Shown: positions 1 to 29,900 of the stretch, piece by piece
Numbering within the stretch: position 1 is the stretch's first letter
Layout of the letters: each line of letters begins with the position of its first letter
IMG/VR virus record: IMGVR_UViG_3300010885_011866
Location: 1-29,900 of that record
DNA from: a virus
Strand: one strand, 5' to 3'
DNA length: 29,900 nt
Translations under genes and position numbers: made by a program
The notes under the pieces: generated by a model
Seen by the model: only the letters and a program-made list of their open reading frames with translations
Database searches by the model: none
What the model was told of the DNA's origin: nothing

Positions 1-90
1 ATTATGTTTGTTGCTAACAAAATAAAAAAACAAGTAGAGAATGCACCTACAGAAACAATAGAAAATGTACCTACCGAAGCAGTGGAGTGA
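1..90 (+). CDS. 3' end of the first tail-assembly-chaperone-like gene (duplicate copy)
   Basis: Bases 1-90 read in frame as the last 29 codons of the gene that is complete at 29301-29867, ending in a TGA at 88-90. It is present only because of the terminal repeat and is not a separate gene. Confidence 0.9.
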   Translation: MMFVANKIKKQVENAPTETIENVPTEAVE

Positions 91-123
91 GATAACTGTA
101 GAGCAGTTTCTGGAGATATCTGA
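1..123. repeat. Terminal direct repeat, left copy
   Basis: Bases 1-123 are identical to 29778-29900. This is either the overlap an assembler leaves when a circular or circularly permuted molecule is written as a line, or a short true terminal redundancy. The repeat carries the 3' end of one plus-strand gene and the 5' end of the next, so both are whole only when the ends are joined. Unique length is about 29,777 bp. Confidence 0.97.
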
Positions 124-802
124 GATAGATAAATCACAGGGATCTTACTACTATAATACTGAGATACTATCTATTATTTGTAATGAGTCTACTGAGGTAA
201 TAGATGAGCTTGATGTTGATGAGATGTTCAAGATAGTTAAGCAGTGCAAATGGGCTTTATCACAACCATCTAACAAATATAAATCAGAACTTCTAGATAT
301 GAAGGTTAAGCCCTTTAATAAGTTGTGTTTATATGAGTACATAGACCTAGATTATTATTTCACTAATAATTATATTACTAATATAGCTAACATCTGCGCT
401 ATCCTGTACAGGCAAAGAAAAGTTAATGAGTGGGGTGAAGAGATAATAGAGCCCTATGAATATGATTGTACTATCAGAGCTGATCAGTTCTTAGATCTAC
501 CTATCACAGATGTGTATGGTATCATTAGTGATTTTTTAAAGTTTAGAGATAATTTTCTAAAGACCTACCAAAACTTATTTCAAGGCGAAGAGTTACCTGA
601 ACTAACACCAGAACAGAAAGCAGAGCTTACACCTGAGGAGTTGAAAGAGGAGGAGGATACTAAGAAAGATTCTAAATGGAGCTGGGAGCGTATGATCTAC
701 GGCCTGTGTAATAATGATTTAACTAAGTCTGATAAGATAGGAGCTCTACCCCTTACCTACGTATTCAATATGATGGGTATGAAAAAAGAATTAGACATCT
801 AA
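65..802 (+). CDS. Putative tail assembly chaperone, second of pair (245 aa)
   Basis: This is a 245-aa plus-strand protein whose N-terminus (PKQWSEITVEQFLEI) resembles that of the gene at 29301-29867 (LTIEQFESI). The pair therefore looks like paralogues sharing one N-terminal domain. Residues 195-215 are acidic and low-complexity; the C-terminal end (SWERMIYGLCNNDLTKSD) is helical and typical of small tail-assembly proteins. The ATG lies inside the end of the upstream gene (26-nt overlap), in the +1 frame, and directly follows an in-frame TAG at 59-61. Translation is therefore probably by coupling. It ends tail-to-tail with the minus-strand gene ending at 791 (12-bp overlap). Chaperone identity is inferred from the tandem overlapping arrangement and the position near the tape-measure module; family membership was not tested. 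Confidence 0.65.
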   Translation: MYLPKQWSEITVEQFLEISEIDKSQGSYYYNTEILSIICNESTEVIDELDVDEMFKIVKQCKWALSQPSNKYKSELLDMKVKPFNKLCLYEYIDLDYYFTNNYITNIANICAILYRQRKVNEWGEEIIEPYEYDCTIRADQFLDLPITDVYGIISDFLKFRDNFLKTYQNLFQGEELPELTPEQKAELTPEELKEEEDTKKDSKWSWERMIYGLCNNDLTKSDKIGALPLTYVFNMMGMKKELDI

Positions 803-1243
803 AGGGAAGCCTTGAACAAATTCTGGTGGTGCAAATAGTGCTTCAAATGTGTATCTTAGTTTTTGATTTTTTTCTAATATAGGTGCTACATCTATAATCT
901 TATATCTCTTAGTTAACCACTCAACATATTGGTCATAAATTTCTTTAGTAATTCCGGACTTGTCTAGTTCATAAGTAAATTTAGAGACGAATTCTCGAGG
1001 TACAATAAATCCACCATTATCTAATGAAGCTCCATTATTTAAAAATATAAAGTAATATGCAGCTACTATTTGAATTTCTAATATTTCAAAATTATCTATC
1101 TTTGCGTTAATACGAATACTATCAATTAATGTACTTCCTGTTGGATTAATAATATCTTCTCTTATTATTCGTTTTAATATATAAGCCATCCTTCTCCTAG
1201 TAGGATAAAGTACATTAAATTCTCCAGTATTTGCATATGCCAT
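791..1243 (-). CDS. Putative head-tail joining/neck protein, HK97 gp10-like (150 aa)
   Basis: This 150-aa protein sits in the structural block. Its plan, a basic N-terminal helix (YPTRRRMAYILKRIIREDI), then a short beta segment, then a hydrophobic YYFIFLNNGA stretch and a PRxF motif, resembles the small gp10-type neck proteins that join head to tail. That assignment is tentative and rests on pattern and neighbourhood. The ATG lies one base after the stop of the upstream gene (1883-1245), so the two are co-transcribed. Its stop overlaps the convergent plus-strand chaperone gene by 12 bp, with no terminator visible between them. Confidence 0.5.
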   Translation of the reverse strand: MAYANTGEFNVLYPTRRRMAYILKRIIREDIINPTGSTLIDSIRINAKIDNFEILEIQIVAAYYFIFLNNGASLDNGGFIVPREFVSKFTYELDKSGITKEIYDQYVEWLTKRYKIIDVAPILEKNQKLRYTFEALFAPPEFVQGFPLDV

Positions 1244-1244
1244 C

Positions 1245-1883
1245 TTATTGTATATTTTCTACTAAGACTCCGTAACTTTCAGTTACTGCTGTTAGCGTGT
1301 TATTAGTAATTGTAAAGTATAGGTATTGCTGAGTTGTAAAGTCTCTAGGTGTAACTGTAAAAGCAGCCAATTGACCATAATCTGCATTAGCATTAGATCC
1401 TGTAGCAAAAGCTTTTATATCTCCTAATAATCCACCTATTACAGGCATAGTTCTATATATAGATACCATACCTAGACTACCTATTGCATTAGTGGCTAAT
1501 TGAGTAGAAGCAGTTAATTGTACAAGTGTAGGGGAAGCTACAGTACCTATTCTTATTCGTGTTCTAGGAGCAGCTGCACCTAATGTAGTTACCCTTACTG
1601 TAAAAGATGAACGAAGCATTGCATTGCTTATTGTTGTAGGAATAGGTACGGAAGCTATCAAAGTTTCATTAGTTGTTGCTGTTACTATTGTTACTGCAGA
1701 TGAGCAAAATAAAGCACCTCCACCACCACCACTAGCAGCGTTTATTATTTGAGTACCCGTAATAGCAGTATTAACAGGAAGACCTCCTATAATGGAAGTA
1801 CACTCTATCAAATCTGTTGCCTGTAAGTCACCTGTGTGAGCAGGTAAAGAGGGTCTCCAATCACCCCACCATCCATTTGCCAT
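1245..1883 (-). CDS. Structural beta-rich virion protein (212 aa)
   Basis: This 212-aa protein is rich in Thr, Ala, Ser and Val. It has a short N-terminal Trp-rich segment (MANGWWGDWRPSLPAHTGD), a poly-Gly hinge near residue 52, and then an alternating hydrophobic/polar pattern typical of a beta sandwich. This suggests an exposed virion component such as a decoration or tail-fibre protein. I do not recognise a named family. Its start is preceded by an AATATAG-T-ATG leader shared by several late genes of this phage. It lies between the gp10-like gene and the tail-completion gene. Confidence 0.5.
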   Translation of the reverse strand: MANGWWGDWRPSLPAHTGDLQATDLIECTSIIGGLPVNTAITGTQIINAASGGGGGALFCSSAVTIVTATTNETLIASVPIPTTISNAMLRSSFTVRVTTLGAAAPRTRIRIGTVASPTLVQLTASTQLATNAIGSLGMVSIYRTMPVIGGLLGDIKAFATGSNANADYGQLAAFTVTPRDFTTQQYLYFTITNNTLTAVTESYGVLVENIQ

Positions 1884-1912
1884 AACTATATTATATTATT
1901 AAACTAATTTGT

Positions 1913-2347
1913 TTAAATTGGCACGGCACAATCAGTCCAGTCATTAACAGTCAATGTAATACTCATTTGATATCCGGCCGCATAATCTAGTAAGTCATTA
2001 TTAAGGGGTGAGAATGTAGGCACTCCTACCACATCAAAGCTGAAATCTGAACTATCATTAAAGTATACATTTAAATCGCTAAGGATCTGTTGCGTATCAC
2101 TTAGAATTGTGATGATGTTAGCTCTATCCTTTTGTATGATATCATAGCAGTATATATCAAAGCTAAATTCTGTAGTGTTCTCAGTTGGCATCACTCCACT
2201 AGGTACAATATACACTAAAGGATACTTCTCATTTTGAGTAGCAAAATTATAGAGCTGTTCTTTGAAGTCACTACCTACTTTAAATACTTGCTTATGAGCA
2301 GTGTAAAAAGTTATTATTTTATTGGTTATTGCTTGTAGACTGTTCAT
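1913..2347 (-). CDS. Putative tail terminator/completion protein (144 aa)
   Basis: This 144-aa protein has an N-terminal amphipathic helix, then alternating strands (YPLVYIVPSGV, FSFDIYCYDII) and a C-terminal strand after the sequence DYAAGYQMSITLTV. It fits the alpha/beta fold of small tail-completion proteins, and genes of this type commonly lie beside the tape measure in Bacteroidota siphophages. Its start codon overlaps the stop of the upstream tape-measure gene (ATGA at 2344-2347), so the two are translationally coupled. Function is inferred mainly from size, pattern and position. Confidence 0.5.
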   Translation of the reverse strand: MNSLQAITNKIITFYTAHKQVFKVGSDFKEQLYNFATQNEKYPLVYIVPSGVMPTENTTEFSFDIYCYDIIQKDRANIITILSDTQQILSDLNVYFNDSSDFSFDVVGVPTFSPLNNDLLDYAAGYQMSITLTVNDWTDCAVPI

Positions 2348-4647
2348 AGTTCTGCGGATTTATTTATGCGATTAATTTTATCTTGTACTGATGTTACTTG
2401 AGTTTCACTTACTACAGCCGTAACGGTCATTGATGAACTACTGGATCCACCACCTGCACTAAAACTCCCTCCTGTGTTAGCACTACCGAATAATTGTGCA
2501 GCCTGTGGTAAAGCTGTGGCTGCAGAAGTAGCTCCACTTCCTGTAGCACCACCACCTCCACTACCTCCGCTAGGGGTTGCACCTGGTGATGATAGTATCT
2601 GCTTAGCCTTAGCTACGTTAGTAGCAATCTGTATGATACCTGTAGCAAATTGAGCAATACCTGCTGCACCTGCTGAGACAGCATTCAATGGATTAGCTTG
2701 TGAGTTAGCTACCAAAGCACTAATGGCCTTAGCCGTATCTATACCTATTTGAACTAGAGCAGATGCCTTATTGAATTTAGCTAACTTCTCCTGGTCTTTA
2801 ATAAGCATCCCTCCTATATCAGTAATACCTTTAGCAATATCTCCTGCTAATGCTATCCTAGCATCTCTTACTTTCTGATCCTCTTCTATTTGTTTTAATG
2901 TGGCCTGTGTATTAATATCAGCAAGAGCTTTTTTGTGGTTGGCTTCTAGTATCTCCAAAGCTTTTTGATTACCCATTGCCATCTCTTGCTCTTTCAGATA
3001 CTTAGCATCAAGCTCTGCTATTCTCTTCTCTTCTTCTGTAGTGGTAAGTTCAGTAAGCAAATCACTTGCAGCCTTTACCTTATCTTTCATCCTAGCAGTT
3101 TCTTCTTGTATCTGCATAGTGTTGTAAATATCTAGCTTCTCTTTTAGCTGTTCTGCTGTTAATCTAGTATCTGCTACGGCTGCATCTCTTAGTTTTTTAT
3201 ACTTGTCATTTTGTATTACTAAATCCTTTTCTGCACCTTCTGCCATAGCCTCTAATCTAAGCTGAGCTAATTCATTTTCTACTGCTATAGTAGTCTTTCT
3301 AGCGGCCTCTCTTTTTGCTTCTAATTGTTTAGCCTCCTCTGCATCTGCTTGTTGAGTTAAAGTTATTTTGTCTTTTGCTTTTAGTTTAGCATCTGATGCA
3401 ATATCCTCTCTTTGTCTTTTGAATTTTTCATTTATTATCGCTTCCTCTTTAGCTAGTCCCTCCTGCATTATAGATAGCTCACCATCTTTAATTTTTCTTG
3501 CAGCACTTAATGCATTAGCAGCTTCAGTTTTAGCTAATGAGACAGCATCTTTCTTTTTAGTATCACTCTTCTTTTTAGCATCTTCGGCTGCCTCTTTCTC
3601 AGCATTTTTTTTATCATTTATTAGTTCCTGCTCAAATACGGCCAAATCATTAATAGCATCTAACTTAGCTTTATTAGCTTTTTGGTTCATATCATAATTA
3701 TCCTTCACAGCAGCCGCCATCTCTTTCTCAAAAGCTTTCCACGCAGTATAGTCTCCTGTTTCCTCAGCACTTGCTCTTAGCTCAGCTACCGTTAATTTAT
3801 TTTTTGCTTTTAGTTGTTGGCTTATTGCATAGGTTTCACTTTCGATGCTCCTTTGGTAAGAGATAGCAGCCTTTAATCTTGTCCTTTCTAATTCAGTAGT
3901 ATCCTTACCTTGAGCTTTTAATAGCTTGATTTGTCTACCTAATGCATCATCAGAATCATCGTATATTTTTTGCTTACGTTCAAATGCCCTTTGTTGTGCC
4001 TCTTGCTCTTGTTTAATTTGAGCTAATACAGCCTCTGAGTTTTTCTTAGCTTGTTCTGCTCTCTCATCCTCAGCAAATGATGTAAGCCCTAGTGCATCTC
4101 CTAGCCATTTTAAAGCATCTATAATAGCATTAATGGGAATCATTATATAATCTAGTATCGTACCTAGTATCCCTATCTTATCTAAAAAATAACCTACTGC
4201 CGCCACAATAGCTACAATTATAGCTACTAATAAAAAAATTGGATTCATTAATATAGTCATCCCTAGCTTTACAAATGCACCACCTAGTGTACCTAGCATA
4301 GTAATAAATTGTCCCATTCCTCCTAGTAGCTCTTTAGGGTTTAGTTTCCCCATAGTCATAGCTAGAGTCTTAGCCTTGCTAGATGCCTCTTCGAAGTCAA
4401 GGCTCATCAAGCTATCCTTAATACCACCAATTCCATTACTTACTTGCTCAAATTTTGAGCCTGTAGCAAATACGTTAACAGCTTCATTAGCATCTGCTAT
4501 CTTGTCTTTAAGTACACCCGCTTCCTGTGATAACCTAGCAATGTCTGCAGGGTCAGTAGCGTTTGCTATCTCACCTTTTAATGCTCTTGGTTCTGCTTTT
4601 ATTTCTCCTAGTCCTGAGACTTTTATAGGTATTTCTACTTCATTCAT
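2344..4647 (-). CDS. Tail tape measure protein (767 aa)
   Basis: This is the tail-length ruler and assembly scaffold. It is a long helical protein. A strongly hydrophobic stretch at about residues 114-155 could insert in the host membrane during DNA entry. A very long Lys/Glu/Ala-rich coiled coil covers roughly residues 205-620. A Gly/Ser-rich C-terminal segment (GGSGGGGATGSG) follows. With the usual 1.5 angstrom rise per residue, 767 residues predict a tail near 115 nm. It is coupled to the next gene by an ATGA overlap and lies one base from the stop of the upstream baseplate gene. The paired chaperone-like genes usually found upstream of tape measures are here on the other strand. Confidence 0.88.
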   Translation of the reverse strand: MNEVEIPIKVSGLGEIKAEPRALKGEIANATDPADIARLSQEAGVLKDKIADANEAVNVFATGSKFEQVSNGIGGIKDSLMSLDFEEASSKAKTLAMTMGKLNPKELLGGMGQFITMLGTLGGAFVKLGMTILMNPIFLLVAIIVAIVAAVGYFLDKIGILGTILDYIMIPINAIIDALKWLGDALGLTSFAEDERAEQAKKNSEAVLAQIKQEQEAQQRAFERKQKIYDDSDDALGRQIKLLKAQGKDTTELERTRLKAAISYQRSIESETYAISQQLKAKNKLTVAELRASAEETGDYTAWKAFEKEMAAAVKDNYDMNQKANKAKLDAINDLAVFEQELINDKKNAEKEAAEDAKKKSDTKKKDAVSLAKTEAANALSAARKIKDGELSIMQEGLAKEEAIINEKFKRQREDIASDAKLKAKDKITLTQQADAEEAKQLEAKREAARKTTIAVENELAQLRLEAMAEGAEKDLVIQNDKYKKLRDAAVADTRLTAEQLKEKLDIYNTMQIQEETARMKDKVKAASDLLTELTTTEEEKRIAELDAKYLKEQEMAMGNQKALEILEANHKKALADINTQATLKQIEEDQKVRDARIALAGDIAKGITDIGGMLIKDQEKLAKFNKASALVQIGIDTAKAISALVANSQANPLNAVSAGAAGIAQFATGIIQIATNVAKAKQILSSPGATPSGGSGGGGATGSGATSAATALPQAAQLFGSANTGGSFSAGGGSSSSSMTVTAVVSETQVTSVQDKINRINKSAEL

Positions 4648-4648
4648 T

Positions 4649-7528
4649 TTATATGTAGTATTTAATTTCTATTGTTGTTCCATCAAGATATCCATCTACA
4701 AAGCCTACCCCTATTTGAGTGGTGGTAACAGATACGCTATTAGAGCTTGTGGAGTATTGTGCTGAGATTACCCCATCAAAGTTTACGTTGCTAATCATTA
4801 TAGTAGGCACATTAGTGCTAGAGATAAATGAAGGCTCATAAGCATCTAAGTATCCCTCATATGTACCTACTCCTGTTCTGGTCCAGGTAACTCCACCTAA
4901 GCTATCATTTTTAACCTGCACTATAGGATCTGTTATTCCTGCCTGTGTTAAGTTAGCTATGTAGATTAATGGCACTGTACCTGTAGCTACTCCATTTAAA
5001 CTATTAACCACTAGGTGATTAGTTGCTAGAGTAGTTTCACTGATGATATAGTCATCTCCTACTACCACTGATCTAGTGCCACCAACTATCACATTACCCC
5101 TACCCATAACCATAGCATTAGCTTGATTAGAGAATACATTAGAAGTAGTCATTCTAGTAGTGTTAACATTGCTCATTGCTAACATTTGTATAGGTCCTAT
5201 TCCTGCAGGTGGGTTTGGGATTACCGGGCCATTAGGTCCTGTAAAAGGTGCAAAGTTAATTTCAGTATCAATACTTATGAGCTCTACTTTAGTTAACTTG
5301 TTAGCGTTTGCATCATAGTCAATTATTTTGTTTATGTTCCACCAACTATTATCAATTCGTATCTTGTCATTTAACTTCATTGCCTGAATATCCGGCTCCT
5401 TAAGGTTAAACATAGCAGTCAACATCTTACCGTTATTTATTTGACCCATTGTTCGCCTCCAGTATCTATTGTAAAGATTATTTTCTGTTAGGCTACTAGG
5501 TTGATAATAGTAGAAGTCGCAAATTGCGTAATTAATATCAAAAGTAGGAGTCAACGGGTCATCAAAGTGACCAACTAAAGGATAGTTTGTAAGATTGATT
5601 TGACCAACGCTACCATAATCATATATATAAAATTGTCCACAGGTAGCTAATGGTTGACCTGCTGTAGTTTTATCATATAATATTCTTATATTAGTTTCCG
5701 GTGCTGATCCAGCTATCATAGGAACATAAGCTCCAAATACAGTTTTAATTACAGGAGTAGGTGAAAAAAGTACAGACTTAGTAGTTATTTCCTTAACGTA
5801 TTCATTATCAAAAATTACTTCAGCTTGTCCATAGATATTATTGGTAGCATTCGTGTAAGTGGTGTTTGGATTATCTTTGTCAGCCGTGTAGCTTAATATT
5901 ATTTTCTTGCTTGTTATCTCGGGTAAAAATGATAAGCTCTGCTCTTGGTCTTTAGCTAATTTATAAGTCCAATCTACCTCTGTACCGCTATCGTAAAAGT
6001 CATCTCTATTTTGCAAGAGTAACTTATTAGGTTGAGTGCTATCAACTTGAGCATATATGTTATACATATTAAAGATTCCTTTAATGAAATCGCTTTGCTT
6101 TATCTTCTTAGGTACATAGTCGTTTACTTCTATTGTGCCACCTATCGCATAGATTGTACTACTAGGAACAATACTAATTTGAATATTAGATATAACAGCT
6201 TGTATAACGATTTGCCCTGAAGCAGGAGCTACACCGGATGGGGAAGTTTTCCTCCAACTTCTAACAGATGGTGCATTCCCTATAGTTGCATATTGTTGGC
6301 TGACATTTAAACCTATAGTGGCTGATTGTAAATTATTAAGTAAATTGTAGCTAAGAGGTATATTAGTCTGTACTGTTTGTGTTAATAAAGTAGTAGTACC
6401 ATTATTAATAGTTAAAGGGGATTGAACAGCATTTTGTACACCAAACAATGTAGCCGTTGGTGATGTATTAGTATAAAGATTACTAAAGATAATAGGCTGA
6501 GTCCCTGCACTTACTCCAATAGCAGGTTTGTAAAATACATTGGCTGCTACACCACCGGGAGCGCTACCATATAAAATACCTCCCGAGCTATTCACTAAGT
6601 TTAATGTGTAGGTCATAGTAACGCTGTAATCGTAGCTTTGAGCATTTGCTGAGCTTATAATAAAAGGAGTAGTATAAACACCTGTTACAGGGTTAAAAAT
6701 ATTCTGTATATCTTCTAGCTCTGTCCAAGCTGTTAAGTTAATCTTAGTAGCAGCAGATTGTGCGGTAGCTACTTGAGCTATATTAGAGAAGCCTGCCCAA
6801 TTGTTAGCTCCATTGATAGTAGTTGGCGCTGTCTTTTCTGCTTTAACTAGGTAATCGTTATAATCAAAGTTATCAACACCACCATTATAAGGTATGAGCA
6901 ATTGTTGAAATCTATCGTAGGACATTGTCGGCCAACTATAAGTAAATCCAGCATCTTGGAATATCCTATCTAAATAAGTCTTTGCAAATATAGCCGGCTT
7001 GAATTCTTGCGTATTGTATACAGCATCACCTGATCCAGGGAGAAAGTACTTGAATCCATTTACTACAGTGTTACTAAATCTAGCTACTACATTAAAAGCG
7101 TCATAAGGGTGGTTAAGGTCGCTAAAGTCTATATCGGTTAATTCCTTGTTAGCAATGGCTGTAAAGAAGTCGGCCTTAGAGTCTTTAATTAGCACCTCAT
7201 AGGTTACCTGCTCTTCATAGCCATCTGTGAGCTGTGACTTAACTACTCCTGTTAATTGCAAAGAGCAATCTTCCATTATTGGTATGCCGTCTTGAATAAC
7301 AGCACAAGTAGTAAGGACATTTATGTTGAATGTTCCCTCAACTATATTTACATCGTAATAATGATTTAGTAAATTGTTGTTATTCTTGCTTCCGGTTAAA
7401 GTAATAGTCTTAGAAAAACTTCCTTTCCTTTGGCTTATATCTCGTATGTCCCCGGCTTGAAAATTAAGAGGAAAAGCTGTTCCTTCCTTAACATCTAAGA
7501 ATCCTGTAGCGAGTTGTATCTTAACCAT
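4649..7528 (-). CDS. Baseplate hub / tail-tip protein with trimeric fibre-like segment (959 aa)
   Basis: This large tail-tip protein directly precedes the tape measure in the operon. Its N-terminus (FPLNFQAGDIRDI then SFSKTITLTGSKNNNN) matches a pattern I associate with tail proteins of Bacteroidota siphophages. The middle is beta-rich. A Pro/Gly hinge (FTGPNGPVIPNPPAG) lies near residue 763. After it, about residues 800-825 repeat an N-A-x-V-x-G / V-x-G-G / V-V-V-G-D pattern like the left-handed beta roll of YadA-type trimeric adhesin heads, suggesting a host-contacting trimer. The ATG overlaps the end of the preceding tail gene by 8 bp. Hub function is inferred; the fibre-like segment is visible in the sequence. 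Confidence 0.68.
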   Translation of the reverse strand: MVKIQLATGFLDVKEGTAFPLNFQAGDIRDISQRKGSFSKTITLTGSKNNNNLLNHYYDVNIVEGTFNINVLTTCAVIQDGIPIMEDCSLQLTGVVKSQLTDGYEEQVTYEVLIKDSKADFFTAIANKELTDIDFSDLNHPYDAFNVVARFSNTVVNGFKYFLPGSGDAVYNTQEFKPAIFAKTYLDRIFQDAGFTYSWPTMSYDRFQQLLIPYNGGVDNFDYNDYLVKAEKTAPTTINGANNWAGFSNIAQVATAQSAATKINLTAWTELEDIQNIFNPVTGVYTTPFIISSANAQSYDYSVTMTYTLNLVNSSGGILYGSAPGGVAANVFYKPAIGVSAGTQPIIFSNLYTNTSPTATLFGVQNAVQSPLTINNGTTTLLTQTVQTNIPLSYNLLNNLQSATIGLNVSQQYATIGNAPSVRSWRKTSPSGVAPASGQIVIQAVISNIQISIVPSSTIYAIGGTIEVNDYVPKKIKQSDFIKGIFNMYNIYAQVDSTQPNKLLLQNRDDFYDSGTEVDWTYKLAKDQEQSLSFLPEITSKKIILSYTADKDNPNTTYTNATNNIYGQAEVIFDNEYVKEITTKSVLFSPTPVIKTVFGAYVPMIAGSAPETNIRILYDKTTAGQPLATCGQFYIYDYGSVGQINLTNYPLVGHFDDPLTPTFDINYAICDFYYYQPSSLTENNLYNRYWRRTMGQINNGKMLTAMFNLKEPDIQAMKLNDKIRIDNSWWNINKIIDYDANANKLTKVELISIDTEINFAPFTGPNGPVIPNPPAGIGPIQMLAMSNVNTTRMTTSNVFSNQANAMVMGRGNVIVGGTRSVVVGDDYIISETTLATNHLVVNSLNGVATGTVPLIYIANLTQAGITDPIVQVKNDSLGGVTWTRTGVGTYEGYLDAYEPSFISSTNVPTIMISNVNFDGVISAQYSTSSNSVSVTTTQIGVGFVDGYLDGTTIEIKYYI

Positions 7529-8996
7529 TTACGATATTATTATTAGCTAATTTGATTGTAATGTTCTGCTTAATTAAATTCTTATTTCTTTGATTATAAA
7601 TTTGATAATCGCTTGTTATTATGTTACAACTAATATATTCAGTACTCACAGGAAGATCACAATCTAGCGAGTAGTCGCTTTGCTTAACAAAGGTAAAAGG
7701 CGATGAGATGAGCTCAGCAAAATAGTTAGCCATATCCATAGTCATAAAGTTAGTAGCTAAATCTATGGTAGTCTCAGTGCTTATGTAAGTGTTCGTCATA
7801 CCCCTGTCTGTTAAGGCATAGTCCCATTGGTTACTGCCATTAATAAAACCTTTGATATCTTGGTTAAATTGCTCTCGTGTTACGTTACCTTTCTCATAAC
7901 TGTTAAGGGTAAAAGCAAAACTATTCCACGATCCCATACGATCTAAGAATAAGATGCTGTACTCAGTAGTACGGATTCTTCTATCTAGATTAATTCTGTA
8001 TCTAGCCGAACTTATCACGCCATTCCTTTCATAATGGAAATCATAATAGGTAGTTGTTGGCTCTATCAAATTACCCGAACCAAAAACCAAAGTAAGTACT
8101 CCAAAGTTATTAGGCCCTACTGATACACCACTAACGTGGTCTAAAGCTGTTACGTTCTTTTCAAAGATGTTACCACCATCATTACTAAAGACCATTGTAT
8201 CCGGTGGGGTAGGGGATCCATTAGCAATGCAGTTGACCCACATATCTTGGGACAAGGTAGCGTACATATCTTTGTTACCTGATGGGTAGTTAGTGAGGAA
8301 CTTATCAAAGATACCATTAAGCATATAGTCTTGATAGTTGTAGCTTGGCCATTCAGTCCATCTAATAGCGCCATTGAATACATACTTATTAAGTTGTTGA
8401 GCTAGATTCCTGTTGACAGTCTTACGGCCATCTGCATAGGTAATATCTCCATCCTTATTGGCATTGACTATCTGAGACCATAAGCTGTTAACTACAATGT
8501 AAGCAGGGTTAGCTACTAGCACAGTGAAGAGCCCCTCTAAGTTGGGGTTAGCTATACCTACACCTGTTTGTGTAATGTTTATTTGGTCTCCTACTATAAA
8601 TGTATTAGCTACGTTTATCTGTACCTTTCCTGAATAAGGGGCTGTTAGATATTGGGTTAATGCAAGAGAGTAACTAGTGGTAGTCAAGTACTCCTCCCCT
8701 ATCCTTACATCATATTTGTAGTGGGATCCAGGTGCGTTATATGCTGAGGTGTTATTCAAGTTCAGGTCATAGCTTACCTGTGCCTGTAACAGCTTCGATA
8801 GATCTATCTCACCAAAGCCTGTAGCATATGTAGGCAGTACCCTATACTCTGCTATCTTGTTTGTTGTTCCACTTTGATAGATATCATAGATAAACTTAAA
8901 GCCCTGCAGGTTTACATTGCTACTGCTGTAGATATATTTGATAGGGTTGTATGCAGGAACTATTACTTGTGGAGTTGCTTGTGCTACGAGTGCCAT
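7521..8996 (-). CDS. Tail protein, distal tail/baseplate type (491 aa)
   Basis: This 491-aa, Tyr/Asn/Thr-rich, beta-dominated protein has no visible signal or membrane segment. It is the first long gene after terL in the transcript and is followed at once (8-bp overlap) by the 959-aa hub-like protein, which places it in the tail-tip module. I recall proteins of this size and N-terminal style (IKYIYSSSNVNLQGFKFIYD) next to the hub protein in Bacteroidota siphophages, but I cannot name a family. The leader has the AATATAGGT element about 15 nt before the ATG. Confidence 0.6.
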   Translation of the reverse strand: MALVAQATPQVIVPAYNPIKYIYSSSNVNLQGFKFIYDIYQSGTTNKIAEYRVLPTYATGFGEIDLSKLLQAQVSYDLNLNNTSAYNAPGSHYKYDVRIGEEYLTTTSYSLALTQYLTAPYSGKVQINVANTFIVGDQINITQTGVGIANPNLEGLFTVLVANPAYIVVNSLWSQIVNANKDGDITYADGRKTVNRNLAQQLNKYVFNGAIRWTEWPSYNYQDYMLNGIFDKFLTNYPSGNKDMYATLSQDMWVNCIANGSPTPPDTMVFSNDGGNIFEKNVTALDHVSGVSVGPNNFGVLTLVFGSGNLIEPTTTYYDFHYERNGVISSARYRINLDRRIRTTEYSILFLDRMGSWNSFAFTLNSYEKGNVTREQFNQDIKGFINGSNQWDYALTDRGMTNTYISTETTIDLATNFMTMDMANYFAELISSPFTFVKQSDYSLDCDLPVSTEYISCNIITSDYQIYNQRNKNLIKQNITIKLANNNIVNG

Positions 8997-9019
8997 TGAT
9001 TGTCTTTACCTATATTAAA

Positions 9020-9196
9020 TTATTTTGTGTTCGTGTTTTTAAAGGCGTCCATTGCTATCATATATGCGTGGTCTAACATAGCTAGGTGTTGCTGCACCCT
9101 ATCCGGCCTATCAAAGACTATCCTTACCACCTTGCCGGTCTTGTGGTGTATGTAGGCCTGTACTACTTGGATCTTATGTAAGGTATTAGAATGCAT
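9020..9196 (-). CDS. Small hypothetical protein (58 aa)
   Basis: This short gene lies between terL and the first tail gene. The ATG at 9194-9196 overlaps the end of terL by 11 bp, and the TAA is at 9020-9022. The product starts MHSNTLHKIQVVQAYIHHKT and is basic and His-rich, with predicted strand-strand-helix structure. It fills an otherwise empty 190-bp gap and is tightly packed with terL, which supports it being real. Function unknown. Confidence 0.62.
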   Translation of the reverse strand: MHSNTLHKIQVVQAYIHHKTGKVVRIVFDRPDRVQQHLAMLDHAYMIAMDAFKNTNTK

Positions 9197-10334
9197 AGTA
9201 GGAGTTATCTGTGTAATACTCCTGCCTTATGTGAGTAGTGGCATATCTGATAGCGTCCATAGCATCATCAAATAATTTTACAGGCTCATCTGTTATGAAG
9301 TCCCCTATCTTTTTCCATTTATAGTTTTCATATTCCCTCCTTAGTGCCTTATCATCCTGGCATATTACTCCAAAGGTCTTAACATTATCTATTCCTTTTT
9401 TTACTACTTTGTTAGCGTTCTTAACATTATAACCGGCTGTGTTCATCTCCTTTATTATTTCCGGCCTGGAGTGATCAGCTAAAATTGCAACGGTTTGCTC
9501 TACTGCTAATACGGCAAGTTTTTCTATCAACATAGTAGTAGTAAGGTAACTTTCATATATCACAGGCTCTATGTAAATGTCATTGTCGCAATAATATACC
9601 CTTACTAAAGCACTTGGATGGTTATACCCAAAATCTAATCCATATACAAAATTGACGAACCTTTCAGGCTTATTTGAAACAAAACTCCAGTTAGCATAGA
9701 TGTTACTTTTACTTGTGGCTTTTTCACCTAATGCATAAATTTGATACATTGCTTCATCTGTTCTTTTCAGATCCTCTATTTGTATCTTGATGCTATCCGG
9801 TAAGAATGGATTATCTTTGTACGTAGACTTTATTAATGTAGTTTCGTGTTTTGGTAGTTCATAAAGCCAAGATGAACTATCTGAAGGATTATAATCAAAG
9901 ATAAGTTTATCTTCAGTACGCATATTTAATTGGGTGAAGTCATCAAAAAATAATTCGTTGGCTTCATTGCACCAAGCTATATCCCTTTTACGGCCCCTTA
10001 TTTTTTGCTCGTCATCGACTGAAAAAAACTCTACCATTGACCCATTGGCAAAGGTATATATATGCTCAGACTTATTATGTGAATTTTGATTATATAATCC
10101 TGTATCTTTAAGGATCTCTATGAAGTCCCTAAGTACCGTAGCTCTTAAGGCCGGGAATGTCTTCCGGATAACGCTGACTACCTTATTGTTATTTTGAAGA
10201 CAATAGATAATCATTAGCTGACACAGGCTGTAGGTCTTAGATGACCTTGACCCTCCCTCGTTTATGATAAAGCGTTTGTCTCCTGTGATAGCCTCATAGT
10301 TCTTCTCAAAGATGACTGTGCTTTTAATTTCCAT
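9186..10334 (-). CDS. terL: Terminase large subunit (382 aa)
   Basis: This is the ATP-driven DNA-packaging motor and headful nuclease that docks on the portal. The ATPase half shows a Walker A-like GGSRSSKT at residues 27-34 and a Walker B with catalytic Glu in DIAWCNEA (118-125, Glu124). The RNase H-fold nuclease half shows Asp234 in GLDFGYNHP, Asp287 in ILADHS, and the acidic group DDAMD (356-360). Length is normal for compact PBSX-like large terminases. It follows the small terminase by 3 bp and overlaps the next tiny gene by 11 bp. All expected catalytic residues are present. Confidence 0.96.
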   Translation of the reverse strand: MEIKSTVIFEKNYEAITGDKRFIINEGGSRSSKTYSLCQLMIIYCLQNNNKVVSVIRKTFPALRATVLRDFIEILKDTGLYNQNSHNKSEHIYTFANGSMVEFFSVDDEQKIRGRKRDIAWCNEANELFFDDFTQLNMRTEDKLIFDYNPSDSSSWLYELPKHETTLIKSTYKDNPFLPDSIKIQIEDLKRTDEAMYQIYALGEKATSKSNIYANWSFVSNKPERFVNFVYGLDFGYNHPSALVRVYYCDNDIYIEPVIYESYLTTTMLIEKLAVLAVEQTVAILADHSRPEIIKEMNTAGYNVKNANKVVKKGIDNVKTFGVICQDDKALRREYENYKWKKIGDFITDEPVKLFDDAMDAIRYATTHIRQEYYTDNSYYAF

Positions 10335-10337
10335 TTA

Positions 10338-10670
10338 TTAGGTAGGCTTAACTATATTTACTTTAATTTCATTTATAGTTTGTTCTAGTGTTTGGTCTAT
10401 TTGTTGCAAAGGTGCACCATATCCGGAATCCATCAAGGCCTTGTAAGCAGATACATCACCCTCCCTTGCTTTTTTAATAAGCGCTAAGGTCATTAAATCC
10501 TCTTGGCTCATTATTTCCTTTTCTCCTGTTAATGGGTTCTTTAAAGACTGATTAACTTCTAACCATTGTCTTGCTATTGTGCTTCTGTTTTTAGTTCCCT
10601 TAGGTCTTCCGGCGGGGTTGCCACTTTCGCCTTTATTCCAAGCTGGCCTTAAATTATCTTCTTTATTCAT
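10338..10670 (-). CDS. terS: Terminase small subunit-like protein (110 aa)
   Basis: This is a DNA-recognition partner of the large terminase. The N-terminus contains WNKGESGNPAGRPKGTKN (residues 11-28), the basic GNPxGRPKG signature of DUF5681-type proteins that commonly sit just before terL. The rest is helical, with a segment (LIKKAREGDVSAYKALMDSG) that suits oligomerisation. The packaging-site sequence itself cannot be identified by eye. It is encoded 3 bp upstream of terL and 19 bp after the ABC-GNAT gene. Confidence 0.85.
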   Translation of the reverse strand: MNKEDNLRPAWNKGESGNPAGRPKGTKNRSTIARQWLEVNQSLKNPLTGEKEIMSQEDLMTLALIKKAREGDVSAYKALMDSGYGAPLQQIDQTLEQTINEIKVNIVKPT

Positions 10671-10689
10671 ATCGGTGTAGTTTCGGTGA

Positions 10690-11751
10690 TTATATTAATT
10701 CAAAACTTGCGGTCATTCTATTTGCTTTTCCGGATTTTCCGCATTTATTATTTCCCCCGGATTCTATTCTTCCAAAATGATGGCAATTCCATTTATCTGA
10801 TTTCTTTAAAGCGTGTATTAAACTTGGAGCTGTAGTATTAATAGTATAACGCCATTTATCTAATTTATAAATATGTCCTATTTCATTTAATAGTTTTAAT
10901 CCTATACCCGCTCCTTGGTAATCCGGCAGTATAACTAACCTATGTACTCGCTTTTGTCCTTTCATTCTGCTTGGCTGTGCTATTACACTTATGAACCCGG
11001 CTATTTCATCATTCACTGTTGCTATAAATACATTAGCTGCATTATTATGTGAATGACTTAGATAGTGGTGCTTAGCAAACATTTTCCAAATTGATTTATC
11101 TCTGTAATTGAATATTTCAAATTTAATTTTTGGTCTATTTTTTTTTTGCCCTTCAAAACTTTGAAAGGTCATTGTATCTGTATTAAATACCCAATCCGGC
11201 AAGAGCCAATCCTGAACATCAAAATGACAAGTGACTGCTATAAATTGTTTATCCGTTTTTCTGATAGCTTTCTGCATAGCAAACGATCCTATTTGTGCAA
11301 CGTTTCTATCTACTACACTTGTAAATTCATCAAACACAAAAAACTTTTGGTCTTCTAATATTGCTCTTGCTAAATCAACCCTCATCTTTTGTCCGTTACT
11401 TAGAACCGAATAAGGCTTCAACCAACTTGGTGGACTACTAAACCCTACGGAATTAAATGCAGATGTTATTTGTTCTACAGTACATTCTTTAGGCATATCA
11501 TCTAATACCGTTCCTTTCGTGTATTCGTATGAAGTTACATAAGCGTTTTCAAATAATTGTTTAGCTATTGTAGTTTTTCCAGTACCACTTTTTCCTACAA
11601 TTAAACCTATTTGCCATTTTTCAGGTATATCAATATCTCCTTTAAAATGTTCTACAATGTTCTCTGATTGTAAATCAAACTTACCAATAACCGAAGCAAC
11701 TCTAAATGTTTTGCTTGCTTTGGATTCTTTTATAATGTCAAAAGTCGGCAT
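10690..11751 (-). CDS. ABC-type ATPase fused to GNAT acetyltransferase domain (353 aa)
   Basis: Residues 1-195 are a complete soluble ABC ATPase: Walker A GKSGTGKT (53-60), signature LSNGQ (117-121), Walker B FFVFDE (137-142) and H-loop His176. There are no membrane segments, so it is not a transporter by itself. Residues about 208-353 form a GNAT-like acyltransferase, with the acyl-CoA motif RLVILPDYQGAGIGLKLL at 271-288 and a HHYLSHSH cluster at 228-235. The gene overlaps the ParB-fold gene by 22 bp. GNAT enzymes can modify DNA bases (Mu Mom makes carbamoylmethyl-adenine), proteins or small molecules. A DNA-directed, ATP-gated acyltransferase is an attractive inference but unproven. Confidence 0.88.
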   Translation of the reverse strand: MPTFDIIKESKASKTFRVASVIGKFDLQSENIVEHFKGDIDIPEKWQIGLIVGKSGTGKTTIAKQLFENAYVTSYEYTKGTVLDDMPKECTVEQITSAFNSVGFSSPPSWLKPYSVLSNGQKMRVDLARAILEDQKFFVFDEFTSVVDRNVAQIGSFAMQKAIRKTDKQFIAVTCHFDVQDWLLPDWVFNTDTMTFQSFEGQKKNRPKIKFEIFNYRDKSIWKMFAKHHYLSHSHNNAANVFIATVNDEIAGFISVIAQPSRMKGQKRVHRLVILPDYQGAGIGLKLLNEIGHIYKLDKWRYTINTTAPSLIHALKKSDKWNCHHFGRIESGGNNKCGKSGKANRMTASFELI

Positions 11752-12245
11752 TCGTATCCCTCCTCAATTAATTTGTTATAACTATTTTCTTGATGCTCTT
11801 CATCCTTACATACTATTTCAATACGATATAAATTATCTATTGTACTGGATAAATCATTTAATTCAATTTCATCGTCTTTAAAAATAGGTAAGTCTAACCC
11901 CCACTCTTCTAATTTATCAGTATCCCATTCATTTGCTAAAGTATCCCAATCCCATTCTCCAAATCCTACGTTATCTTTAACTATAAATTCGTCTTTTTGC
12001 TGATCCGTTAAGTCTTCTGCTTTCACAATAAATACTTCTTTAAGTCCAACTTCAATACACGCTTTTAATCGCATATTTCCACCCAATACAATATTATTTT
12101 CATCTACAACTATTGGTCGAAGCTCCAGCATTTGAGGAAATTCCTGTATTGACTTAACTAACTTCTTAAACTTATCATCTTTTATTAAGCGTGGGTTCTT
12201 TGGGTTGGTTTTTATTTCCGATATTTTAACCTTCAGTACTTTCAT
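11730..12245 (-). CDS. ParB/Srx-fold nuclease-like protein (171 aa)
   Basis: Residues 1-80 show the ParB N-terminal pattern: KISEIKTNPKNPR at the start, then IVVDENNIVLGGNMRLKA, where the GGNxRxxA box is the nucleotide/DNA-contacting motif. The rest is acidic, Trp-rich (GEWDWDTLANEWDTDKLEEW) and ends in a small alpha/beta segment. The HTH and dimer domain of a partition ParB are not evident, and no ParA is present, so plasmid-style partition is unlikely. Such stand-alone ParB-fold proteins are common near phage terminases and DNA-modification genes. It overlaps the downstream ABC-GNAT gene by 22 bp and the upstream small gene by 20 bp. Confidence 0.85.
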   Translation of the reverse strand: MKVLKVKISEIKTNPKNPRLIKDDKFKKLVKSIQEFPQMLELRPIVVDENNIVLGGNMRLKACIEVGLKEVFIVKAEDLTDQQKDEFIVKDNVGFGEWDWDTLANEWDTDKLEEWGLDLPIFKDDEIELNDLSSTIDNLYRIEIVCKDEEHQENSYNKLIEEGYECRLLTL

Positions 12246-12438
12246 CTTTTTCTTTTTTATTTTGTTCTACCCCTGTATATTTTGCTTTGGGGGTGCTTTC
12301 CTCAAATAAATACCCTAATCCTATAGAAGTATAATATTTATGGTCTTTAGCTGTGTCCTCAGTTACTATAAAAGAGGTTTCGAAGTTACCACTGTATGTA
12401 GTGATATACTTTCCTAGGTATTCATTCTTTGTCTTCAT
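12226..12438 (-). CDS. Small hypothetical protein (70 aa)
   Basis: This 70-aa protein starts MKTKNEYLGKYITTYSGNFE and ends in a charged Lys/Glu tail. It overlaps the ParB-fold gene by 20 bp, and its ATG lies inside the end of the small membrane-protein gene (12422-12586), so it belongs to the same transcript. No motif was recognised. Confidence 0.62.
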   Translation of the reverse strand: MKTKNEYLGKYITTYSGNFETSFIVTEDTAKDHKYYTSIGLGYLFEESTPKAKYTGVEQNKKEKDESTEG

Positions 12439-12586
12439 ATTGTAATAAAATTAAAAATGTATAATAAAATGCAATCCATAATCCAGCAGCTCTAGAAGCC
12501 CACACATAATCTAAAGTGAACAAAGCAAGTCCACAGCTTAATGCCGTAAGTAAAGAAAAAATACTAATAAATTGACTCGCTTTCAT
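12422..12586 (-). CDS. Small membrane protein (54 aa)
   Basis: The ATG is at 12584-12586 and the stop at 12422-12424. The product is MKASQFISIFSLLTALSCGL followed by two hydrophobic spans at about residues 5-25 and 33-49. It overlaps the end of the sigma-like gene by 23 bp and the start of the 70-aa gene by 17 bp. The leader AATATAGATATG matches the recurrent late-gene element. Function unknown; it is an inner-membrane mini-protein of the middle operon. Confidence 0.6.
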   Translation of the reverse strand: MKASQFISIFSLLTALSCGLALFTLDYVWASRAAGLWIAFYYTFLILLQYEDKE

Positions 12587-13106
12587 ATCTATATTGTAAA
12601 TTGTTTAAATTCTGTTTTAATTCCTTAATTAAATAATAAGCAGAAGTATGCGTTATTCCAAAATAAATAGCTAATCCTCTTGATGTTGTGTATCCTTTAT
12701 CTATGTATGCTTCAAATACTATTCGTTGTACGTTATCAGTAAGGCCTAACCTGTAAATTTCTATTAATCCTTTATTAAATGAATAAATTTTATCTTCCCT
12801 TATTTTTTCGTTAATATCATCTTCCTCTATTCGATCCGGTGATTTATCTTCAATGGCTGTTATTCTATCGTCTTTATGGCTCTTAGATGTATTCCACAGG
12901 ATTTGATATTTAATTGTATTGAGCAAGTATGCTTTTACTTTATCCTGGTTAGTAGTATTATCATTAATGGTTAGAACGTGAAGATATGAATTGTTTATGA
13001 CTGTATCTGCGTCAATAAATAACCCCATCTTAGATAGAAAATAAGCTGTATAGGCTCTAATTTCGGGATATGCCCGACTAATGTAATTGTCTAAGGCTTT
13101 TTTCAT
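12564..13106 (-). CDS. RNA polymerase sigma-70-like factor (180 aa)
   Basis: This 180-aa protein has two helical ends and a charged linker. Residues 60-80 (KAYLLNTIKYQILWNTSKSH) resemble the region 2 helix of ECF-type sigma factors. Residues about 145-170 form a region 4-like helix-turn-helix (TSRGLAIYFGITHTSAYYLI). It sits between the recombination block and the terminase/structural block, where a phage-encoded factor could switch the host polymerase to late promoters. Anti-repressor or other HTH regulators remain possible. Confidence 0.65.
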   Translation of the reverse strand: MKKALDNYISRAYPEIRAYTAYFLSKMGLFIDADTVINNSYLHVLTINDNTTNQDKVKAYLLNTIKYQILWNTSKSHKDDRITAIEDKSPDRIEEDDINEKIREDKIYSFNKGLIEIYRLGLTDNVQRIVFEAYIDKGYTTSRGLAIYFGITHTSAYYLIKELKQNLNNLQYRYESESIY

Positions 13107-13293
13107 ACCAAATCATAAAGTCCTTGTACCATATCCTTCTTCTAACAGATGCACAGAAGCACTCCCTAGGTTGCACCCCATCGTACTTAGTTCTAATTTT
13201 ATATAAATTAATACAGGAATGTTTAGAATACCTAATATTTTCGGGTAAGAGCTCTATTTCAGAAATTAAATCTATTTCAGTTTGTTCAAACAT
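13078..13293 (-). CDS. Small hypothetical protein (71 aa)
   Basis: This 71-aa protein has an acidic N-terminus (FEQTEIDLISEIELLPENI) and a basic, aromatic C-terminus with the motif RECFCASVRRRIWYKDF. It overlaps the sigma-like gene by 29 bp and the membrane-protein gene upstream by 22 bp. This dense packing supports it being real and co-translated with the sigma factor. The CxC plus basic patch suggests nucleic-acid binding, but I recognise no family. Confidence 0.6.
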   Translation of the reverse strand: MFEQTEIDLISEIELLPENIRYSKHSCINLYKIRTKYDGVQPRECFCASVRRRIWYKDFMIWYEKSLRQLH

Positions 13294-13520
13294 TCATCTA
13301 AGAGATAAGCAATAAGTGAGGCTTGACAAGCCAAAATAAAGTCAAAAGTTAAAAGTAAGGTCAACCAAAAAGCCACACATTTAATACAACCTAATGCAGA
13401 ATGTATATGTATGGCTAATGTGCTGCTTGGTCTATACTTAAACAAGTAGTCAAAGGTTGCTTGAAGTGGCTCGAAATTAACGAACCACCAAGCTAAAGGA
13501 ACAAGAGCTAATAAATTCAT
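13272..13520 (-). CDS. Small membrane protein with CxxC motif (82 aa)
   Basis: This 82-aa protein has two or three hydrophobic spans (about residues 2-15, 46-62 and 62-75) and a conserved-looking GCIKCVAFWLTLL segment. The CxxC-x-x-FW arrangement recalls small DUF1360-type membrane proteins, though this is only a resemblance. It overlaps the 71-aa gene by 22 bp. Likely in the inner membrane; role unknown. Confidence 0.6.
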   Translation of the reverse strand: MNLLALVPLAWWFVNFEPLQATFDYLFKYRPSSTLAIHIHSALGCIKCVAFWLTLLLTFDFILACQASLIAYLLDECLNKLK

Positions 13521-13532
13521 ACGTCAAATGTA

Positions 13533-13751
13533 CTAAAATAAATTACAATCGTATATTTTTATTCTATAAATGTATTTATCTATTTTTTTTGCTGTTTCCA
13601 AACTAACATCTTTACCTAATAGGAACCTATCAATATTGTATTGGTGGAAGGTCTCCCCTCTTGACTGGATCTCTTTTACTATTTGGTTTCTTGTTCGTGT
13701 TTTTAATGCGTCTCTTAAATGATTTCTAAGGCTATGGTCATCAATTAGCAT
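13533..13751 (-). CDS. Small HTH-like DNA-binding protein (72 aa)
   Basis: This 72-aa protein follows the plan of a compact lambda-repressor-like helix-turn-helix: a helix with LRDALKTRTRNQIVKEI, then a recognition segment FHQYNIDRFLLGKDVSLETAKKI. It has no dimerisation or cleavage domain, so it is not a CI-type repressor. It overlaps the upstream 74-aa gene by 7 bp. It may be a transcription regulator of this operon. This is the only repressor-like protein in the window. Confidence 0.55.
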   Translation of the reverse strand: MLIDDHSLRNHLRDALKTRTRNQIVKEIQSRGETFHQYNIDRFLLGKDVSLETAKKIDKYIYRIKIYDCNLF

Positions 13752-13969
13752 AGGTCAAGATTTATTTCGTTGTCTGCTAATATTTTAAAGAATTTTTCTT
13801 GAAACTCTTCAATAAATTTGTATTGCTCGTCTCGTAATTCTCCGTATTTTAAAATCGCTCGAAGTTCTGCCTTAATTTCATTTAGTGCAAAACACATTTT
13901 TGTAGATTTTACAGCACAATCAAATTCAAATTGGTCTTCAGGTAAACTATATTTTAGTGTTGCGTCCAT
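13745..13969 (-). CDS. Small hypothetical protein (74 aa)
   Basis: This 74-aa, mostly helical, acidic protein starts MDATLKYSLPEDQFEFDCAV. No motif was recognised. The ATG is preceded by an AT-rich leader (AAAATATAATATGG). It follows a small hairpin at 14010-14026, which separates it from the SSB-like gene, and overlaps the HTH gene by 7 bp. Confidence 0.55.
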   Translation of the reverse strand: MDATLKYSLPEDQFEFDCAVKSTKMCFALNEIKAELRAILKYGELRDEQYKFIEEFQEKFFKILADNEINLDLC

Positions 13970-14009
13970 ATTATATTTTAGTGTTATATATCATTTCTAT
14001 TTAAGTAAT

Positions 14010-14026
14010 GGGGTAACTTTTACCCC
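14010..14026 (-). terminator. Short GC hairpin after the SSB-like gene
   Basis: GGGGTAA at 14010-14016 and TTACCCC at 14020-14026 form a perfect 7-bp stem with a 3-base loop, directly after the stop of the SSB-like gene in minus-strand sense. No T run follows, so it may be a weak or leaky terminator or an mRNA-processing or stability hairpin. Confidence 0.45.
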
Positions 14027-14036
14027 TTATCATTTA

Positions 14037-14393
14037 TTAGAATGGTAAGTCATCATCATCTAATCTAAATGGAGCTTGTGGTAATTCAGCTAATCTTTCA
14101 GATGCTATTTCATTTGCTCTTGCTGCTGTATTAATTTGCCATCCTTCAATCGTATTAAAATACTTAATCTCTCCTGTTGGTGACTTCCATTCCCGACCTC
14201 GTAGATTAATACTAACTTCTACCTGTTCGCCTATGTTAACCTGGCCTATTAATTCTGTTTTATCCTGTGTAAATTGGATATTTATATACTGAGGATACTT
14301 TTCATCTGTTAATATTACAAGATCCTTAGATTTAAATTTGTCGCTTACTTGTCTCATTGTCCCAACAAAGTGGATTTTACCTGTTACTTTCAT
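14037..14393 (-). CDS. ssb: Single-stranded DNA-binding protein-like, OB fold (118 aa)
   Basis: Residues 1-85 are beta-rich with basic strands, resembling the DUF3127/OB-fold proteins of Bacteroidota phages. The protein ends in a run of Asp followed by LPF (DDDDLPF, residues 112-118), the acidic amphipathic tip with which SSB recruits replication and repair partners. It would coat ssDNA during replication and ERF-mediated annealing. It lies in the same transcript as the YqaJ nuclease and ERF recombinase. The acidic tip is the strongest evidence. Confidence 0.83.
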   Translation of the reverse strand: MKVTGKIHFVGTMRQVSDKFKSKDLVILTDEKYPQYINIQFTQDKTELIGQVNIGEQVEVSINLRGREWKSPTGEIKYFNTIEGWQINTAARANEIASERLAELPQAPFRLDDDDLPF

Positions 14394-14403
14394 TTGTTAT
14401 AGT

Positions 14404-14502
14404 TTAGTGTTCATTATTAAAAAAATCCATTATGTAAATTATTGTAGCTGTCCAACCCCACACAATCGCAGGGGCTAATAAAATTGATAGTAGTGTTATC
14501 AT
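14404..14502 (-). CDS. Membrane mini-protein (32 aa)
   Basis: The ATG at 14500-14502 overlaps the TGA of the Gp88-like gene (ATGA), and the TAA is at 14404-14406. The 32-aa product (MITLLSILLAPAIVWGW and onward) is almost entirely one hydrophobic helix with a short polar C-terminal end. The ATGA junction is repeated throughout this genome at real gene pairs, which supports translation. Function unknown. Confidence 0.5.
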   Translation of the reverse strand: MITLLSILLAPAIVWGWTATIIYIMDFFNNEH

Positions 14503-15113
14503 ATTGTTTGTTTTTTTGAATATTTCATATTGTCAAGTAATGCAAAATTTATGTTTGGTATTCTTGCAAATTTATCATTTGTATCTATTGGCCTATCTGC
14601 AGGTACTTCTTCAAGACTTGCATAGACTTTAACATTTTTTAAATTAAATTTTTCTATTAAATCATCAGTCTTCCCACCATAACTTGCAGTTAAAATTAAA
14701 TTATTTGGGATCTCATTTAATCTATTTATCCAATATTTTAAAGACTTTGTATACGCCCACATTTCAATATTTGGGTTTTCTTCTGCTAATTTTATCCACA
14801 TATCAAAATACGCTTGATTAAAAAAGTCACCGCTTGAATGAATACGAATTGCTTTACAGTCTTTAGGAATTGTAGGAGTCCCTCCATTTTTTACAAAGTC
14901 AAAATTATTATGCCTATGATTTCTAACTCCAGGGAATCTTTCGGCACTTGACGCATAACATCTATATTGTCCTTTTGTAACATCAAATTTTCCAGTTACT
15001 TTATCAACTACTACTTTACACTCCATTGCAAAAGGGCAAGTTGTTCCTGTTGGTAAATTATATTCATAAACTTCACCAACATAATATGTTTTTTTCTTTA
15101 CGAATTTGCTCAT
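14499..15113 (-). CDS. Gp88-like cysteine protein (204 aa)
   Basis: The sequence resembles the phage Gp88 family named after a mycobacteriophage gene. It has CPFAMEC near residues 26-32 and a third Cys in QYRCYASSAERFP (52), then IHSSGDFFNQAYFDMW at 91-106 and MWAYTKSLKYW at 118-128. The Cys trio plus SGDFF pattern suggests an enzyme with a metal or Fe-S centre, and some relatives look like TIM-barrel radical enzymes; no reaction is established that I know of. It is coupled by ATGA overlaps to the YqaJ nuclease upstream and to a 32-aa membrane protein downstream. Confidence 0.72.
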   Translation of the reverse strand: MSKFVKKKTYYVGEVYEYNLPTGTTCPFAMECKVVVDKVTGKFDVTKGQYRCYASSAERFPGVRNHRHNNFDFVKNGGTPTIPKDCKAIRIHSSGDFFNQAYFDMWIKLAEENPNIEMWAYTKSLKYWINRLNEIPNNLILTASYGGKTDDLIEKFNLKNVKVYASLEEVPADRPIDTNDKFARIPNINFALLDNMKYSKKQTI

Positions 15114-15784
15114 TTTAATTTAATTAATAAGTCATTATAATATTCCCGGCATTCTTCTATTCGTGTTTTAATCTCTTCTATTACTTCGTTATCTCTTTCT
15201 ATTATAAACGTCTTTAGGCGCTTTTCTTTTGGGATATGACCAAATGTATGTTTAGCCTGTACAAAGTCCCTTAAATTTAAGTCTTCCTCGATTAAACTTG
15301 CCTTCCAGTGTTCACGTCTTATTTCATCTTCAACTATTTGTAAAGGGGTGTCAATTAAACAATAACATAAAAGGCTTTCTTGTTTGCCGGTCAACCACAT
15401 ATATCCTTGTAATTGGTAAAAATAAGACTTATTAGTTAATTTAGTATCAAAAAATGGAAACGTTGTTGCATCGTAACTTGACTTTACATCTAAAAGGATC
15501 TCATTTGTATTTACATCCGGTGTCCCTGTAATCCAATCATTAGTAAAATGTTCTTCGTTTTTATATATGAATCCTAAATCCAGTACATCATTACATAAAG
15601 CAATTGAAAGGTCTTCTACTTCATTTCCTTTGTCGGTATATCTGCTTGAAAACTCTTTTCTTATTCCGTAAACTTCCTCAATAGCTAATTCTTGGAGGTA
15701 AGTCTTAGTAGTTTGGCTTAACAACTCCCCCTTTGTTTTAGGGGAAGTCATTATTTTGCCTATAGATGAACATCTTATTTTCAT
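15110..15784 (-). CDS. YqaJ-type viral recombinase exonuclease (224 aa)
   Basis: This is a PD-(D/E)XK-fold exonuclease of the lambda Exo/YqaJ type. It would resect double-stranded ends to give the single strands used by the ERF annealing protein encoded just upstream. GTPD at residues 87-90 supplies Asp90, LLDVKSS at 97-103 supplies Asp99 and Lys101, and the downstream QLQGYMWLTG (124-133) is the helical motif typical of this group. Length is normal. It is coupled to the ERF gene by ATGA at 15781-15784 and to the Gp88-like gene by ATGA at 15110-15113. Confidence 0.9.
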   Translation of the reverse strand: MKIRCSSIGKIMTSPKTKGELLSQTTKTYLQELAIEEVYGIRKEFSSRYTDKGNEVEDLSIALCNDVLDLGFIYKNEEHFTNDWITGTPDVNTNEILLDVKSSYDATTFPFFDTKLTNKSYFYQLQGYMWLTGKQESLLCYCLIDTPLQIVEDEIRREHWKASLIEEDLNLRDFVQAKHTFGHIPKEKRLKTFIIERDNEVIEEIKTRIEECREYYNDLLIKLK

Positions 15785-16308
15785 TGTAAAATAAGTTTAG
15801 TTTGTTCAGGTGTTAATTCAAATGTCTTTAGCAGCTCATCGGTAGTATATTCTCCCTCACTTATTGCCTTAATTGCCTTTGCTAGTCTTTTATCGTCAAT
15901 AGCAACTTTCTTAGATTCGTTTTTTACTTCAGTTTTAATTTGTTCTCCACCGGCATCTGTATCTTTATCGCTAACTATTCCTAGAATACTACTTAAAGCA
16001 TATCTACGTAAGTAAGTAATTGCAGATCCTAAAACTTGAAAGTCATTCATACCTTTCAATTGTACTCCCTGTGGAATAGCTGTTATGCTTTCTATTGTTT
16101 CGCCACTTTCAGCGTGGAAAACAATTGTTACTAATTGAGCTCCATTAATTAATTGAGTAAATCCTAATCCGTATTTTTTTAATATTGGATTAATTACCTC
16201 AAATATTTTTGGTAAATCTGCATAAGTATATCCATACCCTTGCGTTGCTTTGTGAATTGTTGGAACTTCCTGTTGGAATTCTGCTAGACTTTTAAATAAA
16301 TGTTTCAT
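15781..16308 (-). CDS. erf: ERF-family single-strand annealing recombinase (175 aa)
   Basis: This is a ring-forming single-strand annealing protein for phage recombination and genome circularisation. It shows the ERF pattern: YTYADLPKIFEVINPILKKYGLGFTQ split over residues 27-52, then GSAITYLRRYALSSILGI and DKDTDAGG (about 97-124). The C-terminus is a charged linker and a short helical tail. The partner exonuclease follows at once. The leader is AATTAACCAAATG, one of several A-rich starts without a Shine-Dalgarno site. Confidence 0.92.
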   Translation of the reverse strand: MKHLFKSLAEFQQEVPTIHKATQGYGYTYADLPKIFEVINPILKKYGLGFTQLINGAQLVTIVFHAESGETIESITAIPQGVQLKGMNDFQVLGSAITYLRRYALSSILGIVSDKDTDAGGEQIKTEVKNESKKVAIDDKRLAKAIKAISEGEYTTDELLKTFELTPEQTKLILQ

Positions 16309-16332
16309 TTGGTTAATTTTTATTGGTTAATA

Positions 16333-16599
16333 TTAATTGTTTAATGCTTCTTCGTATGTTTCAAAAAATAACTCTTGGTCAATTTTATAATTATATTTAA
16401 TGTATTCAACCTCTTGCCCAAAACAAGATACTATTTGTATTCCGTTTTCTAATGCTAAATAAACATATCCAGTATTTTTATTAAATCCTGAACCTTCTAT
16501 TATTTCATTATAAGCATATTTTAAATGTGCTTTTTGAATAAGAACCCAGCTTAAATAATCAGAAGTTCCTAAATCATTAATAAATTCATTTGTTGTCAT
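16333..16599 (-). CDS. Hypothetical protein (88 aa)
   Basis: This 88-aa protein (MTTNEFINDLGTSDYLSW and onward) has alternating helix and strand prediction. I do not recognise it. It is the first gene after a putative minus-strand promoter (16617-16660), so it opens a transcript that continues into the ERF/YqaJ/SSB set. The leader TTAAAACTAACCAAATG is A-rich. Confidence 0.6.
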   Translation of the reverse strand: MTTNEFINDLGTSDYLSWVLIQKAHLKYAYNEIIEGSGFNKNTGYVYLALENGIQIVSCFGQEVEYIKYNYKIDQELFFETYEEALNN

Positions 16600-16616
16600 T
16601 TGGTTAGTTTTAATTG

Positions 16617-16660
16617 GTTAATAATTATCTGTAAATATAAACATTATATTTTAATACAAT
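16617..16660 (-). promoter_or_regulatory. Putative early/middle promoter, copy 2
   Basis: Plus-strand bases 16617-16641 match 21771-21795 at 23 of 25 positions. Read on the minus strand, both contain TTTATATTTAC, close to the Bacteroidota -7 box TAnnTTTG (TATATTTA at 16632-16639). An ATTG lies about 16-17 bases further upstream. Both copies lie 17-19 bases before an ATG (here 16599), giving an expected 5' UTR of about 25-30 nt. Confidence 0.6.
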
Positions 16661-16669
16661 GCTATTTTT

Positions 16670-17053
16670 TTATATTTTTTTTGCTTGATTAATATTTATT
16701 AAGCCATAAGTTTTTTTAACTTTTGTTTTTAAATTAATTTCTGTTGTTTTTGGCATTTTAATATTGGTAATCCAAATTGGATCTATCGTTCTTAAATCAA
16801 AAGCAAATATGCCTTCAGGTGTTGAATTTATATATAATGGTATTTCATTTAGCTGTATATATTTTTTTACTAAATAATAATACTTGGATCTTTCAATCAT
16901 TAATTCTTTGTAATGTGTCTTTCTGCATTTGAGCTCTATTCGTGTATTTGTTGAATATGAAAAACAATCATAAGAACTATATTTATCTGTACTTAGTTCT
17001 AAGTCATTCCAGTATTTATTTTTTAAATAATCAAATAGCGTCCTTTCATTCAT
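16670..17053 (-). CDS. Putative PD-(D/E)XK nuclease-like protein (127 aa)
   Basis: The N-terminal half contains SSYDCFSYSTNTRIELKCRK, with Asp29, Glu40 and Lys42 fitting D-x10-E-x-K of PD-(D/E)XK nucleases (for example small Holliday-junction resolvases). A helix with ERSKYYYLVKKYI follows. It directly follows the NinG-like gene (8-bp overlap), which would match a resolvase in a recombination operon. The motif alone is weak evidence, so this could be an unrelated small protein. Confidence 0.5.
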   Translation of the reverse strand: MNERTLFDYLKNKYWNDLELSTDKYSSYDCFSYSTNTRIELKCRKTHYKELMIERSKYYYLVKKYIQLNEIPLYINSTPEGIFAFDLRTIDPIWITNIKMPKTTEINLKTKVKKTYGLININQAKKI

Positions 17054-17561
17054 TTATCTTTTTTTTATACAGGTTGATAATTTCTTTTAACTCTTCCCTA
17101 GTATATTTTTTCTCTTGGTGAGCTTTACCCTGAAGTTCAATTAACTTTTCTGATCCTATTCGTTTTTGTATTCCGATTTGATAGTTTAACAGATTACCGT
17201 GTAAGTATTGATTACAATAAACGCATTGGCCGTGGACATTATCTTCATCGTATGTAATTACTTTGTGACCACCGCTTGAAAAATAATGGCCGGCATCAAA
17301 CTTTTGGCCTAATGCAGATCCACAAGATATACATCCTTTGTTTCTATCCCTATTTCTTATAAATGAATTAAAATAAATTTGAGCTAGTTTGTGTAATTCC
17401 TGGACGGTTTGTAATTTTTCTTTAATTTCTTTTTTCTTTTTTACCCATTGTTTGTCTTGTTCACTTTTTAACCAAATTTGAACACATTCCTTATTTAAGC
17501 AATATTTTTGATTAAAATTTACCGGAGTGAATCCTTCCTTACAATTTTTACATTTTTTCAT
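17046..17561 (-). CDS. ninG: NinG/Rap-like recombination nuclease (171 aa)
   Basis: This resembles lambda NinG (Rap), a structure-specific nuclease acting on recombination intermediates. The N-terminus has a zinc-finger-like CKNC (4-7) and YCLNKEC (20-26). The C-terminal half has an HNH-like core: CISC, then FDAGHYFSSGGH, then CVYCNQYLHGN. Length fits the family. It lies between a coiled-coil protein and the possible PD-(D/E)XK nuclease, within the replication/recombination operon. Confidence 0.86.
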   Translation of the reverse strand: MKKCKNCKEGFTPVNFNQKYCLNKECVQIWLKSEQDKQWVKKKKEIKEKLQTVQELHKLAQIYFNSFIRNRDRNKGCISCGSALGQKFDAGHYFSSGGHKVITYDEDNVHGQCVYCNQYLHGNLLNYQIGIQKRIGSEKLIELQGKAHQEKKYTREELKEIINLYKKKINE

Positions 17562-17562
17562 A

Positions 17563-17847
17563 TTAAAAATTATTTGCTTTTAATTCGTTTTGTAATTGCT
17601 TAACCTCAAACTTTAATTCTAAATTTAATCTCTCTAGCCTGTAAGATGATTGTGAATATTCTCGAGCTTGTTTCTCTAAAATTATAAATGTGCTTAACAC
17701 CTCAGATAGTTCAGATTCAGTTTCAAGCATAGAATTAATTAAGTCTTTTCTGTGTTCGTTTTTCTCTTCGATTTCTTCCCTACTCGCTTTAAGCTTTAGT
17801 AAAGTTTTCCGTAAAATAGCTCTTGCTTTTAATATTTCTAGTTCCAT
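17563..17847 (-). CDS. Coiled-coil hypothetical protein (94 aa)
   Basis: This 94-aa protein is almost entirely helical and highly charged (for example LKASREEIEEKNEHRKDL), with heptad-like leucines. It should form a dimeric coiled coil. It sits between the PP-loop enzyme and NinG, 1 bp from the latter. No family was recognised; a small adaptor role is possible. Confidence 0.62.
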   Translation of the reverse strand: MELEILKARAILRKTLLKLKASREEIEEKNEHRKDLINSMLETESELSEVLSTFIILEKQAREYSQSSYRLERLNLELKFEVKQLQNELKANNF

Positions 17848-17864
17848 TGTATTTTTTTATTAGT

Positions 17865-18698
17865 TTATAATCCGCAATAACCGCTATCGCATTCGTTAAA
17901 ATCATCTTCAAATAAATTGCCTTGTAATTTATGACTTTTTATTTTATCGTAACTTACTCCATTTTTAAATGTTCGGCCTTCAGTTTCTTGTTTTGAAAAC
18001 CAATCAAATTTGTTTGGGTGTTTTTCCGACATTAATTTTAATAATAATTCGTTGCGGTGAAAGCAACCTACGCAATTATTCATAAAAGCAAATCTAACAT
18101 TTTTATCCTTCCAGAATTCTTCAATCTTATCTTTAAAAATAGCATCTTGGATTAAAGGAAAACTTGGTTTTTGCCATTCAATTAAACCCCACTTATTTTG
18201 AGTTTTTCTTTTTCCTATAATATCTTTAAATTCTAAAATTCCATTTTTATTTGTTTTTTCAATCATTGTTTTTGCTCTACTCATCTCATTTACTCTAAAT
18301 CCTATTCGCATTTCTATTGGTTCGGTAAAGTTGTTTTTCCACCAATTAAAAATAGGTTGTAGTTTCATTTCAGTTGTGCAAAATCTACTCATTATATTTG
18401 GTAAATAGTTTCCGTGTTTTACTATTATTTCTTCAAATGTTTTACCTGTTACCCAATCTATTTTTGTTCCAAGCATTTGCTCTAAATCTAACATTGTATA
18501 AATTATTGCATCTTCTTCTAATGTTCCTATAAATTCAACACCTAATTTATCGCTTACAATTTGTCTAAGTTTAGGATCTGGAAATAAACAATTTTTATCA
18601 TTAGTTCTAACCAAAGAAAAAACATTAAAATCTGCGGGATAATTTACAGCTATATATGCGGATGTTTTACCACCGCTTATTGAGTTACAAGTTTTCAT
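17865..18698 (-). CDS. PP-loop ATPase, PAPS reductase-like (277 aa)
   Basis: The N-terminus carries the PP-loop SISGGKTSAY (residues 6-15) of the adenine-nucleotide alpha-hydrolase/PAPS reductase superfamily. Further marks are SRFCTTEMK around Cys107, RIGFRVNEMSRAKTM, a CVGC at 209-212 and a C-terminal CDSGYC at 270-275. The Cys set could hold an Fe-S cluster, as in DndC-like and some reductase relatives. These enzymes activate substrates by adenylation and serve in sulfate reduction, tRNA thiolation and phosphorothioation. No cysteine desulfurase partner is present here, so the substrate is unknown. It lies 4 bp after the RecA-fold ATPase gene. Confidence 0.85.
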   Translation of the reverse strand: MKTCNSISGGKTSAYIAVNYPADFNVFSLVRTNDKNCLFPDPKLRQIVSDKLGVEFIGTLEEDAIIYTMLDLEQMLGTKIDWVTGKTFEEIIVKHGNYLPNIMSRFCTTEMKLQPIFNWWKNNFTEPIEMRIGFRVNEMSRAKTMIEKTNKNGILEFKDIIGKRKTQNKWGLIEWQKPSFPLIQDAIFKDKIEEFWKDKNVRFAFMNNCVGCFHRNELLLKLMSEKHPNKFDWFSKQETEGRTFKNGVSYDKIKSHKLQGNLFEDDFNECDSGYCGL

Positions 18699-18702
18699 AT
18701 TA

Positions 18703-19623
18703 TTAATTATTTATTTGTTTAGTTGCATATGCCTTTTCGTATACATTTGGCGCTGGATTACTTTGCTCAAAATAACTTAGTCTTTCTTTATCAAACCAAA
18801 TCTCAATCATTCCAATATTACCGTTGCTTCTTGGCTTAATTTTATTGAAATGGATTTCAGCTAAATTAAAAGTAGGATCTTGCCTGTGTACAGTAATCAT
18901 ACATTTACCGGAATTGAACCACTCACTACCACCTTTTAAATCATAAGGTACAGGAGCGTTTCTTTTTCCGTTTTCTTTTTCGGTTAACTTTGGATGTATA
19001 ATAGTATGTAAATGTAAATCATTATCTTCTGCTATTTGGTTTCTGTATGGTAAAACATATTCTAAATATTGAGCATATCCACCAAAGTCATTATAAGGAT
19101 GATTTAAATCTTTCCAGCTATCAATTGATGCTGTATGCAATTCACCTTGTTTTTTTAACTCTACTGCCATATCCCAAAATTGAACCGGTGTAAGTTTAGC
19201 TTTTACATCTTTTTTAGTTAATACTTTAAAATGATTTAGAACCCAATCAATTGCCTGTGTTATTTCCTTATCCTGGATTACATTTCTATCAAGTGGATTA
19301 AAACTTTTGCCGGTCTTCTTATTTATTAAGTCTGCTATAATCTCTACATTGCTACCAACATCCGGAAAGTAAACTAAATGCTTCCATCCGTAAAATTTAG
19401 ATGTATTCATTAAACACTCCATTAGCACCTGTGTCTTTCCCGACATTGGGAATCCAGTCCAATCTGTGCAGTTACCTAAGCTCATTGAATAATGCTCGTG
19501 TAACTTTGAAAAACCTAAATACTTTCCTTTTTGATTATAAGTATCTCTATATTTAAACAGATCAGTGATAACATCACCAACTTCTGTAATTTTAAATCCA
19601 TTTAACTCCACGGTGCTTTCCAT
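18703..19623 (-). CDS. RecA-fold ATPase, DnaB-like replicative helicase core (306 aa)
   Basis: This is a RecA-fold NTPase that probably serves as replicative helicase or loader. Walker A GFPMSGKT lies at residues 57-64. A hydrophobic strand ending in Asp168 (HTASIDSW) serves as Walker B. A His210 in TIIHPKL and the GGSEWFNSGKCMITVHR region (231-247) match the last two motifs of SF4 DnaB/Twinkle-type cores. The N-terminal primase-binding domain of DnaB is missing, so this is a minimal core. The gene overlaps the initiator gene by 22 bp. Confidence 0.82.
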   Translation of the reverse strand: MESTVELNGFKITEVGDVITDLFKYRDTYNQKGKYLGFSKLHEHYSMSLGNCTDWTGFPMSGKTQVLMECLMNTSKFYGWKHLVYFPDVGSNVEIIADLINKKTGKSFNPLDRNVIQDKEITQAIDWVLNHFKVLTKKDVKAKLTPVQFWDMAVELKKQGELHTASIDSWKDLNHPYNDFGGYAQYLEYVLPYRNQIAEDNDLHLHTIIHPKLTEKENGKRNAPVPYDLKGGSEWFNSGKCMITVHRQDPTFNLAEIHFNKIKPRSNGNIGMIEIWFDKERLSYFEQSNPAPNVYEKAYATKQINN

Positions 19624-20234
19624 TTTTTAGGTTCGTTTATTTCTTCTATTGTTTGTATGTTTTCCCAAAATAGGCCTTGCCAACCTTGTTCAATTGACTT
19701 ATTTATTATAGCCTTACATTGTTCACCTGAATAACTATTCATTTTAACTAAAATAGAATCGATGCTTTGTTGGGATAGTGACTTTTTTATAGACTTTCTA
19801 TAATTAATCCAAGAATCTAAAATGACTTCTTTTTCATTCTTTTCTTTCTTTATATTCTTGTTAGTTGTTAGTTGTTTGTTAGTTGTTTGTTGATTGTTTG
19901 TTATTGGTTTGTTAGCAGGTTCTTTTTCATCTTGGTAACATTCATATTTACAGATAGTTACGATAGTATATTGGCTTGTTGATTTAAGTTCAATTTCGTT
20001 TGTTTTTTCCAACTTTTTTAAAATTGTTCTAATTGTTTGAATACTTATTCCTGTAGCATTTGAAATATTACCTAAGGAAGAAATAAACTGGCCTCTTTTT
20101 ATATCGATCCCTTGCCATTGTCCATTTTTATGGTTTGCTTTTAGCAGCATATATAAAAATAAATGTACTGCTTCAGATTTATTAAACCATTCCCAATCTA
20201 AAAATTTTCTATGTATTTTAATCCAACCGCTCAT
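19602..20234 (-). CDS. Winged-helix replication initiator-like protein (210 aa)
   Basis: Residues 1-95 form a winged-helix domain (MSGWIKIHRKFLDWEWF; recognition region NISNATGISIQTIRTILKKL). A Gln/Asn/Thr-rich linker at about 106-126 follows, then a C-terminal helical domain (about 137-200). This plan is typical of phage initiators that bind an origin and recruit the helicase encoded next. The linker DNA contains four tandem 11-bp repeats (19870-19913), like the iterons inside lambda O. It precedes the RecA-fold helicase and follows the DnaA-C-like gene by 6 bp. Confidence 0.78.
   Translation of the reverse strand: MSGWIKIHRKFLDWEWFNKSEAVHLFLYMLLKANHKNGQWQGIDIKRGQFISSLGNISNATGISIQTIRTILKKLEKTNEIELKSTSQYTIVTICKYECYQDEKEPANKPITNNQQTTNKQLTTNKNIKKEKNEKEVILDSWINYRKSIKKSLSQQSIDSILVKMNSYSGEQCKAIINKSIEQGWQGLFWENIQTIEEINEPKKWKAPWS
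19863..19913. repeat. Tandem 11-bp iterons inside the initiator gene (candidate origin)
   Basis: Four adjacent 11-mers fill 19870-19913: AGTTGTTTGTT, AGTTGTTTGTT, GATTGTTTGTT and ATTGGTTTGTT, preceded by a partial AGTTGTT at 19863-19869. The period of 11 is not a multiple of three, so the DNA rather than the protein appears to be under selection. Very AT-rich DNA lies beside it (19790-19860), as expected for an origin with an unwinding element. Confidence 0.65.
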
Positions 20235-20240
20235 AATATT

Positions 20241-20630
20241 TTAATGATTTAAGTTATTGTAATTTAAGTACTGATTATTTTTTAACCGGCATTGAATAAT
20301 TGAGAGCTCATTCATTGATTTACAGTTAAGAATATCATCTATTAAATTACGTTGATGGAAAACTATTTCTATTCCAGCAAATTCTTTTTGAAGTTCCATT
20401 GTATCTAATAAATATAATTCATCTTTTTGTCTTTCATAAAAGTCGGCCATTGCCATTCCATATAAAATGGTCGAATGGTTAAGGTTAAACATCTCGCCTA
20501 TTCGCTTGTATATTATTCCGTGTTTACGCAAGATTCCAAATAAAAACCATCTCCTGTGGACTAAATATCTGTATCTGGATTTTTCTTTTAAATTTTGCTC
20601 TTCTATTATTTGCTCTATTCTATTAATCAT
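20241..20630 (-). CDS. DnaA C-terminal-domain-like protein (129 aa)
   Basis: The segment IIYKRIGEMFNLNHSTILYGM (about residues 40-60) matches the helix-turn-helix of DnaA domain IV, which recognises DnaA boxes through the NHSTI/VxH-like turn. There is no AAA+ domain. I place the start at 20628-20630 rather than the upstream ATG at 20663. The 48-aa gene before it stops in an ATGA overlap with this ATG, as at many other junctions here. It likely binds DNA as part of replication control. Confidence 0.75.
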   Translation of the reverse strand: MINRIEQIIEEQNLKEKSRYRYLVHRRWFLFGILRKHGIIYKRIGEMFNLNHSTILYGMAMADFYERQKDELYLLDTMELQKEFAGIEIVFHQRNLIDDILNCKSMNELSIIQCRLKNNQYLNYNNLNH

Positions 20631-20773
20631 AATGTTTCTACTTTTAATATTAATTGTGGCCACATAGCCATTTGCATTATTGCGTGTTCTCTATCCAGGG
20701 CTTCTAGTATTCTGACAGCTATTCTTTTTTTACCACCATCAAAATAGTTGTAAGTTACTTTATATCTTTTCAT
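20627..20773 (-). CDS. Small hypothetical protein (48 aa)
   Basis: The ATG is at 20771-20773, and the TGA at 20627-20629 overlaps the next ATG. The product starts MKRYKVTYNYFDGGKKRIAV and is a basic beta-hairpin-plus-helix protein. The ATGA overlap and tight packing with genes on both sides support it. No family was recognised. Confidence 0.58.
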   Translation of the reverse strand: MKRYKVTYNYFDGGKKRIAVRILEALDREHAIMQMAMWPQLILKVETL

Positions 20774-20936
20774 TGTTTTGTTTTATTTGGTTAGTATCCT
20801 GTGAGCTCAAATAATCTAAGTAAAGTTGTAAATTAAAACTCCCCCCTTTGTCTCCCTCACTCTTTTTGTTCTTCCACCAATCCATTTTTGCCTGTAGGCT
20901 AAAATTAGTAGGTACCGGTGCTATGTTATCTGTCAT
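20760..20936 (-). CDS. Small hypothetical protein (58 aa)
   Basis: The ATG is at 20934-20936 and the TAA at 20760-20762. The product starts MTDNIAPVPTNFSLQAKMDW and continues with a basic WKNKKSEGDKGG segment and an amphipathic C-terminal helix. It overlaps the acidic 111-aa gene by 11 bp and the 48-aa gene by 14 bp. Function unknown. Confidence 0.58.
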   Translation of the reverse strand: MTDNIAPVPTNFSLQAKMDWWKNKKSEGDKGGSFNLQLYLDYLSSQDTNQIKQNNEKI

Positions 20937-21261
20937 CTCTATCGTTATTTAGGTCGTTATAATAATCTTTGTTGTCTTCTTCCCATTGACATACATCAAA
21001 TCGCTCCGGGTCTTCCAAAATGCTGTCTTCGATAGCTGTTATTATTTCTTTTAGCTCATCTTTATTAGGAGTGAAGGGATGGCATACATTATTATACCAC
21101 TGCTCACCCTTCTCTAGGGACACATCTACTATACATTCATTAGTTTCAGGATCAAATGAGACAAAGTTCCATTCAAAATCTAATATAAATTCAATACGTC
21201 CTACCTCATACCATAAGGATGCTGTATATTTTTCTACTTGTAAATCATCTGCTAAATTCAT
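20926..21261 (-). CDS. Highly acidic early protein (111 aa)
   Basis: This 111-aa protein has 30 Asp/Glu against about 9 Lys/Arg (net about -21). It has an N-terminal beta-rich part (LWYEVGRIEFILDFEWNFVS) and a strongly acidic C-terminus (DNKDYYNDLNNDRDDR). Position in the early operon, size and charge would suit a DNA-mimic anti-restriction protein (Ocr is 117 aa), but there is no sequence similarity that I can see and the function is open. Confidence 0.6.
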   Translation of the reverse strand: MNLADDLQVEKYTASLWYEVGRIEFILDFEWNFVSFDPETNECIVDVSLEKGEQWYNNVCHPFTPNKDELKEIITAIEDSILEDPERFDVCQWEEDNKDYYNDLNNDRDDR

Positions 21262-21272
21262 TTTAAAGCGTT

Positions 21273-21410
21273 TTAAAGGTTAGTAATATAAGCTAAGGTG
21301 TAAATACTTACCCAAAACAATATAAATACAACAGAGGTGCTTAAAATGTCCCTGTGCTGATCTGTTAATGGAGTAAAGTAATAGATTAAATCGGTTAGTT
21401 TCTTTTTCAT
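21273..21410 (-). CDS. Small membrane protein (45 aa)
   Basis: The ATG is at 21408-21410 and the TAA at 21273-21275. The product starts MKKKLTDLIYYFTPLTDQHR, and a hydrophobic span (VVFILFWVSIYTLAYI) covers most of the C-terminal half. It is a single-pass inner-membrane mini-protein of the early transcript. Function unknown. Confidence 0.55.
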   Translation of the reverse strand: MKKKLTDLIYYFTPLTDQHRDILSTSVVFILFWVSIYTLAYITNL

Positions 21411-21413
21411 AAT

Positions 21414-21575
21414 TTAGTTTTTAAAAATGTTAAATGCCGTTTCTATTTCTTTTAGGTTTTCATCTGGAATAAATGTTGCCATTGTTTGAATAATTAAATG
21501 TAATTGGTAAGTAGTTAATTCGTTTGCTTTTTGTTGTTCTTCTAAGAAGTAAAGGGTTTCGATAAAATTTTTCAT
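21414..21575 (-). CDS. Small hypothetical protein (53 aa)
   Basis: The ATG at 21573-21575 overlaps the TGA of the preceding 59-aa gene, and the TAA is at 21414-21416. The product starts MKNFIETLYFLEEQQKANEL and is helical and acidic. It shares its MKN start and compact size with its neighbour but no clear homology. Function unknown. Confidence 0.55.
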   Translation of the reverse strand: MKNFIETLYFLEEQQKANELTTYQLHLIIQTMATFIPDENLKEIETAFNIFKN

Positions 21576-21751
21576 AGTTCAGTAATTTCAAATGTGGTTA
21601 AATCATTGTCACTAATTCCGGCCATTAATTTGTGAGCGTAAATTGTGGCATCTTCCAGGTCTACTGCCGTTACAATACTTGTCCATAAATCTTTTTTGTT
21701 TTCATCTTGAAATTCGATCCTGTAATCTTTTGATGTGTTTAAATTTTTCAT
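21572..21751 (-). CDS. First early gene, small hypothetical protein (59 aa)
   Basis: The ATG is at 21749-21751, and the TGA at 21572-21574 overlaps the next ATG. The product starts MKNLNTSKDYRIEFQDENKK and is acidic with a strand-helix-strand pattern. It is the first gene downstream of the putative early promoter at 21771-21814, with the A-rich leader TTAATTAAACAAAATG. Its lead position suggests strong early expression; function unknown. Confidence 0.58.
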   Translation of the reverse strand: MKNLNTSKDYRIEFQDENKKDLWTSIVTAVDLEDATIYAHKLMAGISDNDLTTFEITEL

Positions 21752-21770
21752 TTTGTTTAATTTTTAATTA

Positions 21771-21814
21771 GTTAGTAATTATCGGTAAATATAAAGCGTA
21801 TTATTTTAACTAAA
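21771..21814 (-). promoter_or_regulatory. Putative early promoter, copy 1
   Basis: Plus-strand 21771-21795 is nearly identical (23/25) to 16617-16641. Read on the minus strand it gives TTTATATTTACC, a -7-like TATATTTA at 21786-21793, with TTTA about 16 bases further upstream. The nearest ATG (21751) lies 19 bases past the block. It would drive the whole early operon leftwards. Confidence 0.6.
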
Positions 21815-21909
21815 AAACTTTTATTGACATTTTTTTTAAATAATTAACTATTTATACTGATTATAAATAAGGAAATTTAATTAATGGCGGTGATTTATAC
21901 TTAATTTAC

Positions 21910-21946
21910 CCTTATGTAAAGGAATAGCCTTAATTTATACATAAGG
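21910..21946. promoter_or_regulatory. Inverted repeat in control region, possible operator
   Basis: CCTTATGTA at 21910-21918 pairs perfectly with TACATAAGG at 21938-21946 across a 19-base spacer. With no T run it does not look like a terminator. Its location about 100 bp upstream of the early promoter suggests a regulator-binding site, perhaps for the small HTH protein; this is inference. Confidence 0.4.
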
Positions 21947-22118
21947 AATAAGGATATAACCTTAAATATACTTGACAAAAAGCGGTTAAAATGTTAGTTA
22001 TATTATACATTATGCCATTATTCTAGTTATTATGTTGGATATAACCGTCTTTACAAATCTACGGTAGTAGTTTTCTTTTACCGTCAAATTGTGTCACAAA
22101 TCTTTGTATAATTAAGAC

Positions 22119-22161
22119 AAAAAAAACCCCCTACCAAACTAACCAAAGATGTAGGGGGTTT
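22119..22161 (-). terminator. Strong rho-independent terminator ending the late operon
   Basis: AAACCCCCTAC (22124-22134) and GTAGGGGGTTT (22151-22161) form a perfect 11-bp stem around a 16-base loop. Read on the minus strand the stem is followed by a run of T (A run 22119-22126 on the plus strand). It lies 27 bp past the stop of the exonuclease gene and isolates the late transcript from the early promoter. Confidence 0.9.
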
Positions 22162-22187
22162 CACTAACCAATAAACTTATAGCAAAG

Positions 22188-22964
22188 CTACGAAATATTT
22201 TTCTTTATTATTCTATCTTTTACCCAATCTTGATAAGTATTATTATTTATTTTAAAATATTTACTGCAAGGTTTACAATTTAGCCAATGGTGTATAGTTC
22301 CGGCTGTTGTAGTTACTTTTTTATTATATCTTACATTTACATTACCACATTGAGGACAATTGTATTTATCACCTCCTCTTAATACAGCATAATTGACCTT
22401 AGATTGAGTGTAAACATTAAGCTTATCAAATACAGCCTGTAATACTTTTACATCCATTTGGCAATAAGCCACCATCTTAGCCATTGCTTCAGGTGATTTC
22501 TTAAAAACAATATCTTTCCAAAGGTCTAAGCCTCCTGTATCCATCTTAGCACCAACTCCTAGAAACTTAGCAATATAATCTAGTTTATTTGAGTTAAAAT
22601 TAAAATACCTTTTTGCTTCTTTTAATGTATCAATTGTGTTATAAACAGGAGGCATTGCTAATCCGTGAAATATGCACCTTGTTCTAAGCCATTTCATATC
22701 AAAACGATCCCCATTGTGAGCCACAATCTCATTCGCCTGAGCCATAACCTTTAAGAATTTCTTAAGCATTGCTTTATCAGATTGCTTTGAGTCCCATTGT
22801 AAACTATGTACTTCCTCCTCTGCTTCCCATTTATAGCAAATGCATATAATAGCTCTTTCGTGTATTATATCTCCAGGATTAATATTTAAGTTATAACCAC
22901 TTCTCCAAAATATTCCAACATTAAAACTAGTCTCAATATCAAAAAATAATCTGTTTCTAGTCAT
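22188..22964 (-). CDS. DEDDy 3'-5' exonuclease with C-terminal zinc ribbon (258 aa)
   Basis: This is an RNase H-fold exonuclease. The DEDD set is visible: Asp9 and Glu11 in FFDIET, Asp86/Asp89 in HNGDRFD (83-89), and Tyr167/Asp171 in YCQMD, making it DEDDy. A zinc ribbon follows with CPQC (203-206) and CKPC (230-233), which probably binds nucleic acid. It is like YprB-type or proofreading domains without a polymerase. It is the last gene before the main terminator and is coupled to the spanin-like gene by ATGA at 22961-22964, a strange place for a DNA-metabolism gene. Confidence 0.86.
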   Translation of the reverse strand: MTRNRLFFDIETSFNVGIFWRSGYNLNINPGDIIHERAIICICYKWEAEEEVHSLQWDSKQSDKAMLKKFLKVMAQANEIVAHNGDRFDMKWLRTRCIFHGLAMPPVYNTIDTLKEAKRYFNFNSNKLDYIAKFLGVGAKMDTGGLDLWKDIVFKKSPEAMAKMVAYCQMDVKVLQAVFDKLNVYTQSKVNYAVLRGGDKYNCPQCGNVNVRYNKKVTTTAGTIHHWLNCKPCSKYFKINNNTYQDWVKDRIIKKNIS

Positions 22965-23395
22965 TTAAATGGATTGTATAGTTTGTCTATTAATCGCAAG
23001 ATAAAAAACAAAGCTACACCACATCCAAATCCCCAAAAGAATAACCTCCAATTAGTTTTAGACTTTTGTATCTTAGCTTCCTTATATATGTATTTATATT
23101 TTAACACATCCTGCTTAAGTACTTTTGTTTTATAACGGTATTCTATTCTTGTTTGCCATCTGGTCTTAGGCATCTCTAGGATTTGAATAATAGTATCCTT
23201 AGTTGTTATGAATTTCTCCCAAACTATAGTATCATTTTTAAAAACTGCTATACTATCTATAGTATTAATTTTGATAGTATCATTAGATATACTTAAGCCA
23301 AATTTAACAGCTTTCTTATAGTGATATTGTGCTTTTTTAGCATCTGAGCAGGAGCCTAACAGGCATAGTGCTATAATTGGTAGTATGTATCTCAT
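22961..23395 (-). CDS. Probable unimolecular spanin lipoprotein (144 aa)
   Basis: I start it at 23393-23395, where ATG overlaps the amidase TGA, not at 23428. The new N-terminus MRYILPIIALCLLGSC is a lipoprotein signal with lipobox LGSC and modified Cys16; Ser at +2 favours the outer membrane. The middle is beta/charged, and a C-terminal hydrophobic span (LFFWGFGCGVALFFILRLI, about 118-136) would anchor in the inner membrane. An outer-membrane lipid anchor plus inner-membrane C-terminal helix right after the endolysin is the layout of u-spanins such as T1 gp11, which fuse the two membranes in the last lysis step. Fusion activity is inferred. Confidence 0.76.
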   Translation of the reverse strand: MRYILPIIALCLLGSCSDAKKAQYHYKKAVKFGLSISNDTIKINTIDSIAVFKNDTIVWEKFITTKDTIIQILEMPKTRWQTRIEYRYKTKVLKQDVLKYKYIYKEAKIQKSKTNWRLFFWGFGCGVALFFILRLIDKLYNPFK

Positions 23396-24039
23396 AAATT
23401 CTCTAGCATTGCTATCATTCGTGGGCAAGGATATATATCGCTTTTATCGTGACGTACGCTATTATGTGTAAATATTCCCGGCTCTCCTCTTAAGGCTCTT
23501 TTGTCTATTCCAAAGATACTAGTAAAATAATCTCTAGGTATTTTATACTGATCACAAAGGTAAACTAGAAGCTGTCGGGTAGACTCTATTTGAGCATCTG
23601 TGTACATTTGCCAGTAGATGTGCCCTTTGTATGGTTTATCTAAGATAGTTAGCTGAGTGTAATCTACTTTACCACCTACATAGTTATAGTAATAACCGTT
23701 CTTTTTAGTTAGTGGCCCATAGTTACAGATCTCTATTCCTATAGATAATCTATCCAGGCTCCTGTAAGTTACTCCTGCCTCTTCAAATACTTCCTGTTTA
23801 AGGCCTAAGTGATAAGCCCAATTTTTGGAGCTGAAACATTGTACTATTGTGCCCTTGGAACCAATGATAAAAGCAGTGGCTACCCTTCCTACTTGCTGAT
23901 TAAAAAAGTTAGCTACAGATACTGCATCTGGTCCACCTGCTGTGTGGTGTAAGTAAATTTGTCTCTTATCTGTGAGCTCATCTACATACTGATCTTTAGA
24001 TAGTCTCTGTTGTACTATTCTGCTTATATCTAACTCCAT
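23392..24039 (-). CDS. Endolysin, N-acetylmuramoyl-L-alanine amidase (215 aa)
   Basis: This is an Amidase_2-type zinc amidase that cuts the glycan-peptide bond of murein. Zinc-ligand candidates are His31/His32 in YLHHTAGG, and His192/His197 with Cys205 in the segment THNSVRHDKSDIYPCP. Glu103 in IGIEICNYG lies in the core of the fold. There is no signal peptide, so release depends on the holin encoded just upstream. The start overlaps the holin end by 44 bp; the stop overlaps the spanin start. Confidence 0.92.
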   Translation of the reverse strand: MELDISRIVQQRLSKDQYVDELTDKRQIYLHHTAGGPDAVSVANFFNQQVGRVATAFIIGSKGTIVQCFSSKNWAYHLGLKQEVFEEAGVTYRSLDRLSIGIEICNYGPLTKKNGYYYNYVGGKVDYTQLTILDKPYKGHIYWQMYTDAQIESTRQLLVYLCDQYKIPRDYFTSIFGIDKRALRGEPGIFTHNSVRHDKSDIYPCPRMIAMLENL

Positions 24040-24487
24040 CTATATCTTGTTTAATTTCTTTTGATCTCCTAAGTAACTGCTTGAAAGCTGACCATATATC
24101 TATGCCTTTTACAGCCTTGTAATTTTCTGATATAGATAGTGTCTCGATGCTTACAAGGACTAATGATAATATCTTAGTTAACATCAAAGGCACTGAAAAG
24201 AATTTCATAATTATATCATTTAGAATCCAATAATCTATTAAATAGAATCCGATTACTGCTACTTCATATAAAAATAATTTTGATACAATAGCCGAAAGTT
24301 TTCTAGATGTAATTTTTATCTTTAGTTTTTTAGCTTTCCATATTCCTGTAAGTGTATCTAAAATAATAGCAAAACCAATCAAAAATAATATGCCTGAAAT
24401 TGGCAAAAAGAAAGCACCAATAACAGCTAATAGCTGTACCATTGATTGTTTAATTGATGCTAATAAGATGGCTAATTGTAGTCTCAT
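23996..24487 (-). CDS. Phage holin (163 aa)
   Basis: This membrane protein has hydrophobic spans near residues 17-46, 70-92 and 95-116 and a charged C-terminus. The DTLTGIWKAKKLKIKITSRK segment (44-63) is the signature of the Phage_holin_4-type family found in Firmicutes and Bacteroidota phages. It forms holes that release the amidase encoded next. The ATG overlaps the TGA of the connector gene (ATGA at 24484-24487), so lysis is coupled to the structural transcript. Confidence 0.86.
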   Translation of the reverse strand: MRLQLAILLASIKQSMVQLLAVIGAFFLPISGILFLIGFAIILDTLTGIWKAKKLKIKITSRKLSAIVSKLFLYEVAVIGFYLIDYWILNDIIMKFFSVPLMLTKILSLVLVSIETLSISENYKAVKGIDIWSAFKQLLRRSKEIKQDIDGVRYKQNSTTETI

Positions 24488-25050
24488 AGTATTAAGATAG
24501 CGTTGTTATATCCGTTTTCTAAGAAATTGCCACATAAACCGGTACATACATTTTGATATTGATTAATACAGCTACAGTTGTTAAACATAGGCCGTAAATC
24601 AGTATCTAAGTTAGTGGTAGAAATAAAAAGAGGAAAAAGGTTTCTATTTACTAGTAGCCATCTGATCAGTCTTTGCTCAAAAAAGCTAGCCTTCTGTGCA
24701 TAGTGCTCCATACCAAAAGCTACTTCATTCCGAGATACACTTGCTGAATAGTCACCGGACTGTGTTTGAAGTCCTTTGTTCTTAAGTTGGTAGGTTAATC
24801 CAAAAACCGCATCCTCAGCACTTCTCCAAGCAATTACAGGTTGAATAAATTCTACCAAATCAATCTCATCAGGCGTCAATAAAGTATTATTGTATTGAGC
24901 TAATAAGTAATTGTAAAAAGTGGTTCCTAAGATAGGTTGTATTCTAAGAGCTGCTTGAGTAGCAATATAAGGTGTTACATCAGTTACATCTACATTTGCA
25001 GTAATAGGAGTATTTACTTTTAAATAAGTTTCTGTTATAAAATATAGCAT
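24484..25050 (-). CDS. Head-tail connector (188 aa)
   Basis: The protein has the helical plan of an adaptor directly after the portal gene: LRIQPILGTTFYNYLLAQYN then EFIQPVIAWRSAEDAVFGL, the style of connectors such as DUF6712 in Bacteroidota phages. The C-terminus is unusual: four cysteines lie in CSCINQYQNVCTGLCG (about 158-173), which could bind metal or cross-link. It is joined to the portal by a TAATG overlap at 25048-25052 and to the holin by ATGA. Confidence 0.75.
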   Translation of the reverse strand: MLYFITETYLKVNTPITANVDVTDVTPYIATQAALRIQPILGTTFYNYLLAQYNNTLLTPDEIDLVEFIQPVIAWRSAEDAVFGLTYQLKNKGLQTQSGDYSASVSRNEVAFGMEHYAQKASFFEQRLIRWLLVNRNLFPLFISTTNLDTDLRPMFNNCSCINQYQNVCTGLCGNFLENGYNNAILIL

Positions 25051-26333
25051 TATGCAGGTGTATTATTAAGTGTTGGTAAATCAGCTAAGGCTCTTATTTC
25101 ATCCGGCGTCATATTATCTAATATTTTTTGAGCTATAGTAGGGTGCATAGCACTTATTAAATTATTTATTCTTGAAGCGTCTCCTTCTAATTCTACTATA
25201 GACTCATCTATTACTTGGAAATTATTAATTGTAAATTCGGCCGGTATCTTTGAGATAGTTAATAATTGATTAAAAATATGCTCTATGCATCCTCTTAACT
25301 CCATTACTACATTCTTTTCAAATATCACATAAGCTTGTTTTATATCTGCACCACCTCCAAGAGATCCTGTAGTTCTAACGCCCATTAGAATAGGATCAAT
25401 AGTATGAGCAAAGCAAATTTGTTCTGTGTTTAATTGTGAGGCCTCTTGGAATAACTTATCATTTCCGTTATTTGGAAGTGCTTCTATTTTAGGTAGTTGG
25501 TCTTGACTATTAGCAAAGAATGCAACAGCTTTTCCAGCATTAGCGGCTCCTTTTAATCGGTCTATAGTTTCTTTAATCATATGCTTTTCTTCCTCTGATT
25601 GTGGACGTTTTGGAAACATCATAGCAAAGGATGGAAAAACAGAATTTTGAATATTACTTTTAGCAAAGTAGGAAAGTTCACCGCTTAAAAATGCAAAATT
25701 TAAAGCCGAGGTGTATTGTGGTAGTGAATAGAAATCTTGGCCTAAAGATTTAATTTCATAACAATATAATTGTTCGGGATCTGAGCAAGTAATATGGTAA
25801 GGTTTGATGCTTATTATGTCTATGTTTGTACTCCAGTCATCACATAAATAATACATTTCTTTGAACCTTGAAATCCTTACCTTTTCAGGTGATATATTTT
25901 CTATTTTTACTAATCTCTTTTCATTATCAAAACATAATTTAAAATATATTCGATTATGTACAATTAATTGTTTTGTAACAGCTTTTACTATATGTTTTAA
26001 TTTTGTTTTTCTTTCAAACATATAGAGCTCTAATTTTTCCGTAGTTGTTAATTTATCAGTAGCTAAAGCAAAACCACCACCGATAACTGCGTTTGTTTTA
26101 TAATCGCAAATTGCTCCGTGAAGTGGACTAGAATAATACATTTGATTAAGTAGTTCTGGATATAGATTGTCATTTCCAAATCTCACCCACATATTAGTCG
26201 AGTACCTACCATTGACATAAGGCAAAGTTAAATTCCCTCTACCAACCGGAAGGAATGGAGTTGAAAAGGATTGATACCCTTCAACCATTTCTACCGTTTT
26301 ATTTTCTTTCTTAAAAAAGTTGTACCAAGCCAT
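25050..26333 (-). CDS. Portal protein (427 aa)
   Basis: This forms the dodecameric channel at the head vertex, docking site for terminase and connector. The core pattern is recognisable: LYPELLNQMYYSSPLHGAIC near residues 57-76, then a long alpha/beta body with ENISPEKVRISRFKEMYYLC, and MKETIDRLK-style helices near 250-260. The segment SLGGGADIKQAYVIFEKNV (330s) is the portal tail helix region. Length is close to that of other compact HK97/phi29-independent portals. It precedes the connector (TAATG) and follows the 116-aa protein. Confidence 0.85.
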   Translation of the reverse strand: MAWYNFFKKENKTVEMVEGYQSFSTPFLPVGRGNLTLPYVNGRYSTNMWVRFGNDNLYPELLNQMYYSSPLHGAICDYKTNAVIGGGFALATDKLTTTEKLELYMFERKTKLKHIVKAVTKQLIVHNRIYFKLCFDNEKRLVKIENISPEKVRISRFKEMYYLCDDWSTNIDIISIKPYHITCSDPEQLYCYEIKSLGQDFYSLPQYTSALNFAFLSGELSYFAKSNIQNSVFPSFAMMFPKRPQSEEEKHMIKETIDRLKGAANAGKAVAFFANSQDQLPKIEALPNNGNDKLFQEASQLNTEQICFAHTIDPILMGVRTTGSLGGGADIKQAYVIFEKNVVMELRGCIEHIFNQLLTISKIPAEFTINNFQVIDESIVELEGDASRINNLISAMHPTIAQKILDNMTPDEIRALADLPTLNNTPA

Positions 26334-26335
26334 AA

Positions 26336-26686
26336 TTAATCATAAATTGAATTTCCTACTGGTCCACTTACTACCATTCGGCCTTCTTCTATTACTACTC
26401 CTGTGGATTGTGCAATTGATAAAGGTAAAATATAAGGTGTTGAACTTTCGTATATTTGATAAATAAATTGTCCTTGTTTTAATGGGATATCTACAGGCTC
26501 ATTTAAAACAAAAAGATTGTATCTTTCCGGCCATAAACTAATATCTGCAGTAGTAAATAACTGAGTGATACTAGTAGTATTCATTTCATTGGTAAAAGCA
26601 AATAGATAATGAGGAGTAGGCACAGTAGTAACCTCTGTTAAGGTAAGCACAACTTGGTTAATAACTCCTTGCTCTATATATATCAT
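26336..26686 (-). CDS. Small structural protein next to portal (116 aa)
   Basis: This 116-aa, beta-rich protein (MIYIEQGVINQVVLTLTEVT and onward) resembles a widespread small protein found between portal and tail genes in Bacteroidota siphophages; no function is known to me. The leader contains AATATAGGTATG. A terminator-like hairpin lies just upstream, so it may have its own promoter or be expressed by read-through. Confidence 0.6.
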   Translation of the reverse strand: MIYIEQGVINQVVLTLTEVTTVPTPHYLFAFTNEMNTTSITQLFTTADISLWPERYNLFVLNEPVDIPLKQGQFIYQIYESSTPYILPLSIAQSTGVVIEEGRMVVSGPVGNSIYD

Positions 26687-26723
26687 ACCTATATTATATT
26701 ATAACTTTCAAATGTTTAGAAAT

Positions 26724-26751
26724 AAAAAAAGCCTCACATAATTGCAAGGCT
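26724..26751 (-). terminator. Terminator after tail-tube gene
   Basis: In minus-strand sense AGCCT at 26747-26751 pairs with AGGCT at 26730-26734 across a 12-base loop, followed by seven T (A run 26724-26730 on the plus strand). It lies about 23 bp after the tail-tube stop and could lower expression of the following genes. Confidence 0.72.
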
Positions 26752-26773
26752 AATTTTAAGCTTGTTAATTCTA

Positions 26774-27313
26774 TTAAGAAATTCCGATAGCAGATAAAGC
26801 TACAGGAGTCATATTAACTTCATAAGCCAAGTATTCATTCTCAGCTAATAAAGTAACATTATACTTAGAACCGTCTGCACGAGCAGTCCCAGAACCTTCA
26901 GCTACAGCGGTAACTTGCAAGTAAGGGAAATACCAATAAAGACCGTTAGCATCTAAAACTACAGCTGTAAGATACTGTTGTCCCGATCCCAAAATTTTGA
27001 TAGCTCTAGATTTAGCTGCTTCACGTCTTTGAAACATTAAAGAAATAGTTTGAGTAACAAAAGAACTACCATTAATTAAATCAATAGCAGCCTCTTCTGT
27101 AAACATAGAAGTATTTCTACGTATATATAAGTTTTCAAATAAAGTAGTTCCTGCTAAAGTGATAGCTGTAATAGACCATCCTGCACCCGCAGATGGGTCG
27201 GTTGGTGTAATAGATGCAATTTCTTCCTGTTGGTTAATCCATATTCCATAGATTCCCCCACTATTATTGTCGCAGCTTTTTAAAATCGCCTCGAGGGCTT
27301 GACAAGTTGGCAT
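26774..27313 (-). CDS. Probable major tail tube protein (179 aa)
   Basis: This 179-aa, soluble, Thr/Ala/Gly-rich protein follows the major capsid gene. Its strand pattern, long central helix segment (MFQRREAAKSRAIKILGSG) and beta C-terminus (YNVTLLAENEYLAYEV) fit a tail-tube protomer. It lies between two hairpins (27333-27348 and 26724-26751), a layout often used for highly produced virion proteins. Tube identity is inferred from pattern and context. Confidence 0.6.
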   Translation of the reverse strand: MPTCQALEAILKSCDNNSGGIYGIWINQQEEIASITPTDPSAGAGWSITAITLAGTTLFENLYIRRNTSMFTEEAAIDLINGSSFVTQTISLMFQRREAAKSRAIKILGSGQQYLTAVVLDANGLYWYFPYLQVTAVAEGSGTARADGSKYNVTLLAENEYLAYEVNMTPVALSAIGIS

Positions 27314-27332
27314 AATTTTAAGTTTTATATAA

Positions 27333-27348
27333 AGGGGGTTGCCCCCCT
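27333..27348 (-). terminator. GC-rich hairpin after the capsid gene
   Basis: AGGGGG at 27333-27338 and CCCCCT at 27343-27348 form a 6-bp stem with a 4-base loop. In minus-strand sense it lies 24 bp past the capsid stop and is followed by TTATATAAAA, so it is a weak terminator or mRNA-stabilising hairpin between capsid and tail-tube genes. Confidence 0.6.
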
Positions 27349-27371
27349 CTATGAATGAATATTAAGAATAA

Positions 27372-28295
27372 TTAAGAACCGTAAACGATGTCAGTTGGAT
27401 TAACATAGTTAAAGCCAATTTTCATATTTGCACGAGTACGGATGTAAGGCTCTGCAACAGTATCTGCTAAGTTTACAGCTCGTAGGTCAGAAGGGTCACC
27501 TTCACCATCAAAAAGATAAACGAGATTGTCCTTTAAAGTAATTACTAAATGGTCATTTGACATACCCGGGCAAAGAACTATTTTGATACCTAAGTAAGTT
27601 AAAGATAAATCTTGAGTGATATATGCATTAGTGTTACCACTAGCTACACCTAAACGATAGATATTTACCAATTGAGTAGGCAAAAAGATTCTCAAGTCAG
27701 CAGTACGTGATGCAATGTTAGCAGGTACTAAAGCAAATGCAGCCTCTAAGTCAGTTAATAACTGAGCAAAAGTAGGTGCAGGTGTCATAGCGTAAGGTAT
27801 AACATCTAAATCAGCTCCAAGTTGTACCTCGTAACCATCACATAAAGATAGTGGGTTAGCAGGAAGTAAAGAGCTATCACCTTGCCATCTTAAAGACTCA
27901 ATAGAACCATTAATTGAGTTAGCCATTTCTGACCAATAGAATGACATAAAAGATGCAACGGAAAAGTCACCGTTAGAACCTTGTGCCATTTGCAAAGAAA
28001 CAAAAGACTGCTCCAAATCAAATTGACACACCTGCGCCATTGAGCTTAAGGCACACACCGACATCGATTTTGCACTCAAAGTATCTGTAGGCGCAGTAAA
28101 AGCACAGGTTGAAGGTTGTAAAATGTCACCAAAAGTAACAGTACCAATTTTAACCTCAAATTTTACACCCGGTAAAGTACGGAAATTATCAACGATTTCG
28201 CTGTTTCCTAGGTAAGCTTGAGCGTAAAAGCTCTCTGCATTTGGTGTAAGAGTTGCCCCTGCACCGTTAACTAAATCAAATTTTAATTTTCTCAT
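27372..28295 (-). CDS. Major capsid protein, HK97-like (307 aa)
   Basis: The 307-aa protein follows the protease/scaffold gene and matches the plan of a short HK97-fold capsid protein. It has an N-terminal arm, a long spine-like helix region (QMAQGSNGDFSVASFMSFYW), an alpha/beta A-domain, and the late strand segment DNLVYLFDGEGDPSDLRAV and IRTRANMKIGFNYV. The leader is rich in CAA/AAC repeats (AACAATAACAAATAAAAC) and has no Shine-Dalgarno, typical of strong Bacteroidota leaders. A TATATTTA box lies about 36 bp upstream of the start. Confidence 0.8.
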   Translation of the reverse strand: MRKLKFDLVNGAGATLTPNAESFYAQAYLGNSEIVDNFRTLPGVKFEVKIGTVTFGDILQPSTCAFTAPTDTLSAKSMSVCALSSMAQVCQFDLEQSFVSLQMAQGSNGDFSVASFMSFYWSEMANSINGSIESLRWQGDSSLLPANPLSLCDGYEVQLGADLDVIPYAMTPAPTFAQLLTDLEAAFALVPANIASRTADLRIFLPTQLVNIYRLGVASGNTNAYITQDLSLTYLGIKIVLCPGMSNDHLVITLKDNLVYLFDGEGDPSDLRAVNLADTVAEPYIRTRANMKIGFNYVNPTDIVYGS

Positions 28296-28306
28296 TGTTT
28301 GTTGTT

Positions 28307-29257
28307 TTATTTGTTATTGTTAAATTTATTAAATATACTAAGTCTTTGTTGTACGCTTAACGCTACAGCCTCTTCCATAACCTCTTCTTCTGTTTCAGTA
28401 ACTAATGATTCTTCTAACTGATTTTTAAGGTCAGCTATCATAGCAACTAGTGCATCAACTTGTTCAGTAATAAATGGTCGAACTATTTCAATTATAGCTT
28501 CAGCGTCCATAGTAGGGTCAACAGCCATTGTTTCCTCCTCAACTACTTCTTCTTCCTCAACTACAGTATCTGCTAGTTCAGCCTCAACTACTTCTTCTTC
28601 TCTAATTTCGGTAATTTCACCATCAACAACAACGTAAATTTTGCCGTCAATTAAGTGTTCACCATCAGGTAATTTATTCATATTATTTAGTTTTAATTGT
28701 TTCTCTTCTTTTAATTTCATTCCAAGATAACCTTCTATTGAAAACCCTACTTGACCATCTGCTACTAATTGATTGTAATATTCTTTGTCAGTAACTTGAG
28801 CCGTTACCATTAGAGTCCCTTCCGGAACTTCAATACCAAAACTTGAATAAGCTTTATCTTCTTTTGGAGTGTCCACGATCCAGGCCTCAAGTATATATGC
28901 CGGGACTGTTTTATTGGTATCGTGTTCTAAATTGAACAAATCCTTATTAGACATATCACGCATAAATTTTGTGTGAATTTTTTCTATCTCCTCAATAGTA
29001 AATTTAACATAATATTCCTTACCATCTTCATCATCTTTTCGGTAAATTTCCATAGGAATAAGAGCCGGTGCTACTATTCGATACTTAACATCGTCTGTAA
29101 ATATCATAGGCTTAACCTGTGAATTGAATGCCATTCCCATCACTTTTATGGCCGGTGTTGAGGTGAAGGCTATTTGTTCAATGCCTAATTCCTCTCCATT
29201 TTCAGAGTATTCCGGGTCAATAGTAATTTTGTATACAGGTAAGTTATCTTTTGCCAT
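28307..29257 (-). CDS. XkdF-like prohead protease fused to acidic scaffold (316 aa)
   Basis: I use the ATG at 29255-29257; the longer reading frame to 29386 would overlap the divergent gene and adds a spurious N-terminus. Residues 1-180 match XkdF/Peptidase_S78_2-type proteases, with His112 in LEHDTNK and Ser173 in GFSIEGY as likely catalytic residues. Residues 215-316 are a Glu-rich, coiled scaffold (EEEEVVEEE) that would be cut away during maturation. An internal ATG (28679-28681, Met193) with an A-rich leader could start a free scaffold product. The leader holds AATATAGGTATG. Confidence 0.83.
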   Translation of the reverse strand: MAKDNLPVYKITIDPEYSENGEELGIEQIAFTSTPAIKVMGMAFNSQVKPMIFTDDVKYRIVAPALIPMEIYRKDDEDGKEYYVKFTIEEIEKIHTKFMRDMSNKDLFNLEHDTNKTVPAYILEAWIVDTPKEDKAYSSFGIEVPEGTLMVTAQVTDKEYYNQLVADGQVGFSIEGYLGMKLKEEKQLKLNNMNKLPDGEHLIDGKIYVVVDGEITEIREEEVVEAELADTVVEEEEVVEEETMAVDPTMDAEAIIEIVRPFITEQVDALVAMIADLKNQLEESLVTETEEEVMEEAVALSVQQRLSIFNKFNNNK

Positions 29258-29277
29258 ACCTATATTATAAAAATTTA

Positions 29278-29285
29278 TATATTTG
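29278..29285 (+). promoter_or_regulatory. Putative plus-strand -7 box
   Basis: TATATTTG at 29278-29285 is an exact fit to the Bacteroidota -7 box TAnnTTTG and lies 15 bases before the ATG at 29301. The closest TTTG upstream (29250-29253) is 24 bases away, longer than usual, so the -33 element is uncertain. It could drive the plus-strand chaperone pair. Confidence 0.5.
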
Positions 29286-29300
29286 TAAAAAAAAGAAATT

Positions 29301-29867
29301 ATGGTAACTATTTTAGGAAGGGAGATCCCCAACAAAATTGAAGAGCTAACTATTGAGCAGTTCGAATCAATTACAGACATTAACAATAATAAAGAGATAG
29401 ATCCTGTAGACAGGCACCTTCAAATCTTTGAGTATCTAGGAATCCCCGAAAAGGAATTCTTTGACTTTGATATAACAGATTTTATTGATATTGTTAAAGA
29501 ATTTAACACCGTTCCCGAGGCAATGGGTGATATTGAGCCTGTAGGAGTTTTGGAATTAGACGGATTCACCTATACAGCAGAGTTAAAGCTAACAGTTCGT
29601 GAGACAAAACTAATAGAAAAGATTGCTATTCATAAGCAGAAAGGATACATCTCGGATATGATGGCTGTAATGTTTAAAGCTGACCATCTAACAAAGGCAG
29701 AGCATTACTCCGAGGCACATCTTAAGTTAAAGTCTAAGCATATAAGAAAATTGAAAGCAGAGATATGTATTCCTTATATTATGTTTGTTGCTAACAAAAT
29801 AAAAAAACAAGTAGAGAATGCACCTACAGAAACAATAGAAAATGTACCTACCGAAGCAGTGGAGTGA
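29301..29867 (+). CDS. Putative tail assembly chaperone, first of pair (188 aa)
   Basis: This is a 188-aa plus-strand protein, divergent from the protease gene (43 bp apart). The N-terminal motif IPNKIEELTIEQFESI is shared with the next gene (PKQWSEITVEQFLEI), and both follow with an aspartate-rich D-I-x-D-x-x-x-I-V-K segment. The C-terminus is Lys-rich then acidic with a PTE-repeat-like tail. It ends in TGA within the terminal repeat; the next gene starts 26 nt earlier in the +1 frame. Chaperone identity is inferred from pairing and overlap; the opposite strand is unusual. Confidence 0.62.
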   Translation: MVTILGREIPNKIEELTIEQFESITDINNNKEIDPVDRHLQIFEYLGIPEKEFFDFDITDFIDIVKEFNTVPEAMGDIEPVGVLELDGFTYTAELKLTVRETKLIEKIAIHKQKGYISDMMAVMFKADHLTKAEHYSEAHLKLKSKHIRKLKAEICIPYIMFVANKIKKQVENAPTETIENVPTEAVE

Positions 29868-29900
29868 GATAACTGTAGAGCAGTTTCTGGAGATATCTGA
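29778..29900. repeat. Terminal direct repeat, right copy
   Basis: This is the second copy of the 123-bp terminal repeat, identical to bases 1-123. The window may have been cut at exactly 29,900, so the original overlap could be a few bases longer. Confidence 0.97.
29842..29900 (+). CDS. 5' end of second chaperone-like gene (truncated by window end)
   Basis: These bases repeat 65-123 and encode the first 19 codons of the 245-aa protein that is complete at 65-802. It is present twice only because of the terminal repeat. Confidence 0.9.
   Translation, partial: MYLPKQWSEITVEQFLEIS

Follow-up and report, generated by a model that had tools for sequence, protein, structure and literature searches.

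The window, by which we mean the whole stretch of DNA analyzed here (29,900 bases), is a tailed-phage contig of 33% GC. Its terminase is nearest to the terminases of Parabacteroides phages (33% identity), so the host is likely a member of the Bacteroidota. The locus lies on the minus strand with all of its features. A gene for a ParB/Srx-fold protein (171 amino acids [aa]; positions 11730 to 12245) overlaps by 22 bp (11730 to 11751, from the open reading frame [ORF] coordinates) a gene for a fusion of an ABC ATPase and a GNAT acyltransferase (353 aa; 10690 to 11751, from the ORF list and Pfam-type and PHROG matches); both sets of coordinates, and the overlap, agree with the initial annotation. 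Beyond the fusion gene lie a gene for a DUF5681 protein (10338 to 10670; PF18932, E 3e-14) and, directly after it, the gene for the large terminase subunit, terL (9186 to 10334; Terminase_3, E 5e-28). The ABC-GNAT gene had been described as the neighbor of terS, and the position stands, whereas the name is given by none of the libraries; the DUF5681 gene is a plausible terS by position only.

The whole ABC-GNAT protein matched phrog_11143 (E 9e-98). Its ABC half (about residues 1 to 200; 11152 to 11751; ABC_tran, E 1e-10) carries no membrane domain. The Walker A (GxSGxGK), signature (LSxG), and Walker B (DE) motifs are invariant across 12 aligned divergent homologues, as are D148 of the D-loop and H176 of the H-loop; the complete motif set first read from the sequence is thereby confirmed, and the half has the Walker A, LSGGQ-type signature, Walker B, and D- and H-loops of the ABC ATPase superfamily. 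The GNAT half (148 aa; 10690 to 11136; GNAT families, E 4e-8) has the acyl-CoA motif and the fold of the GNAT superfamily: the motif QGxGxG, called intact from the outset, is kept in >90% of 91 homologues, and the predicted model is a confident GNAT fold (pLDDT 89.6). Against solved structures, the best Z scores were 15.1 to a GNAT acetyltransferase and 14.7 to RimI, and the nearest folds among the matches listed were generic GNATs, RimI, and Naa50-type protein acetyltransferases. From a defense-system library came nothing beyond partial matches to ABC proteins (mad3, mad8) and a ParB-type methyltransferase.

Relatives of the fusion were collected from viral contigs (181 candidate stretches from one scan; at least 590 by profile scan) and from bacterial and archaeal genomes (432, many in Planctomycetota). 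The gene immediately upstream encodes a ParB protein in 149 of the 150 testable viral relatives, at 64 of the 73 genome loci, and in 14 of the 22 named phages; of the 149 viral pairs, 148 share the identical 22-nt overlap, which recurs at 28 genome loci and in 5 phages. On the downstream side, terL was found within 2.5 kb in 84 of 97 distinct viral loci. Since terminases are also the commonest recognized downstream genes in the genome loci, many of those loci are, by gene content, prophages. The conserved ParB-ABC-GNAT neighborhood, which the initial annotation had put forward as something to look for, is thus real and far above chance. Judged from its genes and their order, the window locus is a member of a widespread phage and prophage module made up of a ParB/Srx-fold protein with a putative docking tail, an ABC ATPase, and a GNAT domain.

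Several neighboring genes were recorded along the way. A formyltransferase-domain gene (PF00551) follows ABC-GNAT in a Porphyromonas phage and in Komp_PAO1_1 (L090:5125-5598 and L094:5107-5724), possibly hinting at the transferred group or at a companion step, and an aspartate decarboxylase gene (PF02261) stands directly after it in the Gordonia/Rhodococcus phage Jace (L088:5101-5526), where a supply of CoA or beta-alanine would be a possible link. In Streptococcus phage MismyG (L084:5117-5485), an ASCH-domain gene comes directly after split ABC and GNAT genes; in Klebsiella phage pJN2-26 (L103:1644-5058), two ParB-like proteins, an ABC protein, an unknown protein, and an annotated acyltransferase are encoded by separate genes before the terminase. 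Elsewhere in the window, a GP88-family gene (14499 to 15113; PF17338, E 7e-29) adjoins exonuclease and ERF recombination genes (15110 to 16308), and a putative phage protease (28307 to 29386; Peptidase_S78_2) has a weak match to a PHROG named DNA methyltransferase, a name that is probably an artifact there.

The 171-aa protein matched ParB_N (PF02195) above the cut-off (E 4e-6), and Foldseek with its AF2 model (pLDDT 90.8) retrieved ParB/Noc/sulfiredoxin N-domains (E 6e-6 to ParB). ParB_N was the only match above the cut-off over the 171 residues, with no helix-turn-helix (HTH) domain recognized, and the model holds a low-confidence linker and one tail helix instead of a second globular HTH domain; the central HTH DNA-binding domain by which partition ParB proteins are defined is not found in this protein. 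Its fold is shared with ParB, Noc, KorB, and sulfiredoxin N-domain proteins; unlike them, it has no recognized HTH or C-terminal dimer domain, and it has a tail motif of its own. The ParB domain is nearest to those fused to DNA methyltransferases (phrog_498; PADLOC MTase_II).

The C-terminal tail (11733 to 11828, delimited by profile conservation) reads YRIEIVCKDEEHQ...EGYECRLLTL in the window protein. These last ~35 residues are among the best conserved parts of the protein and are kept across phyla, with the consensus ..IxVxCxxExxQExLYxxLxxxGYxCRxLTL. The tail profile also matched stand-alone ORFs of 49 aa in Pseudomonas phage Komp_PAO1_1 (E 2e-10) and of 42 to 65 aa in a Porphyromonas phage (E 1e-6); both (L090, L094) overlap the start of ABC-GNAT, and no ParB gene was found at either locus. 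In two Planctomycetota genomes (L188:5266-7101, L204:5356-7110), the ParB domain, the tail, the ABC ATPase, and the GNAT domain are joined in a single polypeptide (584 aa in one genome, 611 aa in the other). The tail is therefore a candidate ABC-docking motif that probably docks the ABC ATPase part, and from such binding the ParB, ABC, and GNAT domains would work as one complex. As a portable docking motif, it would offer a simple interaction open to testing.

Between the two halves of the fusion lies a junction element (11132 to 11177) that was absent from the observations of the initial annotation. It comprises a predicted RNA hairpin of 8 bp with a 4-nt loop that ends 1 nt before the A run (11149 to 11168; CCUUUCAA-AGUU-UUGAAGGG in the mRNA), an A10 tract in codons 202 to 205 (11138 to 11147; CAA AAA AAA AAT) that is a candidate slippage site, and, directly after the tract in the -1 frame, a UAG (11135 to 11137) that is the predicted end of an ABC-only product. 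The window reads GGG CAA AAA AAA AAT AGA CCA at this point, with the A10 run in frame, and the run is the sole A/T run of at least 9 in the window.

Codon statistics at the junction were taken over 81 relatives, all <95% identical. The codons of Q202, K203, K204, and N205 are invariant in 81/81, compared with 51 to 96% AAA for Lys, 56 to 96% AAT for Asn, and 60 to 94% CAA for Gln in other conserved columns. Gly201 is GGG in 68 of 73 (1 to 23% GGG in other conserved Gly columns), a bias that can be explained by the hairpin arm. In all 81, the first -1-frame codon past the run is UAG or UAA, even where Arg206 is replaced by Lys. A synonymous-constraint scan of the gene gave two main peaks, at codons 2 to 10 and codons 199 to 210, and the first, expected and with the overlap itself marked at codons 2 to 7, serves as a positive control because most of its codons overlap the ParB gene.

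Compensatory double changes were seen in five of the eight pairs of the hairpin. Cells changed on both sides numbered 22, compared with 5.6 in shuffles, and no shuffle out of 500 reached 22; these counts are inflated by kinship, with several independent-looking events underlying the covariation. Among seven registers, that of the hairpin had the best covariation score, the slid registers coming nowhere near it. Its mean energy was -8.2 kcal/mol as observed and -3.4 kcal/mol in synonymous-codon reshuffles, and G-U pairs are kept (U-G at one pair in 43 of 45 sequences). A covariance model found no further copies of the element in 60 loci, and a limited literature search found no earlier report of it, which does not of itself prove novelty.

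An A10 run alone is not rare in such DNA: in this AT-rich gene it survived synonymous reshuffling with a probability of 0.64 per sequence, and a simple Markov model predicted about one A10-type run per window. The case for the element therefore rests on the invariance, on the covariation, and on the A10 run in GC-richer relatives (kept at 47 to 52% GC in L153, L173, and L179). A chance product of AT-rich DNA was rejected on the invariance and the covariation, a lone A10 being unsurprising; conservation owing to a second overlapping gene was also rejected, only short unsupported ORFs being found there.

In about 25 relatives, the ABC and GNAT halves are in different frames, and among viral contigs and genomes nearly all of these breaks fall at a run of 9 to 11 A's, exactly at the linker. 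In several frame-broken relatives, the GNAT frame offers no start codon until after conserved residues, so that recoding would be needed there for a complete GNAT domain. Run lengths A9 and A11 were specifically searched for among the relatives, and the length in DNA is near-fixed, with A10 in 123 distinct contexts, A11 in 4, and A9 in 2; metagenomic assemblies can miscount homopolymers, which affects single A9 or A11 copies and not the A10 majority. The zero frame ends at once in the A11 copies, which are close relatives, and one extra A is needed to reach the GNAT frame in the A9 copies. The A9 lineages are without the hairpin, and plain slippage or ribosomal frameshifting may suffice for them. 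Many distant relatives (those of Planctomycetota and most named phages) are fused without any A run, so the family as a whole does not depend on recoding.

Two groups of divergent copies were also noted. In Firmicutes phages L082 to L085 (around 4573 to 4678) and L099, ABC and GNAT are in the -1 frame relative to each other without an A run, and in L082 to L085 no start codon precedes the conserved HHY motif; this could be read as a frameshift at an unrecognized site or as loss. Split relatives L100 (position 4513, A AAA AAG) and L187 (position 6612, G GGA AAG) have classical slippery heptamers near the junction.

We consider it probable that the hairpin and the A10 tract direct programmed transcriptional slippage yielding two proteins, ABC alone (205 aa) and ABC-GNAT (353 aa). 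Two marks of a slippage site are present in the sequence, namely, a conserved homopolymer of at least 9 A/T in a coding region and a 5'-adjacent stem-loop. The nascent hairpin, at the upstream edge of the 9- to 10-bp RNA-DNA hybrid, would promote slippage of the polymerase on the ten A's, which equal the hybrid in length. Transcripts with 10 A's would encode ABC-GNAT, those with 11 A's would encode ABC alone, ending in QKKK at the stop directly in the -1 frame, and those with 9 A's would also encode ABC alone (lengths computed from the window: 205 aa with one extra A, 230 aa with one fewer). Both products could form ABC heterodimers in which one subunit only bears the acyltransferase, with the ParB-like partner held in the complex by its tail.

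Two described systems resemble parts of this arrangement. In Thermus thermophilus dnaX, slippage on A9 produces two subunits at 1:1, and stops in the other frames lie near the run (PMC5009743; PMC1088944); in the IS630 element of Roseiflexus, a 5'-adjacent nascent stem-loop enables transcriptional slippage (PMC5009743). With the former, ABC-GNAT shares an A run within an ATPase gene, a full-length product in frame, and a nearby stop after slippage, but the gene is another one and a covarying hairpin abuts its run. With the latter, it shares the nascent-RNA stem-loop 5' adjacent to the slippage motif, but the Roseiflexus motif is U5C5 and slippage is required for the transposase, whereas ABC-GNAT has A10 and two products are expected. 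By analogy, the ABC-GNAT junction would combine features of both. A single nucleotide is enough to make the two products trade roles (PMC5009743), a remark that the A11 and A9 variants fit, since the zero frame ends at A11 and an extra A is needed at A9. In certain organisms of very high AT content, slippage on runs of this kind may be suppressed (PMC1088944).

Instead of the polymerase slipping, it could be the ribosome that shifts to the -1 frame on A AAA AAA, with UAG next in that frame, as happens in E. coli dnaX. The in-frame A AAA AAA is a slippery heptamer of the X XXY YYZ form, the -1-frame stop is as immediate as in E. coli dnaX, the A AAA AAG and G GGA AAG of L100 and L187 lie at the same junction, and the GGG a little upstream could act like a Shine-Dalgarno stimulator. 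We nonetheless regard ribosomal frameshifting as unlikely: no stable 3' stimulatory structure was found, the downstream 76 and 106 nt folding worse than shuffles (z +1.2 and +2.0); the conserved structure is 5' adjacent, the arrangement of polymerase slippage; and the A11 relatives would require the opposite direction. Mutational phase variation, with the A10 tract as an on/off switch, could draw on the A9 and A11 variants among close relatives and is very unlikely, the run length in DNA being near-fixed. Least probable is that the inverted repeat and A tract act as DNA, for instance in packaging near terS, and are no expression signal. The element does lie upstream of terS/terL, and inverted repeats, protein-bound ones included, covary at the DNA level too; against this view, the kept G-U pairs fit RNA, the stop that follows the run is conserved, and the A9 relatives without the repeat are the frame-broken ones.

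Slippage at the junction would act on a module for which no substrate was known in the literature searched, although the module was predicted more than 10 years ago. PMC7824862 states that acylation of a DNA base was the role predicted in 2013 for an ABC ATPase-coupled GNAT, and it cites QAX98348.1. That protein, from Aeromonas phage AsFcp_2, is a member of the ABC-GNAT family; it is 34% identical to the window protein over 90% of the protein (tblastn) and aligns across both the ABC and GNAT domains, with all ABC and acyl-CoA motifs in common. On this alignment, the window protein belongs to the family treated there. The system of Iyer et al. (2013), as given in that text, is thus homologous over nearly full length with the same motifs; it differs in that ParB is named 0 times and no junction element is reported in the text available. 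An acyltransferase acting on DNA had been thought little described when the locus was first annotated, yet the prediction for this same family was already in print; the DNA-modification idea is not new, and the new result is the junction element.

Tentatively, and with somewhat less than even confidence, we favor acylation of the phage's own DNA by the module, an ATP-gated modification against host restriction in which ATP-driven clamping on DNA would let the GNAT domain act before packaging. The earlier prediction, made for a family that includes the homologue QAX98348.1 (PMC7824862), speaks for it, as do the closeness of the ParB domain to those fused to DNA methyltransferases, the adjoining terminase, and, in Porphyromonas phages, the location of the gene close to the extreme right end, where Mu has mom. 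Against it stand the lack of profile similarity to Mom, the N-terminal protein acetyltransferases among the nearest folds, and the ParB protein, for which guidance to DNA stays hypothetical because no HTH was recognized in it.

The likeness to Mom drawn in the initial annotation did not hold beyond the superfamily. Comparison of Mu Mom with the GNAT half by hhalign gave a probability of 0.3%, with no profile similarity, and the two fall in different PHROGs (phrog_1384 for Mom, phrog_11143 for ABC-GNAT). Mom was not among the PDB and viral structure matches listed (VIA-align, Foldseek), where a missing row is no evidence; the matches listed there are generic GNATs, and kinship was rejected on the negative profile comparison. 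Mom has in common with ABC-GNAT the GNAT superfamily, by published assignment, and the similar genome position in the Porphyromonas phage relatives; it differs in showing no detectable profile similarity and in being accompanied by com, not by ABC or ParB genes. What stands of the original proposal is the conserved ParB, ABC, and GNAT set, with DNA modification plausible; the tie to Mom and the claim of a little-described idea fall away.

It is also possible, in our estimate a weaker prospect than DNA acylation, that a protein (host polymerase, ribosome, or phage packaging proteins) or a small molecule is what the GNAT half acetylates, with ParB and ABC in a regulatory role. The fold of that half is nearest to generic GNATs, RimI, and Naa50, and modification of host RNA polymerase by phage GNATs has precedent (Rac, cited in PMC7824862); fold similarity, however, does not reveal the substrate, and acetylation of this kind leaves unexplained why a ParB-fold protein and an ABC ATPase are tied to it. 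Joining slippage and DNA acylation gives a more doubtful picture, in which stem-loop-stimulated slippage on A10 would set how many ABC-only subunits there are per ABC-acyltransferase subunit in an ATP-gated, ParB-associated complex that acylates DNA just before packaging.

The junction element gives a testable handle on the module, namely, which of the two products is made and at what ratio. If slippage takes place there, it would be a rare natural case of stem-loop-mediated polymerase slippage, in phages, giving two ATPase subunits from one gene in the manner of dnaX. Gene callers and studies that take frame-broken copies for pseudogenes, or for "ABC transporter" plus "hypothetical protein," would then need correcting.
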